64,000 nucleotides of DNA, taken from assembly GCA_902826815.1 (NCBI GenBank), contig CADEGF010000016.1, positions 46,243 to 110,242 on the forward strand, written 5' to 3'. This document shows positions 1-64,000 of this stretch, one piece after another. The stretch's first letter is position 1. Each line of letters begins with the position of its first letter. A program made the translations under genes and the position numbers. The notes under the pieces were generated by a model, which worked only from the letters and a program-made list of their open reading frames with translations, was not told where the DNA came from and made no database searches. The DNA comes from an uncultured Mycobacteriaceae bacterium. Lineage in GTDB: Bacteria; Actinomycetota; Actinomycetes; Mycobacteriales; Mycobacteriaceae.

Positions 1-26
1 TTGAAAGTGTGTTCGGAACACATTGA
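1..26 (+). CDS. 3' end of an upstream gene (partial)
   Basis: An open frame enters from the left edge and ends at a TGA at 24-26, with last residues ESVFGTH. The stop overlaps the TTG start of the ABC permease gene (TTGA overlap at 23-26), which is typical of a co-transcribed upstream partner. An ABC ATPase or a substrate-binding protein would be the expected neighbour, but eight codons cannot show this. The identity is inference only. Confidence 0.35.
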
Positions 27-1777
27 GTCAGTTACTGATTGACGAGCCGGACACCCCGACCCGTCAGGAAGCCCCCGAATCTGCTTCGACAACAGCACTG
101 CGCAGACTGCTCCGGCCAGTGGGGTGGGTCAGTGGCGGGGCGTTGGTCGCATTCCTGCTGATCCCGTTGGGGTATCTGCTGTGGAACAGCTTCAGTCAGG
201 GGCTGCTCGCCGGAGACAGCGGGCGCACGCTCGAGAACTACCGCGAAGTGTTCACCTCGGACGGCTTGTGGCCGCTGATCAGGAATTCAGCGGTTTACGG
301 CCTCGGGGTGTGCGTCCTGGCCGTCACGATCGGCGGGTCGCTGGCGTGGGTCGGTGAGCGGACGAATGCTCCGCTGCGCGGCTGGCTGCTGCCGATCGGC
401 CTTATGCCGCTGGCGATCCCGGGCGTGCTGTTCACTTTGAGCGGCATCCTGATGTTCTCCAAGGACACCGGCTTGATCAATCAGTTCGTCGCGACGTTCA
501 CCCCGTTCGACAACGTCCTCAACATCTACTCGATGCCGGGAATGATCCTGATCGAAGGGGCGCAGGCTTCTCCGCTGGCCTACTTGATGATCTCCGGGTA
601 CCTCAAGTCTGTCGACAGCTCCCTGGAAGAGGCTGCCCGTGTCGCCGGCGCCGGAGTGTCCCGCACACTGCGCAGGATCACCGCTCCCCTTGGCGCGCCG
701 ACACTGCTGGGTGTGCTGCTGCTGATCTTCGTGCGGACCATCGAATCGTTCGAGACCCCCGCATTGGTCGGTATCCCGGCCAGAATCCCGGTATTCACCT
801 CACTGATCTATCTGGCTATCCGTGATTCGCCGCCGAACTTTGCGCTGGCGTCCGCCTACAGTGTGTTGCTTGTTGTGCTGACGTCGATCGGCATCTTCTT
901 GTACGCCCGCGTGCTGCGCAGGAGCGGTCAATACGCGACGATCACGGGTAAGGGCGCCGCGAACACGCTGCTCGATCTCGGCGCGTGGCGATGGGTCGTG
1001 ACAGCCGGAGTGCTCGTCTACGCGTTGTTCGTCGTGGTGTTGCCAATCGTGGTGCTGACGTGGACATCCCTGCTGCCGTCGTTCCAAGTGCCAAGTGCCA
1101 AGGCATTTTCCAATATGAATTTAGACAACTACAGCCGTGTCCTCAGCCGGCCGGACTTCCAATCGGCGGTGACCAACACGGCGGTCCTCGCGGTAACCAG
1201 CGCTCTGATAGTCAGCGCGGTCGCGCTGGTCATCGCTTGGGTCAGCCTGCGCTCGCGGATGCGGGCAGCCTGGCTCGTCGACACCATCGCGTCGGTACCG
1301 CTCGTCGTCCCCGGCATCGTCATGGGCATGGCCTTCCTTTCCCTGGCACTCAATGTGCCGGTCGCCCTCTACGGGACGATGCTGATCCTGATCCTGCTGC
1401 ACACCACCCGGTTCCTGCCCTACGGCGTTCGCACCGCGACTGCCGGGCTGGCTCAGGTTGACGCTGAGTTGGAGGAAGCCGGCGCGATGTCCGGTGCCGG
1501 CTGGTTCCACCGAATGCGCAAAATCGTGTTGCCACTTGTGCTGCCGACGTTGTTCGGCGGCTTCCTGTACGCCGCGCTGTTATCGGTGCGTGAGCTCGCC
1601 GGAAGCATCATGGTGTACACGGTCGACACCCGGCTGTTCTCGATCCTCATTTTCGACTACTGGCAGAACGGAGAACTCGGATTGCTGTCCGCCGCCAGTG
1701 TCCTCGTGGTGATCGTGCTGATGGCCTTCGTGTTCTTGATGAAAAGACTTGGCGTTCTCGGCCCGGGAGCACGTTAA
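23..1777 (+). CDS. two-domain ABC importer permease (iron/thiamine/polyamine type)
   Basis: Inner-membrane permease of a binding-protein-dependent ABC importer, 584 residues. It is a fusion of two BPD_transp_1 domains of about 6 membrane segments each. Each half has the EAA loop that contacts the ATPase: EEAARVAGAGVSRTLRRI near residue 200 and EEAGAMSGAGWFHRMRKI near 490. Double-length permeases of this kind are typical of the Fe(III)/thiamine/phosphonate/polyamine importers (FbpB, ThiP). The TTG start at 23 overlaps the stop of a preceding gene, and no ATG lies in frame nearby. The stop is followed directly by the GTG of the ThDP enzyme gene, so the two are co-transcribed. The ATPase and binding protein are probably left of the window. 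The substrate is unknown; the context suggests the compound degraded by the island. Confidence 0.88.
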   Translation: MSQLLIDEPDTPTRQEAPESASTTALRRLLRPVGWVSGGALVAFLLIPLGYLLWNSFSQGLLAGDSGRTLENYREVFTSDGLWPLIRNSAVYGLGVCVLAVTIGGSLAWVGERTNAPLRGWLLPIGLMPLAIPGVLFTLSGILMFSKDTGLINQFVATFTPFDNVLNIYSMPGMILIEGAQASPLAYLMISGYLKSVDSSLEEAARVAGAGVSRTLRRITAPLGAPTLLGVLLLIFVRTIESFETPALVGIPARIPVFTSLIYLAIRDSPPNFALASAYSVLLVVLTSIGIFLYARVLRRSGQYATITGKGAANTLLDLGAWRWVVTAGVLVYALFVVVLPIVVLTWTSLLPSFQVPSAKAFSNMNLDNYSRVLSRPDFQSAVTNTAVLAVTSALIVSAVALVIAWVSLRSRMRAAWLVDTIASVPLVVPGIVMGMAFLSLALNVPVALYGTMLILILLHTTRFLPYGVRTATAGLAQVDAELEEAGAMSGAGWFHRMRKIVLPLVLPTLFGGFLYAALLSVRELAGSIMVYTVDTRLFSILIFDYWQNGELGLLSAASVLVVIVLMAFVFLMKRLGVLGPGAR

Positions 1778-3499
1778 GTGCGCAAACAGTACGGGTCCGA
1801 TCTCGTCGTCGAATTGCTTCAATCCTTCGGTATCAGACACGTAGCTTTCAATCCGGGCGCCTCTTTTCGCGGGCTGCACGAATCGTTGGTGACCGCAGGA
1901 TCGGACGGACCCGAGATCATCGAGGTTCCCCACGAGAAGATCGCCGTAGGGATCGCCCACGGATACGCCAAGACCATCGGTAAGCCGATGGCAGTGGTGA
2001 TCCATGACTTGGTCGGATTGCTACACGCACCGCTGGGCATCTACTACGCGTACGCCGACCGGGCCCCCATCCTGCTCCTTGGGGGTGCGGGGCCGATCGA
2101 CGCAGCGGTCCGGCGACCATGGATCGACTGGGTGCATTCCGCGAACATCCAGAACACCGCGGTGCGTGACTACACGAAATGGGACGACTATCCGGCGTCG
2201 AATGCCGCGTTGGCCGATTCGATGGCGCGGGCACACACGATTGCGATCACGGAGCCGAAGGGGCCTGTTTACGTCGCGGTCGACTCCGAGTTGCAGGAGC
2301 AGGAACTCCCGGAGTGGCCGGCGCTTCCCGAACCCAAGCCGCCAACCAGGTTGGCTGCCGACCCGGCTGCAATCGACCGCATCGCCGACGCGCTCATGGC
2401 GGCCGAGCGGCCCATGTTCGTTGCCGGTTCGGTGGGCCGTGACCCGGCGATGTGGGATGTCATGGTCGATCTGGCCGAGACGGTGGGAGCCGGCGTTGTC
2501 GATACCGAGCTACGACCCAACTTTCCGACCTGCCATCCGCTGAATCAGACGGGAACCGCGTCGCTCGCGGAGGCGGACGTGGTCGTGCTCTTGGACATCA
2601 AGGACGTCGGCCAGCACACGGCCGTTCTCACCAAGCGCGACCGTGGCGGCAGGCCTCGGCTGGCCCAGGGGGCGATGCTGGTCGATATCGGTTTCGCGGA
2701 TATCGGAATCTCGTCGTGGTCGGCCGATTACGGCAGCTGGTATGAGCCCGATGAACGGGTGGCCGCCGACACGTCGATGGCACTGCCGCAATTACTCGAA
2801 GCATGTCGCGGTCGTGGCGCCGACACCGATCGACGAAAGCCATGGCGAACTGTGCTGGCGCACCGCAGTACTGATCAACGCGAGGCGTGGCGGCAAGCCG
2901 CCAAGGTCCCAAATCCCGAGGGTGGCATCACTTCGGCGCAACTCGTGGAGGCGGTCGGCGAGTTCATCGCTCCCTACGATTGGGTGTTGACCGCGGGGAC
3001 CGGTGACGGCTGGGCGCACAAACTCTGGGACTTCGACCGCCCCGACCGCCATCCGGGACGAAGCCTGGGCACCGCCACGCAGATCGGGATCTCGCTAGGA
3101 GTTGCGCTGGCGCACAAGGGTACTGGGAAGTTCGTTGTTGACCTGCAGCCAGATGGGGATCTGCTGTTCGACGCCAGCGCCCTTTGGGTCGCGGCGAAGT
3201 ACGACCTGCCAATGCTGGTCGTCATGGTGAATAACCGCGCATACAACAACGACTGGAATCACCAGCTGACGATGGCCGACCTGAGGTCCACGCCACGCGA
3301 CGACGCCCGAGTGGCCATCACCATCGAGGACCCCGTCGTCGATTTCGCGACGATGGCACGGTCACTCGGTTGCTACGCCGAGGGCCCGATCACGGAGCTC
3401 CACGAGCTTCCGTCCGCATTGAAGCGCGCCGCTGATGTCGTGCTCGACGGGCGTCCGGCACTGGTGGACGTGGTGTGTTGGCCCGAGCGGTCACACTAG
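1778..3499 (+). CDS. ThDP-dependent decarboxylase/lyase (acetolactate synthase superfamily)
   Basis: Thiamine-diphosphate enzyme of 573 residues, the usual length of benzoylformate/pyruvate decarboxylases. The N-terminal Pyr domain carries the conserved cofactor-activating Glu (HEKIAVGIAHGYA, E53). The C-terminal PP domain has the Mg/ThDP motif starting at PDGDLL (about residue 457) and ending at the double Asn about 27 residues later. Pairing with the downstream hydroxyacid dehydrogenase recalls glyoxylate carboligase plus tartronate semialdehyde reductase. However, glyoxylate carboligase lacks the activating Glu (Val in E. coli), so a 2-oxoacid decarboxylase or lyase is more likely. GTG start directly abuts the upstream stop, which indicates translational coupling. 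The substrate is not determinable. Confidence 0.85.
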   Translation: MRKQYGSDLVVELLQSFGIRHVAFNPGASFRGLHESLVTAGSDGPEIIEVPHEKIAVGIAHGYAKTIGKPMAVVIHDLVGLLHAPLGIYYAYADRAPILLLGGAGPIDAAVRRPWIDWVHSANIQNTAVRDYTKWDDYPASNAALADSMARAHTIAITEPKGPVYVAVDSELQEQELPEWPALPEPKPPTRLAADPAAIDRIADALMAAERPMFVAGSVGRDPAMWDVMVDLAETVGAGVVDTELRPNFPTCHPLNQTGTASLAEADVVVLLDIKDVGQHTAVLTKRDRGGRPRLAQGAMLVDIGFADIGISSWSADYGSWYEPDERVAADTSMALPQLLEACRGRGADTDRRKPWRTVLAHRSTDQREAWRQAAKVPNPEGGITSAQLVEAVGEFIAPYDWVLTAGTGDGWAHKLWDFDRPDRHPGRSLGTATQIGISLGVALAHKGTGKFVVDLQPDGDLLFDASALWVAAKYDLPMLVVMVNNRAYNNDWNHQLTMADLRSTPRDDARVAITIEDPVVDFATMARSLGCYAEGPITELHELPSALKRAADVVLDGRPALVDVVCWPERSH

Positions 3500-3529
3500 C
3501 CACGTGCGAATCGAATTGGAGGACCAGCG

Positions 3530-4426
3530 ATGAACATAGAGACGGTCGCGGTGGAGAACCCGATTTCGCCTCCGGACGGTATTGCGGTCGTCGGCCTGGG
3601 CAAGATGGGTCTGCCGATGGCCAGACATCTGCGGGACGCCGGCTTTCGGGTGGTCGGTTTCGACCTTTCGCAAGCCTCCCAGGACAAGGCTGCCGAGTTG
3701 GGGATCGAAGTCGCGGGCTCCCCCGCCGACGCGGCCGCCAAGACAGCGGCAGCGCTGGTGGTCGTCGGATTCGACAACCAAGCAATCGATGTCATCTCGG
3801 GCGCAGACCAATGTCTTCTCGCCGGCGCGTCTGATGGCTACATCATCGCGATGTGCAGCACTGTCGAGATGTCGACGTCCGTGCAGATGGCGGCATCCGC
3901 CGAGAAGGTGGGCGCGATCCTGGTGGATGCGACGTTGTGCCTTGGGGAGCCGGCTGCCGAGGACGCGAGCCTGTTGATCATGTGCGGCGGTCCCCCAGCG
4001 GCACTGAATCGACTGCAGCCGGTATTGGAGACGGTGGGTCAGAAGATCTATCGGCTGGGCGATGTCGGCGCCGGCCAGGTCGGCAAGATGTTGAACAACT
4101 ATCTGCTGTGGACCTCGGTCGTGGCCAACTACGAGGCCCTGCGGCTCGGCGGACGGTTAGGACTCGATCTCGACGCGCTGCGCCGCTCTTTAATGCTCAG
4201 CAGCGGCAACAACTGGGCGTTGGAAACCTGGCTGCGGTCCCGCCCGATGCCGTGGGCGGAGAAGGACATGCGCATCGTCATGCAGCACGCCGACGAAGCC
4301 GGTTTGCCGATGCCGAACGCCGGCTTGGTGCGCGAAGAGATCAAAGAGATCAAACTGGTCAAGAAGACCTGGACCGAGGGCGGCGTGGCGGCGAGCATGG
4401 ACGAGTTCACCAGGGCCCACCTGTGA
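3530..4426 (+). CDS. NAD(P)-dependent beta-hydroxyacid dehydrogenase (HIBADH/GlxR family)
   Basis: Soluble oxidoreductase of 298 residues, the family norm. The N-terminal Rossmann fold shows GLGKMG at residues 22-27. The C-terminal helical domain carries the family motif GxGxxxKxxNN (GAGQVGKMLNNYL) with the probable catalytic Lys near 186. The family interconverts beta-hydroxyacids and semialdehydes (3-hydroxyisobutyrate, tartronate semialdehyde). A GGAGGA ribosome site at 3518-3523 fixes the ATG at 3530. It lies 30 bases after the ThDP gene, so it may reduce or oxidise the aldehyde that enzyme produces (inference). Confidence 0.88.
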   Translation: MNIETVAVENPISPPDGIAVVGLGKMGLPMARHLRDAGFRVVGFDLSQASQDKAAELGIEVAGSPADAAAKTAAALVVVGFDNQAIDVISGADQCLLAGASDGYIIAMCSTVEMSTSVQMAASAEKVGAILVDATLCLGEPAAEDASLLIMCGGPPAALNRLQPVLETVGQKIYRLGDVGAGQVGKMLNNYLLWTSVVANYEALRLGGRLGLDLDALRRSLMLSSGNNWALETWLRSRPMPWAEKDMRIVMQHADEAGLPMPNAGLVREEIKEIKLVKKTWTEGGVAASMDEFTRAHL

Positions 4427-4490
4427 GTCGATCAGCGAAACGTCAGGCGTCCCAGGCGGTGGCGCACTCCCTGTGTCAGGAGGTCTGACA

Positions 4491-5777
4491 ATCTCCCAAG
4501 TGCCACGGACCGGCGCCGAATCGGAGCCGGCGCCATCTTCCGGTGGCGACCTCGCCGATTACCAACATCCGTTGCGCAACCACCGGTTCGTCACCTACTG
4601 GCTGGCCGGGATCATCTCCAATGTCGGCACCTGGCTGCAGGCAGTCACCGCGGCGGTGGTCGTCTACGACCTCACCGGATCCGCGCTGATGGTCGGCGTG
4701 CTGGGCTTCGCGAACTTCCTCCCAGTGTTCGTACTGGCCATCCCCGGCGGGTATCTCGCGGACCGCTACGGACCGCGGGCCGTGATCATCGTCGCCCACG
4801 CCATGGCATTCGTGATCGGCAGTGCGCTGACCACGCTCGCCTTCGTCGGTCGGGCCGGGCCGGGCGTACTGATCGCCACCGCAGCACTGCTGGGCGTCAG
4901 CTATGCGCTCGCCAAACCCGCGCTCAGCTCCATGGTTGCGGCGTTGGTGCCCAAATCGATCCTGCCCAAGGCCACCGCCGTCAACACTCTTCAGTTCATC
5001 CTGGGCCAGATCGGCGGATCGCTGCTGTCTGCGGCGATACTCGTCACCGCGGGCGCGCCATGGGCGTTCGCCGTCAACTGCCTGAGCTTCCTCGGACCGA
5101 TCGTGGCGATGTTCGTCATCGGCCCAATTGGCAAGAGCGCCAAACAACGCCGCGATGATCTCCAAGGCAACGATGGCGGAGCATTCCGGTTGGCCCGGCG
5201 CACCCCACCCATGATCACCGCGCTGGTGACGGTCGCGCTTGCCAACGCCGCCGTCGAAGGGTTGCGAACGCTGTCGCCCGCGTTTGTCACACAGGAATTG
5301 CACCTCGACGTGTCGCACTCAGGTGTGATGATCGCGTCCAGCAGTGTTGGCGGCCTTTTGGGGCTCATCGTGTTCGGGATCGTGTACGCCCGCATCGGGG
5401 GGTTCATGATGCTGCTCTGCGCGTTCGGAACGACGACGGTGGGCGCGCTGATGCTCGCCAGCACCAGCCGATTGCCTGTAGCGGTAGCCGGGGCGGCGTT
5501 GATCGGCATCGGGCTGTCGTTCACCATTCCCGTACTGAACTCGACGCTTCTGCTGATGTCGCCCGACGAGTACCGCGGCCGGGTCATGTCCCTGTTCGCG
5601 ATGGCCCACTTGGGATTTCGGCCCGTGTGGTCGCTGGGCGCAGGCACAGCGGCCAGTCTGCTGGGGCCGCGATGGGCGCTGGGCACCCTCGCCGCCGTCT
5701 GCTGTGTCGCCCTTGCGGGCGTGCTGCGGCTGCGTGCCGTTACAGGGCATCCGCCGATGGACGACGCGGCTACTTGA
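4491..5777 (+). CDS. MFS transporter
   Basis: Twelve-segment major facilitator protein, about 428 residues, related to the EntS/DUF894-type drug or metabolite exporters. The cytoplasmic loop motif between TM2 and TM3 is visible (GGYLADRYGPR). Start choice is odd. A perfect AGGAGGT at 4478-4484 precedes an in-frame ATC at 4491 by 6 bases. The in-frame GTG at 4473 lies before that ribosome site, and the GTG at 4500 is 15 bases after it. I annotate ATC; GTG 4473 and GTG 4500 are the alternatives. Last gene of the rightward island operon; it probably moves the substrate or a product. Confidence 0.85.
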   Translation: MSQVPRTGAESEPAPSSGGDLADYQHPLRNHRFVTYWLAGIISNVGTWLQAVTAAVVVYDLTGSALMVGVLGFANFLPVFVLAIPGGYLADRYGPRAVIIVAHAMAFVIGSALTTLAFVGRAGPGVLIATAALLGVSYALAKPALSSMVAALVPKSILPKATAVNTLQFILGQIGGSLLSAAILVTAGAPWAFAVNCLSFLGPIVAMFVIGPIGKSAKQRRDDLQGNDGGAFRLARRTPPMITALVTVALANAAVEGLRTLSPAFVTQELHLDVSHSGVMIASSSVGGLLGLIVFGIVYARIGGFMMLLCAFGTTTVGALMLASTSRLPVAVAGAALIGIGLSFTIPVLNSTLLLMSPDEYRGRVMSLFAMAHLGFRPVWSLGAGTAASLLGPRWALGTLAAVCCVALAGVLRLRAVTGHPPMDDAAT

Positions 5778-5849
5778 GGTCCTGTCGGACGACATCGCCC
5801 GGGCGCCGTTCGAAACCTTCATCGACGGTTACTTCGTTGTCCCGAGAAT

Positions 5850-5891
5850 GCGGGGAGATCACGACTCTTCACGAAAAGGCGATCTCCCCGC
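5850..5891. terminator. strong stem-loop between convergent genes
   Basis: Perfect 11-bp inverted repeat GCGGGGAGATC (5850-5860) and GATCTCCCCGC (5881-5891) with a 20-base loop. It lies in the 190-base gap between the rightward MFS gene and the leftward aldolase gene. An outer GAATGC/GCATTC pair extends it with a bulge. There is no U-tract, as is common in mycobacteria. A bidirectional terminator fits its position; nothing else is seen in the gap. Confidence 0.6.
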
Positions 5892-5968
5892 AGTTTCGGC
5901 ATTCAGGGCGAGAGTTAGAAGCCGCAGCTACTACGTCGGAGTCGTTGCACCGCAAGCGAACCTCTTCT

Positions 5969-6679
5969 CTACAGAACGCCTGCGACCTGGCCCAGATGGA
6001 TGTAGTGTTCCCAGACCTTGGCAGGCCGGTGCCCGCCACGGCCATAGCTCTCTCCGACGAGCCTGACCTCTTCCGCCGTGAGCGGAAGCAGTTTCCCACC
6101 GGCCTGCGTGGCGGCGAGCAGCGTTTTCGCGTTCTCCTCGAGATCAAGGCAGTCCATGAACAGGACGTCAAATCGCTTGGCCACCAGAACAGTTCCGTGC
6201 GACCGCAGCAGGCAAGCGTCCGAACGGCCCAGTGTCGCAGCCACCGCATCGCCCTGCTCCCGCGTGGTGATGTGAGTGGGGTCGGGATGGACCGGCAATC
6301 CGTCTGGGTGCTTGTAGGCGAAGTGGCGCATCGGTAGCAGCGGGGTGTCGACCATCGTGAACGAGGTCGACAGCGTCGGATGGCCGTGGCACACCATGCC
6401 GACATCGGGCCGTGCGCGATAGACACCCGTGTGGATGTCGGTTTCGGCCGGCGGCGGTACCTCGCCGTGGACGAGCTCGCCGTCGAGATCCACCACCAGC
6501 AGGTCGTCGGCCGCCAGCGCGGCGCGGCTCATATCCCGTGGTTGGATGAGGACGTGGTCGGTGCCGGGAATCCTGGCACTCACGTGTCCGCTGTAATCCA
6601 GGATGCCTGCGAAGACCAGCAGGCGGGTGCAGGTGACCAGGTCCTCGCGAAGCCGGGTGGTGGTGTCGACGGACGTCAT
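5969..6679 (-). CDS. class II aldolase/adducin family protein
   Basis: Zinc-dependent aldolase-fold protein of 236 residues (FucA/AraD family size). The metal-site pattern is complete: E79 in PAETDIH, H98 and H100 in CHGHP, and H161 in RSHG. Family members cleave sugar phosphates or act as decarboxylases or dehydratases on hydroxy-keto acids; which applies here is unknown. An AGAGGA site precedes the ATG. Last gene of the hydrolase, amidohydrolase, monooxygenase, aldolase operon, 27 bases after the monooxygenase. It would act late in the pathway, on a linear C-C product (inference). Confidence 0.85.
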   Translation of the reverse strand: MTSVDTTTRLREDLVTCTRLLVFAGILDYSGHVSARIPGTDHVLIQPRDMSRAALAADDLLVVDLDGELVHGEVPPPAETDIHTGVYRARPDVGMVCHGHPTLSTSFTMVDTPLLPMRHFAYKHPDGLPVHPDPTHITTREQGDAVAATLGRSDACLLRSHGTVLVAKRFDVLFMDCLDLEENAKTLLAATQAGGKLLPLTAEEVRLVGESYGRGGHRPAKVWEHYIHLGQVAGVL

Positions 6680-6706
6680 GCCGATCCTCTCTGTGGCCGC
6701 AACCCT

Positions 6707-7684
6707 TCAGCTTCGAAGTTGGGGCAGCACTTCGGAACCCAGTAGCTTGATCTGCTCGAAGAACCGATCGAATTTGAAGCGGAAGTCGAAGACCAGATGC
6801 TGGGTTCCCAGGTCCTGGAATTTCTTCACCTCGGCAACCGCCTCGTCCGGTGAGCCGACGATCAACTGGCCCTCCAGATCCTCCACCGTCTCGAATGTGC
6901 CCGACGGAGGACGCACCGCGAACTTCGCCTTGTTCGCCCACGCCAACAGACCGGGAACGTTGACGTACTTCAACGCTTCCTCGCGGGTCTCTTCGATGCT
7001 CGTCGGCGGGATCACCGCGATCGTCGGCACCTCCCTACCCTTCTTCTCCGAAAGGTCCCGCATCGTCTCGATCCGCTTGGCCATGGTGTGCAACGAGATC
7101 CGTCCGGGCATCCAGCCGTCGCAGAACTCGACCGCCAACCGAGCCGACCGCGGGGTGGCGCCGCAATACCAAAACGGCACCCGACCCTTGACAGGTTTCG
7201 GCTCGATGGTGATGTCGTTGAAGGTGAAGTTGTCGTCGGTGTAGTCGACGTTGTTCTCCGTGAAGACCCGACGCAGGATCTCCGCGTTGGAGCGCACGAG
7301 TTCGACACGGTCCCTGTCGCCCCACTCGATGGCCTCGAACTCGTGGTCGAAGGTTCCCGCTCCGAAGCCCAGAATCAGTCGCGGACCGACCAATTGGGTG
7401 ATCGTGCCCGCCATCAGCGCTGTGATCAACGGATGCCGGAAGGGGATCAGCGATCCCGTGCCCAGTTCGATGCGGTCGGTTACCGCGCCGATGGCGGTCA
7501 ACGTCGTCAACGCGTCATAGAACGTGCGGTTCGGCTTCTCCATCTCACCGTGCGGTTCGAACACCAGATGGTCGCGCACCCACACCGAGTCGAAGCCGAC
7601 ATCCTCGGCGAGCTTCGAACCTTCGAGCAGCTTGTCCTTGTCCGCGTGTTCACCGAAATGGGGCAGTAGCAATCCGAACTTCAT
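6707..7684 (-). CDS. LLM class flavin-dependent oxidoreductase
   Basis: Luciferase-like TIM-barrel flavin monooxygenase, 325 residues. It begins MKFGLLLPHFGEHAD and has the family blocks DSVWVRDHL and RIELGTGSLIPFRHP. These enzymes use FMNH2 or F420H2 with O2, and mycobacteria often use F420. I start at ATG 7684: GGAGGA lies 11 bases upstream, and the open frame upstream of it is only the reverse of the amidohydrolase 3' end. The start is one base after the amidohydrolase stop, so the two are translationally coupled. Known relatives oxygenate rings next to N or S (RutA, nitrilotriacetate monooxygenase), which supports a ring-opening or dealkylation role. Confidence 0.88.
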   Translation of the reverse strand: MKFGLLLPHFGEHADKDKLLEGSKLAEDVGFDSVWVRDHLVFEPHGEMEKPNRTFYDALTTLTAIGAVTDRIELGTGSLIPFRHPLITALMAGTITQLVGPRLILGFGAGTFDHEFEAIEWGDRDRVELVRSNAEILRRVFTENNVDYTDDNFTFNDITIEPKPVKGRVPFWYCGATPRSARLAVEFCDGWMPGRISLHTMAKRIETMRDLSEKKGREVPTIAVIPPTSIEETREEALKYVNVPGLLAWANKAKFAVRPPSGTFETVEDLEGQLIVGSPDEAVAEVKKFQDLGTQHLVFDFRFKFDRFFEQIKLLGSEVLPQLRS

Positions 7685-7685
7685 A

Positions 7686-9110
7686 TCAGTTGTTTCCTCC
7701 GGAGGCATTGACGGTCGCAAGCCGCTTATCCGATTCGGCGACTGCGGTCGCGAGCCTGCCGTGTCCAGGTTGGCCGACGACGTTTCCGTCGACGAATACT
7801 TCTGTGCCCCTGACGAATGTGCGGTCGATGGACGCACTGATTCGACGTCCGTCATAGGGTGTCCACCCACATCGCGACAGCACGCCGTCGTTGGAGATGG
7901 TCCAGGATGCCGCCATGTCCGCGACGACGAGATCGGCGTCGGCGCCGACCTGGATGGCGCCCTTTATGCCGGCAAGCCCGAAATGCTCTGCCGGGGCGGT
8001 CGCCACCAGTGAGACCACTCGGTCGAGGGTGAGCTTTCCCTGGTTCACCGCATCGAGCAACAGCGGGTAGTAGTACTGGATGCCCGGTGTGCCCGTGTGA
8101 CAGCTCCACATCTGAGTCCAGCCGATCTCTTTCTCCTCGCGGGTGTGCGGCGCGTGGTCCGACGAGCAGACATCGATCGTGCCGTCGACCATGCCCTCCC
8201 AGATCGCCTCGCGCCCCTCGTCGGGCACCCAGTAGGAAAGCGCGTAGGGCCCGAGCCGCTCCACGTCGTCCCACGTCGACAGGAACGGAGCCCAGTGGTT
8301 CACCTCGCAGGTGACATCGATACCGGCCGCCTTCGCGCGGCGTACGGCGTCGATCGACCGACGAGTCTGCATGTGCGCGATGTGAATCGGACAACCCGAT
8401 GCCTCCGCCAATCGCAGGCAGACGTCGATTGCGGTGTCCCAGATGACACCCGATCGCGCGGCGTACGCCGACGCGTAGCCCTGTGGCGTGTTCTCGCCGC
8501 GGGCCAGGTACTCGCCCTCGATGTAATCCATCAGCGCCTGGTCGTGCGGATGGATGATGAATCGCTTACCGGTCTTGGCGATCAGATCCATCATCTTCAG
8601 CAGGTGTCCGTGATCGTGCATACCGGTGCCCGCCGGATGCGGGTACGTACGACCGGTGTCGACGACCATGTAGATCTTGTAGGCCTGCACACCCATGTCG
8701 GCCATCGGTTGGATCTGGTCGTAGTTCGTCGGCGCCGGGTTGTGGTTGTAGTCCACGATCGACGTGCGTCCGTACCTGTCGAACACGTCCGACAGCGTCT
8801 CGACATCGTTGGTCGGCGGGTTGAGGTTCGGCATCCCGAAGATCGTGGTCACTCCACCGACCGCCGCCTGCCGAGATGTCGTCTCGATGTCTTCCTTGTG
8901 CTCGAAACCGGGCTCGCGCGTGTGCACGTGGACATCGACCATGCCCGGGAGCACCAGCCGGCCCGCGACGTCGACGGTGCGGTCCGCCTCGGCCGCAACG
9001 CTGTGGTGCACGAGGCCGACGATCTTCTCGTTGTTGACAAGGACGTCCGCCTCGACGTTGCCCGCGGGCGTCACGACCGTGCCGCCGCTGATCCGCAGAT
9101 CGATGCTCAT
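7686..9110 (-). CDS. amidohydrolase: hydantoinase/allantoinase/dihydroorotase type
   Basis: Binuclear-metal amidohydrolase, 474 residues. It hydrolyses cyclic amides (dihydropyrimidines, hydantoins, allantoin, dihydroorotate). The full metal set is visible: H61 and H63 in DVHVHTREPG, the likely carboxylated Lys K145 in AYKIYMV, His near 187, H243/H246 in CPIHIAH, and D318 in CSSDHAPH. The REPG block favours the allantoinase/dihydroorotase branch. M. tuberculosis pyrC is about 430 residues and sits with pyrB/carA; no such neighbours occur here, so a catabolic role is likely. The ATG at 9110 overlaps the hydrolase stop (ATGA 9107-9110). Confidence 0.87.
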   Translation of the reverse strand: MSIDLRISGGTVVTPAGNVEADVLVNNEKIVGLVHHSVAAEADRTVDVAGRLVLPGMVDVHVHTREPGFEHKEDIETTSRQAAVGGVTTIFGMPNLNPPTNDVETLSDVFDRYGRTSIVDYNHNPAPTNYDQIQPMADMGVQAYKIYMVVDTGRTYPHPAGTGMHDHGHLLKMMDLIAKTGKRFIIHPHDQALMDYIEGEYLARGENTPQGYASAYAARSGVIWDTAIDVCLRLAEASGCPIHIAHMQTRRSIDAVRRAKAAGIDVTCEVNHWAPFLSTWDDVERLGPYALSYWVPDEGREAIWEGMVDGTIDVCSSDHAPHTREEKEIGWTQMWSCHTGTPGIQYYYPLLLDAVNQGKLTLDRVVSLVATAPAEHFGLAGIKGAIQVGADADLVVADMAASWTISNDGVLSRCGWTPYDGRRISASIDRTFVRGTEVFVDGNVVGQPGHGRLATAVAESDKRLATVNASGGNN

Positions 9111-10057
9111 GCCTTTGCTCCTGTCGTTTCTTTGATGTGCCCGTTCGGGCTGACTGTGCTGCGCACCGCGAGATCGACTGGCCGAACGTAGGTGTCGAAC
9201 CACTCGACGATCCGCGGCGTGGTCTGTTCCCAGTACTGGTCGTAGGCCGCGTAGTGGGTGGTGTGACGCTGGATGATGAGTTCCTTGGGACCCGACGCGG
9301 CGGCGTAAAGCGCCTCGGCGTGATCGGTCGGCGTCGTCGCGTCACCGTCGACCCCGATGATCAGCAGTGGTGTCGTCATCCCGGCGGCTGCGACCAACGG
9401 CTGATAGTTCAGGATCTCGTCCGCACAAGCCAACGGCACGTCAGTCGGGATGCGACCGTCGACGTCGGATTTCACTGTCGTGGTCCGGCGTTCCGCCGAC
9501 GGCACCATGATCTCTTCGCGGGGATGAACCCTCCGGCCCACCCCTTCGACCACGCGCCGCTTCCGGTCCGCCTCCAATTCGCCGAGGAACGCCAACCATT
9601 CCGACTCGGACCGCATTCGGTGTAGCCAGTCCCTGCCGTCCGCCACCGGAACCTGACTCACCGCGGCCTTGATCCGGGTATCTGCCGCGGCAAGGAGTAC
9701 CGCGTTGCCGCCGCCGGTGCCACCGCTGCCGAAGACGCCGATGGCGTCGGCCACCACGTCGGGACGCGTGGTCAGGTAGGTGACGGCGTTCATCAGATCC
9801 TGCAATTGCCAAGTAGGCGAGAGGATCCCGCGGTCTCCTTCTGATTCACCGAAACCGCGATAGTCGAAGATCAGCACACCGAAACCGGCCTCGGTCAGCG
9901 CTTCGTGGTACCGCACGTAGAGCTTGGAATCCTTGAGACCCAACCAGCCGGGGCCCTGCACAATGGCGCGATACGGACCTGATGCGCCCTCAGCGGTGCG
10001 CCACAGGGCGTCGATCCGCTGACCTTCGCTGTGGAAGGTGACGGGGGTCGTGTGCAT
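9107..10057 (-). CDS. alpha/beta hydrolase
   Basis: Soluble alpha/beta hydrolase of 316 residues, dienelactone hydrolase/acylpeptidase-like, first gene of its operon. The fold is seen in the GPGW oxyanion region, the DYRGFGES strand and the C-terminal HTTHYAAYDQ His. The nucleophile elbow reads GVFGSGGTGGG, so the usual GxSxG is altered to FxSxG; the Ser is present but the position -2 Gly is not. A possible role is opening an ester, lactone or amide. The GntR-type box lies 44-56 bases upstream. The stop overlaps the start of the amidohydrolase. Confidence 0.8.
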   Translation of the reverse strand: MHTTPVTFHSEGQRIDALWRTAEGASGPYRAIVQGPGWLGLKDSKLYVRYHEALTEAGFGVLIFDYRGFGESEGDRGILSPTWQLQDLMNAVTYLTTRPDVVADAIGVFGSGGTGGGNAVLLAAADTRIKAAVSQVPVADGRDWLHRMRSESEWLAFLGELEADRKRRVVEGVGRRVHPREEIMVPSAERRTTTVKSDVDGRIPTDVPLACADEILNYQPLVAAAGMTTPLLIIGVDGDATTPTDHAEALYAAASGPKELIIQRHTTHYAAYDQYWEQTTPRIVEWFDTYVRPVDLAVRSTVSPNGHIKETTGAKA

Positions 10058-10100
10058 GACGCGGCCTCTCTTCTCTACTGCCTAGGCAGGCAACTGTCAT

Positions 10101-10113
10101 CTTATATCCAAAA
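10101..10113 (-). promoter_or_regulatory. candidate GntR box upstream of the hydrolase operon
   Basis: On the minus strand this reads TTTTGGATATAAG. It is preceded by AT-rich sequence with TTTTGTAT and lies 44-56 bases before the hydrolase ATG. About 12 of 17 positions match the aligned box upstream of the 15650 gene. AT-rich in a 65-70% GC background. Confidence 0.4.
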
Positions 10114-10132
10114 TACAAAATGCAAAAACGGG

Positions 10133-11380
10133 TCAGTCATCATCAGCGCCAGAAGCGCTCTCTTCAGCGCCATGCTCGCCAGACATCGCGGGTTCCAGTG
10201 CACGCTGAGTACCGGCGACACTTCGGGCCACCGCCGCACCGACGACGCCGAGACCGGCGAACACGAAAAACGTCTGCGGGATCGTCAGTACCAATGTCAC
10301 CGCGCCGAACAGCAACGGCGACGAGAACTTTCCGATGTTCCTGACGGTGCCGGTGAGCCCGATATAGGACATCCGTGCTCCAACCGGGGCCATCTCGTTG
10401 GCCAGTACGTTGTGCGCGACACCGTAGATTCCGTCCTGAATGCCGTAAAGCAACAGGCCGATCGCCACGACGACGGCGGTGTTGCCCCATCCGATGAGGA
10501 CCAGGCTGACGGTGATCAGCAGCATGGCGCCGAGGATCAGCTCCGACGACCGCCAGCGCGACGCGAGCCGCTCCGACAGCAGTGCCGTCACCGCGGAGAG
10601 TGCACCGCACGCGCCCACCAGCCAACCGACCGCCGCCGCCGACATCCCGACGTGGTCGACAGCGAGCACGGGGGTATAGGTCAACACCGCGAACTTGAAG
10701 ATGAAGCGCGCCGCGGCCAGGGTCTGAACGCCGACGACGGCAGGCGCCTGCCAAACCGATTCCTTCGTACCGTCCTTGGCCTTTCGCGGTTCGTCCTGGT
10801 GATCTTTGAGCACGAACCACGCGACCACCGCCAAGGGCAGGGTCAGCATCTGCGTGGCAAAGGGCGCGAACCACGAAACCGCCAGCAGCATGCCGCCGAT
10901 CACCGGGAACACCGATTCCGACGCTGCCATCGCCACGATCCGCCGGCTCTGGTCCCGGTGCGCCGCCCGCCCGGACAGGGCAACCGAGCCGATGATCCCG
11001 ACGGTCATGGACTGCAGCGAACCGAAGACGATGCCCTGCACGAACCGGACGGCGAGCAAGGTCGGAAGATCATGCGCGAACATGAGGAGAAGGCCGCCCA
11101 ACCCGAAGATCGTCAGGCCGCCAGCGACGATCTTCCGCGGGCCGATTCGCTCGGTGAGCACCCCGGCAGCGAATGCCGAGAACACCCCCGGGAGCAGGTA
11201 GACGCTGGTGATCAGGCCGACCTGGAAATTGTCGAGGCCGAAGTGGTCACGTATCGCGGGTATCGCCGGAACGATGCCCTGCATGCCCGACGTGATGAAC
11301 CCGGCGGTGAGCGCAGCGACCCAGACCGTTGCGCCAACGCCCGGCTGACGTTGCGCACGCGTGCCAGAGCGCGCCATCAC
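10133..11380 (-). CDS. MFS transporter
   Basis: Twelve-segment major facilitator, 415 residues. The N-terminal half has the loop motif GVLTERIGPRKIV between TM2 and TM3. A GGGGAG site immediately precedes the ATG. It is the last gene of the monooxygenase-tctC-tctAB-MFS run, 50 bases after tctAB. With the ABC permease, the TctABC system and the other MFS, it is the fourth transport system of the island. Direction (import of substrate or efflux of product) cannot be told. Confidence 0.85.
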   Translation of the reverse strand: MMARSGTRAQRQPGVGATVWVAALTAGFITSGMQGIVPAIPAIRDHFGLDNFQVGLITSVYLLPGVFSAFAAGVLTERIGPRKIVAGGLTIFGLGGLLLMFAHDLPTLLAVRFVQGIVFGSLQSMTVGIIGSVALSGRAAHRDQSRRIVAMAASESVFPVIGGMLLAVSWFAPFATQMLTLPLAVVAWFVLKDHQDEPRKAKDGTKESVWQAPAVVGVQTLAAARFIFKFAVLTYTPVLAVDHVGMSAAAVGWLVGACGALSAVTALLSERLASRWRSSELILGAMLLITVSLVLIGWGNTAVVVAIGLLLYGIQDGIYGVAHNVLANEMAPVGARMSYIGLTGTVRNIGKFSSPLLFGAVTLVLTIPQTFFVFAGLGVVGAAVARSVAGTQRALEPAMSGEHGAEESASGADDD

Positions 11381-11430
11381 TCCCCTTCCCTCATTCGCCT
11401 TCCTTATTCACGACGATGTCCTGCTCGACC

Positions 11431-13593
11431 TCAGTAGGACACCAAAAGCCCGCCCTCCAGCGGAACATCGAGCAGCGTGTGAAACACCAGATACAAGACG
11501 ACGCAGGAGATCACGGTCGTCAACACCGTCGTGAGCCAACGCTCACGGGTGACCAGGCGCAGGAACAGCACGAAGATCACGGGAACGGTGATTTCGAGGC
11601 CGACCAGGATGATCCCGATCAGCATGCCGACCACGAGTATCAGGCTCATCCGGAGGCGACGCGCCATGCCGTCGGATTCGTCAGCGACAGGTTCGGCAGG
11701 TGTGACCTGCTCTGCCGTGCTGAGCTGACCACGCTCGACGACGACACCGTCATCGGCCATCGTCTCGTTCGATCGCCCATGACCGCCGACGGTCGTATCA
11801 CGCTCAGCGCCAAGTTTTTCGGTGGCATCCTCCTCCAGTTGGGCGACCATCTCCTCCATGCCGCCGCCGTCTGCGATCAGCCCACCCGCCCTGCTCCGGA
11901 CGGCGGGTACCAAGGCCACCACGAGATACACGGCGACCAGGACCACCAGGGCGCCCGCGGTGATGACGGGGAAGGTGCGGCCCTTGTCGCTGAAGTCAGC
12001 GGCCATCGCGAGAGCCACGACGGCAACAAGACCGAACGCCGACATCACTGCCAACGACCATGGCCGCGTGGCAGATTCGATGCCACGTGCGACCTCCGCT
12101 GCGTCGCGTTGGCCCGCTCGGCGGGTGGAGATCGCCTCATAGACCAGCACCACGATGGTCAGAATCAGCAGACCGACCGAGATCGGCCGTGTGAAGAACC
12201 CGCTGACGCCTCCGTAGGAGGAGAGCGTCTGCAGGTACGACTTCTCCACCAGCGGACCGAGGATGAAGCCGAGGATCACGGGTATGAGCGGCATCCCGAT
12301 CGACCGCATGGCATACGCGACCAACCCGAAGCCGATCGACGCGATCACATCGGTCGAGCTGAGATTCAGTGCGTAGGCTCCGATCACCGCCAGCATCAGG
12401 ACGAACGGCGACAAGATGCCCGGTTTGATCCGGGTGATCTGAAGCAGTTGCGGCCCGAAGATCAGGCCGAGTACAGAGGTGAAGAAGCTTGCGGCGCTCA
12501 GCACGATGATCGCGATCCAGACGATGTCCGGACTCTCCCTGATCAGGTTGGGTCCAGGGGTCAACCCGTGAATCACCATGGCGCCCATCACGACCGCCCA
12601 ATCGGAGCTGCCAGGGATACCGAAGGCGAGACTGGGTAGCGCGGATCCGGAATCCTTCGCGTCGTTGGACGCTTCCGGCGCAAGCACGCCGCGGGGGTCG
12701 CCGTATCCGAATCGCGGATTCTTGCATGTCCTGGCCGCCTGGAAGTACGCCAGGAACGCCGCCACACTTCCGCCGACGGCGGGTACCAGGCCGATACCGG
12801 CACCGATCAGCGAGCTGCGGATCAACAGGAACGGCTGCTTGATCGTGTAGACGACGCCTTCCAAGATCTGCTTGTGGCCGAACTTGAGGTCCGAGACGCC
12901 TTTGGCGACGCTCTGGTTCGTTCGCAGTAGTTCGAGCGCCTCGGTGACAGCGAACATGCCGACGAGCACGATCACCACGTCGAAGCCGTTGTAGAGCGAA
13001 GGTTGGTCGAATGCGTATCTGACGTCACCGCCGACCGGTGCGAATCCGACGAACGAGAACAGCACGCCGAGCAGACCCGACACCACGCCCTTGAACATCG
13101 ATCCACGAGATGCCATCGCGATGACCGTCAAGCCGAACACCCCGAGCATGAAGAACTCCGGGAAGGAGAACGACAGCACCAACGGCCGCACGATCGGAAT
13201 CAAAGCGATCAAGACCGCCGTGCCGATGAACGACCCGAGGAACGAGGACGACGCGGATATGCCGATCGCGAAGCCACCGCGACCCTGCCGCGCCAGCGGG
13301 TAACCATCCAAAGTCGTTGCGGCACTGGGTGACGATCCAGGAACGTTCAGGAGGATGGCGGTCACCGAACCGCAGAACGATTGACCTGCCAGTGCGGCGA
13401 TGAACAACCCCATCGCAGTGTGGGTGTCCATGTTGTAGGTGAACGGGATCATCAGCGCGATCCCGACTGAACCGCCGAGGCCGGGCAGCAGACCGGTGAG
13501 CATGCCGTTGGCGCAGCCGACCAGGAATGCGATGAGGAAGGCCCAGTTCGCCATCGAGGACAGCGCGTCGGGCAGCGCGCTCAGGAATCCCAT
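11431..13593 (-). CDS. TctA-TctB fusion permease of a tripartite tricarboxylate transporter
   Basis: Membrane component of a TTT carrier, 720 residues. The first ~495 residues are TctA (large permease, about 12 segments): GLLPGLGGSVGIALMIPFTY near residue 30, and GNVPGSSPSAATTLDGYPLA-like and PEASNDAKDSGS blocks typical of the family. After a hydrophilic linker come about four or five further segments that look like the small subunit TctB (DUF1468), including FPVITAGALVVL, separated by an acidic linker. TctA and TctB are usually separate genes of about 500 and 150-200 residues, so this is a fusion. The start is 7 bases after the tctC stop. TTT systems import carboxylates using a periplasmic binding protein. 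Confidence 0.88.
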   Translation of the reverse strand: MGFLSALPDALSSMANWAFLIAFLVGCANGMLTGLLPGLGGSVGIALMIPFTYNMDTHTAMGLFIAALAGQSFCGSVTAILLNVPGSSPSAATTLDGYPLARQGRGGFAIGISASSSFLGSFIGTAVLIALIPIVRPLVLSFSFPEFFMLGVFGLTVIAMASRGSMFKGVVSGLLGVLFSFVGFAPVGGDVRYAFDQPSLYNGFDVVIVLVGMFAVTEALELLRTNQSVAKGVSDLKFGHKQILEGVVYTIKQPFLLIRSSLIGAGIGLVPAVGGSVAAFLAYFQAARTCKNPRFGYGDPRGVLAPEASNDAKDSGSALPSLAFGIPGSSDWAVVMGAMVIHGLTPGPNLIRESPDIVWIAIIVLSAASFFTSVLGLIFGPQLLQITRIKPGILSPFVLMLAVIGAYALNLSSTDVIASIGFGLVAYAMRSIGMPLIPVILGFILGPLVEKSYLQTLSSYGGVSGFFTRPISVGLLILTIVVLVYEAISTRRAGQRDAAEVARGIESATRPWSLAVMSAFGLVAVVALAMAADFSDKGRTFPVITAGALVVLVAVYLVVALVPAVRSRAGGLIADGGGMEEMVAQLEEDATEKLGAERDTTVGGHGRSNETMADDGVVVERGQLSTAEQVTPAEPVADESDGMARRLRMSLILVVGMLIGIILVGLEITVPVIFVLFLRLVTRERWLTTVLTTVISCVVLYLVFHTLLDVPLEGGLLVSY

Positions 13594-13600
13594 GGCGTGC

Positions 13601-14608
13601 TCAGCTCGTCAACGTCGGCACGAGCTCCTTCATCTGCTCGATCTGTTTCTTCATCACCTCGGTAGCCGCTTGCCAGTCCCGCGGGATGATCGGCCGCTTG
13701 GCGCTCTTCGCCCAGTCCGCGAACTCGGGGCTGCTCATCGTCTTGAAGGTGGCGTCCCGCAGATAGGTGGCCACGCCGTCGGGCAGTTCGGGCGGCGCCA
13801 CGATCAGACGAAGTTCGGTAACCGCTCCACTGAGGTCGGCGAAGCCCTTCGACTGAGCACTCGGCACTCCCTTCAACCAGGGCAGCGTGGGCGGCCGTTG
13901 GTCTTCGGTGCCCAGGAACAGCAGTGGCCGGATGTCGCCGGACTCCACGAAGCCGGTCAGGTCGGTCGATCCGTACACGATGAAATCGGCGTCTCCGCGC
14001 AGCAATCCGGTCACCACGTCCGCGGATCCCTCTGCTCCGTAGGTGACGGTGGCGTCGAGCTTGAGTGCCTTGATGGTGGCGAGTCCGGCCAGTGCCGACG
14101 AGGAGCCCTCCTCGACGGTCAGGGTGCGCAGTCCCTTCTTGTTGATCAAGTCCTCGATCGTGCGGTACGGCGAATCCGACGCGACATAAACCACATACGC
14201 GTTCTCGTCGACGCTGCCGAGCACGGTGAACTTCTCGGTATCCCATTTGGCCAGATCCGGGTCTTGGATCTGCTGCGCGATCGCGGCGGGCATCGGCAGG
14301 ATTCCGATGGTGTAGCCGTCCGGCTTCGCCGTGTACTGCTCAGTGATGCCCTGCGGCAGCGGCGGCATGTTGCGGATCACCACGCTGGTCCCGTCGGGCA
14401 GCTGTGTCTTCTGCATCACTTCGGCGATTCCGCGCGAGTAGACGTCGAATCCCCCGCCCGGGCTGTAAGGAACGATCCAGTCGATGTCCTTCGACGGCGT
14501 CCACGCCCCTTGAGAGTCGGTGCCGGAGGACGATTTCGATCCGCAGCCTGCGACGGCGAGCCCTGCGACGAGTCCGACCGCGATAACACGAAAAAGCCGG
14601 TTCTTCAT
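13601..14608 (-). CDS. TctC/Bug-type solute-binding lipoprotein
   Basis: Extracytoplasmic receptor of the TTT carrier, 335 residues, the normal size for the Bug family. A signal peptide ends in a lipobox VAGC with Cys22, so it is membrane-anchored on the outer face. The DWIVPYSPGGGFDVYSRG block is the family ligand-binding loop. It lies directly upstream of the fused permease and 19 bases after the monooxygenase gene. Bug proteins bind carboxylates, including aromatic and N-heterocyclic acids (nicotinate, phthalate). An acidic substrate is therefore plausible. Confidence 0.9.
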   Translation of the reverse strand: MKNRLFRVIAVGLVAGLAVAGCGSKSSSGTDSQGAWTPSKDIDWIVPYSPGGGFDVYSRGIAEVMQKTQLPDGTSVVIRNMPPLPQGITEQYTAKPDGYTIGILPMPAAIAQQIQDPDLAKWDTEKFTVLGSVDENAYVVYVASDSPYRTIEDLINKKGLRTLTVEEGSSSALAGLATIKALKLDATVTYGAEGSADVVTGLLRGDADFIVYGSTDLTGFVESGDIRPLLFLGTEDQRPPTLPWLKGVPSAQSKGFADLSGAVTELRLIVAPPELPDGVATYLRDATFKTMSSPEFADWAKSAKRPIIPRDWQAATEVMKKQIEQMKELVPTLTS

Positions 14609-14627
14609 GGTGTTGCGTCCCTTCGGA

Positions 14628-15650
14628 TCAGCGATACTTCGGCAGGATTTCGTTCGCCCACAGCTCCATTTGGCGCGTCAACTCGTCCATCGTCGGGTAG
14701 ATGAATTTGAGCTCGAAATGTGTGACGCCCGCATCGACGAACTCCTCGACGCGGCGCTGCACTGCCGACACCGATCCGAAGATGTGCCGGTCGAGCGCGA
14801 ACTGGATCTGGTCGACGTCGCGTTCGTATGTCCCCGAACTCGTCTCGACAGTGGGCAGAGCGCGGGCCATCGCGGCGTCTTGGTCGGTGTCGATCACAGT
14901 GAGCTTCTCGACCGCGATCGTGATGTCATCCGCGCTTCGGCCGTGTTCCTCGGCCGTCCTTCGCACGATTTCTGTGCCACGGGCCATCTCGCTCGGCGAC
15001 AGCCAACCGGGCACCCACCCGTCGCCGACTCGACCGGTTCGACGGGCAGCCGCATCGGTCCAGCCCCCGACCCACACGTCGGGACCCTTGTCCTGCAGCG
15101 GTTTCGGGAAGATCTCCGCGTCTTTGAACTCGACATAGCGACCCGAGTAGGAGGCCAGCGGCTCGGTCCAGATCGCCCGCATCGCCTCGACGTATTCGTC
15201 CGTCATCCGCGCACGTGCCGAGAACGGCACACCGAACACATCGAACTCGCTGGATTCCTTGGAGGCCTTGGAACCCAGTCCGACGCCCGCGATCAGACGT
15301 CCGCCCGTCAGGTGGTCGAGAGTGGCCAATTGCTTGGCCGCGTAGATCGGATTGCGTGTCGGCATGATCAGGCAGGCCACCCCGATGCGCACCCTCGAGG
15401 TCTTCGCCGCGAGATAACCGATCGTGGTGAGCGATTCGAAGAAGTCGGCGGACTGATCGTCGGCGAGCGCCTCGTGCGCGCCGGAGGAGATGTGGTGGCG
15501 GTGCATCGCAGTGCTCCACACCACGTGGTCGTGAAGGAAGATCGAATCGAACCCCATCTGCTCGGCTTCGGTGGCAGCACGGGTGATGTTGTCGACAGAC
15601 GTCAATGGCCCCGAATTGGGCACCCGCACGCCGAATGAAACCTCCGCCAC
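14628..15650 (-). CDS. LLM class flavin-dependent oxidoreductase
   Basis: Second luciferase-like flavin/F420 enzyme of the island, 340 residues. It begins MAEVSFGVRVPNSGP and has the family blocks FDSIFLHDHVVWS and GRLIAGVGLGSK. It is only distantly similar to the 6707-7684 enzyme, so the pair are not a recent duplication. First gene of the operon with tctC, tctAB and the MFS. A palindromic GGAT-N5-ATCC box is centred about 50 bases upstream. The role is probably oxygenation or dehydrogenation of the imported compound (inference). Confidence 0.86.
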   Translation of the reverse strand: MAEVSFGVRVPNSGPLTSVDNITRAATEAEQMGFDSIFLHDHVVWSTAMHRHHISSGAHEALADDQSADFFESLTTIGYLAAKTSRVRIGVACLIMPTRNPIYAAKQLATLDHLTGGRLIAGVGLGSKASKESSEFDVFGVPFSARARMTDEYVEAMRAIWTEPLASYSGRYVEFKDAEIFPKPLQDKGPDVWVGGWTDAAARRTGRVGDGWVPGWLSPSEMARGTEIVRRTAEEHGRSADDITIAVEKLTVIDTDQDAAMARALPTVETSSGTYERDVDQIQFALDRHIFGSVSAVQRRVEEFVDAGVTHFELKFIYPTMDELTRQMELWANEILPKYR

Positions 15651-15691
15651 AGGGCCTCCTCGGACCTCGATTGGTCGATTTCAAATAGATT

Positions 15692-15709
15692 ATCTTGGAT
15701 ACAGAATCC
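15692..15709 (-). promoter_or_regulatory. candidate GntR box upstream of the monooxygenase-tct operon
   Basis: Minus strand GGATTCTGTATCCAAGAT: a GGAT-N5-ATCC palindrome followed by CAAGAT. It lies 42-59 bases before the ATG at 15650. It is nearly identical outside the central bases to the box upstream of the GntR gene (16637-16654). Confidence 0.5.
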
Positions 15710-15838
15710 TGCAACCGTTATCTATCGATTGACTAAGCGCCAGCGGGGTGCGTCGAAAGCAGGACACGCGCAGGCGTCAGCCGCGCGCTTGCCGGCGAGC
15801 GGGCTGGCAGGTCAGGGCACGAGAGGTCGTTCAGTGCG

Positions 15839-15854
15839 CGCCCGCAGGCGGGCG
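15839..15854 (-). terminator. GC hairpin after the GntR gene
   Basis: CGCCCGC (15839-15845) and GCGGGCG (15848-15854) form a tight stem just beyond the GntR stop. No U-tract. The rest of the roughly 150-base gap holds only GC-rich partial inverted repeats. Confidence 0.4.
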
Positions 15855-15857
15855 TGG

Positions 15858-16565
15858 CTAGGCCGGCGACTTCTCTTCGTTCGCGACGATGGCCTGCAGT
15901 CTTTCCGAGACCTTGTGCAGATGCTTGACCAGCCAGGCGGTCGCGGCCTTGGTGTCGCGCTTGCGCAGATGGTTGATGAGCTCTTCGTGACTGTGCTGTT
16001 CGTCGACGCGCTGCAACAGCAGATAGCGTCCGACGGCACCGCGCAGGTTGTTCACCTGAGCCAGCGCCCTTGGCCGATCGGCCCGCAGATAGAGCTGTTC
16101 GTACAGCTGGTAGCGCCGATCGAGCCGCTCGCTGAGCTCTTCGGCGTTCTCCAGGTCCTCGACAATCGCCTCGAGGCGGTCGACCAGTTCGTCGTCCATG
16201 GCCTGGATCGCGAGCTTCAGCAGATAGGACTCGAGCAGGATACGCAGTTCGTAGATTTCGGCGATCTCATCGGGCCGTAGCACCGAAACGGTGGCGCCGC
16301 GATACGGGTGGATCCGAACCAGACCCTCGTTCTCCAATTGGCGGAGGCTGGCGCGCACGGGCATCCGGCTGACGCCGAGCGAGCCAGCTATGGTGTCGAG
16401 GTTCAACCGCTGTCCTGGGCGGAAAATGCCTTGGACGATGGCCTCCCGGATGAAGGACTGGGTCATGTCCTCGACGGTCTGGAACGTGCCGCGCACGGAC
16501 TCCGCAATGTTGCTGAGGACTTTGGCGTCCCGCTCCGACACCTCGACCTCGATACTGCGTGCCAT
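15858..16565 (-). CDS. GntR family regulator with FCD effector domain
   Basis: Cytoplasmic DNA-binding regulator of 235 residues. The winged helix-turn-helix spans about residues 28-95 (FRPGQRLNLDTIAGSLGVSR, then MPVRASLRQLENEGLV), which is the classic FadR-subfamily pattern. The all-helical FCD domain spans about 103-225. FCD regulators mostly repress catabolic genes and release DNA on binding an organic acid. TAGGAGAGC precedes the ATG. It sits between the molybdenum hydroxylase genes and the monooxygenase-tct operon, and related boxes lie upstream of it and of three island operons. I infer that it is the local regulator. Confidence 0.9.
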   Translation of the reverse strand: MARSIEVEVSERDAKVLSNIAESVRGTFQTVEDMTQSFIREAIVQGIFRPGQRLNLDTIAGSLGVSRMPVRASLRQLENEGLVRIHPYRGATVSVLRPDEIAEIYELRILLESYLLKLAIQAMDDELVDRLEAIVEDLENAEELSERLDRRYQLYEQLYLRADRPRALAQVNNLRGAVGRYLLLQRVDEQHSHEELINHLRKRDTKAATAWLVKHLHKVSERLQAIVANEEKSPA

Positions 16566-16636
16566 GCTCTCCTAGCCTCATCTCGGGCCTCGTGGCCCAT
16601 TAGCTGTGTGACTGTAGCTGTTCCTGTGAGTGTTAC

Positions 16637-16654
16637 ATATTGGATCGTGAATCC
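16637..16654 (-). promoter_or_regulatory. candidate autoregulatory GntR box
   Basis: Minus strand GGATTCACGATCCAATAT: again GGAT-N5-ATCC followed by CAA-AT, 72-89 bases before the GntR ATG. A TATGTAAC -10-like stretch follows it. A further GGGCC-TCGT-GGCCC hairpin lies between this and the start. Confidence 0.45.
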
Positions 16655-16676
16655 TTAATTCCCGCGTCGGAGCGTT

Positions 16677-19022
16677 CTACCCCTCTTCCGGCAGATCGTT
16701 CATCAGTCGCCATACCCGTTCCGGTGTCAGAGGTAAGCGTGTCGGCCACCGGCCTACCGCCTGCGCGATAGCCGAGGCCACCGCACCGCCGATCGGATTG
16801 AGCTGCCCTTCGCCCGCGCCCTTGGCGCCATACGGTCCGACTCCGTCGCGGCGTTCGGCCAGCATCAGGTCGATCCGGCGCGCCAGGTCCCCCGCTCGGG
16901 GCACGCGGTAGTCCACCACGTTGGCGTTCGCGAGTTGCGGCCCGTCGTAGACGAGTTCTTCGAACAACGCGGCACCCAATCCCTGGGTGGCGGCGCCAAG
17001 GTCCTGCGCCTCGACCGCCTGCGGGTTGATCGCGAAGCCGACGTCGCCGCATGTGACGAGTTGGTCGACGGTCACATAGCCGGTGTCCGGATCGACCTCG
17101 ACGGCTACGCCGACGGTGCCCGTCTCCCAGAACGGCGGCATCTCCTTCGTCACCCCTTCGCGGCGGACCAGTCCCACGCCGGTCACCTCACCGGCCGACC
17201 CGCCGAACCACTTGCGCACGATGGTGCCAAGATCCAGTTGCTTGTCATCGGGACCGCATACGGCACCCGGCGCGTCGCTGACCTCGTCCTGCGCGCACGA
17301 CCACAACTCGGCCGCCATGGCGCGCAGTTTCTGCCTGGCATCTGCGCATGCGCGTTGCAGGGAAAGACCGGCAAGCGTCGACGTCCGGCTCGCGCCCGTC
17401 GTCCGCTCGTAGGCGGAGGCGGCCGTGTCCGACTGCACAACGGAGATCCGCTCCATACCGATGCCGAACTCCTCGGCCGCGATCTGGCTCAGCAGTGACC
17501 GGCTGCCCTGGCCCATCTCCGTGCTGCCCGACAGCACGATGACCGATCCGTCCGTCTCGACGCGCACCTGCGCCGTCGAAATCGGGTAGGCGCCTGCGTC
17601 GGAAGCTGTTACGCCGAAGCCGATTCCGTAGTGGTCGGTATCTCGGCGACCACGTTCGAGCGATTCGACGACCATGTCGAGGTCGGCGATCAGGTCGGCG
17701 TCGATACCGCGGTTGCCTGGCAGAATCTCCTCGCCGTGCCGCACGAGATTGCGGCGGCGGATGTCGGCACGGCTGATGCCCAGCTTGTCGGCGGCCTGGT
17801 CGAGGTTGGTCTCACCGGCCAGGTTGCCTTGTGGCGCACCGAATCCCCGGTACGACGAAGCAGGCGACGTATTGGTGTAGACAGATCTGCCGTGCACCCG
17901 CAGGTTGGGCACCCGGTACGGACCGAAGCATCGGTTGACGGACTTGGCCAGCACCAGCGGGCTGTTGTCGGCGTAGGCGCCGGAGTCCATGGTGATGTCG
18001 AACTCACGCGCCAGGATCCGACCCTCGTCATCGAATGCGCTGCGGACGTCGATCACCGCATCGTCGACTCTGGTCGTGTAGATGGCCTCGTCGACGGAGA
18101 GCGTCAGTTTGACTGGCCTGCCGACGATCCACGACGCCACCGCCGCGAGCGGCTCGACCTTTGTGTAGGACTTCGACCCGTAGCCCCCGCCGAGGTAGGG
18201 CACCGTGATCCGCACCCGGGCCAAGGGAAGGCCGAATATTCGCGCCAGGTCGTCGCGGACCATGAACGGATGCTGGGCGGTGGTGATCACGGTGAGACCG
18301 TCATCGCCGTAGGAGGCGATTGCGTTGTAGGGCTCCATCGCATACGCGTAGAGCATCGGGTAGCGGGTCGTACCCTCGACGACCAGATGGGCGTCGGCGA
18401 ACGCCGCGTCGACGTCGCCCCAACCGATGTTGACCTCGTGGGCGATGTTCGTCAGATCGGGCGCTGTGTCGTCCTCGGAGTCGGTCAGCTCCTTGAATGT
18501 CGTATCCGCCGTTGGGTCGTACGTCGTTTCGTGCACGAGCGCGGCGCCTGGCGCCAATGCCTCGGCCGCAGACATCACCGTCGGCAGATCGTCGTAACTC
18601 ACCTCGATCAAATCGGCGGCATCGGCGGCGGCGGCGCGGGACTCGGCCACCACGACCGCCACGGGCTCACCGAAGTACCGCACCTTGTCAGTGGCAAGGA
18701 TGAAGTGGTCGGAGGTGATGTGACCGAACCTCGGGAACAGCTTGTGCAGATCAGGTGCGGTCACCACGGCAACGACCTCAGGCAGTGAAAGAGCTTTCTC
18801 ACAGGCGATCTCGACGATCTGGGCATGTGCGCGGTCGGCGCGGACGACCTTGGCGTGCAGCATGCCGGGCATCGTCATGTCCACCGCGTACTGAGCACTG
18901 CCGAGCACCTTCTCGACCAGATCGCGGCGCCGTACCGACCGCCCGACCGTCTTGTGGTCGTCGGCATGCCGCGAGCGCAACTCGTGCGGGGCGTGCGAGG
19001 ACGCGGGCAGGTCGATGCTCAT
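16677..19022 (-). CDS. molybdenum hydroxylase large subunit (xanthine dehydrogenase/CoxL family)
   Basis: Molybdopterin-cytosine-dinucleotide-binding catalytic subunit, 781 residues, normal size for the family. The N-terminal a/b hammerhead domain starts near RRDLVEKVLGSAQYAVDM. The molybdenum-site blocks SSYRGFGAPQGN and STEMGQGSRS are present, and the active-site Glu lies near residue 738 in GAKGAGEGQLNP. The SYRGFG loop is xanthine-dehydrogenase-like; it is not the AYxCSFR of true form-I CO dehydrogenase. Such enzymes hydroxylate carbon next to ring nitrogen or aldehydes. ATG 19022 overlaps the stop of the FeS subunit (ATGA 19019-19022). The open frame upstream of 19022 is not coding. Confidence 0.9.
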   Translation of the reverse strand: MSIDLPASSHAPHELRSRHADDHKTVGRSVRRRDLVEKVLGSAQYAVDMTMPGMLHAKVVRADRAHAQIVEIACEKALSLPEVVAVVTAPDLHKLFPRFGHITSDHFILATDKVRYFGEPVAVVVAESRAAAADAADLIEVSYDDLPTVMSAAEALAPGAALVHETTYDPTADTTFKELTDSEDDTAPDLTNIAHEVNIGWGDVDAAFADAHLVVEGTTRYPMLYAYAMEPYNAIASYGDDGLTVITTAQHPFMVRDDLARIFGLPLARVRITVPYLGGGYGSKSYTKVEPLAAVASWIVGRPVKLTLSVDEAIYTTRVDDAVIDVRSAFDDEGRILAREFDITMDSGAYADNSPLVLAKSVNRCFGPYRVPNLRVHGRSVYTNTSPASSYRGFGAPQGNLAGETNLDQAADKLGISRADIRRRNLVRHGEEILPGNRGIDADLIADLDMVVESLERGRRDTDHYGIGFGVTASDAGAYPISTAQVRVETDGSVIVLSGSTEMGQGSRSLLSQIAAEEFGIGMERISVVQSDTAASAYERTTGASRTSTLAGLSLQRACADARQKLRAMAAELWSCAQDEVSDAPGAVCGPDDKQLDLGTIVRKWFGGSAGEVTGVGLVRREGVTKEMPPFWETGTVGVAVEVDPDTGYVTVDQLVTCGDVGFAINPQAVEAQDLGAATQGLGAALFEELVYDGPQLANANVVDYRVPRAGDLARRIDLMLAERRDGVGPYGAKGAGEGQLNPIGGAVASAIAQAVGRWPTRLPLTPERVWRLMNDLPEEG

Positions 19023-19555
19023 GTGCGGCTCGCATCGGAAGGGCTGGACCCGTTGCGGCGTGTCGCACAGGAGTTTCGCTTCGTGGCTGTGGCCGCGACG
19101 GCGTCGATGATCGGCTGGTATCCGGTGCAGCGGCAGATGTTTCCTTCGAGGTGTTCGATGATCTCGGCGCGGTCGACGTCGTCGTGCGATTCCAGAAGCG
19201 CGGTCGCCATCATCAGAAACCCCGGCGTGCAGAACCCACACTGCAGTGCGTGGTGCGTGATGAACGACTCCTGCAGCTGATTCGGCGAGCCGTCCTCGGC
19301 CAAGCCCTCGACGGTGCGTACCCGGCAGCTGTCGGCGTCGACCGCGAGAAAGGTGCACGCGCTCACGGGCCGGTCGTCGACGAGCACCGTGCACACGCCG
19401 CAGACCTGCAGTTCGCAGCTGACCTTGGTCCCGGTCAGGCCGAGATCCTCGCGGAGAAAGTCGACGAGCAGTGTCCTCGGCGTGACTGATCGCTGGACGG
19501 AAATCCCGTTGACCACGACGCTGATGTCGACGATCGCCAGTTCGGTGGCACTCAT
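19019..19555 (-). CDS. molybdenum hydroxylase 2Fe-2S subunit (CoxS/XdhC family)
   Basis: Electron-transfer subunit with two [2Fe-2S] clusters, 178 residues. The plant-type ferredoxin ligands are C47, C52, C55 and C67 (SCELQVCGVC). The helical domain ligands are C106 and C109 (CGFC) and C141 and C143 (CRC). All eight Cys are present. Its ends overlap both neighbours by ATGA, so the subunit genes are translationally coupled. The last ~20 residues (after GYQPIIDAV) are an Arg/Ser-rich tail longer than usual. Confidence 0.92.
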   Translation of the reverse strand: MSATELAIVDISVVVNGISVQRSVTPRTLLVDFLREDLGLTGTKVSCELQVCGVCTVLVDDRPVSACTFLAVDADSCRVRTVEGLAEDGSPNQLQESFITHHALQCGFCTPGFLMMATALLESHDDVDRAEIIEHLEGNICRCTGYQPIIDAVAATATKRNSCATRRNGSSPSDASRT

Positions 19556-20352
19556 GCGGCCTCCGCCAACGCGTGCACCGCTCTGCGGATGTAAGTCGCC
19601 GCGACATGTCGCTTGTATTGATCCGACCCGGTGAGGTCCGGAGTCGGATCAAGTTCTGCGGCAACGGCTTCTGCATCGATGTCGGCGGGATCATCGAAGG
19701 TGAACAACATCTGCACTTCGCCGACCGCTCCCACGACGAGCCGACACCCGGTGTCGTCGTCGTATGCCAGCGCAACGCCGACCGTCGGGCGTTCGGCGAT
19801 CTGGTACTTCAGGTAAACCGCCCTGGTCTGCGGCGGCGGAATCGGCACCCTCACCTCGACGAGCAATTCGTCGGGTTCCTTGTCGGCCCAGTACGGACCT
19901 GCGACGAAATCCTCGACCGCGATGTCGCGTCGCCGACCGCCCGGGCCGACGAGTGTGACCTTGGCGCGATAGGCGACCAGTGCCGTCGCGACGTCGGACT
20001 TCGGTTCGGCGAAGCACAGGTTGCCGCCGATGGACCCCTGGGCGCGCACCCGCGCGTTTCCGACGGCACCCTCGACCTTGGCGAACATCGGCTGGTGTCG
20101 GCGCAGCAGCGGGTGCACCGCGAGGTCCATGTGCCGTTCGATCGCGCCGATCACGACGGCATCGCCGTCCTTCCTGACACCTGACAGCTCGGAGATCTTC
20201 TTGAGGTCGACGAGCGTTTCCGGCCGGTGCAGTCCGGCCCGCATGGCCAACAGGAGTTCGGTGCCGCCGCAGTAGGGCACCTTCTCGTCACCGATTGCGT
20301 CGAGCGCCTCGACGAGGGTGCGTGGTCTTGCGAGTCGGAAGCCCGGCAGCAT
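19552..20352 (-). CDS. molybdenum hydroxylase FAD subunit (CoxM family)
   Basis: FAD-binding subunit of 266 residues. The N-terminal FAD motif is YCGGTELLLAMR, and the second pyrophosphate-contact motif is QGSIGGNLCFAEPKSD. It passes electrons from the FeS subunit to NAD or another acceptor. The gene starts on the final base of the CoxG-like gene stop and overlaps the FeS subunit gene by four bases. Order CoxG-M-S-L; no MoCo-insertion chaperone (CoxF/XdhC-like) is present, so maturation must use factors encoded elsewhere. Confidence 0.9.
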   Translation of the reverse strand: MLPGFRLARPRTLVEALDAIGDEKVPYCGGTELLLAMRAGLHRPETLVDLKKISELSGVRKDGDAVVIGAIERHMDLAVHPLLRRHQPMFAKVEGAVGNARVRAQGSIGGNLCFAEPKSDVATALVAYRAKVTLVGPGGRRRDIAVEDFVAGPYWADKEPDELLVEVRVPIPPPQTRAVYLKYQIAERPTVGVALAYDDDTGCRLVVGAVGEVQMLFTFDDPADIDAEAVAAELDPTPDLTGSDQYKRHVAATYIRRAVHALAEAA

Positions 20353-20810
20353 CAGACCACGCCGAGTTCATCGCTGGCCGCGCCGAAGAACTCGTCCATG
20401 ATCTTCTGGGCCTTCTTGTTGATTGTCCCCGAGCCCATGCTGGCGACCTTGCCGGTGACCTCGTACACGCCGTCGACCGCGATCGCCGAACCGTGCTCTG
20501 TTGGACTGACGTGCAGGTTGGCCAGGATCAGCAGCCTCGAGCCGACCTGCCGGTCCTCGCCCTCGGCGCGGACCTTCAGCGACGAGCCCTCCTGGACGTC
20601 GCTCACGGTCACATCCAGATCGGCCCGCAGTTTGAACGGACCGAGACGGTCCATCAGCACGGCCGTGTATTTGCGGAGAGGTTCGAGCTCGACCGCGTCC
20701 TCGACAATGGACACCCAGCTCACCAGCCGCGGAACGTCCACCATTGCCGCCCAGGAGTCCTCCGCCGAGGCCTTCACGGGAAGATCGCGATGGAATTCGG
20801 TACGCGGCAT
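20352..20810 (-). CDS. CoxG-like SRPBCC protein
   Basis: Small START/SRPBCC-fold protein of 152 residues beginning MPRTEFHRDLPV, with a C-terminal MGSGTINKKAQKIMDEFF block typical of the CoxG/polyketide-cyclase group. CoxG recruits CO dehydrogenase to the membrane in Oligotropha; here it may anchor the molybdenum enzyme or serve electron transfer to quinone (inference). I choose ATG 20810, with AAGGAC upstream, over more distal starts, because the operator and promoter lie in between. First gene of its operon. Confidence 0.8.
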   Translation of the reverse strand: MPRTEFHRDLPVKASAEDSWAAMVDVPRLVSWVSIVEDAVELEPLRKYTAVLMDRLGPFKLRADLDVTVSDVQEGSSLKVRAEGEDRQVGSRLLILANLHVSPTEHGSAIAVDGVYEVTGKVASMGSGTINKKAQKIMDEFFGAASDELGVV

Positions 20811-20838
20811 CTGAGTCCTTTCCACCCCGACCGTCAAA

Positions 20839-20860
20839 GTAGATACAAAATACAATCTAC
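20839..20860 (-). promoter_or_regulatory. palindromic operator upstream of the molybdenum hydroxylase operon
   Basis: A 22-base perfect-arm palindrome: GTAGAT (20839-20844), a 10-base AT-rich centre containing ACAAAATACA, and ATCTAC (20855-20860). It lies 29-50 bases before the CoxG ATG. It shares TTTTGTATC with the other candidate GntR boxes and is strikingly AT-rich for this DNA. Confidence 0.5.
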
Positions 20861-20917
20861 GGTTGGTGGCAAGCACGCGCAAGATGTTCGCGGGCGGCGC
20901 GGAGCAAGCAGTCAGCC

Positions 20918-20933
20918 CGCGGCGAAGGCCGCG
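20918..20933 (-). terminator. hairpin after the small lipoprotein gene
   Basis: CGCGGC (20918-20923), loop GAAG, GCCGCG (20928-20933). It lies about 25 bases beyond the stop of the lipoprotein gene and just before the operator of the next operon. No U-tract. Confidence 0.4.
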
Positions 20934-20957
20934 CGCCGACCGGTTTCGCGCGGACGT

Positions 20958-21245
20958 CTACGGGACGCCGTTGATGCCGGGGTGCTGGCCCGGCGGCACA
21001 TTCGGCGCCGGGTTGGCCGTGACTCCGGGCGTGAAGAGGTTGCCGCCGGTCGGGTTGACGCCCTTCTCCGTCGGCGTGGGTGCCGCGGCGCTCGACGGCG
21101 TCGTGGTCGCAGTCGTGGTCGTTGTCGTCGATGTCGGCGCCTGCTCGCCGCTGGAGCCGCAGGCGGTGGCAAAACCGCCGATTGCGATCAGTGCTGCGCC
21201 GCCGGCGATCGCCATCAGCAGCCGACTGTCCTTGCCGGTAATCAC
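20958..21245 (-). CDS. small Thr-rich lipoprotein, copy A
   Basis: Predicted secreted lipoprotein of 95 residues. The GTG start at 21245 has AGGAC eight bases upstream. A hydrophobic signal ends ATAC. A run of Thr (six, then Ala, then three) follows, and then a conserved tail EKGVNPTGGNLFTP. No known domain recognised. It is the tandem paralogue of the next gene (same signal, Thr run and tail). The Thr linker may be O-mannosylated, as in mycobacterial lipoproteins (inference). Function unknown. Confidence 0.7.
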   Translation of the reverse strand: MITGKDSRLLMAIAGGAALIAIGGFATACGSSGEQAPTSTTTTTTATTTPSSAAAPTPTEKGVNPTGGNLFTPGVTANPAPNVPPGQHPGINGVP

Positions 21246-21282
21246 AATGTTTGTCCTATTCGTCCCATCGTTCCTAGGTGTC

Positions 21283-21561
21283 CTAATTGTTCCGGTGAAC
21301 GCCAGGCGGTTCGGTCGGTGCGGGCGGCGCCTTGATGTTCGGTGTGAACAGGTTGCCGCCGTTGGGGTCGATGCCCTTCTCCGTCGGTGACGGCGGTGCG
21401 GGAGTCGACGAGGGCGTTGTCGTGGTTGTCGTGGTGGTGGTTGTCGTTGAGGGCGCCTGCTCGCCGTTGTTGCCGCATCCCGCAAGGAGTGCGCCCATCG
21501 CGATCAATGCCCCGCCGCCGACCACTGCCACCAGGCGAGGGGTGAACGGTTTCGAACTCAT
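21283..21561 (-). CDS. small Thr-rich lipoprotein, copy B
   Basis: 92 residues: signal peptide with a good lipobox LLAGC, then EQAPS, an 11-Thr run, a Pro-rich stretch, and the tail EKGIDPNGGNLFTPNI shared with copy A. The two genes are 37 bases apart on the same strand, so they are a tandem duplication. The Thr/Val-coding repeats of ACC/ACG/ACA are slippage-prone. Exported, envelope-attached; function unknown. Confidence 0.72.
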   Translation of the reverse strand: MSSKPFTPRLVAVVGGGALIAMGALLAGCGNNGEQAPSTTTTTTTTTTTPSSTPAPPSPTEKGIDPNGGNLFTPNIKAPPAPTEPPGVHRNN

Positions 21562-21670
21562 AGCCTTGAGAATTCGCTATGCGGCTGCTGTCTACAAGCT
21601 ATGCCACTGAGTTCCAATGTAACTCGCAGCGACCCCGCAGTTTTCTCAAAGCCAAGGTCCGACGGCGGCT

Positions 21671-22408
21671 TTACCGCGTGACGCTGAGAACGGCCTCCGC
21701 GAGTTCCGGCCTGCACACGATGAGGTCGGGCAGCAGCGGGTCGGGTCTGTTGTATTCGAGCGGTGCGCCATCGAGACGCGACGTGTACAGTCCGGCGGCG
21801 CGGGCCACCGCGACGGGTGCCGCTGAATCCCATTCGTACTGTCCGCCTGCGTGCACATAGACGTCGGATAGGCCCTGCACCACGGATGCGACTTTGGCTC
21901 CCGCCGAACCCATTTCGACGAGTACGCCGTCGAGCGCGTCACGGACCCCGAGCGCGACGGCGGGTGGGCGGGTTCTGGATACGACGATGCGCGGCTTGAC
22001 AGGCGCCTGCGGTGGCGGGGCGACGTTCGGTGTTGCGAGCGTGATGCCCTGCGCCGGTAGCGCGACCGCGCCGGCGATGAGTTCACCGCTCTGCCACAGC
22101 GCCACGTGCACAGCCCAGTCTTCCCGACCGAGTTCGGAGAACTCACGCGTGCCGTCGAGCGGGTCGACGATCCACACCCGCTCGGAGGTCAGCCGAATCG
22201 GATCGTCGGCACCTTCCTCTGACAGCACCGCGTCGTCGGGTCGCACTGATGTGAGCGCCTCCATCAGGAAGTCGTGGGACCGCTTGTCCCCCGCCGCCTT
22301 CCGTTCTGCTGTGCCAGCTTCGGCGAGCTCCTCACGGACGTCGAGCAGCAGCTTGCCCGCCTCGGTGGCGAGCCTTGCGGCGACCTCGTCGTCGCTGCGG
22401 TCGGTCAC
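21671..22408 (-). CDS. cysQ: 3'(2'),5'-bisphosphate nucleotidase CysQ
   Basis: Inositol-monophosphatase-fold Mg/Li-sensitive phosphatase of 245 residues. It removes the 3'-phosphate of PAP/PAPS and so recycles a by-product of sulfate activation. Metal motifs visible: SEEGADD, WIVDPLDGTREF (DPxDGT) and WDSAAP near the C-terminus. Its ATG overlaps the cysNC stop by four bases, which couples it to sulfate activation. In M. tuberculosis cysQ (Rv2131c) is elsewhere, so the linkage here differs. Confidence 0.88.
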   Translation of the reverse strand: MTDRSDDEVAARLATEAGKLLLDVREELAEAGTAERKAAGDKRSHDFLMEALTSVRPDDAVLSEEGADDPIRLTSERVWIVDPLDGTREFSELGREDWAVHVALWQSGELIAGAVALPAQGITLATPNVAPPPQAPVKPRIVVSRTRPPAVALGVRDALDGVLVEMGSAGAKVASVVQGLSDVYVHAGGQYEWDSAAPVAVARAAGLYTSRLDGAPLEYNRPDPLLPDLIVCRPELAEAVLSVTR

Positions 22409-24249
22409 GGACGGCTCTCGAGCATCTCGATGACGAGGCTGGCGAGCTCGTCGGGCGAGCGGTCCGGGGTGAGCCTGATATCGGGCGTCTTCGGCCGCTG
22501 GTACGGGCTGTCGATGCCGGTGAAATGCGTGATCTCACCGGCGCGCGCCTTGGCGTACAACCCCTTCGGATCTCGGCGTTCGCAATCCTCGAGCGGAGTG
22601 TCGCAGAACACCTCGAAGAACTCCAGACCAGCGTCGGTGGTGACCTTGCGCGCCAGAGCGCGGTGCTCGTCGAGCGGGCTGATGGCAGGCACAAGGACGA
22701 TCTGGCCGGACTCCGCCAGAATGGCCGCGATGTGCGCGAGCCTGCGCTGGTTCTCGGCACGGTCGGCCATCGAGAAGCCCAGGTCGGCGTTCAGGCCGTG
22801 ACGCAAGTTGTCGCCGTCGAGAACATAAGCGGGAACACCCTTTTCGAGCAGCTTCTGCTCGACGAGCATCGCCACCGAAGACTTGCCCGAGCCCGACAGC
22901 CCGGTGAACCAAACCGTACGGCCCTTCGACAACCGATCCTCGGTCGTACACAGCGACTCGTGGCGAACCGCGTTGGGACTCGATGTGCGTGCCGTGACGT
23001 ACGGCAGGATCATGCCCGCCGCCACGGTGCCGTTGGTGTTCGGATCGATCAGGATGAACGAGCCCGTTGCCGCGTTGCGGCCGTACTCGTCGAGCAGCAG
23101 CGGCACCTGCGACCGCAACGAGATGCGGCCCAGCTCATTGAGTTTGAGCGCGGTAGCGGTCTTGTCGCGATGCAGCGTGTTGACGTCGAGCCGATAGTCG
23201 AGCGCGCTGACCTTGACACGCGTCGTTCGCGTCGTGTGCTTGATGATGTAGTCGCGGCCAGGCTCCAACGAGGCTTCGTCGGCCATCCAGCACACCGTGG
23301 CGTCGAAATCCTGCGCGACCCGTGGTTGGTTGTTCGGCCGCGCGAACAGGTCACCGCGCGAGATGTCGATATCGTCGGCGAGGCTCACCGAGACGGCCAT
23401 CGGCGGAAACGCCTCCTGGACAGGCCCGGTCGGCCCCTCGATCGTGGTGATGCGGCTCGTCTTGCCGGTCGGCAGCACGACGACCTCGTCGCCCGGACGC
23501 ATGACGCCACTGGCGACCGTGCCCGCGTAGCTGCGATGGTCGTTGTGGTCGTGTGTCTGCGGGCGGATGACGTACTGGACCGGAAAGCGCACGTCTACCA
23601 GGTTGCGATCGCCTGCGATATAGACCTCTTCGAGATGGGACAACAGCGACGGCCCGTCGTACCAAGGCGTGTTCTCCGACTTGGTCACCACGTTGTCGCC
23701 CTGCAGCGCCGACAGCGGGATCGTGGTCACATCCTGCACATCGAGGCGCGCCGCGAACTCGTGGAAGTCATCGCGGATCTTCTCGAACTGTTCACGGTCC
23801 CAGTCGATCAGGTCCATCTTGTTGACGGCGAGTACGACGTGCCGGATGCCGAGCAGCGACGCCAGGAACGCATGCCTGCGGGACTGTTCGAGAAGCCCGT
23901 GGCGGGCGTCGACGAGGACGATCGCCAACTGCGCGGTCGACGTGCCCGTCACCATGTTCCGGGTGTACTGAATGTGGCCAGGTGTGTCGGCGATGATGAA
24001 TTTCCGCTTGGCCGTGGCGAAGTAGCGGTATGCGACGTCGATCGTGATGCCCTGTTCGCGTTCGGCGCGAAGTCCGTCGGTCACCAACGCGAGGTCGGTG
24101 TAGTCGTGGCCGCGTTCCTTGGAAGTGCGCTCGACCGCGGCCAACTGGTCTTCCATGACAGCCTTCGAATCGAACAGCAGGCGGCCGATGAGCGTCGACT
24201 TGCCGTCGTCCACCGAACCCGCGGTCGCAATGCGGAGCAATGTCGCCAT
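22405..24249 (-). CDS. cysN: CysNC: sulfate adenylyltransferase GTPase subunit fused to APS kinase
   Basis: Bifunctional 614-residue enzyme. Residues 1 to about 430 are CysN, an EF-Tu-like GTPase: GSVDDGKS (11-18), DTPGHIQYTRN and NKMDL. It drives sulfate adenylylation with CysD. The last ~180 residues are APS kinase with P-loop GLSGSGKSS, making PAPS. This fusion is the normal mycobacterial form (Rv1286). It begins on the last base of the cysD stop (TGATG). The operon order cysD-cysNC-cysQ makes APS, then PAPS, then recycles PAP. Confidence 0.95.
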   Translation of the reverse strand: MATLLRIATAGSVDDGKSTLIGRLLFDSKAVMEDQLAAVERTSKERGHDYTDLALVTDGLRAEREQGITIDVAYRYFATAKRKFIIADTPGHIQYTRNMVTGTSTAQLAIVLVDARHGLLEQSRRHAFLASLLGIRHVVLAVNKMDLIDWDREQFEKIRDDFHEFAARLDVQDVTTIPLSALQGDNVVTKSENTPWYDGPSLLSHLEEVYIAGDRNLVDVRFPVQYVIRPQTHDHNDHRSYAGTVASGVMRPGDEVVVLPTGKTSRITTIEGPTGPVQEAFPPMAVSVSLADDIDISRGDLFARPNNQPRVAQDFDATVCWMADEASLEPGRDYIIKHTTRTTRVKVSALDYRLDVNTLHRDKTATALKLNELGRISLRSQVPLLLDEYGRNAATGSFILIDPNTNGTVAAGMILPYVTARTSSPNAVRHESLCTTEDRLSKGRTVWFTGLSGSGKSSVAMLVEQKLLEKGVPAYVLDGDNLRHGLNADLGFSMADRAENQRRLAHIAAILAESGQIVLVPAISPLDEHRALARKVTTDAGLEFFEVFCDTPLEDCERRDPKGLYAKARAGEITHFTGIDSPYQRPKTPDIRLTPDRSPDELASLVIEMLESRP

Positions 24250-25178
24250 CAGAAATACCCCTCGCGCTTGCGGTCTTCCATGCCTGCCTCGGAAATGCGG
24301 TCGTCGGCGCGCGTTGCGCCGCGCTCGGTGAGCCGCGACACCGCGGTCTCGGCGATCACCTCGGAGACGGTGCCTGCCAGCGATTCCACGCAGCCGGTGC
24401 AGGTGACGTCGCCGACGGTGCGGAAACGGACCGTCTTCTCGATGACCTTCTCGTCCTTGCGCGGCTGCAGGTACTTGTGCAGGGCCAGCAGCATGCCGTC
24501 GCGCTCGAACACCTGGCGCGGGTGTGCGTAGTAGATCGACGGCAGCTTGATCTTCTCGGCACCGATGTAGGACCAGATGTCGAACTCGGTCCAGTTGGAC
24601 AGCGGGAAGACGCGGATGTGCTCACCCTTGTGGTGGCGGCCGTTGTAGAGGTTCCACAGCTCGGGCCGCTGCGCCTTGGGGTCCCACTGGCCGAACTCGT
24701 CGCGGAAACTGAACACCCGCTCCTTGGCGCGCGCCTTCTCCTCGTCTCGGCGGGCTCCGCCGAATGCGGCGTCGAACTTGTTCTCGCGGATGGCACGCAG
24801 CAGCGTGAAGGTCTGCATGGGGTTGCGCGACGGGATCGTCTCGACGACGCGGCCCGCATCGATATCGTCCTGCACCTTGGCGACGACCAGCCGGACACCG
24901 AATTCCTCGACGAGCTCGTCGCGTGTTTGCAGGACCTCGTCGAAGTTGTGTCCGGTGTCGACGTGCATGACCGGGAACGGCAGCCGGCCAGGGGCGAACG
25001 CCTTGATCGCCAGATGCAGCATGACGATGGAGTCCTTGCCGCCGGAGAACAGCAGCACGGGCCGCTCGAATTCAGCGGCCACCTCGCGGATGATGTGGAT
25101 CGCCTCGGCCTCGAGCGCCCGCAGATGGCTCAGCTCGTAGCGCCCGGCGGCCTGTTTGGGCTCTTGCGCGGTCGTCAT
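24249..25178 (-). CDS. cysD: sulfate adenylyltransferase subunit 2 CysD
   Basis: ATP-pyrophosphatase-family subunit of 309 residues, full length. PP-loop LLFSGGKDSIVMLH near residue 45; conserved FGGARRDEEKARAKER and WTEFDIWSYI blocks. It forms APS from ATP and sulfate with the CysN GTPase. The start at 25178 has an AGAGGAATGG-type ribosome site. Likely Rv1285 orthologue. First gene of the operon, with a near-consensus promoter and a 14-bp palindrome upstream. Confidence 0.95.
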   Translation of the reverse strand: MTTAQEPKQAAGRYELSHLRALEAEAIHIIREVAAEFERPVLLFSGGKDSIVMLHLAIKAFAPGRLPFPVMHVDTGHNFDEVLQTRDELVEEFGVRLVVAKVQDDIDAGRVVETIPSRNPMQTFTLLRAIRENKFDAAFGGARRDEEKARAKERVFSFRDEFGQWDPKAQRPELWNLYNGRHHKGEHIRVFPLSNWTEFDIWSYIGAEKIKLPSIYYAHPRQVFERDGMLLALHKYLQPRKDEKVIEKTVRFRTVGDVTCTGCVESLAGTVSEVIAETAVSRLTERGATRADDRISEAGMEDRKREGYF

Positions 25179-25232
25179 CCATTCCTCTTTAGGTTTGATG
25201 AGTAAGTTGGTACATTTGACCAGATTTACACG

Positions 25233-25246
25233 TATAACCTGTTATA
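25233..25246 (-). promoter_or_regulatory. 14-bp palindrome at the cysD promoter
   Basis: TATAAC-CT-GTTATA, perfect inverted repeat, 55-68 bases before the cysD ATG and overlapping or just following the -10. AT-rich in GC-rich surroundings. It is well placed as an operator for a sulfur-responsive repressor; the regulator is not in the window. Confidence 0.5.
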
Positions 25247-25272
25247 AAACCAGCCTTGGCCTGCGATGTCAA
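25244..25272 (-). promoter_or_regulatory. cysD promoter
   Basis: Minus strand: TTGACA (25272-25267), 17-base spacer, TTTTAT (25249-25244). A perfect -35 with standard spacing. Alternative -10 hexamers (TATAAC) lie 3 bases further on, inside the palindrome. Transcription would start about 60 bases before cysD. Confidence 0.55.
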
Positions 25273-25284
25273 CGCCCGACGCTG

Positions 25285-25346
25285 CGCGAGCGTGCGCAAA
25301 ATGCCAATTGTTTGCGGCGTGGCGTGTGCAGACACGCACCCTCGCG
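25285..25346. repeat. imperfect palindromic element between cysD and the thioesterase gene
   Basis: Arms CGCGAGCGTGCG (25285-25296) and CGCACCCTCGCG (25335-25346) pair at 11 of 12 positions around a 38-base centre with GCAAAATG and TTTGCGGCG. The CGCGAG...GCAAAA composition resembles the element at 36601-36660. It fits a dispersed mycobacterial palindromic (REP-like) repeat, but only a genome-wide count would show that. Confidence 0.45.
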
Positions 25347-25413
25347 GGGCGAAGTGACCAGTTCGAAGGCCGAGGGGCTACCTGGCGGGTAATTGAAACG
25401 CCTCCCGCCTTCG

Positions 25414-25851
25414 ATGACACTCCAAGACATGTCACTTGCAGATGCGCGGACCGGCGCCGACGTCATGGCGCAGTTCATCCCGGCCTGTCCCCTCGCGGCC
25501 AAGCTCGGCATCGTCGCCGAGACACTCGAGGGCGACGAGGTGCGGCTGCGGCTGCCGTTCGACACCACCAACGTGACGCTCGGCGACATGGTGCACGGCG
25601 GCGCGATCGCGACCCTCGCCGACATGACGGTGATGGCTGCCGCCTGGACGCGCGCCGAGGTCCCCGACTCGTTGCGCGGGGTCACCACATCGCTGTCGAT
25701 GCAGTTCCTCGCACCCGCACGGGCCACCGACCTGATCGGCGTCGGCAGGGTGCTGCGGCGTGGCAAGACACTGGTCAACTGCGACGTCGACGTCGTAACG
25801 CCCGACGGCGAGGCGGTGGCCAAGGCGATCGCCACCTACAAGGTCGGCTGA
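25414..25851 (+). CDS. PaaI-family hotdog thioesterase
   Basis: Hotdog-fold acyl-CoA thioesterase of about 145 residues. The family signature is present: TLGDMVHGGAIATLADMTVMAA, read here in parts, with the HGG turn and the helix Asp. Start uncertain: ATG 25414 (MTLQDMSL) is used; TTG 25393 and ATG 25429 are in frame, and none has a clear ribosome site. It is divergent from cysD, and its last 16 bases overlap the convergent cyclase-fold gene. Substrate unknown. Confidence 0.8.
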   Translation: MTLQDMSLADARTGADVMAQFIPACPLAAKLGIVAETLEGDEVRLRLPFDTTNVTLGDMVHGGAIATLADMTVMAAAWTRAEVPDSLRGVTTSLSMQFLAPARATDLIGVGRVLRRGKTLVNCDVDVVTPDGEAVAKAIATYKVG

Positions 25852-26816
25852 GCCGCATCCCACCAGTCGAGCACTCGTGTGCCGTAGAGGGTGAGCCACT
25901 TCGACGGCTCGCCCGCCGGTGCATCGACTTCGAACCACACCCGGCCGGGTTTGCGGCCCGCCTGCAGCCATGTGCCGTCGGGCTGCCGTGCGGTCCGGAT
26001 CAGTTCGATCGCCTCACCGATGCGGGGGTCCGGCGTGACGTCGTCCAAGCGCGACGACTCCCGGAAGTAGTCGGCGGCGTTGAGCGCGCTGTAGACCCAA
26101 TACACCGGATAACCGAAGCGCTCCACCCATGGCCCCACCATGTCGCCCGCCGACAACCGACGACACAGGTTACGGTCGAGCAGGTACTCCTGCCCCGCAT
26201 GGCGAGCTGCGCGTGTCGCGGTGCTGTCGGTGTCGAGCTCGTAGGCCAGTAATCCCTTGAGCGAGTTGAGCGTTGAGTGAAACGACGATCGCTCGGAGCC
26301 ATTTACCCACTCGCAGTTCCATCCGCCGTCGGACAGCCGGTGTTCAACGAACCAGTCCGCGATGCCCGTGACATCGGCGCCGAGCCAAACTCCGTTGGCG
26401 AGCGTCCACGCGTTGATACAGCAGTCGACCTCGCCGCCCCAGTAGGGCAGGTCGTCGTACTCCCACCGGGCGTTCTCGGCGAGCAACTCGACTGTCCCGC
26501 GCTCGCGCAGGACCGCGGCGTCAAGGCCCCACTCCCGCAGTGCGTTGAGTGTCCACGTCGTCGCGGTCCACGGCTGGCCGTCCTCGGCCGCCTCGGACCC
26601 CTCGACGTCGAAGTCCGCAGGGAAGAACGCACCGCCCGCCCACTGGCCGTCGGGATCCTGCAGCGCGAGTAGTCGCGCGCCGAACCCTTCGGTGGCGATC
26701 CTCGCGCGGGTCGCGTCCCACACGTCGAGCGCCTCGCCAAGGAGGTCACGCTCGACCTGCCAACGCAACGCCGGGTCGGAATCCAGTAGCCAGGCAGTCA
26801 GAGACTCGGCGACCAT
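25836..26816 (-). CDS. terpenoid-cyclase/prenyltransferase-fold (alpha-alpha toroid) protein
   Basis: 326-residue cytoplasmic protein rich in Trp and helix pairs. It has repeated motifs such as DPDGQWAGG, LSDGGWNCEW and QPDGTWLQ that resemble the QW motifs of squalene-cyclase-like toroids. The catalytic DxDD of squalene-hopene cyclase and the DDxxD of class I synthases are not seen, so cyclase activity is doubtful. Commonly annotated as a squalene-cyclase-like hypothetical. The 3' end overlaps the thioesterase gene tail to tail. It lies downstream of, and on the same strand as, the P450/dehydrogenase operon (14 bases), and may belong to it. Confidence 0.7.
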   Translation of the reverse strand: MVAESLTAWLLDSDPALRWQVERDLLGEALDVWDATRARIATEGFGARLLALQDPDGQWAGGAFFPADFDVEGSEAAEDGQPWTATTWTLNALREWGLDAAVLRERGTVELLAENARWEYDDLPYWGGEVDCCINAWTLANGVWLGADVTGIADWFVEHRLSDGGWNCEWVNGSERSSFHSTLNSLKGLLAYELDTDSTATRAARHAGQEYLLDRNLCRRLSAGDMVGPWVERFGYPVYWVYSALNAADYFRESSRLDDVTPDPRIGEAIELIRTARQPDGTWLQAGRKPGRVWFEVDAPAGEPSKWLTLYGTRVLDWWDAAQPTL

Positions 26817-26830
26817 TGGCCCGACTGTAG

Positions 26831-27871
26831 TCAGCCGTTCGGTGTGATGACGGCGCGTCCCTGAATCTTGCCGTCGTGCAACAAGTCGTAGGCGTGCGCC
26901 GCATCATCGAGGGTGAAGTGTTCGACGAGCATCGTGATTTTGCCGGTCTGGGCGAGGCTGATCACCTCGATCAGCTCGGGAATGGTGCCCCAGAACGGCG
27001 ACGCGACAGAGCATTCCTTCGCCGGGCTGTTGAAGTTCACGGCGAGGGCGGCGTTACCGAGCCCGACGATGGTGAGGTGCCCGAGCACCCGTGACACCGC
27101 GGCGGCCATCGTGAGTGTCGGGCTGACCCCGACCAGATCGAGAACGAGTTCGGCGCCCTGCGCCTTCGTGATGTCCTTGATGCGCTTGACCGCATCGTCA
27201 CCGGAAATCAGAGCTTCGTCGGCGCCGAGAGTCTTCGCGATCTCAAGCTTGTCAGCTGAGGTATCCACGGCGACAACGGTTGTCGCACCGCTCAGCGCTT
27301 TGAGCACCTGGATGGCCATCTGCCCTAGACCGCCCGCGCCGATGACGACCGCGGTGGACCCCGGCCCCAGCAGGTGAGCCGACCGCTTCACGGCGTGATA
27401 GCTGGTCAGACCCGCGTCGGACAGCGGGGCCGCCTCCCGAGGATCCAAATCACCCAGTGGAATCAGATAGCGGGCTGCGGGGACGAGGAGGTACTCGGCC
27501 ATCCCGCCGTCCGTGCCACCGAGGCCACCGAGACTGGGGTTACCCGGGGTCTGGCAGTAGTTCTCCAGCCCCTGACGACAGTTCATGCACAGCCCGCAAC
27601 CCCACGGGCCGTAGACGATGACGGGATCACCCGGCTCGAAACCTGTTGCACCCGGCCCCATCTTCTCCACCCAGCCGGCGTTCTCATGCCCGAGGGTGAA
27701 CGGCAGCGTGAAAGCCTGTGTCCCAGCGGGTGCTTCCAAGATATGCAGGTCCGAGTGGCAGGCTCCGGCGCCGCCGACCTTGACCAGGACCTCTCCCGGC
27801 CCTGGTTCTGGCACCGGCACGTCCCGGAGTTGGCCCGGCTGTTGCCATTCGACGAACTGGAACGCCTTGAT
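26831..27871 (-). CDS. zinc-dependent alcohol dehydrogenase (MDR family), probable ATC start
   Basis: NAD(P)-dependent medium-chain dehydrogenase of 346 residues if started at ATC 27871. Catalytic Zn Cys in GACHSDLHI, GHENAGWVE, structural-Zn region CGLCMNCRQGLENYC, Rossmann GAGGLGQMA. The first GTG (27820) would drop the first beta-strand (KAFQFVEWQQPG), which is conserved in the family. No ATG/GTG/TTG lies between that strand and the P450 stop. GAGG at 27879-27882 sits 7 bases before an in-frame ATC, so ATC is the likely start. It probably oxidises the alcohol formed by the adjacent P450. Confidence 0.85.
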   Translation of the reverse strand: MKAFQFVEWQQPGQLRDVPVPEPGPGEVLVKVGGAGACHSDLHILEAPAGTQAFTLPFTLGHENAGWVEKMGPGATGFEPGDPVIVYGPWGCGLCMNCRQGLENYCQTPGNPSLGGLGGTDGGMAEYLLVPAARYLIPLGDLDPREAAPLSDAGLTSYHAVKRSAHLLGPGSTAVVIGAGGLGQMAIQVLKALSGATTVVAVDTSADKLEIAKTLGADEALISGDDAVKRIKDITKAQGAELVLDLVGVSPTLTMAAAVSRVLGHLTIVGLGNAALAVNFNSPAKECSVASPFWGTIPELIEVISLAQTGKITMLVEHFTLDDAAHAYDLLHDGKIQGRAVITPNG

Positions 27872-27880
27872 TTCGCGACC

Positions 27881-29155
27881 TCAGTCCTTGATCCGGTCGA
27901 ACTCGACCTCGAGATGCAGCGGCCCGCGGAACACCTGGTTCTGCCGGTACGGCGGCGGGTCGACGACCAGACGCGGGTTCTCCACGCGGCGCAGGAACGT
28001 CTCAAGAGCGATGTTCACCTCAAGGCGCGCCAGTGGTCCACCGACACAGCTGTGCACGCCGCGGCCCCAGCCCACGTGTTGATTATCCGGCCGCAGGATG
28101 TCGAACTTCTCAGGGTCGGGGAACCGTTTCGGGTCGCGGTTAGCGGCGCCGTAGAGCAGATGCACCGCGGAGCCGGCCGGGATCACGACGCCGCCGACCT
28201 CGACGTCGGCGGTGACGCTGCGACTGGGGAAGAACTGCACGGCCGACTGCAGCCGCAGGACTTCCTCGATCGCCTTGGGGATCAGGTCCGGCTTCTCGCG
28301 CAGCAGGTCGAGAGACTCCGGGTTTCGCAGCAGAAGCAGCACACAATGCGCGATGGTGTTGACCGTCGAGTCATGTCCGGCGATCAGCAGCAGCTGCGCA
28401 TTGGCCGCAGCCTCGGCGGGCGCCATCGCGCCGTCGGGGCCCTCGGTATCGCTCACCAACTTCGACAACACGTTGTCACCGGGCTCTTTCACAAAGCCCT
28501 CGATCAGACCGGCCATGTACTGCTTCATTGCCGCCATGCTTTCGCGGCCCTTTTCCAGGCGTGCCTGCCCTTCTTCGGTGGCGGCGTCCGGCCCTAGGTC
28601 CGTGCCGGCCATGAAGTCGAAGATCCACTTGTGGAAGGTGGGTTCGTCCTTCACCGGGACACCCAGGATCTGGCAGATCACTGCAACCGGCACCGGATAG
28701 GCATAATCGTCGACCACGTCGAAGACGTTGCCGCCCTTGGCTTTCACCTTGTCCAGCGAGTCGTTGCACAAGATCTGGATATCGGCCGCCATGTTGGGGA
28801 TGACGTCCGGGGAGTGCGGTGGCGCGAAGTGCCGCATCACCTGGCGTCTCGCCCTGTCGTGCTTGGCGGGGTCGGACACGATCAAGCTCGGCTCGCGGCC
28901 GTAGGCCTGCATGTGGTCGGCACCGACATCGGGCGCATCGGCCGCGGGCTTGGCCGAGATAGGGCTCTTCGAGATGTCGGAGCTCACGTGCGGGTCGTGC
29001 GCGAGCTGCAGTAGCTCGCGGTAGCCGGTGACGACGTAGACCTTGTCGGCGACCTGCACGACCGGTGTCTTCCGAAGCTCGTCGAAGAACCTGTAGGGGT
29101 CGTGACGGTTCTCGTACTTCATCGCCTCGGTCCATGCAGTCTCTGCGGTTGTCAT
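27881..29155 (-). CDS. cytochrome P450
   Basis: Soluble bacterial class I P450 of 424 residues. I-helix LLLIAGHDSTVNT (AGxDS), K-helix EEVLRLQS, and the heme loop GWGRGVHSCVGG with Cys near 370. The ferredoxin and its reductase are encoded upstream and an alcohol dehydrogenase downstream, so the operon encodes a complete hydroxylation-plus-oxidation chain. Substrate unknown; mycobacterial relatives hydroxylate sterols, terpenes or fatty acids. Confidence 0.92.
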   Translation of the reverse strand: MTTAETAWTEAMKYENRHDPYRFFDELRKTPVVQVADKVYVVTGYRELLQLAHDPHVSSDISKSPISAKPAADAPDVGADHMQAYGREPSLIVSDPAKHDRARRQVMRHFAPPHSPDVIPNMAADIQILCNDSLDKVKAKGGNVFDVVDDYAYPVPVAVICQILGVPVKDEPTFHKWIFDFMAGTDLGPDAATEEGQARLEKGRESMAAMKQYMAGLIEGFVKEPGDNVLSKLVSDTEGPDGAMAPAEAAANAQLLLIAGHDSTVNTIAHCVLLLLRNPESLDLLREKPDLIPKAIEEVLRLQSAVQFFPSRSVTADVEVGGVVIPAGSAVHLLYGAANRDPKRFPDPEKFDILRPDNQHVGWGRGVHSCVGGPLARLEVNIALETFLRRVENPRLVVDPPPYRQNQVFRGPLHLEVEFDRIKD

Positions 29156-29178
29156 GGCGACTTCTTTCCTGGGGCGGG

Positions 29179-30582
29179 CTAGCGGCTCTTGGCGCGGAAC
29201 TCGGCGCCGCGGGATGTCGGGTCGTGGCCGGTGAGCACGACGTCGGGAATGCCGGTCGGCGCGCGCGGATCACCGAAGCGGGCCGACATCACCTCCGAGT
29301 TCACCGGCTCGTCGTAACCCGGCGGCGGTGGCGGGAACGGCGCCGACTGTTCGATGAGCCTGCCGTAGTACTCCAGCCACTTGCCGTGGTTGAAGGTGAT
29401 GGCTCCGACGATGCGGCCGTTCTTGCCGAAGGCGGCGGCGAAACGAAGATCCTCGACCGAGCCCTGGGTGAACACGATCTCGTCACCGAACGAGCACACG
29501 CCGACGCCCTTGATGTTGACGCCGAACTGGCCGGACCAGAACTGGGGCAGCGGCAGGTGCGGGCGGCGTCCTCTCTCGAGGTTGACCATGTTGTGTGCCG
29601 CGGTCTGGGCGCCGAGCACGGCGGCGTCCACGTGCTCGATCGCCATGAACTGGTATTCGTAAAGCACGTGGGGGGCCCGCGCGATGTCGCCAGCGACGAA
29701 GATGTTGTCGGTCACCACGCCGTTGACGTCGAAGGCGCGGCACCCGGCGTCGCAGGCCACCCCCCAGAATCCGGCGGCCAGGTCGGCGCCTTCGAGCCAT
29801 TCGATGTTCCGCACGGACCCCAGCGAAGCCACCACCACATCGACGTCGAGCGTGGTGCCGTCGGAGAGCTTGGCGCGCCTGACATGTCCGTCGGCGTCAC
29901 CCTCGAGCGCCTCCACAGCCACCCCGGTACGCAGGTCGACTCCGGCGTCGCGTTGCATCTTGGCGGCGATGTCGCCGATGACCCCGCCGAGCGGCCCCAC
30001 CAGAGGTGCGCTGGAGCGTTCCGCGACCGTCACATCCAGTCCCAGATCGCGGCAGACCGAGGCCATTTCGGAGCCGATGAAGCCCGCGCCGACGATCAGC
30101 ACCCGCTTGGGCCTGGCCCTGAACGCCGCCTGAATCTCCGCGGCATCATCGCTGGTGCGCAGCGTGTAGAGACCCTTCAGCTTGGCCTCTTCGGGGTTGA
30201 ACCAGGCGCGGGACCGGACTCCAGTGGCGATCAACAGCCGGTCGTAGGGCACCTTGTCGCCGTTGGCCAGCAGCACTTCCCGGTTGTCGCGGTCCAGTCC
30301 GGTCGCCGCCACGCCGAGCCGCCAGTCCGCATCGACGGACCGCATCCGCGGCAGCTTGGTGTTACCCGCAGGCACCCACCCCTTGAGCACCTGCTTGGAA
30401 AGCGGCGGCCGGTCGTAGGGCTCGTGGACCTCGTCACCGATGATGGTCAGCGAGCCGGTGAACCCCTCGTCGCGCAACGCCTCCGCGGCACGGAGTCCGG
30501 CCAGCGAGGCGCCGACGATCACGATCCGCCCCTCCGCCTTGAAGGTCCTGACGATCTCGTCGATCAGCGGATGCGTGCTCAC
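29179..30582 (-). CDS. ferredoxin reductase (FAD/NAD-dependent)
   Basis: FAD-dependent pyridine nucleotide-disulfide fold reductase of 467 residues. FAD motif IVIVGASLAGLRAAEAL near residue 20, NAD motif VLIVGAGFIGSEMA in the middle, and VFVAGDIAR-type FAD-contact block (NIFVAGDIARAPH). At 467 residues it is longer than putidaredoxin reductase, with about 50 extra C-terminal residues. GTG 30582 overlaps the ferredoxin stop (GTGA 30579-30582). It carries electrons from NAD(P)H to the ferredoxin for the P450. Confidence 0.9.
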   Translation of the reverse strand: MSTHPLIDEIVRTFKAEGRIVIVGASLAGLRAAEALRDEGFTGSLTIIGDEVHEPYDRPPLSKQVLKGWVPAGNTKLPRMRSVDADWRLGVAATGLDRDNREVLLANGDKVPYDRLLIATGVRSRAWFNPEEAKLKGLYTLRTSDDAAEIQAAFRARPKRVLIVGAGFIGSEMASVCRDLGLDVTVAERSSAPLVGPLGGVIGDIAAKMQRDAGVDLRTGVAVEALEGDADGHVRRAKLSDGTTLDVDVVVASLGSVRNIEWLEGADLAAGFWGVACDAGCRAFDVNGVVTDNIFVAGDIARAPHVLYEYQFMAIEHVDAAVLGAQTAAHNMVNLERGRRPHLPLPQFWSGQFGVNIKGVGVCSFGDEIVFTQGSVEDLRFAAAFGKNGRIVGAITFNHGKWLEYYGRLIEQSAPFPPPPPGYDEPVNSEVMSARFGDPRAPTGIPDVVLTGHDPTSRGAEFRAKSR

Positions 30583-30794
30583 TTCGTCGTCCTGTCCGAG
30601 GGCGGGTCCATCTCCGCGATGATGGCCTGCACCGGACACGACGCAACCGCACGCGCCACCTGCTGGCGTTGCGAATCATCGGGGTTCGGGTCGTACGCGA
30701 GCGCCTCCTCGCCCTGCAGTCGAAGGACTTCCGGCGCCAGCGGAACGCACTGCGCGTACCCAAGGCATCGATTCAGATCCACCACAATGCGCAT
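30579..30794 (-). CDS. [3Fe-4S]-type ferredoxin
   Basis: 71-residue electron carrier for the P450. Cys motif C10-LGYAQ-C16 with Tyr where a [4Fe-4S] protein has the extra Cys, and a later CPVQAI. This is the usual mycobacterial P450 ferredoxin pattern of a three-iron cluster with a variable residue. ATG 30794 has a GAGAGAG site upstream. First gene of the P450 operon; the 130-base gap before it holds a TACTGT -10-like hexamer only. Confidence 0.9.
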   Translation of the reverse strand: MRIVVDLNRCLGYAQCVPLAPEVLRLQGEEALAYDPNPDDSQRQQVARAVASCPVQAIIAEMDPPSDRTTK

Positions 30795-30924
30795 GGCTGT
30801 CGGCTCTCTCTCAACCGGCGCTGAGGGCTGGTCAGCGCTGCTCCCGTCTGGCAACGGGAAGGGGCTGACAGTACCGCTTACGCGGCCGCGAATTACGCGA
30901 TTAGCCCGTTGTGCCACGCCCGGT

Positions 30925-31416
30925 TCAGGTGGTGACCTCGTTGAGCCTGCCGGTGGCGACGTCGAAGACGAAGCCGCGCAACGACTCGTGCTTGGTGACG
31001 AACGGGCTTGCCTCGATCCGGCGGATCGACTGACGCACGTCCTCGTCCGGATCCGGGAACGACTCGGCGGCCCACTCCGGTTTGATGCCGGTGTCCTCCT
31101 GGATGGACCGCTTGAAGTCGTCGTCGGTGAACGTCAACATGCCGCAGTCCGTGTGGTGGATGAGGATGATCTCCTTGGTGCCGAGCAGTCGCTGGCTGAT
31201 CGCCAGCGAGCGGATCTCGTCATCGGTCACCACTCCACCGGCATTGCGGATGACGTGGGCCTCGCCCTCGTTCAGGCCGAGGGCCCGGTATACATCGAGC
31301 CTGGCGTCCATGCATGCCACCACGGCGACGTGCTTGCTCGGTGGCAGCGGCAGCGGGCCGGAGAATCTCTTCGCGTACTCCTCGTTGTTCTTCAGGTACT
31401 CATCGGTCACGGTCAT
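30925..31416 (-). CDS. canA: beta-carbonic anhydrase
   Basis: Zinc enzyme of 163 residues converting CO2 to bicarbonate. Zinc ligands C35, H88 and C91 (ACMDAR and IHHTDCG), with the Asp37-Arg39 dyad. Orthologue of Rv1284 by sequence and by its place between opp and cys genes. AAGGAGG lies 7 bases before ATG 31416. Monocistronic: the 60-bp palindromic repeat lies upstream. Confidence 0.93.
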   Translation of the reverse strand: MTVTDEYLKNNEEYAKRFSGPLPLPPSKHVAVVACMDARLDVYRALGLNEGEAHVIRNAGGVVTDDEIRSLAISQRLLGTKEIILIHHTDCGMLTFTDDDFKRSIQEDTGIKPEWAAESFPDPDEDVRQSIRRIEASPFVTKHESLRGFVFDVATGRLNEVTT

Positions 31417-31503
31417 TTCGACCTCCTTGTCGGCTCGCAAGCGCCCCGACGATAACAACACGGCGCTGTGCCGCCACGAGTCGGAATCACCCCGATTTCT
31501 CCC

Positions 31504-31563
31504 GCGAACGTTCCTTACCGGTCGAAATTTTCGTGATTTCTCGACTGGTACGGAACGTTAGCG
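31504..31563. repeat. 60-bp palindromic repeat, copy 1 (intergenic)
   Basis: Left arm GCGAACGTTCCTTACCGGTC (31504-31523) and right arm GACTGGTACGGAACGTTAGC (31543-31562) are inverted copies with few mismatches. The arms flank an AT-rich centre. A second 60-base copy, in the opposite orientation, lies inside the ABC transporter gene at 60251-60310. This copy begins 4 bases after the GT39 stop and is the main content of the 31417-31567 gap. Confidence 0.8.
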
Positions 31564-31567
31564 CTCG

Positions 31568-33505
31568 TTAGGTGAGGCGTGCGGTCAGGTCGTAGACCTT
31601 GGTCCCGCCGACGTCGGCCGGGGTGAAGTTCTGCTTTACCCAATCGGTGATCTGGCTGGCGGCGCCGGACTCGCGATGGCCTGGCGGGCCGAAGTGCTCA
31701 CCCTCGACGAAGTACCTCACCTCGTGATCGGCGACATAGCCCTTGAACTGTGCCGGCGTCGGTGAGTTGTCGCTTCCGGTGAATCCACCGATCGCCATGA
31801 TCGACGCACCGCTCTTGAGCTCGAGACTGCTCGCCCCCATCGAACCGATAGTCGCTGCGGCCCAACGGTTGTCATGGCCCTGCAACAACTCGATCAGCGC
31901 GGCGTTCTCAGCCATCCGACCGCCTGGTCCGCCCTGACCGGAGTGTCCGAACGGGTCACCTTTGTTCGGCCCCGATGTGGAGATCGGGCCGTTGTGCGCG
32001 GTCGCGACCGTCTCGACCGCGTAGGCGGCTGGCGCCGCCACTCCGAACAAGATCGCCGCTGCCGCCAGCGCTGCGACCGCACGGCCACGTCTGTGTGCGC
32101 CCGCCGCCAGCAGAACCGCGATGACGATCGAGCCTGCGAGCACGATCCAGCGCAGTGCAGGCAGCCAGTCGGGCGTGCGATCCAGCAGGACGTACGTCCA
32201 CACCCCCGTCGCCGCCGACATCGTCGCCAGCACGAGGCGCGACCACAGCCGGTCCCTGATTCGCCACAGCTCTCGCACCGAGATTCCCACCAGCGCCGCG
32301 ACCGCCGGAGCAAGGGCGACGGTGTAGTACGGGTGAATGGTGCCGTCCATGAAGCTGAACACCGCGGCAGTCACCAGCAGCCACCCACCCCACAACAGCA
32401 GGCTGGCACGGAGCCGGTCCGCTCGGGCGGCCTTGCGGGTCATCCACAGCACGGCCACCAAACCGATCAACGCAGCCGGAAGCAGCCACGACGCTTCTGT
32501 ACCCATCGACTGGCCGAACATCCTGCCGATGCCCGGCTCGCCGCCGAAGAAGATGTTGCCAGCGCGGCCCGGGCCGCCACCGCCGCCTGGTCCGCCGCCG
32601 GGAGGACCGTTGCCCGGCCCACCGCCGGGGAAGCCTCCGCCTGCGATGCGGTCAATGCCGTTGTAGCCCAACGCCAGCTGCAACAGGCTATTGGACGTCG
32701 AGCCGCCGATATAGGGCCGTGAGCCCGCGGGCCACAGCTCGACGAGAGCCAGGTACCAGCCCGCCGACACAATCATCGCCACACCGCCGGCCATCAGCTT
32801 CCACACCCGCTGCCACATCCCGATGGGCGCGGCCACCAGGAACGCCAGTGCCAGCCCCGGTGTGACCAGGAATGCCTGCAGCATCTTCGTCAGGAACGCG
32901 AAGCCAAGTGCGGTACCCGCCAACACCATCCACTTGGTGCCGCCCGTCTCGGTCGCGCGCACCACGTAATACGCTGCGACCACCATCAGCAGAACCAGCA
33001 GCGCGTCTGGGTTGTTGAACCGGAACATCAGCGCCGCCACCGGCGTCAGCGCGAGCGCCGCTCCCGCGATCAAAGCCGCACCGGATCCGCTGCAGCGACG
33101 CACCGCGGCGTACAACACGGCGACCGCGCCGACACCCATCAGCGCCTGCGGCAACAACATGGTGAACGCGCTGAAGCCGAATAGCCTGCCGGACAACACC
33201 ATCACCCAAAGCGCGGCCGGCGGTTTGTCGACGGTGATGGCATTGCCCGCGTCGTGCGATCCGAACAGCCAGGCCGTCAGGTTCTGGGTGCCCGCCTGCG
33301 CGGCGGCCGCGTAGTAGTCGTTGGCCCAGCCGGACGAGCCAAGCCCCCACAGATACAGCACCGCCGTGGCCACCAGCAGACCGAGCAGCGCAGGCGTTTC
33401 CCAGCGCGGCCGTCCCGCAGGCGCTTCAGGTGTCACCAACACCGGGACATGTGGGTCAGCGGTCAGCGTCATCGATTGCATTCCTTCGTCTTTCGGGTGA
33501 GTCAT
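31568..33505 (-). CDS. GT39-family (ArnT/YkcB-like) membrane glycosyltransferase, copy 1
   Basis: GT-C glycosyltransferase of 645 residues with about 12 membrane segments. It uses a polyprenyl-phosphate sugar as donor. Extracytoplasmic loop 1 carries the acidic catalytic site candidate WANDYYAAAAQAG, followed by ITVDKPPAALW. A long Gly/Pro-rich loop lies near residues 290-315 (GGGFPGGGPGNG). The C-terminal soluble domain begins near GSMGASSLELKSG. The ATG overlaps the GT2 stop by four bases. The acceptor is unknown: cell-wall glycan, lipid or protein. The partner GT2 probably makes the lipid-linked donor. Confidence 0.87.
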   Translation of the reverse strand: MTHPKDEGMQSMTLTADPHVPVLVTPEAPAGRPRWETPALLGLLVATAVLYLWGLGSSGWANDYYAAAAQAGTQNLTAWLFGSHDAGNAITVDKPPAALWVMVLSGRLFGFSAFTMLLPQALMGVGAVAVLYAAVRRCSGSGAALIAGAALALTPVAALMFRFNNPDALLVLLMVVAAYYVVRATETGGTKWMVLAGTALGFAFLTKMLQAFLVTPGLALAFLVAAPIGMWQRVWKLMAGGVAMIVSAGWYLALVELWPAGSRPYIGGSTSNSLLQLALGYNGIDRIAGGGFPGGGPGNGPPGGGPGGGGGPGRAGNIFFGGEPGIGRMFGQSMGTEASWLLPAALIGLVAVLWMTRKAARADRLRASLLLWGGWLLVTAAVFSFMDGTIHPYYTVALAPAVAALVGISVRELWRIRDRLWSRLVLATMSAATGVWTYVLLDRTPDWLPALRWIVLAGSIVIAVLLAAGAHRRGRAVAALAAAAILFGVAAPAAYAVETVATAHNGPISTSGPNKGDPFGHSGQGGPGGRMAENAALIELLQGHDNRWAAATIGSMGASSLELKSGASIMAIGGFTGSDNSPTPAQFKGYVADHEVRYFVEGEHFGPPGHRESGAASQITDWVKQNFTPADVGGTKVYDLTARLT

Positions 33506-34773
33506 CGGTTGCGACGGGGGTGGAACACCCAGCCTCGAAGCAAGACGAATCGCGCGGCGGTGGCGAGTAGGTTCGCCACGACCAGAACGATCGCGTCGAC
33601 GTACCGCCCCGGCTCGGGGACGAGTGTGTGCAGCAGAGCCAGTGAACCGCTGGTGATCGCGAGCGCGATGGCGAACACGATCAGCCCTTCGAAGTGGTGC
33701 CGCGCTACCCGTTTGCTTCCCGCCACCCCGAAAGTGAACCGGCGGTTGGCGGCGGTGTTACCGATCGCGGTGACGAGAAGTGCGATCAGGTTCGCCGCCT
33801 GTGCGCCGAGCATTCCGTGCAGCAGCATGAACAGCAGCAGGTAGGCCGCCGTTGACGCGATCCCGACGCTCGCGAACCGCACGGTTTGCCGCAGCAGCGA
33901 GCCCGGTGCCGCGGAATCCCGTGAGCCGAGTTGCGCGGCAAGAATCTGCACAGGGATGGAACCCCTCGCGAAGCCGCGCAGGAGCCGTGCGATGCCCTTC
34001 AGGTCGGCGGTCGCGGTGGACACGATGTCGACCCGGCTGTCGGTGTCGTCAACCCAGTCCACCGGCACCTCGTGGATACGCAGCCCCGTGCGTTCAGCCA
34101 GCACCAGCAATTCGGTGTCGAAGAACCATCCCGTATCGGTGATGTGCGGAAGCAGACGCTGCGCGACGTCGGCGCGGACGGCCTTGAAACCGCACTGCGC
34201 GTCGGAGAAGCCCGCAGCGAGGGTCGATTTCAGGATCAGGTTGTAGCAGCGCGAGATGATCTCGCGCTTGGGGCCACGCACCACCCGGGCGCCACGGCCG
34301 AGCCGGGTACCGATGGCGAGATCCGAGTGACCCGAAATCAGCGGCGCGACAAGCGGAGCCAACGCCGCGAGGTCCGTCGACAGGTCGACATCCATGTAGG
34401 CGAGTACCGGGGCGTCGGACGTCGACCATGCCGCGTGCAGTGCGCGACCGCGACCCTTCTCCTCGAGCCGCACGACCCTTACCTCGGACAGCTCGGCGGC
34501 CAGCTCCTCGGCGACGCGAAGCGTGTCGTCGACGCTCGCGTTGTCGGCGATGGTGATGCGCGCCGGAAAGGGAAACTGCTCGCGCAGGTGGCTGTGCAGC
34601 CGATGCACCGAATCCGCCAACGCGGCCTGCTCGTTGTATACCGGAATCACCACGTCGAGGACGGGTACGCCAGCGGCCCGGGCCACGATGGCCGCGTTCG
34701 GCCGTGGCTCGAAGCGAGCTTGTCTGCCGGGACTTGTGTCGGGTTGCAGGGCGATGTCCGTCATGGCCTCCAT
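33502..34773 (-). CDS. polyprenyl-phosphate glycosyltransferase (GT2) fused to GtrA
   Basis: 423 residues. N-terminal cytosolic GT2 domain: VVIPVYNEQAAL, DNASVDDT, and YMDVDLSTDL (DxD). The last ~130 residues hold four membrane segments of a GtrA flippase-like domain (LRQTVRFASVGIASTAAY). It would build a polyprenyl-phosphate sugar and help flip it for the two flanking GT39 enzymes. Like B. subtilis YkcC, beside the GT39-type YkcB. Two in-frame ATGs (34773, 34764); the first is used. Confidence 0.88.
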   Translation of the reverse strand: MEAMTDIALQPDTSPGRQARFEPRPNAAIVARAAGVPVLDVVIPVYNEQAALADSVHRLHSHLREQFPFPARITIADNASVDDTLRVAEELAAELSEVRVVRLEEKGRGRALHAAWSTSDAPVLAYMDVDLSTDLAALAPLVAPLISGHSDLAIGTRLGRGARVVRGPKREIISRCYNLILKSTLAAGFSDAQCGFKAVRADVAQRLLPHITDTGWFFDTELLVLAERTGLRIHEVPVDWVDDTDSRVDIVSTATADLKGIARLLRGFARGSIPVQILAAQLGSRDSAAPGSLLRQTVRFASVGIASTAAYLLLFMLLHGMLGAQAANLIALLVTAIGNTAANRRFTFGVAGSKRVARHHFEGLIVFAIALAITSGSLALLHTLVPEPGRYVDAIVLVVANLLATAARFVLLRGWVFHPRRNR

Positions 34774-34820
34774 GGTTGAGGAGCTGGCTGTCGACTCCGT
34801 TGGGCGAAGCTATGTCTGAG

Positions 34821-36737
34821 CTATGTGTTCTTCTGCGGCTGGGTCAGGTCGTAGACGATGGCGCGGTCGATCGTCGTCGGGGCGAAATGGGTCTCCACCC
34901 ACTCCGCGATGTCAGCGGCTTCACGGCTGCCCGACGAGGTGGCTCCGCCCCACTGGCCGAATATCAACCGTCCGCGAATGAAGTAGTGGATCTTCTTCTG
35001 GGCGACGAAGGCCTGGAACTCCTTCAGCGTGGGCGCGGGATCGGTTCCGTTGAAACCGCCGACGGCCATGACCGGTGCCCCAGAGGCCAATTGGTAGCCC
35101 GCCGCGTTATTCGACCCCATCGCCGCGGCGACCCATGTGAAGTCATCGGCGTCGGCGGAGAGCGCCGCTGTCAGACCGGCTCCCGGCGTCGGTGCGGTCA
35201 GCAGACCGCCGGATCCCATCTGCCCGAAGCCGCGGCCGGACGGACCCACCGATGGGATGGCTCCTGTGTGCGGAGTCGCCGCCGTCGCAACGGAATAGGC
35301 GAACGGAGCGGCCAGCGACGCGATGATGGCCAAACCTGCCACCGACCGCGCTGCCGTCACACTGAGCCGGCCCACCACGACGAGCAGCGTCGCCGCCGCC
35401 ACTCCCCCGACCGCGACGACAGCCCGCAGCCAGGGCAGCCACCCGTCGGTACGGGTCAGCAGCACGCACGCCAGCACCGATGTGACGAGAACGGTGCCCG
35501 AAAGCGCTGTGGCGGCAGCAGGTTCAGATCGGTTCTGCCACAGCAAGGTCGCGCCGATTCCCACCAATGCGGCGATGGCGGGTGCGAGCGCGACCGTGTA
35601 GTACGGGTGCACGATTCCGTTCATGAAGCTGAACACCACCGCCGTCACCACAAGCCAGCCGCCCCAGATCAAACCAGCGGCGCGCAGCGGATCGGTACGG
35701 GGTGCCCGTCTCGCGAACACCACGACGGCGCCGAGGCAGATGACGGCGGCGGGCAGCAGCCACGCGACGTCGGCGCCCATCGCGTGGCCGAACAGCCGAC
35801 CCCAGCCGACGTCGAAGTTCAGGTTGCCGAGCCCGCCGGGCTCGTTGCCGGTGAGTCTGCCGATTCCGTTGTAGCCCAACGCCAATTCGACGATGCTGTC
35901 GTTCTGCGATCCGCCGATGTACGGTCGGGCTTCGGACGGCCACAGCTCGACGAGGGCCGGGTACCACCCCGCCGAGACCACCATCGCCGCGAGCATGGCC
36001 GCCACATCGAGAAGCCGACGACCAAGCGAGCGATGTCCGGCCGCCGCGTAGGCCGCGATGAAGCCAGGCAGAACCAGGAACGCCTGCAGCATCTTGGCGA
36101 GGAAGCCGAGCCCGACCGCTGTGCCCGCGGCAACCAACCACCAACGGCTGCTGTCCTTTTCCCATGCCCGCTGTGTGCAGTATGCGCCGGCGACCAGGGC
36201 CAGCACCAGTAGCGCGTCGGGGTTGTTGAAGCGGAAGATCAATGCGGCGACCGGCGTCAACGCCATCACCGAACCGGCCAGCAGCGCGGCGCCGGGTCCT
36301 TTCACCCGTCGCACCGTCGCGTAGAGCAGAGCCACTGCGGCCACGCCTGCGAGGGCCTGCGGCGCGAGCACGCTCCAGGAGTTCAGCCCGAAGATGCGCA
36401 CCGAGATGTCCATGATCCACAGCGACCCAGGTGTCTTGTCGACGGTGATCGCGTTGGCCGCATCGCTTGAGCCGAACAGCATCGCCTTCCAGTTGTCCGC
36501 GCCCGCCTGTGCGGCGGCCGAGTAGAAACTGTTCGCCCACCCGCTTGCCGACAGGTTCCACAGGTACATCAGGGCTGTGCCGACCAACAGCGCCGCCAGT
36601 CCTACGCGCGAGCAGACGGAAAAGTCCCGTATTGCGCGGCGTGTCGCGGACTTTTGCGTTCCCCGACTGACGTGTGGGCCCAGCTCGGCAAGAGAAGGCT
36701 CGGCAGGACGGACGAGGGTCACCTCGCCGATCTTCAA
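34821..36737 (-). CDS. GT39-family membrane glycosyltransferase, copy 2
   Basis: 638 residues, paralogue of the 31568-33505 protein. Same segments: GWANSFYSAAAQAG in loop 1 (Ser replaces the first Asp of copy 1), TVDKTPGSLW, and C-terminal domain with AVGGFNGTDPAPTLKEF. The Gly-rich loop is much shorter. Start TTG 36737 is 8 bases after the kinase stop; GTG 36722 is an alternative. The first ~45 residues are encoded partly by an imperfect palindrome (36615-36660), so the N-terminus may be a late addition. Confidence 0.86.
   Translation of the reverse strand: MKIGEVTLVRPAEPSLAELGPHVSRGTQKSATRRAIRDFSVCSRVGLAALLVGTALMYLWNLSASGWANSFYSAAAQAGADNWKAMLFGSSDAANAITVDKTPGSLWIMDISVRIFGLNSWSVLAPQALAGVAAVALLYATVRRVKGPGAALLAGSVMALTPVAALIFRFNNPDALLVLALVAGAYCTQRAWEKDSSRWWLVAAGTAVGLGFLAKMLQAFLVLPGFIAAYAAAGHRSLGRRLLDVAAMLAAMVVSAGWYPALVELWPSEARPYIGGSQNDSIVELALGYNGIGRLTGNEPGGLGNLNFDVGWGRLFGHAMGADVAWLLPAAVICLGAVVVFARRAPRTDPLRAAGLIWGGWLVVTAVVFSFMNGIVHPYYTVALAPAIAALVGIGATLLWQNRSEPAAATALSGTVLVTSVLACVLLTRTDGWLPWLRAVVAVGGVAAATLLVVVGRLSVTAARSVAGLAIIASLAAPFAYSVATAATPHTGAIPSVGPSGRGFGQMGSGGLLTAPTPGAGLTAALSADADDFTWVAAAMGSNNAAGYQLASGAPVMAVGGFNGTDPAPTLKEFQAFVAQKKIHYFIRGRLIFGQWGGATSSGSREAADIAEWVETHFAPTTIDRAIVYDLTQPQKNT
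36615..36660. repeat. imperfect palindrome in the 5' end of the GT39 gene
   Basis: AAAAGTCC (36620-36627) and GGACTTTT (36648-36655) with outer GACG/CGTT pairs and a 20-base loop; preceded by GCGCGAGCAGACGG. Resembles the CGCGAG...GCAAAA element near cysD. Translated as part of the cytoplasmic N-terminus. Confidence 0.45.
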
Positions 36738-36745
36738 CTATCAGG

Positions 36746-38398
36746 CTAGGCCTGGGTTTTGGCGTCGCTGTGGCTTGACTGTGAATCGACCGGCAGTTTC
36801 ACCACGAACTCGGTCTTACCGGGCACGCTGTGCACGTCGATGGTGCCGTGGTGGGCCCTGACCACGGCGGCGACGATCGCAAGGCCGAGTCCGGTGCTGC
36901 CCTCCCGACGCGATCGCGACGAGTCACCGCGGGCGAACCGCGTGAAGACCTCGGGCTGTAACCACACCGGGATCCCCGGACCGTCGTCGATCACGGTGAG
37001 CACCGCATGATCGCCGTCGACGGCCAATGCGGTGGTCACCGATGTGCCCGCCGGGGTATGGGTGCGCGCGTTGGCGAGCAGATTCGCCAGCACCTGATGA
37101 AGCCGCGCCTCGTCGCCCCGCACCACGACCGGTTCCTCGGGCAGATCCAGCGACCACCGGTGTTCGGGGCCCGCGATGTGGGCGTCGCTGGCGGCGTCGA
37201 CCACAAGGCGGGACAGATCCACCTGTTCGCGCTGCAACGGCCGCCCAGTGTCGAGGCGTGCGAGCAACAACATGTCCTCGACGAGGTGGGTCATCCGGTC
37301 GGTCTCGGACTCCACCCGGCTCATCGCGTGCGCGACGTCGTCGGGCAGGACGTCCTGCTTGCGTTGCGCCAGTTCGGTGTAGCCGCGTATCGCCGCGAGT
37401 GGTGTGCGCAGCTCATGGCTGGCGTCGGCGACGAACTGCCGAACCCGCATCTCGCTCTCATGCCGCGCTGAGAGCGCTCCGGCGATGCGGTCGACCATGC
37501 GGTTCAGCGCCGAACCGAGTTGGCCGATCTCGGTATGCGCACCCGCGGGATCGACCTTGACAATGGGACTGGGCAGGCGAACCTCTCCGCGGTCGAGCTC
37601 GAGATCTGCTACCTGCCGGGCAGCCGCGGAAACCGTTGACAGTGGCCGGAATTGACGCCTGGTGATCAGGATGCCCGCGGTCGCTGCGGCGAGCAGCGCG
37701 ACTGCGCCGACGATGCAGAACATCACCAGCACCCATAGCAGCGTGTCGTCGACATCGGAGGTCGGCAGACCGACGACGATCGTTTCCTCCGGGCCGCGGG
37801 AGTGGTTGCCCACTACCCGGTAGCGGCCGAGGCCGTCCAGATCCACCGTTGTCGGATGGCGGCTCGACGCGATCTGCGCTAGTTGTTCCGTTGCCCCCGA
37901 GCTGATCTCGGCCCGCGCGCCGTCGGCGGTGATCACGCCCGCATCGACCGAAACACCCTGGGAGATGACCGCCCCGACCATGCGGGCGGCCTGTCCCGGG
38001 GCGTTCAGGAATTCTGGACCCGGCCCGTCGTCCTCGCGGATGATGATGCGCCGAGGGTGATCCAGCGGCAGCCCCGGTGGCACCGCGAAGGGCGGCGGCC
38101 CCGGCGGCATTCCCTGCCGCATTCCCGGCATCGGCCGCTGCGGCCCGAATCCCGGCGGGGGCGGCGGCCCGAATTCGAAGATGGCCGCCGAGCGGCGACC
38201 GGCCTCGATCAGCTGCTGGTCCAGCTGGTGGGTCAGAAAGCGCTGCAGCGCGAACTCTGTCGCGATGCCGATACCGGCGCACACCACCGCCAGCAGGGCC
38301 ACCTGGGTGACGAGCAGCCGTGCCCGCAGTGACCATGTTCGGGGAGACCGGATCCGGGTCAGCAGCCCCGGCGGGTCAACGCGCGGGCTTGAGGACAT
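36746..38398 (-). CDS. sensor histidine kinase
   Basis: Membrane two-component kinase of 550 residues. Two membrane segments (about 27-48 and 225-250) flank an extracytoplasmic sensor of about 175 residues that starts with a Pro/Gly/Met-rich stretch (GPPPPPGFGPQ, GMRQGMPPGPPPF). HAMP, then HisKA with phospho-His in DASHELRTPLAA, then HATPase_c with DDGPGIP and GSTGLGLAI. Overlaps the regulator gene by 23 bases. Closest in style to the mycobacterial TrcS/PhoR group; I cannot assign it to either. Operon position suggests that it controls the GT39/GT2 genes downstream. Confidence 0.92.
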   Translation of the reverse strand: MSSSPRVDPPGLLTRIRSPRTWSLRARLLVTQVALLAVVCAGIGIATEFALQRFLTHQLDQQLIEAGRRSAAIFEFGPPPPPGFGPQRPMPGMRQGMPPGPPPFAVPPGLPLDHPRRIIIREDDGPGPEFLNAPGQAARMVGAVISQGVSVDAGVITADGARAEISSGATEQLAQIASSRHPTTVDLDGLGRYRVVGNHSRGPEETIVVGLPTSDVDDTLLWVLVMFCIVGAVALLAAATAGILITRRQFRPLSTVSAAARQVADLELDRGEVRLPSPIVKVDPAGAHTEIGQLGSALNRMVDRIAGALSARHESEMRVRQFVADASHELRTPLAAIRGYTELAQRKQDVLPDDVAHAMSRVESETDRMTHLVEDMLLLARLDTGRPLQREQVDLSRLVVDAASDAHIAGPEHRWSLDLPEEPVVVRGDEARLHQVLANLLANARTHTPAGTSVTTALAVDGDHAVLTVIDDGPGIPVWLQPEVFTRFARGDSSRSRREGSTGLGLAIVAAVVRAHHGTIDVHSVPGKTEFVVKLPVDSQSSHSDAKTQA

Positions 38399-39110
38399 AC
38401 CCGGCCCCCCGCAGCGTGTGGATCATCGGCTCGCGTCCACTGTCGATCTTCTTGCGGAGGTAGGACACGTACAGCTCGACGATGTTGGACCGACCACCGA
38501 AGTCGTAGCTCCACACGCGGTCCAGGATCTGTGCCTTGGACAGCACCCGTTTCGAGTTCCTCATCATGAAGCGCAGCAGTTCGAACTCGGTCGCGGTCAG
38601 CGATATCGGCTCGCCGTCGCGCGTCACCTCGTGGCTGTCCTCGTCGAGGACCAGGTCCCCGACGATGATCTTGGCGCCGCCCGCCTGGCTCGTCACCCCG
38701 GTGCGTCGCAGCAGCGCCCGCAACCGAAGCACCACCTCTTCGAGGCTGAACGGTTTGGTCACGTAGTCGTCGCCGCCCGCGGTCAGCCCGGCGATCCGGT
38801 CCTCCACCGAATCCTTCGCCGTCAGCAGGAGCAGGGGCAGATGCGGAATTCGTTCGCGCAGCTTGCGCAGCACGTCAAGGCCGCTCATATCCGGCAGCAT
38901 CACGTCGAGCACGACGACGTCGGGTGGATTCTCTTTGGCCAGCGCGATCGCGGTCGCCCCGTCGCCGGCCGTCTGGATGTCCCAGCCCTCGTACCGCAGA
39001 GCCATCGACACCAACTCGGCGAGGACGGGCTCGTCGTCGACGACCAGCACATTGATCGGCTTGCCGTCGGCTCTGCGCATCACGACGCGTTCGGGTTCGT
39101 TCGCGCTCAC
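38376..39110 (-). CDS. OmpR/PhoB-family response regulator
   Basis: 244 residues. Receiver domain about 20-135 with phospho-Asp D69 (VVVLDVMLPD) and KPFSLEEV. Winged-helix DNA-binding domain about 150-244 (SLTATEFELLRFM, HTLRGAGYVLKP). Similar to PhoP/TrcR of mycobacteria by eye. First gene of the regulator-kinase-GT39-GT2-GT39 run, all leftward with gaps under 50 bases. Confidence 0.93.
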   Translation of the reverse strand: MSANEPERVVMRRADGKPINVLVVDDEPVLAELVSMALRYEGWDIQTAGDGATAIALAKENPPDVVVLDVMLPDMSGLDVLRKLRERIPHLPLLLLTAKDSVEDRIAGLTAGGDDYVTKPFSLEEVVLRLRALLRRTGVTSQAGGAKIIVGDLVLDEDSHEVTRDGEPISLTATEFELLRFMMRNSKRVLSKAQILDRVWSYDFGGRSNIVELYVSYLRKKIDSGREPMIHTLRGAGYVLKPAR

Positions 39111-39265
39111 ACAGTTCCGTTCCAGGTACGCACGCCGTCATTATTCGCCCAGGTCGTTAGCGCGCGCTGTGCCATCTCTGTGTGCGGGCTGTGAGGGTCG
39201 CGTCACTCATGCGTTGCCGATCGCGCTCACAGCCGAAGCACAAGTGTCCGCGGCATTGTGGACAG

Positions 39266-39769
39266 GTGACGTCCGAGAATGCAGAACAGCAGCGCTCGCA
39301 GCGTTGGAGTATGCGTCAGACGCTGGCGGCAGCCGCCGTGGCCGTGGTGATCGGTGGGCTTGGCGGCGCCGCGATCTACGCCGCCACCCAGGGCTCACCG
39401 CATGCGATGGCGGGCGCTATGCGCGGTCAGATGCACGGACCACCGCCCGGGCCTGGGGCTCCGCCACTGCCTGCGCAGGCACCAGCAGATACCCAGGGGG
39501 TCCTGCACAGCGAATACGTGGTCTCCGACGGCCACGGTGGCTTCACGACGAAGTTGACCCAGACGGGCACCGTCGACGAGGTCACCCTGTCTCAGATCGT
39601 GGTGCGAAGTGACGACGGATACACCCAGATCTATGTGTTCCCGTCAGCCGCGGCCGTGCCGGACAAATCCGTTGCCGCCAACGACACCGTGACCGTCGAG
39701 GCGACAAGGGCCGGCACGACGTTGACCCTCAACCGCATCGGAGAGGGCCACCCGCCGCCCGGCAATTAG
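39266..39769 (+). CDS. secreted/membrane-anchored protein with a DUF5666-like domain
   Basis: About 167 residues. N-terminal membrane anchor or signal (LAAAAVAVVIGGLGGAAIYA), a His/Met/Pro-rich linker (HAMAGAMRGQMHGPPPGPG), then a small beta-rich domain (VDEVTLSQIVVRSDDGYTQI, AANDTVTVEATRAG) like the OB-type DUF5666 repeats. Start uncertain: GTG 39266 is chosen; ATG 39311 and GTG 39182 are in frame. Divergent from the two-component operon, so it may share its control. The His/Met richness recalls metal-binding envelope proteins (inference). Confidence 0.7.
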   Translation: MTSENAEQQRSQRWSMRQTLAAAAVAVVIGGLGGAAIYAATQGSPHAMAGAMRGQMHGPPPGPGAPPLPAQAPADTQGVLHSEYVVSDGHGGFTTKLTQTGTVDEVTLSQIVVRSDDGYTQIYVFPSAAAVPDKSVAANDTVTVEATRAGTTLTLNRIGEGHPPPGN

Positions 39770-39785
39770 CAGGCGTCAGTTGAGA

Positions 39786-40019
39786 TTACGGCCCGAAGCC
39801 GTCGGGTACCTCGACCGTCACCTCGGGAACCGCGAGCGATGTCTCGACCTCAGTGGCGGCCTTTTCGATCGTGCTCGTCTCGCCCAACGTCATCTCCGGG
39901 TCTGACACCACGGTCGTTTCGCTGCTATCGGTGCTGAGCCCCATTGTCAAAGCGCCCATGGCTACCACCGCGCTCGCCCCGACGGTGGCCGAAACGAGTT
40001 TGAGCTTGCGGGAATTCAT
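39786..40019 (-). CDS. small secreted protein, paralogue 1 of 3
   Basis: 77 residues: basic N-terminus NSRKLKL, one hydrophobic segment GASAVVAMGALTMGL, then an acidic Thr/Val/Glu-rich exported tail ending VEVPDGFGP. No Cys in the lipobox position. Same architecture as the next two genes. No known domain; function unknown. Confidence 0.65.
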   Translation of the reverse strand: MNSRKLKLVSATVGASAVVAMGALTMGLSTDSSETTVVSDPEMTLGETSTIEKAATEVETSLAVPEVTVEVPDGFGP

Positions 40020-40042
40020 GATTTCAGTACTCCGATTCCTCG

Positions 40043-40309
40043 TCAGTGAGTTTCACCCGGCACACCTGCGGTAGACGGCGCCGTAGTGGTCGGCGGTACC
40101 ACGATCGATGTCGGCGGTCCCTCCTGTTCCACAGAGTCGGTTGCCGTCGCGCCGGTGGTTATCTCCGACGTCGTCACAGGACCGGGGGGCGCGGGCGTTG
40201 GTTCCTCAGCGGCGCTCACATCGCTGAACGCCACCCCGAACGCACCCATGGCGATGACGGCACCGGCGCCAGCCGCTGCAGACGCCACTCTGAATTTGTT
40301 CGATTTCAC
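40043..40309 (-). CDS. small secreted protein, paralogue 2 of 3
   Basis: 88 residues from GTG 40309 (KSNKFRV, which aligns with the starts of the other two; TTG 40324 is the alternative). Hydrophobic AGAGAVIAMGAFGVAFS, then a Pro/Thr-rich exported tail (TPAPPGPVTTSEITTG, VPPTTTAPSTAG). 23 bases before paralogue 1 on the same strand. Function unknown. Confidence 0.65.
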   Translation of the reverse strand: MKSNKFRVASAAAGAGAVIAMGAFGVAFSDVSAAEEPTPAPPGPVTTSEITTGATATDSVEQEGPPTSIVVPPTTTAPSTAGVPGETH

Positions 40310-40387
40310 CTCTGACCACTCCAATTCGGTTTCTCGTCAGCCGCCCCATGCAATTCGGACGGCTGGTCGAACCGTGCATCGGGGGGT

Positions 40388-40432
40388 CTCCGACGACCCC
40401 TCCGGCAAGTTGGGTAGCCGGAGAGGTCGGAG
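40388..40432 (-). terminator. bulged hairpin between paralogues 2 and 3
   Basis: CTCCGAC (40388-40394) pairs with GTCGGAG (40426-40432), and CTCCGGC (40400-40406) with GCCGGAG (40417-40423). The loop is 10 bases, with bulges of 5 and 2. It lies after the paralogue 3 stop and before the start of paralogue 2: a terminator or leader structure. Confidence 0.45.
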
Positions 40433-40460
40433 GTGAAACGTCAGTGGGTGTTTATGCCGG

Positions 40461-40721
40461 TTACTCGGCGGCCTGCTCTTCTGCAGGCAGCTTCGCCGGC
40501 CCCTTGATGACAGGCACGGCCATCGACGTCGCCTCGACGGTGTCGTCCTTGCCGGATGCAGTCGTCGTCGCCGCCATGGACATCTTGCCCGCGGCCACGT
40601 TCTCGGTGCCGCTTGGTTGCTGGTGAATGCTCATCGTCAGGACGCCCATGGTCACAACCGCGCTGCCGCCGATCATCGCGCCTAGCAGCTTTACCTTGTT
40701 GTTCGGGTTGTTTGAATCCAT
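40461..40721 (-). CDS. small secreted protein, paralogue 3 of 3
   Basis: 86 residues from ATG 40721 (GGAG eight bases upstream): NNKVKLLGAMIGGSAVVTMG hydrophobic start, then a tail with MSMAATTTASGKDD and a charged end. The N-terminal pattern K-L-x(4)-GxSAVVxMGxLTM is shared with paralogue 1. Divergent from the opp operon. Function unknown. Confidence 0.65.
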   Translation of the reverse strand: MDSNNPNNKVKLLGAMIGGSAVVTMGVLTMSIHQQPSGTENVAAGKMSMAATTTASGKDDTVEATSMAVPVIKGPAKLPAEEQAAE

Positions 40722-40892
40722 TGTCGGTCTCCACTTCATGCTCGTTGCCGACTCGCCCCTGCGCCGCGGCGAACCGTGAAACTGCAGGTAGGAACCAGTG
40801 AACTCGCGGATTCTGTAGCGAGGCTTAGGACCGGGTAGGAATTGGCTAGCCGCGCCGCCGCCGGGTTCTCGGCCTCACAGCCCGCCATCTCC

Positions 40893-40898
40893 TACCCT
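40893..40898 (+). promoter_or_regulatory. -10 element giving a leaderless start before oppB
   Basis: TACCCT ends six bases before ATG 40905, which is the spacing expected if transcription starts on the A of that ATG. No clear -35 was recognised, as is common in mycobacteria. Confidence 0.4.
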
Positions 40899-40904
40899 GT
40901 GCGC

Positions 40905-40931
40905 ATGCCTGCTGCGGAACCTCGCCGATGA
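40905..40931 (+). CDS. 8-codon upstream ORF coupled to oppB
   Basis: ATG 40905 encodes MPAAEPRR and ends TGA at 40929-40931, overlapping the oppB ATG at 40928 (ATGA). Its ATG lies at the predicted transcription start, so it could be translated as a leaderless ORF and pass ribosomes to oppB, which has no ribosome site of its own. Not recognised as a known peptide. Confidence 0.45.
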   Translation: MPAAEPRR

Positions 40932-41905
40932 CGCGGTTCCTTGCGCGACGCCTGCTCAACTACGGCGTACTGCTGATTCTGGCGTCGTTTCTGACCTTCA
41001 CGCTGACCTCGGTGTCGTTCAAGCCGCTGGACAGCCTCGAGTCGCGCAACCCGAGGCCGCCGCAGGCGGTCATCGACGCCAAGGCCGCCGAACTCAACCT
41101 GGACAAGCCGATCCCGGTCCGGTATGCCCGCTGGGCCTCGGGCGCGGTGGCGGGCGACTTCGGCACGACGATCACGGGTCAGCCGATCTCCAACGAACTC
41201 GGGCGGCGACTCGGGGTCAGCCTTCGACTCCTCGTCATCGGCGCGTTGCTCGGCACGGTGATCGGTGTCGTGGTCGGCGCATGGGGGGCCATCCGGCAGT
41301 ACCACCTGAGCGATCGGGTGATCACCGCCCTATCGCTGCTGCTGTTGAGCACGCCCGTATTCGTCACCGCCTACTTGCTGATTCTTGTTGCCAACCGGGC
41401 GAATTCGGTTCTTGGCGTGCAGCTGTTCGAATACATCGGCGAGACATCGCCGGATCCCGTCACCGGCGGGTGGGACCAGTTCGCCGACCGACTACAGCAC
41501 CTGGTTCTGCCGACGTTCACGCTCGCACTGCTTGGCACCGCGGGCTACAGCCGCTACCAGCGCAATGCGATGCTCGACGTCCTGGGGCAGGACTTCATTC
41601 GCACGGCACGGGCGAAAGGCTTGACTAGACGGCAGGCGTTGTTCAAGCACGGTCTGCGGACTGCGCTCATTCCGATGGCGACGCTGTTCGCCTATGGCAT
41701 AGGCGGTTTGGTGACAGGCGCGGTGTTCACCGAGAAGATCTTCGGCTGGCACGGCATGGGCGAATGGATGGTGCAGGGCATTGCGACACAGGACACCAAC
41801 ATCATCGCCGCGGTGACGGTCTTCACCGGTGCCGCTGTGCTATTCGCCGGCCTGCTGTCAGACGTCATCTACGCCGCGCTTGACCCAAGGGTGCGTGTGA
41901 CATGA
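40928..41905 (+). CDS. oppB: oligopeptide ABC importer permease OppB
   Basis: 325-residue permease with about 6 membrane segments. The DppB/OppB N-terminal block RFLARRLLNYGVLL and the ATPase-contact loop (QDFIRTARAKGLTRRQALFKHGLR) are present. Rv1283c equivalent by position. oppB, C, D overlap by ATGA at each junction. Imports peptides (and, reported for M. tuberculosis, glutathione) with OppC, OppD and OppA. Confidence 0.92.
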   Translation: MTRFLARRLLNYGVLLILASFLTFTLTSVSFKPLDSLESRNPRPPQAVIDAKAAELNLDKPIPVRYARWASGAVAGDFGTTITGQPISNELGRRLGVSLRLLVIGALLGTVIGVVVGAWGAIRQYHLSDRVITALSLLLLSTPVFVTAYLLILVANRANSVLGVQLFEYIGETSPDPVTGGWDQFADRLQHLVLPTFTLALLGTAGYSRYQRNAMLDVLGQDFIRTARAKGLTRRQALFKHGLRTALIPMATLFAYGIGGLVTGAVFTEKIFGWHGMGEWMVQGIATQDTNIIAAVTVFTGAAVLFAGLLSDVIYAALDPRVRVT

Positions 41906-42831
41906 CCGAACCGGTGACGACCGAGACCGCGGTGACCGCCAAGTCCGGCATCGACACACATGAATTCGCATCCCGCCGGACCCTCGTGTGGCGCAGGTTC
42001 TTACGCAACAAGCCGGCCGTCGTATCCCTGGTCCTGCTCGTGGTGTTCTTCGTCGGCTGTTATGCGCTGCCCTCGCTGCTGCCTTACAGCTACACGGATC
42101 TGGACTACTACGCGCTGCAGCAGCCGCCAAGCCCCGACCACTGGTTCGGCACCAATGCACTCGGCCAGGATCTGTTGGCGCTGACCCTTCGCGGTATGCA
42201 AAAGTCGATGCTGATCGGTGTCTGCGTGGCCTTCATCTCGACGATCCTGGCCGCGACGGTCGGCGCGATCGCCGGCTACTTCGGCGGCTGGCGCGATCGC
42301 CGGCTGATGTGGCTGGTCGACCTTTTGCTCGTGGTGCCCAGCTTCATCGTGATCGCCATCGTCACACCGCGACTCGGCTCATCCGATCGGGTCTTCTGGT
42401 TGATCCTCTTGTTCTCGGTGTTCGGCTGGATGATCAGTTCGCGCATCGTGCGCGGTATGACGATGAGCCTCCGCGATCGCGAGTTCGTCGTGGCTGCCCG
42501 CTATATGGGCGTGTCCAACTGGCGGATCATCGTCCGCCACATCCTGCCCAACGTCGCATCGTTGCTCATCATCGACACCACGCTCAATGTCGGCACCGCG
42601 ATCATCGGCGAAACCGGGTTGAGCTTCCTCGGTTTCGGCATCCAGCCGCCCGATGTGTCGCTGGGCACGCTTATCGCAGACGGCACCGGTTCGGCCACGA
42701 TATTTCCGTGGGTGTTCCTCTTTCCCGCCGGAGTGCTGGTGCTGATCGTGCTGTGCACCAACCTCATTGGTGACGGTTTACGTGACGCACTCGATCCGAG
42801 TGCGCGGCCACTGCGGGGCAGACGCAAATGA
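41902..42831 (+). CDS. oppC: oligopeptide ABC importer permease OppC
   Basis: 309 residues, six segments with the OppC-type N-terminal extension. Blocks [20 protein letters not shown] (ATPase contact) and the [15 protein letters not shown] motif of the family are clear. Forms the channel with OppB. Rv1282c equivalent by position. Both ends overlap neighbours by four bases. Confidence 0.93.
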
Positions 42832-44666
42832 GTCTCCTCGAGGTGCGTGACCTCAGCGTCGCCTTCACGACAGAGGCCGAACGGGTCGCGGCCGTGCGCG
42901 GGATGAACTATCAGGTGGATGCGGGCGAAGTCGTCGCACTGGTCGGCGAATCCGGAGCAGGCAAGTCGGCCAGCGCGATGGCCGTGGTCGGCCTGCTGCC
43001 GGAGTACGCCGAGGTGACGGGTTCGGTTCGGCTGCACGGTGAGGAACTGATCGGGCTGTCCGACCAACGGATGTCGCGGGTCCGGGGTAAGTCCATCGGG
43101 ACCGTGTTCCAAGATCCGATGTCGGCGCTGACACCCGTCTACACCATCGGCGACCAGATCGCCGAGGCCATCGAGATACACAACAAGGACACCACCGGCA
43201 AGGCGGCGCGCGCCCGCGCAGTCGAACTACTGGAACTCGTCGGCATATCGCAGCCCCACCAGCGTGCCCGTGCCTTCCCGCATGAATTGTCCGGCGGCGA
43301 ACGTCAACGGGTAGTCATCGCCATCGCCATCGCCAACGATCCCGACCTCTTGATCTGCGACGAGCCGACCACCGCCCTCGACGTCACCGTGCAGGCGCAG
43401 ATCCTCGATGTACTGAAGACCGCGCGGGACGTCACGGGCGCAGGCGTCCTGATCATCACCCACGACCTGGGTGTGGTAGCCGAGTTCGCCGATCGCGCGC
43501 TGGTCATGTACGCCGGACGTACCGTCGAGATGGCGTCGGTGGATGCGCTCTACCGCGACCGCCGGATGCCCTACACCGCAGGGCTTCTCGGATCTGTGCC
43601 GCGCCTCGACGCGCCGCAGGGAGCGCGCCTGGTGCCGATTCCCGGTGCTCCCCCGTCGCTGGCGTCGCTGCCCCCTGGGTGCACGTTCGCACCGCGTTGT
43701 CCGCTGGCCATCGACGAATGCCGCACCGCCGAACCGGACCTGATCACTGTCGGCCCCGGCCACGCCGCCGCGTGTATCCGGACCGAGCAGGTCGCCGGCC
43801 GCGGCGCCGCCGACATCTACGGCGTCTCCACCGCACCCAGCAAAGTCGACCAGGCAGAGTCCGACGCCCCGGTCGTCTTACGCGTCGAAAACCTCGCCAA
43901 GACATACAAACTCACCAAGGGCGTGGTGCTGCGCCGCACCATCGGCGAAGTACGCGCGGTCGACGGCGTCAGCTTCGAGCTGCAGCAGGGCCGCACGCTT
44001 GGCATCGTCGGCGAGTCGGGATCGGGAAAGTCGACGACACTGCACCAGATCCTCGACCTGACCGCCCCACAGGCGGGCTCCATCGAGGTACTCGGCGCCG
44101 ACGTCGCTTCGCTGGAATCGAAGGCCCGTCGTGCGCTGCGCGGCGACCTGCAGGTGGTGTTCCAGGACCCGGTCGCCTCGCTGGACCCGCGACTGCCGGT
44201 GTTCGAGGTACTGGCGGAACCGTTGGCCGCCAACGGCTTCGACAAGAAGCGAATCGACGAGCGGGTTTCCGAACTGCTGGAGATCGTGGGGATGCGAAGG
44301 CCCGACGCCAACCGTTATCCGGCTGAGTTCTCCGGCGGCCAGAAGCAGCGCATCGGCATCGCCCGCGCATTGGCGTTGCAACCGAAGATCCTCGCCCTCG
44401 ACGAACCGGTGTCGGCACTCGACGTGTCCATCCAGGCCGGGATCATCAACCTGCTGCTCGATCTGCAGGACCGGTTCGGGCTCGCCTACCTGTTCGTCTC
44501 CCACGACCTGTCGGTGGTGAAACACCTCGCCCACCGGGTTGCGGTGATGTTCAAGGGCAAGATCGTCGAGCAAGGCGACGGTGACCAGGTGTTCACCAAC
44601 CCGAGCCACGAATACACCCGCAAATTGCTTGCCGCAGTCCCTCAACCGGAGCCTGACCGCGGCTAG
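42828..44666 (+). CDS. oppD: dual-domain oligopeptide ABC ATPase OppD
   Basis: 612 residues: two fused ATPase domains that stand in for OppD and OppF. Walker [13 protein letters not shown] in the first half and [12 protein letters not shown] in the second. Signatures [12 protein letters not shown] and [12 protein letters not shown]; Walker [13 protein letters not shown] and [12 protein letters not shown]. Between them is the family C-terminal Cys-rich loop ([13 protein letters not shown]). Rv1281c equivalent by position. The stop TAG at 44664 overlaps the putative oppA -10. Confidence 0.93.
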
Positions 44667-44669
44667 AGT
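44664..44669 (+). promoter_or_regulatory. leaderless -10 for oppA
   Basis: TAGAGT overlaps the oppD stop and is followed by exactly seven bases and the oppA ATG 44677, the spacing of mycobacterial leaderless starts. This would let oppA be made separately from oppBCD. Confidence 0.35.
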
Positions 44670-44676
44670 CGGTCGG

Positions 44677-46344
44677 ATGATGCTCCGACGCTTAGCTGCG
44701 GCCATGATGGTCGCCGGCCTCACCATCACAGGCTGCTCGGGCGGCGACAAGGAAGCGCCGCCTGCCGGCGGGAACGCGGAGGTCGGCAAGACCAGCGACA
44801 TCAACCCGCAGGACCCGGCGACGTTGCGCACGGGCGGCAATCTGCGGTTGGCGTTGACCGGGTACCCGTCGAACTTCAACTCGTTGCACATCGACGGCAA
44901 CGAAGCCGATGCCGGGGCCATGCTGCGGACGACACTTCCTCGCGCGTTTCGGGTCGGCTCGGACGGGTCGACGACGGTGAACACCGACTACTTCACCGAT
45001 ATCCAGTTGACCAGCGAGAGCCCCCAGGTCGTCACCTACACCATCAACCCGAAGGCGGTCTGGAGCGACGGCACGCCGATCACCTGGGAAGACATCGCTT
45101 CTCAGATCAACGCCACCAGCGGGAAGAACAAGGACTTCCGCATCGCAAGCCCGAACGGCGCCGACCGCGTCGAGAAGGTGACGCGGGGCGTCGACGACCG
45201 CCAGGCCGTCATCACCTTCGCCCAGCCGTTCTCGGACTGGCGTGGGATGTTCTCAGGCAACACCATGCTGCTGCCGAAGAGCTCGACGTCGGACCCTGAG
45301 GTGTTCAACAAAGGACAACTCGACCGTCCCGGGCCATCCGCGGGACCTTTCATCATCACCGACCTGGACCGCACCGCACAGCGAATCACGTTGACGCGCA
45401 ACCCGAAATGGTGGGGCACCCGGCCACTGCTGGACAGCATCACCTATCTGGTACTCGACCAGAAGGCATTCATCCCGGCGCTGCAGAACAACACCATCGA
45501 CGCCACCGGCGTCGTGTCGCTGTCCGAGTTGACCACCGCGCGCAACACCAAGGGCATTTCGATCCGGCGTGCACCCGGCGCCAGCTGGTACCACTTCACG
45601 TTCAACGGGGCACCCGGGTCGATCCTCGCCGACAAGGACCTGCGGCTGGCGATCGCGAAGGGCATCGACAGGCAGGCGATCGTCAACGTCAGCCAGCGCG
45701 GCCTTGTCGACAAACCGGTCCCGTTGAACAACCACATCTTCGTAGCGGGCCAGGAGGGCTACCAGGACAACAGTGCCGCGGTCGCTTTCGACCCGGAGAA
45801 GGCCAAACAGGAACTCGACGCGCTGGGCTGGCGGCTCAACGGCCAGTTCCGGGAGAAGGACGGCCGCCAGTTGGTGATCCGCGACGTGCTCTTCGATGCG
45901 GATTCGACGAAGCAGATCGCCCAGATCGCGCAGAACAGCCTCGCCCAGATAGGTGTGAAGCTCGAGATCGACACCAAGGGCGGTACCGGCTTCTTCTCCG
46001 ACTACATCATTCCCGGCGACTTCGACATGGCGCAGTTCAGCTGGGTCGGCGACGCGTTCTCGCTGTGCTGTCTCAATCAGATCTATACCACCAACGCGGA
46101 GAGCAACTTCGGCAAGATCAGCAGCCCGGAGATCGACGCGAAGGCCGAGGAGACGTTCGACGAGCTCGACCCGGCCAAGGCGCGCGAGCTGGCCAACGAA
46201 TTCGACAAGATGGTCTTCGACATCGGCTTCAGCCTCCCGCTGTTCCAGTCGGCGGGCAACCTCGCGGTACGAAGCAACTTGGCGAACTTCGGTCCGGCGG
46301 GCATCGGAGACCTCGACTACACCAAGGTCGGCTTCATGAAGTAG
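44677..46344 (+). CDS. oppA: oligopeptide-binding lipoprotein OppA
   Basis: 555-residue family 5 solute-binding protein. Signal peptide with lipobox ITGC; family blocks TYTINPKAVWSDGTPITWED and KDLRLAIAKGIDRQAIVN. Receptor for the OppBCD importer. Rv1280c equivalent by position. ATG 44677 is chosen: upstream codons overlap oppD in another frame. Last gene of the opp operon. Confidence 0.92.
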   Translation: MMLRRLAAAMMVAGLTITGCSGGDKEAPPAGGNAEVGKTSDINPQDPATLRTGGNLRLALTGYPSNFNSLHIDGNEADAGAMLRTTLPRAFRVGSDGSTTVNTDYFTDIQLTSESPQVVTYTINPKAVWSDGTPITWEDIASQINATSGKNKDFRIASPNGADRVEKVTRGVDDRQAVITFAQPFSDWRGMFSGNTMLLPKSSTSDPEVFNKGQLDRPGPSAGPFIITDLDRTAQRITLTRNPKWWGTRPLLDSITYLVLDQKAFIPALQNNTIDATGVVSLSELTTARNTKGISIRRAPGASWYHFTFNGAPGSILADKDLRLAIAKGIDRQAIVNVSQRGLVDKPVPLNNHIFVAGQEGYQDNSAAVAFDPEKAKQELDALGWRLNGQFREKDGRQLVIRDVLFDADSTKQIAQIAQNSLAQIGVKLEIDTKGGTGFFSDYIIPGDFDMAQFSWVGDAFSLCCLNQIYTTNAESNFGKISSPEIDAKAEETFDELDPAKARELANEFDKMVFDIGFSLPLFQSAGNLAVRSNLANFGPAGIGDLDYTKVGFMK

Positions 46345-46361
46345 CCCGTCGCGGGATTACC

Positions 46362-47720
46362 TCAATTCGACTGCGAGCCCAGCGCGCGGGCGCGCTGCAC
46401 CCACGGGTCGGCCAGCATCGCCGTGAAGAAGTTCACGATTTCGGAATGGGGACTGCGGTGCGTATCCAGGCGCCGCACAACAGTCTCGATGCGTTGCAGA
46501 AATCCGCGGAACGCGTCCGCAGCGTCCTCCGCGTAAGCTGCGGCCTCTTCGTTGTCGGTCACGAGGGCTGTGCCGCCCTGCGATTCGTTGCACAGGTAGA
46601 TCGCGTGCTCGTGCACCTCCCGCGCCAGCGTCTGCATCAGGTCGATGTCGACGTGGATGTCTCCGTCGCCGTCATCGGCCATACCGAGTTCCAGCATGTA
46701 GTCGATCTGGTGTAGCGCGTTGAGTGCATTCTCGATATGCGCTGTCTGCGAGCGGAATTCGAGCGGAGGAACCGGCATCGACAAGGTCCGTGTGGCGCGT
46801 GCCTTCGCTGCGCGGACTGCATCGTCGGCCGCGGCGTATGCGCGCGCCACTTGAGCCTCCGCAGCACCGCGCACGGACGCCGCCTCGCCGGCGGCCCACC
46901 CACGAGCCGCCGCGACTTCGGCGTCGGTCTCGGCGCGAACGCGCTCGATCTCACCGCGGAGCTGCTGAGCAGTCTGCTCGGCGGCCTCCGTTGTCGCTGT
47001 TCGCTCCGCGGCCCGCTGCTGGGCGCGGGTGTCCGCTGCGGTCGCCCGCTCACGCGCCGCTGTGACCACGGCCTCGGAATCGGCGCGGACCTGTTCGAGC
47101 TCGTCACGAACCTGTTGCACCGTCCGCTCTGCGGCCTCGGTCGCCGCAGTTCGCTCAGCGGCCCGCTGCTCGGCGCGAGCCTCTGCCGCGGTCGCCCGCT
47201 CACGGGCCGCAGCGATCTCGGTTTCGGCGTCGGCGCGGACCTTTTCAAGCTCGGCGCGTATCTGCTGCAGGCCGCGTTCGTGCGCTTCCGCGGCGGCCGC
47301 ACGCTCGGCCGTTCGTTCCATGTCCTTTTCGGCGACGTGCTGCTGCGCGGTGCGCAGCTGTGCGCGCGCCGCAGAGGCCGTTCGCGATGACTCGTCGGCT
47401 TCGACTCGGGCCGCGGCCGCAGCCGCCTCGGCGTCCAGCTTGTCTTGATGCGCGCTCTGTGCACTGCTTTCGGCGATGCGGCGCAGATGATCGGCCTCCA
47501 CCAGCGCCATGACCGGCGAAAGTCGTTGTCTGGCCGGTCCATTCCGTGCGCGACGGTCGACGAGCTGACGTTCGGTCATCGCCGCCACCGCGACCAGCTC
47601 CGTCGGTGGCTTCTTCCCGCGCCGCTTGGCCGCCTCCACCGCTTCTGCGGCAGCGCGACGGGTCAGCGAGGCCCACTCGTCTGCGCCGAGATCCTCGATG
47701 TGCCCCTGCAGGGACGTCAT
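46362..47720 (-). CDS. coiled-coil protein with a 50-residue repeat
   Basis: 452 residues, function unrecognised. A globular N-terminus (about 1-80) is followed by Ala/Arg/Glu-rich coiled coil (80-310). Three units of 50 residues begin near 136, 186 and 236 (RAAERTAATEAAERTVQQVR and its copies). A helical C-terminal domain ends the protein. No signal or membrane segment. It overlaps the downstream end of the membrane protein gene by ATGA, so the two are co-translated; the pair may form an envelope scaffold. It lies between oppA and Rv1279-type genes, an insertion in the conserved order. Confidence 0.75.
   Translation of the reverse strand: MTSLQGHIEDLGADEWASLTRRAAAEAVEAAKRRGKKPPTELVAVAAMTERQLVDRRARNGPARQRLSPVMALVEADHLRRIAESSAQSAHQDKLDAEAAAAAARVEADESSRTASAARAQLRTAQQHVAEKDMERTAERAAAAEAHERGLQQIRAELEKVRADAETEIAAARERATAAEARAEQRAAERTAATEAAERTVQQVRDELEQVRADSEAVVTAARERATAADTRAQQRAAERTATTEAAEQTAQQLRGEIERVRAETDAEVAAARGWAAGEAASVRGAAEAQVARAYAAADDAVRAAKARATRTLSMPVPPLEFRSQTAHIENALNALHQIDYMLELGMADDGDGDIHVDIDLMQTLAREVHEHAIYLCNESQGGTALVTDNEEAAAYAEDAADAFRGFLQRIETVVRRLDTHRSPHSEIVNFFTAMLADPWVQRARALGSQSN
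46866..47303 (-). repeat. three tandem 150-bp coding repeats
   Basis: In-frame units of 150 bases encoding residues about 140-285 of the coiled-coil protein. The same GCGGCC-CGCTGC/CTCACG-type blocks recur, with moderate divergence. Copy number could vary among strains. Confidence 0.6.
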
Positions 47721-48313
47721 CGTCGGTGTCGCCGTCCGTCGCCCGCCATTTCGGTTGCCGACTCCGGGCTTTCCTCGGGCGCGGGCTTCTCGGGTTTGCC
47801 TTCCGAGGCCTTGGTGGGCGGCTCCTTCGGGGCCGCCTGTGGCTGCGGCTTTCCTTCAGCCGCTGGAGGTGGCGGCGGTGGTGCGCCTCCTGCGAGCTCG
47901 GAAAGCGGGCCGCCCTGCTGCGCCAGTACCAGCGCGAATTGACTCTGATAGGCGGTCACGGCGTCGGCGAGCGTTTCGTCTTTTAGCCGCTCCGCGTCGC
48001 GGAGCAGGCCCCGCAGCGTCGCCATGGCCAGTTCCGGCCCGAGGCCCAGCGTTGCGCCCTCACTGGCCGCCGGTTCCACTCCTGCGGTGTCCACCACCCA
48101 TTTGAGCGTCTGCCAACACTGCTGTGAGGCCAGGCCCTGCTGCTCGGCGTCGCGAACCTCTTGGTGGTGGCGTTCGCGCTGCTCGAGCTCCTGATCAAGT
48201 CGTTTGCCCGCCCGCCGAACCGCGTAGAGCACGGCCCCGAGCACGATGAGCGCGGCGACCACTGCCGCCACGCCGACGAAGCCTGGCGAGACGACGAACT
48301 CACGCAGCGGCAC
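47717..48313 (-). CDS. single-span membrane protein with Pro/Lys-rich tail
   Basis: 198 residues. One N-terminal membrane segment (GFVGVAAVVAALIVLGAVLYA, in part), a helical charged region (RLDQELEQRERHHQEV), then a low-complexity tail rich in Pro, Glu and Lys (PPPPPPAAEGKPQPQ). Not recognised. Its stop overlaps the start of the coiled-coil gene, and both have coiled-coil-like regions. They may interact (inference). Confidence 0.72.
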   Translation of the reverse strand: MPLREFVVSPGFVGVAAVVAALIVLGAVLYAVRRAGKRLDQELEQRERHHQEVRDAEQQGLASQQCWQTLKWVVDTAGVEPAASEGATLGLGPELAMATLRGLLRDAERLKDETLADAVTAYQSQFALVLAQQGGPLSELAGGAPPPPPPAAEGKPQPQAAPKEPPTKASEGKPEKPAPEESPESATEMAGDGRRHRR

Positions 48314-48394
48314 CTTGGCCTCCCATCCCCTGCCGAATACCGGTCATCGGCACCATTCTGCCGCATATGCGACCTCGGCGACTGCACGATCTGG

Positions 48395-49654
48395 TTACGA
48401 AGTAGCCCGTCGCACTGCACGCGGAATCGCAGCGGGCAATGCGGATTCGACGACGGCGGCGGCGCCGAGACCCGCTACCAACAGCCGAATTCCCAAACTT
48501 GCGGGAACTGCGTCAAGTTCGCGCCCCCGCGCGGTGAGCGAAGAGATATCGCCGTCGTAGAGCGCGTCGACGATGTCGAGGGCAGTGCGTTCACGCACGT
48601 CGATCACGCTGTGGCCTGCGGTGGCGAGGTCGACGAGAACGGAATCCGGAATCAGGGACACGATCTCCTCGGCTACCGCTCGCGGCGTGATCAGGTCACG
48701 TCCGCCTGAGATGACGACCGTCGGCCAACCGAATTTCGGCATCTCTGCGGTGAGGTCGTACGGCTCGGCGTCGAAATCCAACGGTTGTGGCGCTAATTCG
48801 CGGAAGGCGACGGCCGGGTCGAGCGGCTTTCCGTCCGGTACCGCGCCATAGTTCAGTTCTCGAAATCCGATGCGCCCGACCAGATCCGGCTCGTGCCGAT
48901 ACGGCGCCTTGCGTTCGAACAAGTAGCGCGATGCCTGGTCGAGCACGCTCCACAGGCCGTTTCTGCCCTGTAGCAGAAGGTCGAGTTGCCGGGTCAGGAC
49001 CGCAGGACCGGCGAAGCCGTACACCGCTGCCGTGAGCTGCTCTGCCGCGGGGGTCAGCACTCCGTCGTCGACAAGTTTTCGCACCTTCGGCGCCAGCTCG
49101 GCGGCATCGGGATCGTCACCGTCCCAGAGCACCCGGCGAGTTTCGTCGCGAACGGCGTCGATGTCGTCGGCGGACAACAACGCCGAATCCAGAACCATGC
49201 CGTGCACCCGATCCGGGTGGCGGACACCAACTCCCGCAGCCACATACGTGCCGTACGACGTGCCGTAGATGACGGCCTTGTCGACGTGGGCGTCGTCGAG
49301 AACCGCAGCGACATCGTTGACGGCCTGATCAATGGTGAGCGCCTCGGGCGGCAGGTCGGCACCCTGATCGTCGTGTCGGGACATACCGACACCTCGGTGG
49401 TCGACCATGATCACATCGAGTCCCCTTGCCGCCGCGTGCCTGCGAAGACCGCGGTACAGCGCGATCGACGCGGCACCCGGCCCGCCGGGGATGAAGACCA
49501 GCGGATTCGTCGACTTCTTGCCGGTACGGACGTAAAAGAGGTCGAATTGCTCATCACTGTCGGGCGTCACCGGCCGCCGCACGGGACGCACGCCTGGCAA
49601 CGCCGCCAGCTTGTCGTGCGCACGCCGGCGTTTGGCGTTCATCGTCATCGCCAA
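48395..49654 (-). CDS. alpha/beta hydrolase (proline iminopeptidase/TAP-like)
   Basis: 419 residues. Oxyanion block FIPGGPGAAS, DHRGVGMSRH, nucleophile elbow YGTSYGTY (GxSxG), acid and His near the C-terminus (GHSVIDV). The large cap between is like the tripeptidyl/proline iminopeptidases. Cytoplasmic: no signal. TTG 49654 is preferred: GGAGG ends 8 bases before it, while ATG 49648 is 14 bases away. The 80-base gap before the next gene is unremarkable. Confidence 0.82.
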   Translation of the reverse strand: MAMTMNAKRRRAHDKLAALPGVRPVRRPVTPDSDEQFDLFYVRTGKKSTNPLVFIPGGPGAASIALYRGLRRHAAARGLDVIMVDHRGVGMSRHDDQGADLPPEALTIDQAVNDVAAVLDDAHVDKAVIYGTSYGTYVAAGVGVRHPDRVHGMVLDSALLSADDIDAVRDETRRVLWDGDDPDAAELAPKVRKLVDDGVLTPAAEQLTAAVYGFAGPAVLTRQLDLLLQGRNGLWSVLDQASRYLFERKAPYRHEPDLVGRIGFRELNYGAVPDGKPLDPAVAFRELAPQPLDFDAEPYDLTAEMPKFGWPTVVISGGRDLITPRAVAEEIVSLIPDSVLVDLATAGHSVIDVRERTALDIVDALYDGDISSLTARGRELDAVPASLGIRLLVAGLGAAAVVESALPAAIPRAVRRATS

Positions 49655-49720
49655 CCATTCTGCCTCCGGCGAGAATCCGGCGGTAATAGAGTCGCTGAAC
49701 AGATCGACGACGGGACGCGA

Positions 49721-50137
49721 GTGAACTTGGAACAGTTCTTCGAACGGGCCACACAGGCGTTCGAGGTCTTGGGCGTCTCCGCGATGGTGCTCGGCACCGG
49801 CTACGCCATCGGCCTGGCCCTTGCGGCGTGGCGGCGAACCGACGGCGCATGGGCGTTCAAGACGCTGCGCAATGCGATCGGCGGCGCGATACTCCTCGGC
49901 CTTGAACTGCTCGTTGCCGCCGACATCGTCAAGACCGTCACGTCCAAACCGTCGCTCGAGGATGCCGCCATCCTGGGATTGATCGTGCTCATCCGCACGG
50001 TGCTCAGTTTCACCATCGAGGTCGAGATCGACGGCGTGGCGCCGTGGCGGAAGGCGCTGATGACCGGTCCAGAAGTCCTGGCGAAGACGACGCGCGGCGC
50101 GCGATCTCAGCCCGCTGACCAGTCGCGGGGTTTCTAG
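49721..50137 (+). CDS. DUF1622 family membrane protein
   Basis: 138 residues with three membrane segments (AFEVLGVSAMVLGTGYAIG, AIGGAILLGLELLVAADIV, and LGLIVLIRTVLSFTIEVEID, partly charged). Uncharacterised family. GTG 49721 is the first plausible start; the frame extends upstream as the complement of the hydrolase gene. The last 4 bases overlap the convergent GMC gene. Confidence 0.82.
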   Translation: MNLEQFFERATQAFEVLGVSAMVLGTGYAIGLALAAWRRTDGAWAFKTLRNAIGGAILLGLELLVAADIVKTVTSKPSLEDAAILGLIVLIRTVLSFTIEVEIDGVAPWRKALMTGPEVLAKTTRGARSQPADQSRGF

Positions 50138-51672
50138 CCGGCGCGGATGAGGTCGGAGGCCTTCTCCCCGATCAGCACACTCGGGGCGTGCGTGTGTCCA
50201 CGGACGATCGCAGGCATCACCGAAGCGTCCGCCACCCGCAGCCCGTCGACGCCGCGCACCCGCAGCTGCGGATCCACCACGCTCGCGTCGTCACTGCCCA
50301 TCCGGCAGGTGCCGACTGGGTGATACAGCGTCTGCGAGCACTCGTTGATCGCCCGTTCGAAGGTTTCGTCGTCGAGGGCCCTCGCCCCGAGCGGCCGCGC
50401 GATCCTACCGAACACCCCGCTCAGAGCGGGTGATTGCGCGATTCGCGCGCTCATCTGCAATCCCGCGATCAACGCGGCCCGGTCCACCCCCGCGTCGTCG
50501 CTGAGGTACCGCGGGTCGATGACGGGCTTGTCCAGCGGGTCGGCCGACCTCAAGGTGATCTGACCGCGGCTGAGTGGCTTCACAAGGATCGCCGCCATCG
50601 TTACCGCATGCCGGTCGTAGGGGTCGCCGATGCCCTCCTCGAAGAACGGGCCTGGCACGAAGATCAACTCGAGGTCCGGCACATCCAATTCCGGTCCGCT
50701 GCGGACGAATCCGTACGCCTCGCCGATGTTCGATGTGAGCATGCCCCGGCGACGGAGCAGGTATTTCAGTAACTCCGACGGCTTCTCGGCGCCGAGCAGT
50801 GAATCGCCCGCCACGTCGAAGCCGAGGAGCGCCGCGAAGTGGTCGGTCATGTTCTGCCCCACCTCCGGCAGATCGGCGACCACGTCGATACCGTGACGGG
50901 CGAGTTGCGCGCGGTCGCCGATACCCGACAACATCAGCAGCTGCGGGCTGTTCACTGCGCCGCCTGCGAGCACCACCTCCCGGCGTGCCCGCACCACGCG
51001 GCGCTGACCGAGCTGTTGGAACTCGACGCCAACCGCACGCCCGCCGTCGAAGACCACCTTGGTGGCAGTGGCCCCGGTCTGCAGTGTCAGATTCGGTCTG
51101 CGCAGGGCGGGCCTGAGGTAGGCGTCCGCGGTGCTCCATCGCGCGCCCTTGCGCTGGGTGACTACCGTCTCGCAGAAGCCTTCCGGTGCATCGCAATTGG
51201 GATTGTCGATGTCATACCCGCATTCCCGCACGGCCTTCAGGAACGCGCCCGTCGAACTCCGCGGGCTGCGCTGCGCCGAGATGACGAGCGGCCCTTCTTC
51301 GATCTTTGCGAAGTACTTCGACACGTGGGCGAAGTCCCAGTCCTCGCCCGCGAGGGCACCCCATTCGTCGTAGTCGGCCGCGAAGCCGCGCACCCACATC
51401 ATCGCGTTCATCGACGAGCAGCCGCCAAGCATTCTGCCGCGCGGCCAGTAGATCTCGCGCCCGCCGAGCTGTTTCTGCGGCTCCGTTCGGTAGTCCCAGT
51501 CGAACTCGGTGCGGAACAGCTGTGAGAACGCAGCGGGAATGTGAACGAATTTGTTGTTGTCCTTCGGGCCCGCCTCGAGTACCACGACCGAAGCGGTCGA
51601 GTCGGCGCTGAGCCGATTGGCCAGCACCGCCCCGGCCGAGCCTGTACCCACGACGATGTAGTCGGCTTCCAC
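50134..51672 (-). CDS. GMC-family FAD oxidoreductase (choline dehydrogenase-like)
   Basis: 512 residues. N-terminal FAD motif VVGTGSAGAVLANRLS, GMC signature GRMLGGCSSMNAM, C-terminal YHPVGTCRMG and VMPAIVRGHTHAPSVLIGEK. Oxidises an alcohol; substrate unknown. Rv1279 equivalent by position next to the SbcCD-like pair. GTG 51672 is seven bases after a TAAACT, so it is likely leaderless. Confidence 0.9.
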   Translation of the reverse strand: MEADYIVVGTGSAGAVLANRLSADSTASVVVLEAGPKDNNKFVHIPAAFSQLFRTEFDWDYRTEPQKQLGGREIYWPRGRMLGGCSSMNAMMWVRGFAADYDEWGALAGEDWDFAHVSKYFAKIEEGPLVISAQRSPRSSTGAFLKAVRECGYDIDNPNCDAPEGFCETVVTQRKGARWSTADAYLRPALRRPNLTLQTGATATKVVFDGGRAVGVEFQQLGQRRVVRARREVVLAGGAVNSPQLLMLSGIGDRAQLARHGIDVVADLPEVGQNMTDHFAALLGFDVAGDSLLGAEKPSELLKYLLRRRGMLTSNIGEAYGFVRSGPELDVPDLELIFVPGPFFEEGIGDPYDRHAVTMAAILVKPLSRGQITLRSADPLDKPVIDPRYLSDDAGVDRAALIAGLQMSARIAQSPALSGVFGRIARPLGARALDDETFERAINECSQTLYHPVGTCRMGSDDASVVDPQLRVRGVDGLRVADASVMPAIVRGHTHAPSVLIGEKASDLIRAG

Positions 51673-51679
51673 CCGCCGG

Positions 51680-51685
51680 AGTTTA
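51680..51685 (-). promoter_or_regulatory. leaderless -10 of the GMC oxidoreductase gene
   Basis: TAAACT on the minus strand, seven bases (CCGGCGG) before GTG 51672; no ribosome site is present at that distance. Confidence 0.35.
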
Positions 51686-51700
51686 GGAGGTGGCGCCGTC

Positions 51701-54328
51701 CTATGCGGACAGTTCGATGTGGTGCGCAGCGCCAACGCTTTCGTAGCGTTTCGGACTGCAGGTCAGCACGATGACCTGACCGCCACCGCCGACCGCATCG
51801 AACACCGCCCCCATCTTGACCAAGCGGTCGGGGTCGGTGAAGCCCAGGGCGTCGTCGATGACGACAGGGACGCTGTCCTCCTTGGCGACCAGCGCCGCGC
51901 CCGCCAGCCGCGCCACAATGCCCAACTGCTCCTTCGCACCGCTGGACAGCGATTCGTAGGGCACCGTGCGCCCGGACAGCGTGCGGCTGCAGATCCGCAG
52001 TGCACTGTCGATCTCGACCTCGAAGGTGTCCCCGAACACGATGCGGCCCAGGCGCTCAACCTGGCCACGGAACGGGTCGACGTAGCGAAGCCGGGTGGCG
52101 TCTCGGTGACGGGCCATCACCGAGCGCAGCAGTTCCGCCGCCCGCGCCCGGCGGTGCACCCGCAGGTACTCGGCCTCCGCGTGTTCACGTTCGGTTTCGG
52201 CGTCATCGAGTTGGCACTTGCGCCCCTCGGTGCCGTAAACCTTCAGCTGCGCCGTCACCAGGCGCAGCGCATCGGCGGTCTCGTCGTGACGATCGCTCAA
52301 GGCGTCCACGCGCCGCAGCGCCTCGTCGAGTGCGGCGGCGACGGTACCTGGGGCGCAGCGCGCGAGCTCACCGCCCAGATCCGCGACGAGTCCGGTGGCT
52401 CGGCGCGTCTTGTCCATATCGGCTTCGGCCTTGACGAGTAGCTCGTCGTCGGTCGCGGTCGCCCGCTGTTGGGCAAGACGTTCCCGCCCGACGGTCAGCT
52501 CGGCGAGGAACGCCGTCAGCTTCTCCTGTGCAACGCTGGACTGCGTCGCCTTCTCCCCCAGTCGTTTCGCCGCAGCCTCGGCGACCTTGCGATGCGTCTC
52601 GGATTCCGCGATGGCGTTCTGCTGTGCGGCGGTGGCGTCGGCGAGTTCGGCACGGGCGCTCGTCGGGTCGGAAGGGCCCGTCAGGTCGTCGCCATCTGGC
52701 ATTGCGATGTCGTGTAGGTCGGCGAGTCGCGCACGGAGCGCGTCGACATCGTCGTCGCCGGTCAGGCCGTTGATGGTCGCCGTCGACCTGTCGCGGACAG
52801 CGACCAGCTCCCTGCGCCGCTCCTCGAGGACACGGGCCGCAGCGACATCCTCTACCTTCGCCGTCGAGAGCGCCTGCGCGAGAACCCCTTGTGCGGCATC
52901 AAGTTTGGCCTGCGTATCGGAGGCGGGAGCGCCGGGCACCACCCGCGCGGTCAAGACACCCGGTACGTCTATGTCGGTGGACACGGTGGCATTCGCCGAC
53001 CACTCGCCGCCTGCCGCCAGCGAGACGGATTCGCCGCCGGCCCGAAGCTCGATGTCGGTGGCGGCGACGATTTCGATGTGCGCCGATGCCAACTCAGCCT
53101 GCCCCGCGGCACGCTCGACCGCGCCTGCCGCCGATTCGATTTCCCGCATCAGCGCGTCTGTCAGCGCAATCGGCGCGAGCTCGCGCTCGGTGCGCGCGAA
53201 CTCGGCAAGGGCTGCATCGATTTTCGCCAGCCGGCTGGAAAGTCGTTGAGTCTCATCGCGATCGGACTGCTGATCGACGGCGCGGCGGGCCGCGTCGACC
53301 CGGTCCTGACTCGTCTGCACGGCGGCGCGCGCCTCTTCGGCTGCCGCCTCCGCGGCCTTCTGTACCTCGTGGGCGGTGAGTTCGTCTTCGTATGCCTGCG
53401 CGGCGGCTTTCTCGAGCTCGGCCACCGCCGCCGTGCGCTCGGTGACGTCGGCCTGCAGCCTGCGCCGCTGCGTCAGCGCCGAGACGGACGCCTCGAGCGT
53501 GGCATCGGCGGCCGCGGCGACCACCTCGGCCTGCTTGAGTTGTTGGGTCAGCGCGGCCACTTCTTCGGCCGCGGTTCGCGCGGTGGCCAGTCGTTGGGCC
53601 GCGCCTGCACGCTCGCCGGAAAGTCTCTCTAGCTCGGCGGTGAGCGTCGTGTGGGTGCGGACCGCATCGTCGACCTCGGCCACCGCGGCAGCACATCGGG
53701 CCACTTCGTCGTCGGCGTCGCGCATCCGCTTGTTCGCGGTGGCCCAGTCGCCGGTCGGGCGCCCGGTGGGCGTGAAGTACCGCAGGTACTCGGCGTCGAT
53801 CCGGTCGATCAGCAGCGGCTCGGCCCCCGACAGCTGGACCGCCTCACCGGCGGCCACGTCGAGCGCTCGCGAGAGCGCATCGCATCCCGACAGGTCCACC
53901 GCTGCAGTCGATGTCGACTGCAGCACGCGCTGCGCCCGCCACAGCGCCACGTCGACGGTCTCGTCGAGGATGGCCCGCACCCGCTCGTGGGCTTCGTCCC
54001 CGGTCAGCTGTTCACGACGCGGCGCCAGCACCGTCAGCACCGTCTCCGCACGCTTGTGGAATCGCTTCCGGTAGATGAATCGATAAGGGCCCGTGCTGAT
54101 TTCGGCGGTGATCTCGGCCCCGACATCTGCGTGCGTCGGCTTGACCTGCTTGACTTCCTTCTTCGTCGACCGGTCCTTGGACTCGAGCAGCAGGTCCAGC
54201 GCCTCGATCATCGACGATTTGCCGACCTCGTTGGCTCCGCAGACCACGACCACGCCGTGGTCGGGGAACTCGATCTCGCGATGGGTGATGCCACGGTAGT
54301 TGGTCAGCACCAGCCGATGCAGCTTCAC
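51701..54328 (-). CDS. SbcC/RecN-like AAA ATPase (Rv1278-type)
   Basis: 875-residue SMC-related ATPase. Walker A GANEVGKSSMIEALD at 31-45, long Ala/Glu/Arg coiled coils (about 200-650), then signature LSSGAKEQLGIVARLAG and Walker B PVVIDDALGFTDPDR near the C-terminus. Overlaps the nuclease gene by ATGA. The pair resembles SbcCD/Mre11-Rad50, though shorter and of a distinct branch. Probably handles DNA ends or structured DNA (family knowledge and inference). Confidence 0.88.
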   Translation of the reverse strand: MKLHRLVLTNYRGITHREIEFPDHGVVVVCGANEVGKSSMIEALDLLLESKDRSTKKEVKQVKPTHADVGAEITAEISTGPYRFIYRKRFHKRAETVLTVLAPRREQLTGDEAHERVRAILDETVDVALWRAQRVLQSTSTAAVDLSGCDALSRALDVAAGEAVQLSGAEPLLIDRIDAEYLRYFTPTGRPTGDWATANKRMRDADDEVARCAAAVAEVDDAVRTHTTLTAELERLSGERAGAAQRLATARTAAEEVAALTQQLKQAEVVAAAADATLEASVSALTQRRRLQADVTERTAAVAELEKAAAQAYEDELTAHEVQKAAEAAAEEARAAVQTSQDRVDAARRAVDQQSDRDETQRLSSRLAKIDAALAEFARTERELAPIALTDALMREIESAAGAVERAAGQAELASAHIEIVAATDIELRAGGESVSLAAGGEWSANATVSTDIDVPGVLTARVVPGAPASDTQAKLDAAQGVLAQALSTAKVEDVAAARVLEERRRELVAVRDRSTATINGLTGDDDVDALRARLADLHDIAMPDGDDLTGPSDPTSARAELADATAAQQNAIAESETHRKVAEAAAKRLGEKATQSSVAQEKLTAFLAELTVGRERLAQQRATATDDELLVKAEADMDKTRRATGLVADLGGELARCAPGTVAAALDEALRRVDALSDRHDETADALRLVTAQLKVYGTEGRKCQLDDAETEREHAEAEYLRVHRRARAAELLRSVMARHRDATRLRYVDPFRGQVERLGRIVFGDTFEVEIDSALRICSRTLSGRTVPYESLSSGAKEQLGIVARLAGAALVAKEDSVPVVIDDALGFTDPDRLVKMGAVFDAVGGGGQVIVLTCSPKRYESVGAAHHIELSA

Positions 54329-55482
54329 GCTATTCCCCTGTCGCCCTTGTCGACCAGTCGCAGCAGCAATGACAAAGCCGCCCGTGCGTCGTCGGCCCCC
54401 TCGTCGTCGGAGCGGGCCGCAGCTACCAACTCGTCGACGGCGGCCGCCGCAAAGCCGCCGATTCCGAGGTCGTCGAATTCACCGTCGGCCGGGATCACCG
54501 CGATCGAAGACTGCCTCTCCCACAGCCCGAGAGCCGCGAACAGGCGCGCGTACTTGTCCAGGCAGACATCCAGCGCGGCCTTGTCGGTGACCGTCAGCGA
54601 CCCGGTGAGCGCCAACCGAATGACGGTGCGCTCCTTGTCCGACATCAGGTCGAGGTTGATGTCCAGATCGGCGATGTCGCGACTGCTGTCAACGGCGTGG
54701 TGCAGGGTCACGAACCGCCAACGACCCAGCCTGCGCGGATCGACGCTGACCCGTCGGCCGGGGTCGGCCTCGTCGACGTCGACGACGAGCACATGTCCTG
54801 GGTCGGGTTCGATGTCGTCATAGTTGGTGACTTCTGGCGACCCTGAATACCAGATCCGGCCCGTCGTGCCGACCTTCATGCGAGAGTGCTTGTCGCCCAA
54901 CGCCACATAGTGCACCGCACCGCGCGCAATCGCCGCCTCGACCGCGGCGAGCTGGATCAGCGAAGGCCTGTCCTTGTCGGGCACGAAGATGTCGACCGCG
55001 CCGTGGCCGACCACGATGCGAGTCGTCCCGTCGGCGGGCAGATCGTCGGTCACCTGGGCGACGAGGTCGGTAGTCGGCGCCTTCGACGTCCACGGTGCGG
55101 CCACGATCTGCAGGCCGGGGCGCACCTCGTGGACACCGGGCCGGTCGAGGACCGTGACGTTGTCGGGGCATTCGGCGGTGAACAGCGCGCTGGTGTAAAC
55201 CGACGATGCGTCGAGCGGATCGTGGTTGCCCGGCAGCAGATAGACCGGCACCCCGATGGCGCGCATCGCCTCGAGCGACTGGCCAACGACACGTGGCGTC
55301 AGCTGGTTGTGCTCGAACACGTCGCCGGCCACCACGACGAACTCGGCGCCTGCCTCATTCGCCAATGCCCCCAGCCCAGCGACGACGTCGCGCCGCGCGG
55401 CCGAATATCGGGGCTGCGCCTCGCCGTTGAGGAAGTACCGGGTCATCCCGAGCTGCCAGTCGGCGGTGTGCACGAATCGCAT
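54325..55482 (-). CDS. SbcD/Mre11-like nuclease (Rv1277-type)
   Basis: 385-residue calcineurin-like metallophosphoesterase. Metal motifs: HTADWQLG (D8/H-type), AGDVFEHNQ, LPGNHDPLD, VGHGAVDIF, GDKHSR. AAGGAAGGAGGG precedes the ATG. Upstream is a divergent promoter region shared with the phosphatase gene. Partner of the ATPase encoded just after it. Confidence 0.9.
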   Translation of the reverse strand: MRFVHTADWQLGMTRYFLNGEAQPRYSAARRDVVAGLGALANEAGAEFVVVAGDVFEHNQLTPRVVGQSLEAMRAIGVPVYLLPGNHDPLDASSVYTSALFTAECPDNVTVLDRPGVHEVRPGLQIVAAPWTSKAPTTDLVAQVTDDLPADGTTRIVVGHGAVDIFVPDKDRPSLIQLAAVEAAIARGAVHYVALGDKHSRMKVGTTGRIWYSGSPEVTNYDDIEPDPGHVLVVDVDEADPGRRVSVDPRRLGRWRFVTLHHAVDSSRDIADLDINLDLMSDKERTVIRLALTGSLTVTDKAALDVCLDKYARLFAALGLWERQSSIAVIPADGEFDDLGIGGFAAAAVDELVAAARSDDEGADDARAALSLLLRLVDKGDRGIA

Positions 55483-55609
55483 CTCGATCCCTCCTTCCTT
55501 GCCGCATCTTTGCTAGGTGTGGCGAGTGTAGGACCGGTCGCCGACAAGTCGTCGGACCTCGTTCGGCATGTGGGCCGCCAACCGGGTCACGTCGTCATCG
55601 CGGCTGCCC

Positions 55610-55615
55610 TAGCGT
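55610..55615 (+). promoter_or_regulatory. leaderless -10 of the phosphatase gene
   Basis: TAGCGT followed by seven bases and GTG 55623. Confidence 0.35.
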
Positions 55616-55622
55616 GGGAGCG

Positions 55623-56129
55623 GTGACGAACCAATTCCGGACCTTGCTGTTGATGCGGCATGCGAAGTCGGACTATCCCACCGGGGTGGCCGACCACCAG
55701 CGTCCGCTGGCACCGCGGGGGGAGCGAGAGGCCGGGCTGGCAGGAGACTGGCTGCGCGCCCATACGCCCTCCGTCGACGCGGTGCTGTGCTCTACGGCAA
55801 CCCGCACGCGCGAGACGCTGGAACGGACTCGAATCGGCGCGCCGGTGACCTACGTGGATCGGTTGTACGACGCGATGCCGGGAGCGGTGATCGATGAGAT
55901 CAACGGCGTCGACCCTGATGTGGCGACGCTCTTGGTGATCGGCCACGAGCCTGCGATGTCGTCGGTGGCGCTCGGCCTTGCCACTCCGGACGGCAGCAAT
56001 AAGACTGCGGCCGACCACATCTCGACGAAATTCCCGACCTCGGCGATCGCGGTGCTTCGGACCGCCCAGGCGTGGGACCAACTGACGCTGAGCAGCGCCG
56101 CACTGGTCACCTTCCACGTGCCCCGCTAA
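55623..56129 (+). CDS. SixA-type phosphohistidine phosphatase (Rv1276c-type)
   Basis: 168-residue histidine phosphatase. Catalytic RHAKS with H13, and second His in IGHEPAMSS. SixA dephosphorylates phospho-His (ArcB in E. coli); the target here is unknown. GTG 55623 is chosen over GTG 55614 because of the TAGCGT-seven-base leaderless arrangement. The last 4 bases overlap the convergent lprC stop. Confidence 0.87.
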   Translation: MTNQFRTLLLMRHAKSDYPTGVADHQRPLAPRGEREAGLAGDWLRAHTPSVDAVLCSTATRTRETLERTRIGAPVTYVDRLYDAMPGAVIDEINGVDPDVATLLVIGHEPAMSSVALGLATPDGSNKTAADHISTKFPTSAIAVLRTAQAWDQLTLSSAALVTFHVPR

Positions 56130-56680
56130 GAGCTGGTGGCCAGCGTCAACTCCATCAGCTTGATCACCATTCCGCACGCATCGATGCCCGGCTGCTGCGG
56201 ATTGACCCACCAACCGACCACGCCGCCTGCGTCGCTGGCGACGCCGCACGCGCCGTTGGGATCGTTGGGATGCATGACGATGGAAGGAACGCCCGCGATG
56301 GCGCGGCTCTCCACCTTGTACTCCAGCTTGTCTGCGGTCTCGCGCTCGTTGTCGAGGCTGCCCTGCTCGAACCAGAAGCGGGTGATGTCGACCAACCCTG
56401 CCGGATTGGCCGCCTGCCAGCGGCATACCGCGCCGACGAATGTGCTCTGGATGTCCAGCGGATTGGCCCCGACGGTCTTCGCCAGGATGTCCTCGGTGAG
56501 GACCTCGCACTCTTTCAGCAGGTTCGGGTACTGCTTCTCGGAGTTGTCGTTGCGCGGCACGTCGCCAGAGCCTGCCTTGGCGGCGGTGCCGTCGACCGTC
56601 CGTGAGCACCCCACCAGCAGCATCACCGCACACAGCACCGCGATGATTCCGGCGCCGACTCGGCGCACTGAGCCGGTCAT
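56126..56680 (-). CDS. lprC: lipoprotein LprC-like (DUF3558)
   Basis: 184 residues. Signal peptide and lipobox LLVGC. DUF3558-type body with CEVLTEDILAKTVG, CRWQAAN and CGMVIKLMELT; four Cys in the mature part suggest disulfides on the outer face. Coupled by ATGA to the lprB-like gene before it. Named by order (Rv1275 beside Rv1274). Function unknown. Confidence 0.85.
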   Translation of the reverse strand: MTGSVRRVGAGIIAVLCAVMLLVGCSRTVDGTAAKAGSGDVPRNDNSEKQYPNLLKECEVLTEDILAKTVGANPLDIQSTFVGAVCRWQAANPAGLVDITRFWFEQGSLDNERETADKLEYKVESRAIAGVPSIVMHPNDPNGACGVASDAGGVVGWWVNPQQPGIDACGMVIKLMELTLATSS

Positions 56681-57228
56681 TTCGCGTTCACAATCGTCTG
56701 CCGGGTCAACTCCTTGGCGATGTCACACGGATCCGGGAACGGCTTCTCGGAGAAGCTGATCGACCACTCGATGAAGTCGTCGTCGTACTGAATGCCGATC
56801 TCGCAGAGGTTGTTGCCGAGAGTCGGATCTTCGCCGACTGCGATGAAGCCGTCGTGACCCTCGATGTTGATGTCCTCGACGCTGGCGCGTGACAACTCCT
56901 CGGTCTTGCGCTCGCGACCGATCGGACTGCCACGGTACAAGGTGATCGAGAAGTGCGGACCGAGGATGCCCCCGCCGGCAAGCCACTGGCATCCGACGGA
57001 GTTCTTGGCGGTGTTGACCAGTCCCGCGACCCGGGTCTGGTCGGCCATCGTCTCGTCGGTGACGCCGCCACACTGAGGGAAGAACGGCCCGTGTTTGATG
57101 CCCTGCGCGGTCGGCGGGCCCGACGGCTCGCCGGGCGACGTCGAATCGGAGCCCGAGGAACACGCAGCCAACACCGGAATCAGGGCGACCATGGCAACGG
57201 CCAGCCGTTTCAGGTTGCTGGGGATCAC
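56677..57228 (-). CDS. lprB: lipoprotein LprB-like (DUF3558)
   Basis: 183 residues from GTG 57228, which lies seven bases after TACAGT, so it is probably leaderless. Lipobox LAAC; DUF3558 body with FFPQCGGVTDETMA, CQWLAGGG, CEIGIQYDD. Paralogue of lprC. Named by order (Rv1274). An alternative start (MKRQVSV) extends the N-terminus but has no better ribosome site. Confidence 0.85.
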   Translation of the reverse strand: MIPSNLKRLAVAMVALIPVLAACSSGSDSTSPGEPSGPPTAQGIKHGPFFPQCGGVTDETMADQTRVAGLVNTAKNSVGCQWLAGGGILGPHFSITLYRGSPIGRERKTEELSRASVEDINIEGHDGFIAVGEDPTLGNNLCEIGIQYDDDFIEWSISFSEKPFPDPCDIAKELTRQTIVNAK

Positions 57229-57235
57229 AGCGCAC

Positions 57236-57241
57236 ACTGTA
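57236..57241 (-). promoter_or_regulatory. leaderless -10 of lprB
   Basis: Minus strand TACAGT followed by GTGCGCT and the GTG start at 57228. Confidence 0.4.
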
Positions 57242-57351
57242 GCGGCAGCCGCCAAGGTGAACCTGAGAGACACGCTGACCTGCCTTTTCATCACCACGAA
57301 CGCGCATCGGTCAATCCACTGCCGTAGAGGTCGGTATGCGAAAGTAGCGAG

Positions 57352-59094
57352 ATGCTCCTGGCCCTGCTTCGGCGTTATGTGCGGCCGTATCGCGGGCCGC
57401 TCGCTGCCGTCGCGGCGCTCCAGGTGGTCAGCAATATGGCTTCGCTGTACCTGCCGACGGTCAACGCGGCGATCATCGACGACGGGGTTGCCAAGGGCGA
57501 TACCGAAACCATCGTCGAACTCGGCGGGGTGATGCTGGCCGTCACGGCACTGCAGGTGCTGTGCGCCGTCGGCGCGGTGTACTACGGCTCGCGCGCCGCC
57601 ACGGGGGTCGGTCGCGATCTGCGGTCGGCAATCTTCCACCACGTGACGGGCTTCTCGGCCGCCGAGACGGCGCGGTTCGGGGCCCCGTCGCTGCTCACCC
57701 GCACCACCAACGACGTCCAGCAGGTTCAGCTGCTGGTGCAGTTGACCTGCACCATGCTGATCACCGCACCGATCATGTCGATCGGCGGCATCGTCATGGC
57801 GATACATCAGGACGCCGGGCTGTCATGGCTGCTGCTCGTCAGCGTGCCTGTGCTCGCATTGGCCAACTATTGGATCGTCCGGCACCTGCTGCCGATATTC
57901 CGCAGCATGCAGAAGCTGATCGACGGCATCAACCGGGTGATGCGCGAACAGTTGTCGGGCATCCGGGTGATCCGCGCGTTCGCGCGAGAGCCGTTCGAGC
58001 GCAGCCGATTCGCCGAGGCGAACCAGGCCCTGTCGGATACTGCGCTGACGGCGGGCCGCTGGCAGGCGTTGATGCTGCCGGTGACCACGCTGGTGATCAA
58101 CATCTCCAGCGTCGCGCTGATCTGGTTCGGCGGAATGCGAATCGACGCCGGCCAGATGCAGGTGGGCTCGCTGATCGCGTTCCTTTCCTACTTCATGCAG
58201 ATTCTGATGGCCGTCCTGCTCGCGACTTTCATCCTGGTTCTCATTCCGCGCGCAACCGCGTGCGCGGAGCGGATCACCGATGTGCTGTCCACCGAGCCGG
58301 CGATCACCAGCCCCGTCGAACCGATTCGGCCGGATTCGGTCGACGGCGCGGTCAGCCTGCGCGACGCCACATTCAGCTATCCGGGCGCTGATCGGCCTGT
58401 GCTGCAGGATGTTTCGCTGACGGCGCGACCCGGCACCACCACCGCCATTGTCGGATCGACAGGCTCGGGGAAGTCGACGCTGGTATCGCTGATCTGCCGA
58501 ATGTACGACGTCACATCGGGGGCTGTACAGGTCGACGAGATCGACGTGCGCGACTACGACACCGAGCAGTTGTGGTCGGAGATCGGGCTCGTACCGCAAC
58601 GGGGATACCTGTTCTCGGGAACCGTCGCCGACAACCTCCGCTATGGCAAGGCCGATGCGACCGACGACGAGATGTGGGAGGCGTTGCGGGTGGCGTCGGC
58701 GGACGGCTTCGTCCGCTCCCACGCCGACGGCCTCGACATGCGGGTCGCCCAGGGCGGCATCAACTTCTCGGGCGGTCAGCGGCAACGGCTGGCGATCGCG
58801 CGTGCCGTCATCCGCAAACCGGCGATCTACCTGTTCGACGACGCGTTCTCGGCACTGGACGTGCACACGGACACGAAAGTGCGCTCCGCGCTGAGCGAGG
58901 TTTCCGCCGATGCGACGGTTATCATCGTGGCCCAACGGATTTCGACGATCGCCAAGGCGGATCAGATCATCGTGATCGACGACGGCAGGGTCGTCGGCAC
59001 AGGCACGCACGAATCGCTGCTGGCCGACTGCCCCACCTACGCCGAGTTCGCAGACTCGCAGTCGGTGGGCGCAGGGGTTGGGAGTGACGGGTGA
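57352..59094 (+). CDS. half ABC exporter with degenerate catalytic site (Rv1273c-type)
   Basis: 580 residues: six membrane segments (1-310), then an ATPase domain. Walker [10 protein letters not shown], signature [13 protein letters not shown], but Walker B reads [11 protein letters not shown]. The catalytic Glu is replaced by Asp, which marks the degenerate subunit of a heterodimeric exporter. Its partner follows with a GTGA overlap. Rv1273c equivalent by position. Confidence 0.92.
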
Positions 59095-61028
59095 CTCAGC
59101 CACTGGGACGGCCCATCCGCGGCATGGTGCAGGCGCCGACGGAGCGCTCCCGCGACTTCAAGGGCGCCGCGATCCGGTTGGTGAAACGGCTGACCCCGCA
59201 GCGCGGTCCGACCGTTGCGGTGATCCTGCTCGGTGTCGGCGGCATCGCGATCGGCGTGATCGGCCCGCGAGTCCTCGGGCACGCAACTGACCTGTTGTTC
59301 AACGGGGTCATCGGCCGCGGGCTGCCCGCGGGGCTCACCAAGGACCAGGCGATCGCGGCCGCACGGGCGCGCGGCGACAACACATTCGCCGACCTGCTCT
59401 CGGGTATGAACGTCGTTCCTGGCCAAGGAGTGGACTTCGCGGCGGTCGGGCGCACGCTTCTGTTGGCTCTCGGCTTGTACCTGGTTGCCGCGCTGCTGAT
59501 TTGGATTCAGGCTCGGCTACTGAACGTGGTGGTGCAGCGAACCATGGTCGCAATGCGGTCCGACGTCGAGGACAAGCTGCACCGGCTTCCGCTGGCGTAC
59601 TTCGATACCAGGCAGCGCGGCGAGGTGCTCAGTCGCGTCACCAACGACATCGATAACGTCTCGACGTCTCTGTCGATGACGATAAGCCAACTGCTGACGT
59701 CGCTGCTGACCGTCTTCGCCGTGCTGGTGATGATGTTGACGATTTCGCCGCTGCTGACCCTGCTCACCGTCGTCACCGTGCCGTTGTCGTTGTACGTGAC
59801 CCGCGAGATCGCGCGCCGATCGCAGCGGCTGTTCGTTGCGCAGTGGACCAACACCGGGCGGCTCAACGCCCATATCGAAGAGACCTACAGCGGCTTCACC
59901 CTGGTCAAGACGTTCGGTCACCGCGAACTCGCCGAAGAGCAGTTCCGCGAACGCAACGCCGATGTGTATGACGCCAGCCGCGGCGCGCAGTTCTTCTCCG
60001 GGTTGGTCGGGCCTGCCACCACGTTCATCGGCAATCTCAGCTATGTCGCGGTCGCGGTGGTCGGCGGCATCCAGGTGGCAACGGGCCAGATCACCCTCGG
60101 CAGCATTCAGGCCTTCATTCAGTACGTGCGACAGTTCAACCAGCCGCTGACCCAGGTCGCGGGCATGTACAACACGCTGCAATCGGGGGTGGCCAGCGCC
60201 GAGCGGGTTTTCGATCTGCTCGACGCCGAGGAGGAGTCGCCCAACCTCGCGCGAACGTTCCTTACCAGTCGAGAAAACGCCGAGAATTCGACCGGTACGG
60301 AACGTTCGCGTGGTGTCCGCGTGGAGTTCGAGAGCGTGAACTTCGCCTACCAGCCGGATACACCGGTCATCGAGGACCTGTCGCTGGTCGCGGAACCCGG
60401 CAGCACGGTGGCGATCGTCGGGCCGACGGGCGCGGGTAAGACCACGCTGGTCAACCTGCTGATGCGGTTCTATGACGTGGACTCGGGGCGGATCCTGGTC
60501 GACGGCGTCGATATCGCGACGGTCAGCCGCGAGTCGCTGCGGTCGCGCATCGGCATGGTGTTGCAGGACACCTGGCTCTTCGGCGGCACGATCTTCGACA
60601 ACATCGCCTACGGCAGGCCCGACGCGCACGAGGACGAGGTCATCGAGGCTGCCAGGGCCGCCTACGTCGACCGGTTCGTGCACACGCTGCCCGACGGTTA
60701 CGACACGAGGGTGAGCGACGACGGCGGCAACATCAGTGCAGGCGAGAAGCAGCTGATCACCATCGCCCGCGCGTTCCTGGCCCGCCCGCAGCTGTTGATC
60801 CTCGACGAGGCGACCAGTTCGGTGGACACCCGAACCGAGTTGCTCATCCAGCATGCGATGGTGGAGCTGCGCCGAGACCGGACCAGCTTCATCATCGCCC
60901 ACCGGTTGTCGACGATCCGCGACGCCGACCAGATCCTTGTGATGGAGGAGGGCCGGATCGTCGAGCGTGGCAGTCACGCCGAGCTTCTGGCGCGACGGGG
61001 CGAATACTGGGCAATGGCGCAGGCGTAG
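59091..61028 (+). CDS. half ABC exporter carrying an in-frame repeat (Rv1272c-type)
   Basis: 645 residues: six membrane segments with a long first loop ([15 protein letters not shown]), then an ATPase domain. Walker [10 protein letters not shown], Walker [13 protein letters not shown] with a normal catalytic Glu, but the signature is NISAGEKQL instead of LSGGQ. This is the reciprocal half of the degenerate site with the previous protein. Residues about 388-407 ([20 protein letters not shown], approximately) are encoded by the 60-bp palindromic repeat between membrane and ATPase domains. Rv1272c equivalent by position. Confidence 0.92.
60251..60310. repeat. 60-bp palindromic repeat, copy 2 (inside a gene)
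   Basis: Left arm GCGAACGTTCCTTACCAGTC (60251-60270), right arm GACCGGTACGGAACGTTCGC (60290-60309). Length 60 keeps the frame open and adds 20 codons. It matches copy 1 (31504-31563) best when one copy is reverse-complemented. Confidence 0.8.
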
Positions 61029-61062
61029 CTCCTTCTGGCGGGAAAAGTAGGCAGTCCGCTTA

Positions 61063-61083
61063 AGCGTGTCCCCTCCACACGCT
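61063..61083. promoter_or_regulatory. inverted repeat between the ABC pair and the molybdopterin enzyme
   Basis: AGCGTGT-CCCCTCC-ACACGCT, perfect 7-bp arms with a 7-base spacer, 11-31 bases before the ATG at 61094 (20-40 before ATG 61103). Operator, or terminator for the ABC genes. Confidence 0.4.
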
Positions 61084-61102
61084 GTCGGGCACTATGTCTC
61101 TC

Positions 61103-63271
61103 ATGAGTACCAGGACGGTGCACACGTTCTGCCGGTACTGCCTGGCGTCGTGTGGCATCGAGGTCACCGTCGACGGCAATCGCGTCACGAAGATCTCCGC
61201 GGACAAGCAGAACCCCCACACCTGGCGGGACTTCTGCGCCAAGGGCCGTACGGCCAACCAACTCGTGGAGCATCCACGCCGCATCCTGAACCCGATGCGC
61301 CGCGTCGGCGACACGTATGTCGAGGCCAGCTGGGACGAGGCCATCACCGACATCGCGACTCGCATGAACGCGCTGATCGACGCCGACGGGCCAGACGCGG
61401 TCGGCATCTACTACGGGAACCCTGCCGGTTTCTCGTCATCGAACATCATCTTCATGAACGGCTGGCTGGACGCGATCGGCACCCACAGCCGGTATTTCGT
61501 GGGCTCTGTCGACCAGAACGCGATGCACGTCGTCGCCACCGCGATGTACGGCTCGATGCTGATGGCGCCGGTTTCCGATATCGACAACTGTGACTACTTC
61601 CTGCTGATCGGCACGAATCCCGCTGTCAGCGCGTGGAACTGGCTCGAGACCGTACCCGGCGGATGGCGGCGCGCGCTCGACCGACAGAAGGGCGGCGCGA
61701 CGATCGTCGTCGTTGACCCGTTGCGGACCGAATCGGCGAAGCACGCCGACGTGTATCTTGCGGTGCGACCGGGACAGGATTGGGCGCTGCTGCTCGCCAT
61801 GGTCAAGGTGATCCTCGACGAGGGTCTCGAGCACAAGCACGACTGTGCCGAACTCGCCACGGGCGTACCGGAATTGCGCAGGCTCGTCGCCGACGCCGAC
61901 CTCGACGACCTCGCGTCCCGTTGCGACATCCCGCGGACCGATATCGAGCAGGTGGCCCGCGACTTCGCCCGCGCCAACGCCGCCATGGCCGTCACCCGCA
62001 CGGGCGTCTCGATGCACCTCGCGGGGACCGTCGCCGAATGGCTCGACCATGTGCTCAACGTCATCACCGGACGGATGGACCGTCCCGGCGGAAGGCGCTA
62101 CGAACCCGGATACGTCGACGCGATCCGGATGTCGTCCATGATCAAGTCGAACCCGCACAAGAGTCGCGTGCTCGGCCGCGGAATGGTCGCGGGCGCGCAC
62201 GGCCTTAGCGAATTGCCCGGCGAGATAACCACACCCGGCCCCGGCCAGATCCGGTCGATGGTCATCAACTGCGGCAACCCCGTGGTGTCCGGCCCGGACG
62301 GCGCGAAGCTCGACAGCACGCTCGAACAACTGGATCTGTTGGTGGTCATCGACTTCGTGCAGCGCGAGAGCCACCGGCACGCGCACTGGCTTTTGCCCGC
62401 CGTGCACTGGCTGGAGCGCGACGATCTGCTGGCGTTCACCAGCAGCATGCACGACGAGCCCTACCTCCAGTACGGCGCGAAGGCCGTCGAGCCTCCGCCA
62501 GGCGTGCGTCAGGAGTGGCGCATCTTCGTCGATCTCGCGATCGCCATGCGCAAGCCGCTGTTTGGCGCCAAGGGCGTCAACGGATTCATCAAGGCGACGC
62601 GGCGGATGGCCGGGTTGACCCGCAAGCCCGGGTTGGAGTTCGGGCCGCACTGGATGGACCGGCTGGTGATCGCCACCGGCCGAAAGTTCAACGGCCGCAG
62701 GATCAAGTGGCGCGATATCAAGGCGCACCCACACGGGTGGGTGCTGGGGCCGCGGGAGTTCGGCCACTTCAGGGACGCGCTGCGAACCGACGACAAGAAA
62801 GTCCACGCGGCCCCGCAAGAGTTCGTCGAGCGCGCGCACGAGCTGCTCGCCGAACCGGGTCCTGTTCCGCCGGCCGGCTACCCGTTCCAGTTGGCCAACC
62901 GCCGCCACCGTCACTCGATGAATTCGTGGCTCAACGAACTGCCCGGTCTGCATCCGTCTGGTAAGCGCAACGAGGTCCTGATCAATCCGAACGACGCGGC
63001 CGACCTCGGCATCGGAGACGGTGACCGAGTGCGGGTGTTCTCGGCTGTCGGGGAGATCGAACTGCCCGCGGCGGTCGACAAGGTGCCGCGGCCCGGAGTG
63101 ATCGTCGTCGACCACGGCTGGGGCTCAAGGATTTTCGACCCTCGCGGCGGGGAGACGCCGGAATCGTTCGGCGTCAACCGCAACCTGCTCGTCGATGGCG
63201 GGCCCGTCGATCCGCTGTCGCAGACCCCCGCGCTGAGCTCGTCCTATGTCGGCATCGAACGCGTCGGCTGA
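61103..63271 (+). CDS. molybdopterin oxidoreductase (Mo-bisMGD family)
   Basis: 722-residue DMSO-reductase-superfamily enzyme. N-terminal [4Fe-4S] Cys C10, C13, C17 and C45 (CRYCLASC ... FCAKG). Cofactor-binding domains follow, with a C-terminal MGD domain (NPNDAADLGIGDGDRV). No Tat signal, so cytoplasmic. Resembles formate dehydrogenase/nitrate reductase-like proteins of mycobacteria; the protein ligand to Mo was not identified with confidence. ATG 61103 is preferred; ATG 61094 is in frame. Single gene, no other subunits beside it. Confidence 0.85.
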   Translation: MSTRTVHTFCRYCLASCGIEVTVDGNRVTKISADKQNPHTWRDFCAKGRTANQLVEHPRRILNPMRRVGDTYVEASWDEAITDIATRMNALIDADGPDAVGIYYGNPAGFSSSNIIFMNGWLDAIGTHSRYFVGSVDQNAMHVVATAMYGSMLMAPVSDIDNCDYFLLIGTNPAVSAWNWLETVPGGWRRALDRQKGGATIVVVDPLRTESAKHADVYLAVRPGQDWALLLAMVKVILDEGLEHKHDCAELATGVPELRRLVADADLDDLASRCDIPRTDIEQVARDFARANAAMAVTRTGVSMHLAGTVAEWLDHVLNVITGRMDRPGGRRYEPGYVDAIRMSSMIKSNPHKSRVLGRGMVAGAHGLSELPGEITTPGPGQIRSMVINCGNPVVSGPDGAKLDSTLEQLDLLVVIDFVQRESHRHAHWLLPAVHWLERDDLLAFTSSMHDEPYLQYGAKAVEPPPGVRQEWRIFVDLAIAMRKPLFGAKGVNGFIKATRRMAGLTRKPGLEFGPHWMDRLVIATGRKFNGRRIKWRDIKAHPHGWVLGPREFGHFRDALRTDDKKVHAAPQEFVERAHELLAEPGPVPPAGYPFQLANRRHRHSMNSWLNELPGLHPSGKRNEVLINPNDAADLGIGDGDRVRVFSAVGEIELPAAVDKVPRPGVIVVDHGWGSRIFDPRGGETPESFGVNRNLLVDGGPVDPLSQTPALSSSYVGIERVG

Positions 63272-63272
63272 A

Positions 63273-63851
63273 TCAGACCTGCGGGCCCTCTGACCGGAGA
63301 TCGTCGACATTGCGCATTGCGTCGCGCAGTTTTGTCAGCCACTCTTCGGTGTGCTCGCCGACCAGCTTGACCGACCAGGCGAGCGCATCCGAACGCGACC
63401 GCGCGACACCGGCGTCGACGAGGGTGTCGAGCACCTGTCGCTCGGGCTGCCGCAAGCGCGTCATCACCGGAACGGCGATGTGGGTGAACAGGATTCGCTC
63501 ATATTCATCGGAACCAACCGCTCCGATATCTATACCCCATGAGACCTTGCGGCCGTACTTGTCCTGCGCCTCGTCGGCGATCCGCATCCGCTCGGAACGG
63601 GTTTCCTCGCGGAACCGGGACGCGCGGCCCGATGCGCGGGCTTCGCTTTGTTCACCCTCGGGTTCGGGCAGTCGACCGATGACGGTGATCTCCTCGCGGT
63701 CGACGACCACCGTGGGATCGCCGTCGAACCAGTCGGGCAGGCGACCGGCGAACCATTCGGCGGCGTCGCCTGCGTCGGGTTGATCGGCCTGCTGCCAGCC
63801 GCCTGGACGGCCTGGGCGTCGGCCTGAGCTGTGTGCGTGACGTTGCTTCAT
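63273..63851 (-). CDS. hypothetical protein with a possible DNA-binding C-terminus
   Basis: 192 residues, no signal. Basic disordered N-terminus; middle block FAGRLPDWFDGDPTVVVDRE; a C-terminal helical part (LDTLVDAGVARSRSDALAWS) that has the look of a ribbon-helix-helix or small helix-turn-helix module. Not recognised. Tail to tail with the molybdopterin enzyme gene (1-base gap). Direct 8-base-spaced TTACA repeats lie immediately upstream and may be its own operator. Confidence 0.65.
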   Translation of the reverse strand: MKQRHAHSSGRRPGRPGGWQQADQPDAGDAAEWFAGRLPDWFDGDPTVVVDREEITVIGRLPEPEGEQSEARASGRASRFREETRSERMRIADEAQDKYGRKVSWGIDIGAVGSDEYERILFTHIAVPVMTRLRQPERQVLDTLVDAGVARSRSDALAWSVKLVGEHTEEWLTKLRDAMRNVDDLRSEGPQV

Positions 63852-63853
63852 GA

Positions 63854-63874
63854 TTACATAATTACACCGTTACA
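63854..63874. repeat. three TTACA direct repeats, period 8
   Basis: TTACA at 63854-63858, 63862-63866 and 63870-63874, just upstream of the leftward hypothetical gene. AT-rich. Possible autoregulatory site. The remaining 126 bases to the window end show nothing recognisable. Confidence 0.35.
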
Positions 63875-64000
63875 GAGCTGATGGGACGGCTTTCACCCAC
63901 GGCGAACAGATCACTTCGCACGTTGAGTCTGCGCTGAGGTCGGCATCTACTCGGGCAATGTCAAGTGGTTAGTGCAACATCGGTCAGGCTGCTTCTTTTA

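Follow-up and report, generated by a model that had tools for sequence, protein, structure and literature searches.

A family of short palindromes dispersed through mycobacterial genomes, here termed F1, probably provides the cognate ends or sites for a small element that carries a nuclease gene, solitary copies (solos) being its dispersed non-coding form. Together they look like an apparently undescribed palindrome-plus-nuclease mobile system, the palindromes of which can settle in frame in proteins. The palindromes bracket a nuclease gene at some sites, stand alone at others and are missing from empty counterparts; arm sequence is linked to that of the accompanying nuclease, arms are better kept than loops, and some copies lie in frame within coding sequence. 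The association of nuclease and palindrome is very likely and the mobility of palindromes or units likely, while the sequences are most economically explained if the nuclease is also the enzyme that acts.

The window from which the analysis started comprises 64,000 nucleotides of the genome of an uncultured Mycobacteriaceae bacterium (G000). An F1 palindrome of 57 bp (60252..60308) lies there inside a plus-strand gene for an exporter-type ABC transporter (59091..61028). Read on the plus strand, its 55-bp core (60253-60307) consists of a left arm of 20 bp (60253..60272), a variable loop of 15 bp (60273..60287) and a right arm of 20 bp (60288..60307) that complements the left with few mismatches; an outer C and G complete the 57 bp. 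An intergenic twin (31505..31561, core 31506-31560), one arm of which has a terminal A, not C, is separated by 6 bases from the 3' end of an ORF on the minus strand (31568-33505). The first-pass annotation had placed a palindrome at both positions, and both are confirmed; the two 60-base stretches are identical at 45 of 60 positions. The plan of 20-bp arm, 15-bp loop and 20-bp arm is that of the aligned F1 copies generally. Among 108 located copies, the core measures exactly 55 bp in 100, the outer C is present in 107 and the outer G in all, and the GTAG or CGTC tag of REPs occurs in none. A known RNA family was also considered for the palindrome, and Rfam gave no match within the window. A further strong palindrome of 58 bp, with arms around TGCGGGGAGATC, is located at 5842-5899 of the window; no other of its kind was seen in the DNA examined.

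The element recurs both in this genome and in relatives. Six copies were found in G000, five by a 24-base two-arm pattern (at most three mismatches) and one longer copy with an internal duplication. Across 396 genomes of the genus, the same pattern detected F1-type copies in 18, with a maximum of 17 per genome, and its reversed form, used as a control, returned no match, which rules out chance similarity. The located copies number at least 108 in the 18 genomes, at about 71 distinct sites; this is a lower bound, since for several genomes (e.g., G231, G089, G161, G255, and G330) copies were counted among the matches listed, and it excludes two chance matches removed beforehand (L183, L078:3083) and includes one (L175, in G011) that belongs to a second family described below. 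Among the named carriers are M. stellerae, M. elephantis, and Mycobacteriaceae bacterium 1482268.1, and arm variants are specific to a genome, such as GAACGTTGATTACC in G011 and GAACGTTGGTTACC in G089. One one-arm match in each of two unrelated MAGs was taken as chance. With gene calls that are ORF-based throughout, 43 of 62 copies examined fall outside any long GC3-biased ORF. Plasmid matches were seven and weak; no phage match was found, ruling out a phage origin.

In five genomes (G065, G067, G207, G231, and G201), a single gene lies between two F1 copies that are spaced about 960-970 bp. Its product matches REase_MTES_1575 (1.4e-10 at locus L071, 2.1e-7 at L089) and, below cutoff, DUF559, while its N-terminus is recognized by AbiEi models (PADLOC, 5e-12). 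The MTES_1575/DUF559 domain presumably belongs to the PD-(D/E)XK, Vsr-like nuclease class, and a D...EYDGxQH-type motif, detected with one pattern in 35 of 45 members of the nuclease family, is what we take to be the PD-(D/E)XK active site. A PDB sequence search with the nuclease returned no significant relative (best E 0.46). At L071 and L089 there was no Y1 hit, no HUH/Y1 tyrosine transposase and no AbiEi-AbiEii gene pair, only the single gene between its palindromes. Association with a REP-type (HUH/Y1) transposase, for which the first-pass annotation had advised a search, is not supported: the bracketed gene instead encodes an AbiEi-like protein with an MTES_1575/DUF559 nuclease domain, and REP tags are lacking.

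The nuclease belongs to a family with 3-12 members per genome (E<=1e-25) in 10 genomes of the genus, G000 included. Forty-five loci were examined, namely 15 of the 19 hits to the nuclease protein in G000 and 30 of the 79 hits in the 17 other F1-positive genomes. A palindrome score of at least 9 was reached on at least one side in 40 of these and on both sides in 20 (for G000 alone, on at least one side in 14 of the 15 fetched loci), the palindromes being similar in size and different in sequence. At that threshold, 30 of 45 upstream and 30 of 44 downstream segments scored; at a score of at least 11, the figures were 25 of 45 and 21 of 44, against 5 of 600 random G000 segments, a contrast somewhat flattered because the random segments were not matched for intergenic position. 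Upstream and downstream arms of one nuclease gene are 0.82 alike (20 loci), whereas arms of different loci are 0.50 alike. Protein identity correlates with arm similarity over 40 of the 45 loci (Spearman 0.345; none of 999 permutations as high), although the set includes orthologues, which are not independent. Additional mycobacterial nuclease loci scored at least 9 upstream in seven of seven and downstream in six of seven cases; outside the genus, 6 of 20 loci scored at least 11 on one side or more, G404 strongly on both. Four nuclease genes carry an internal stop codon and have a decay-like appearance: L223 (G366), L224 (G064), L226 (G011), and L243 (G201).

These figures bear on whether the palindromes might be ordinary MITEs or REPs that owe their movement to an unrelated transposase and carry the nuclease gene as a passenger. 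Dispersal, presence and absence across species and copies in genes would all fit such an origin, as would solos left as orphans where a genome has no matching cassette, but the same nuclease family is bracketed in the F1 units read, arms track the nuclease over 40 loci, no GTAG/CGTC tag is present, and five empty-site alignments show no target duplication; we consider the passenger explanation very improbable. None of the 15 G000 nuclease loci examined has F1 arms (best, 10 of 18 matches), and among 15 genomes with at least two F1 copies, a matching cassette was not found in six, in which the hits examined were 15 of 19 (G000), 2 of 7 (G011), 1 of 1 (G143), 1 of 2 (G170), 2 of 6 (G366), and 2 of 3 (G375); G000 and G375 are draft assemblies, in which a cassette interrupted by the end of a contig might escape notice.

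Comparison of flanks revealed three site states. At what we call locus 2, a palindrome-gene-palindrome unit is present in G067, G207, and G231, a solo in G366, and nothing beyond 18 bp in G011 or 21 bp in G064, where both flanks align. Locus 1 holds a unit in G065 and is empty in G366 (flank identity 93-95%), and at its solos in G011 and G201 the left flank alone aligns. Only three F1 copies are common to G065 and G366. Seventeen sites private to one or the other were queried: five have clear empty counterparts (86-92% identity), at three the palindrome in the partner genome comes from a different family, and at two it is a chimera that joins an F1 arm to a GAACGTGAACTTGTG-type arm, while five aligned too poorly to be read and two (L064, L311) were left out of the alignment. 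None of the five empty-site alignments displays a target-site duplication, and at three of them the junction carries CGAACG, which is the palindrome's own end and could be either a target or an excision footprint. Palindromes of other families also stand at loci 1 and 2, where relatives carry F1 (L253 on contig C87 of G000, L283 on C48 of G065), as if the same gaps attract several palindrome families. G067 and G207, by comparison, have 12 of 13 and 12 copies in common, and movement there must therefore be slow.

Arms, loops and flanks have changed at different rates. In 12 orthologous copies of G067 and G207, identity is 98.75% in arms, 88.3% in loops and 91.9% in flanks, so that these arms outlast their surroundings and are not decaying; three G065/G366 pairs give 95.8, 86.7, and 94.5%, with arms barely above flanks, and the full set of 45 genome pairs of 55-bp copies, whose members are not independent of one another, yields 90.9, 70.4, and 86.2%. 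In pairs involving G011 or G372, arms are sometimes less alike than flanks. Inside one genome, arms are 92-99% identical and loops 52-74%. The ABC-gene copy differs between G011 and G067 by three symmetric pairs of arm changes and no asymmetric one; over all pairs, 40 arm changes are symmetric and 84 asymmetric. Since arms are better kept than loops and often change symmetrically, they are constrained or homogenised while loops drift. A resident F1 nuclease seems dispensable for such upkeep, because six multi-copy genomes, in which arms are well kept, lack a matching cassette among the loci examined; unless the losses are recent, these genomes count against simple nuclease-driven maintenance.

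Constraint on arms would also be expected if an AbiEi-like regulator bound the palindromes, with the copy upstream of the nuclease gene serving as an operator for autorepression and the solos as regulon or chromosome-organising sites kept by selection. The AbiEi-like N-terminal domain, the palindrome upstream of 30 of 45 nuclease genes, the retention of arms over loops at orthologous sites with symmetric changes in G011, and the uniform 55-bp core of 100 in 108 copies are all consistent with this. Downstream copies are as frequent as upstream ones, however, some solos lie within coding sequence, the locus 2 site is between ORFs that point at each other, and units and solos come and go between flanks that otherwise align. 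An operator or regulon role as the whole account is unlikely.

A second family, typified by locus L239 in G207, differs from F1 in the layout of its arms. At L239, the outer arms of the two flanking palindromes match each other at 22 of 22 positions, as do the inner arms, and the two halves of one palindrome are 0.65 alike, giving the order A|B - gene - B|A. L237, L238, L231, and L225 are similarly arranged, their outer arms differing in type from the inner ones; L237 and L238 probably represent the same orthologous cassette as L239, and at L228 only the outer arms agree. With a two-arm pattern for this family, 22-47 arm matches per genome were obtained in G207, G067, G231, G366, G011, and G065 (control, 0-1) and none in G201. 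Of 40 paired copies in four fully listed genomes, 18 were A|A, 22 A|B and none B|B. Some A|B copies form tandem arrays, including five, 90 bp apart, beside the G207 nuclease gene, and copies of this family can therefore be oriented quasi-palindromes.

Such a layout would arise if the solo were a target at the centre of which the nuclease or a partner works, in the manner of homing or att-like insertion, so that a unit with its own inner arms turns A|A into A|B - gene - B|A. The loci just described and two chimeric solos, each with one arm from either family, argue for this route. Against it, sites without any palindrome exist, and over 32 scorable loci outer and inner arms match no better than arms within a palindrome (Wilcoxon P 0.38), the effect being carried by the L239-type subset; that test omitted 20 of 52 loci (no two scorable palindromes, or short flanks) and kept L119, L122, L235, L245, and L389, which are seemingly mis-detected on one side. 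The 18 A|A, 22 A|B and no B|B copies also count against it, and 13 of the 22 A|B copies are away from listed nuclease hits, so that A|B may simply be the end of the element. As a general account, centre insertion seems to us improbable. It and the regulatory role are the main rivals to the preferred reading, and both could be partly true.

Two further palindrome families were encountered in G000. One, marked by GAGCAGACGC, has six copies in the 849 kb examined, on contigs C3, C8, C49, and C59 (L196, L200, L211, and L217), and two of its copies flank the nuclease paralogue L128, one per side. The other, marked by GATTTCGGCGCG, occurs on C8 and C49 (L198:6381, L202:3483, and L209:11364), and no nuclease partner for it was seen among the 15 G000 loci examined.

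The first-pass annotation had viewed the element as a dispersed REP-like palindrome tolerated in frame within proteins, and this view is upheld. In the ABC transporter of the window, it occupies about residues 388-406, within the linker between the membrane domain (residues 60-353) and the ATPase (residues 428-576). Searches of 61 genomes, G000 included, gave 60 with a match, and among the 30 best orthologues, which were fetched, the insert is present in those of G000 and G011 and missing from the other 28; comparison of flanks added G067, G201, G207, G231, and G372. The insert is therefore not private to G000 but orthologous across seven genomes, and is open in the same reading frame in all six genomes translated. 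An addition of 20 codons had been proposed, and the element does span about that many, but the net gain is smaller: measured from motif to motif, the linker has 50 residues in G000, 53 in G011 and 36-48 at the other 28 loci. In G372, the ABC-gene copy is the sole F1 copy found and has a decayed look, with several asymmetric arm changes. A second clear in-frame insertion lies in PrmC of G067 and G207 (G067 ORF: TIGR03534, 217.5 bits, cutoff 199.1), and two further F1-bearing ORFs are coding-like but less certain, one in G170 and G375 and one in G000, G170, and G375. Judged by sequence comparison, the ABC-gene copy is old, and the F1 element is older and stranger than an ordinary REP.

In the preferred reading, the complete unit would consist of palindrome, one gene and palindrome, the gene encoding a predicted protein with an AbiEi-like N-terminal domain and an MTES_1575/DUF559 nuclease domain, and solos would be its dispersed non-coding form, comparable to the REPs around a RAYT gene. 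The nuclease would bind the arms, probably as a dimer and perhaps via the AbiEi-like domain, and would cut in or beside the palindrome; repair of the break, or transposition, may then copy whole units, half-palindromes or solos elsewhere. The ABC-gene copy of the window would be a solo of long standing, which came to rest in a linker able to tolerate it and, we propose, persisted there because this frame runs through the palindrome without a stop. Set against this reading are the six multi-copy genomes with no matching cassette among the loci examined, the lack of a visible target-site duplication in five empty-site alignments, the slow movement in G067 and G207, the nearly equal retention of arms and flanks in three G065/G366 pairs, the lack of phage matches and the weakness of plasmid ones, and the lack of a significant PDB relative. 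More tentatively, these observations may define a new class of mobile or site-specific DNA system in bacteria, in which palindrome families of about 57 bp are spread and maintained by a fused AbiEi-like/PD-(D/E)XK nuclease that acts at the palindrome, and not by an HUH transposase; arms would co-evolve with the nuclease, families would swap arm by arm at common sites, yielding chimeras, and insertions would supply new peptide segments to housekeeping proteins. If this is true, a widespread uncharacterised nuclease family would acquire a partner in DNA and a function open to testing, and palindromes of the REP kind would have arisen also with an unrelated enzyme. It would further supply matched enzymes and natural sites for studies of specificity, show that PrmC and an ABC exporter have harboured in-frame palindromes for a long time, and offer a system for asking why palindrome families persist and exchange halves.

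The open-licence literature searched contained no description of a palindrome-nuclease system, nothing on DUF559 together with palindromes and mycobacteria or on any two of MTES_1575, DUF559 and AbiEi together, and nothing on REPs in mycobacteria. By title, the open-licence DUF559 literature held nothing on repeats, and among the matches listed there was neither a title on in-frame palindromic repeats of this kind in mycobacteria nor a mycobacterial one for the arm sequences as text strings; the only match for a selfish Vsr-like/DUF559 nuclease concerned methylation in Caulobacter. Several known systems nevertheless offer comparisons. Rickettsia palindromic elements are inserted in frame in unrelated proteins and are also intergenic. 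F1 resembles them in its in-frame copies (ABC gene in seven genomes, PrmC in two, and the two less certain ORFs) but differs in that most copies examined lie outside long ORFs, in its linked candidate enzyme and in its mycobacterial host. As with homing endonucleases, a nuclease-type gene is placed within a long site or amid its copies, and the site also exists without an occupant. The F1 arrangement differs in that full palindromes stand on both sides of the gene, no phage match was found and the nuclease is a predicted one; a gene interrupting its own site, as A|B - gene - B|A, is seen at a few loci, whereas in F1 A equals B. With the type IV toxin-antitoxin system AbiE, the F1-unit protein shares an AbiEi-like domain, but the units read have a single gene in which a fused nuclease domain replaces the second gene. 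In anatomy F1 resembles REP/RAYT and TIR/TIRYT systems, in which short palindromes are scattered, some in genes or arrays, and the gene for the cognate enzyme has copies, or else long inverted repeats, on its flanks (PMC3733652). F1 likewise comprises short, multi-copy palindromes, but its unit is 57 bp against 20-40 bp for a REP, it has no GTAG or CGTC tag, and its candidate enzyme is an AbiEi/MTES_1575-DUF559-type protein where REP/RAYT has an HUH tyrosine transposase. As both this transposase, at the bracketed gene, and the tag are absent, the F1 system acts like a REPtron without being one, and is best read as a REP/RAYT-like system that would employ an unrelated nuclease.
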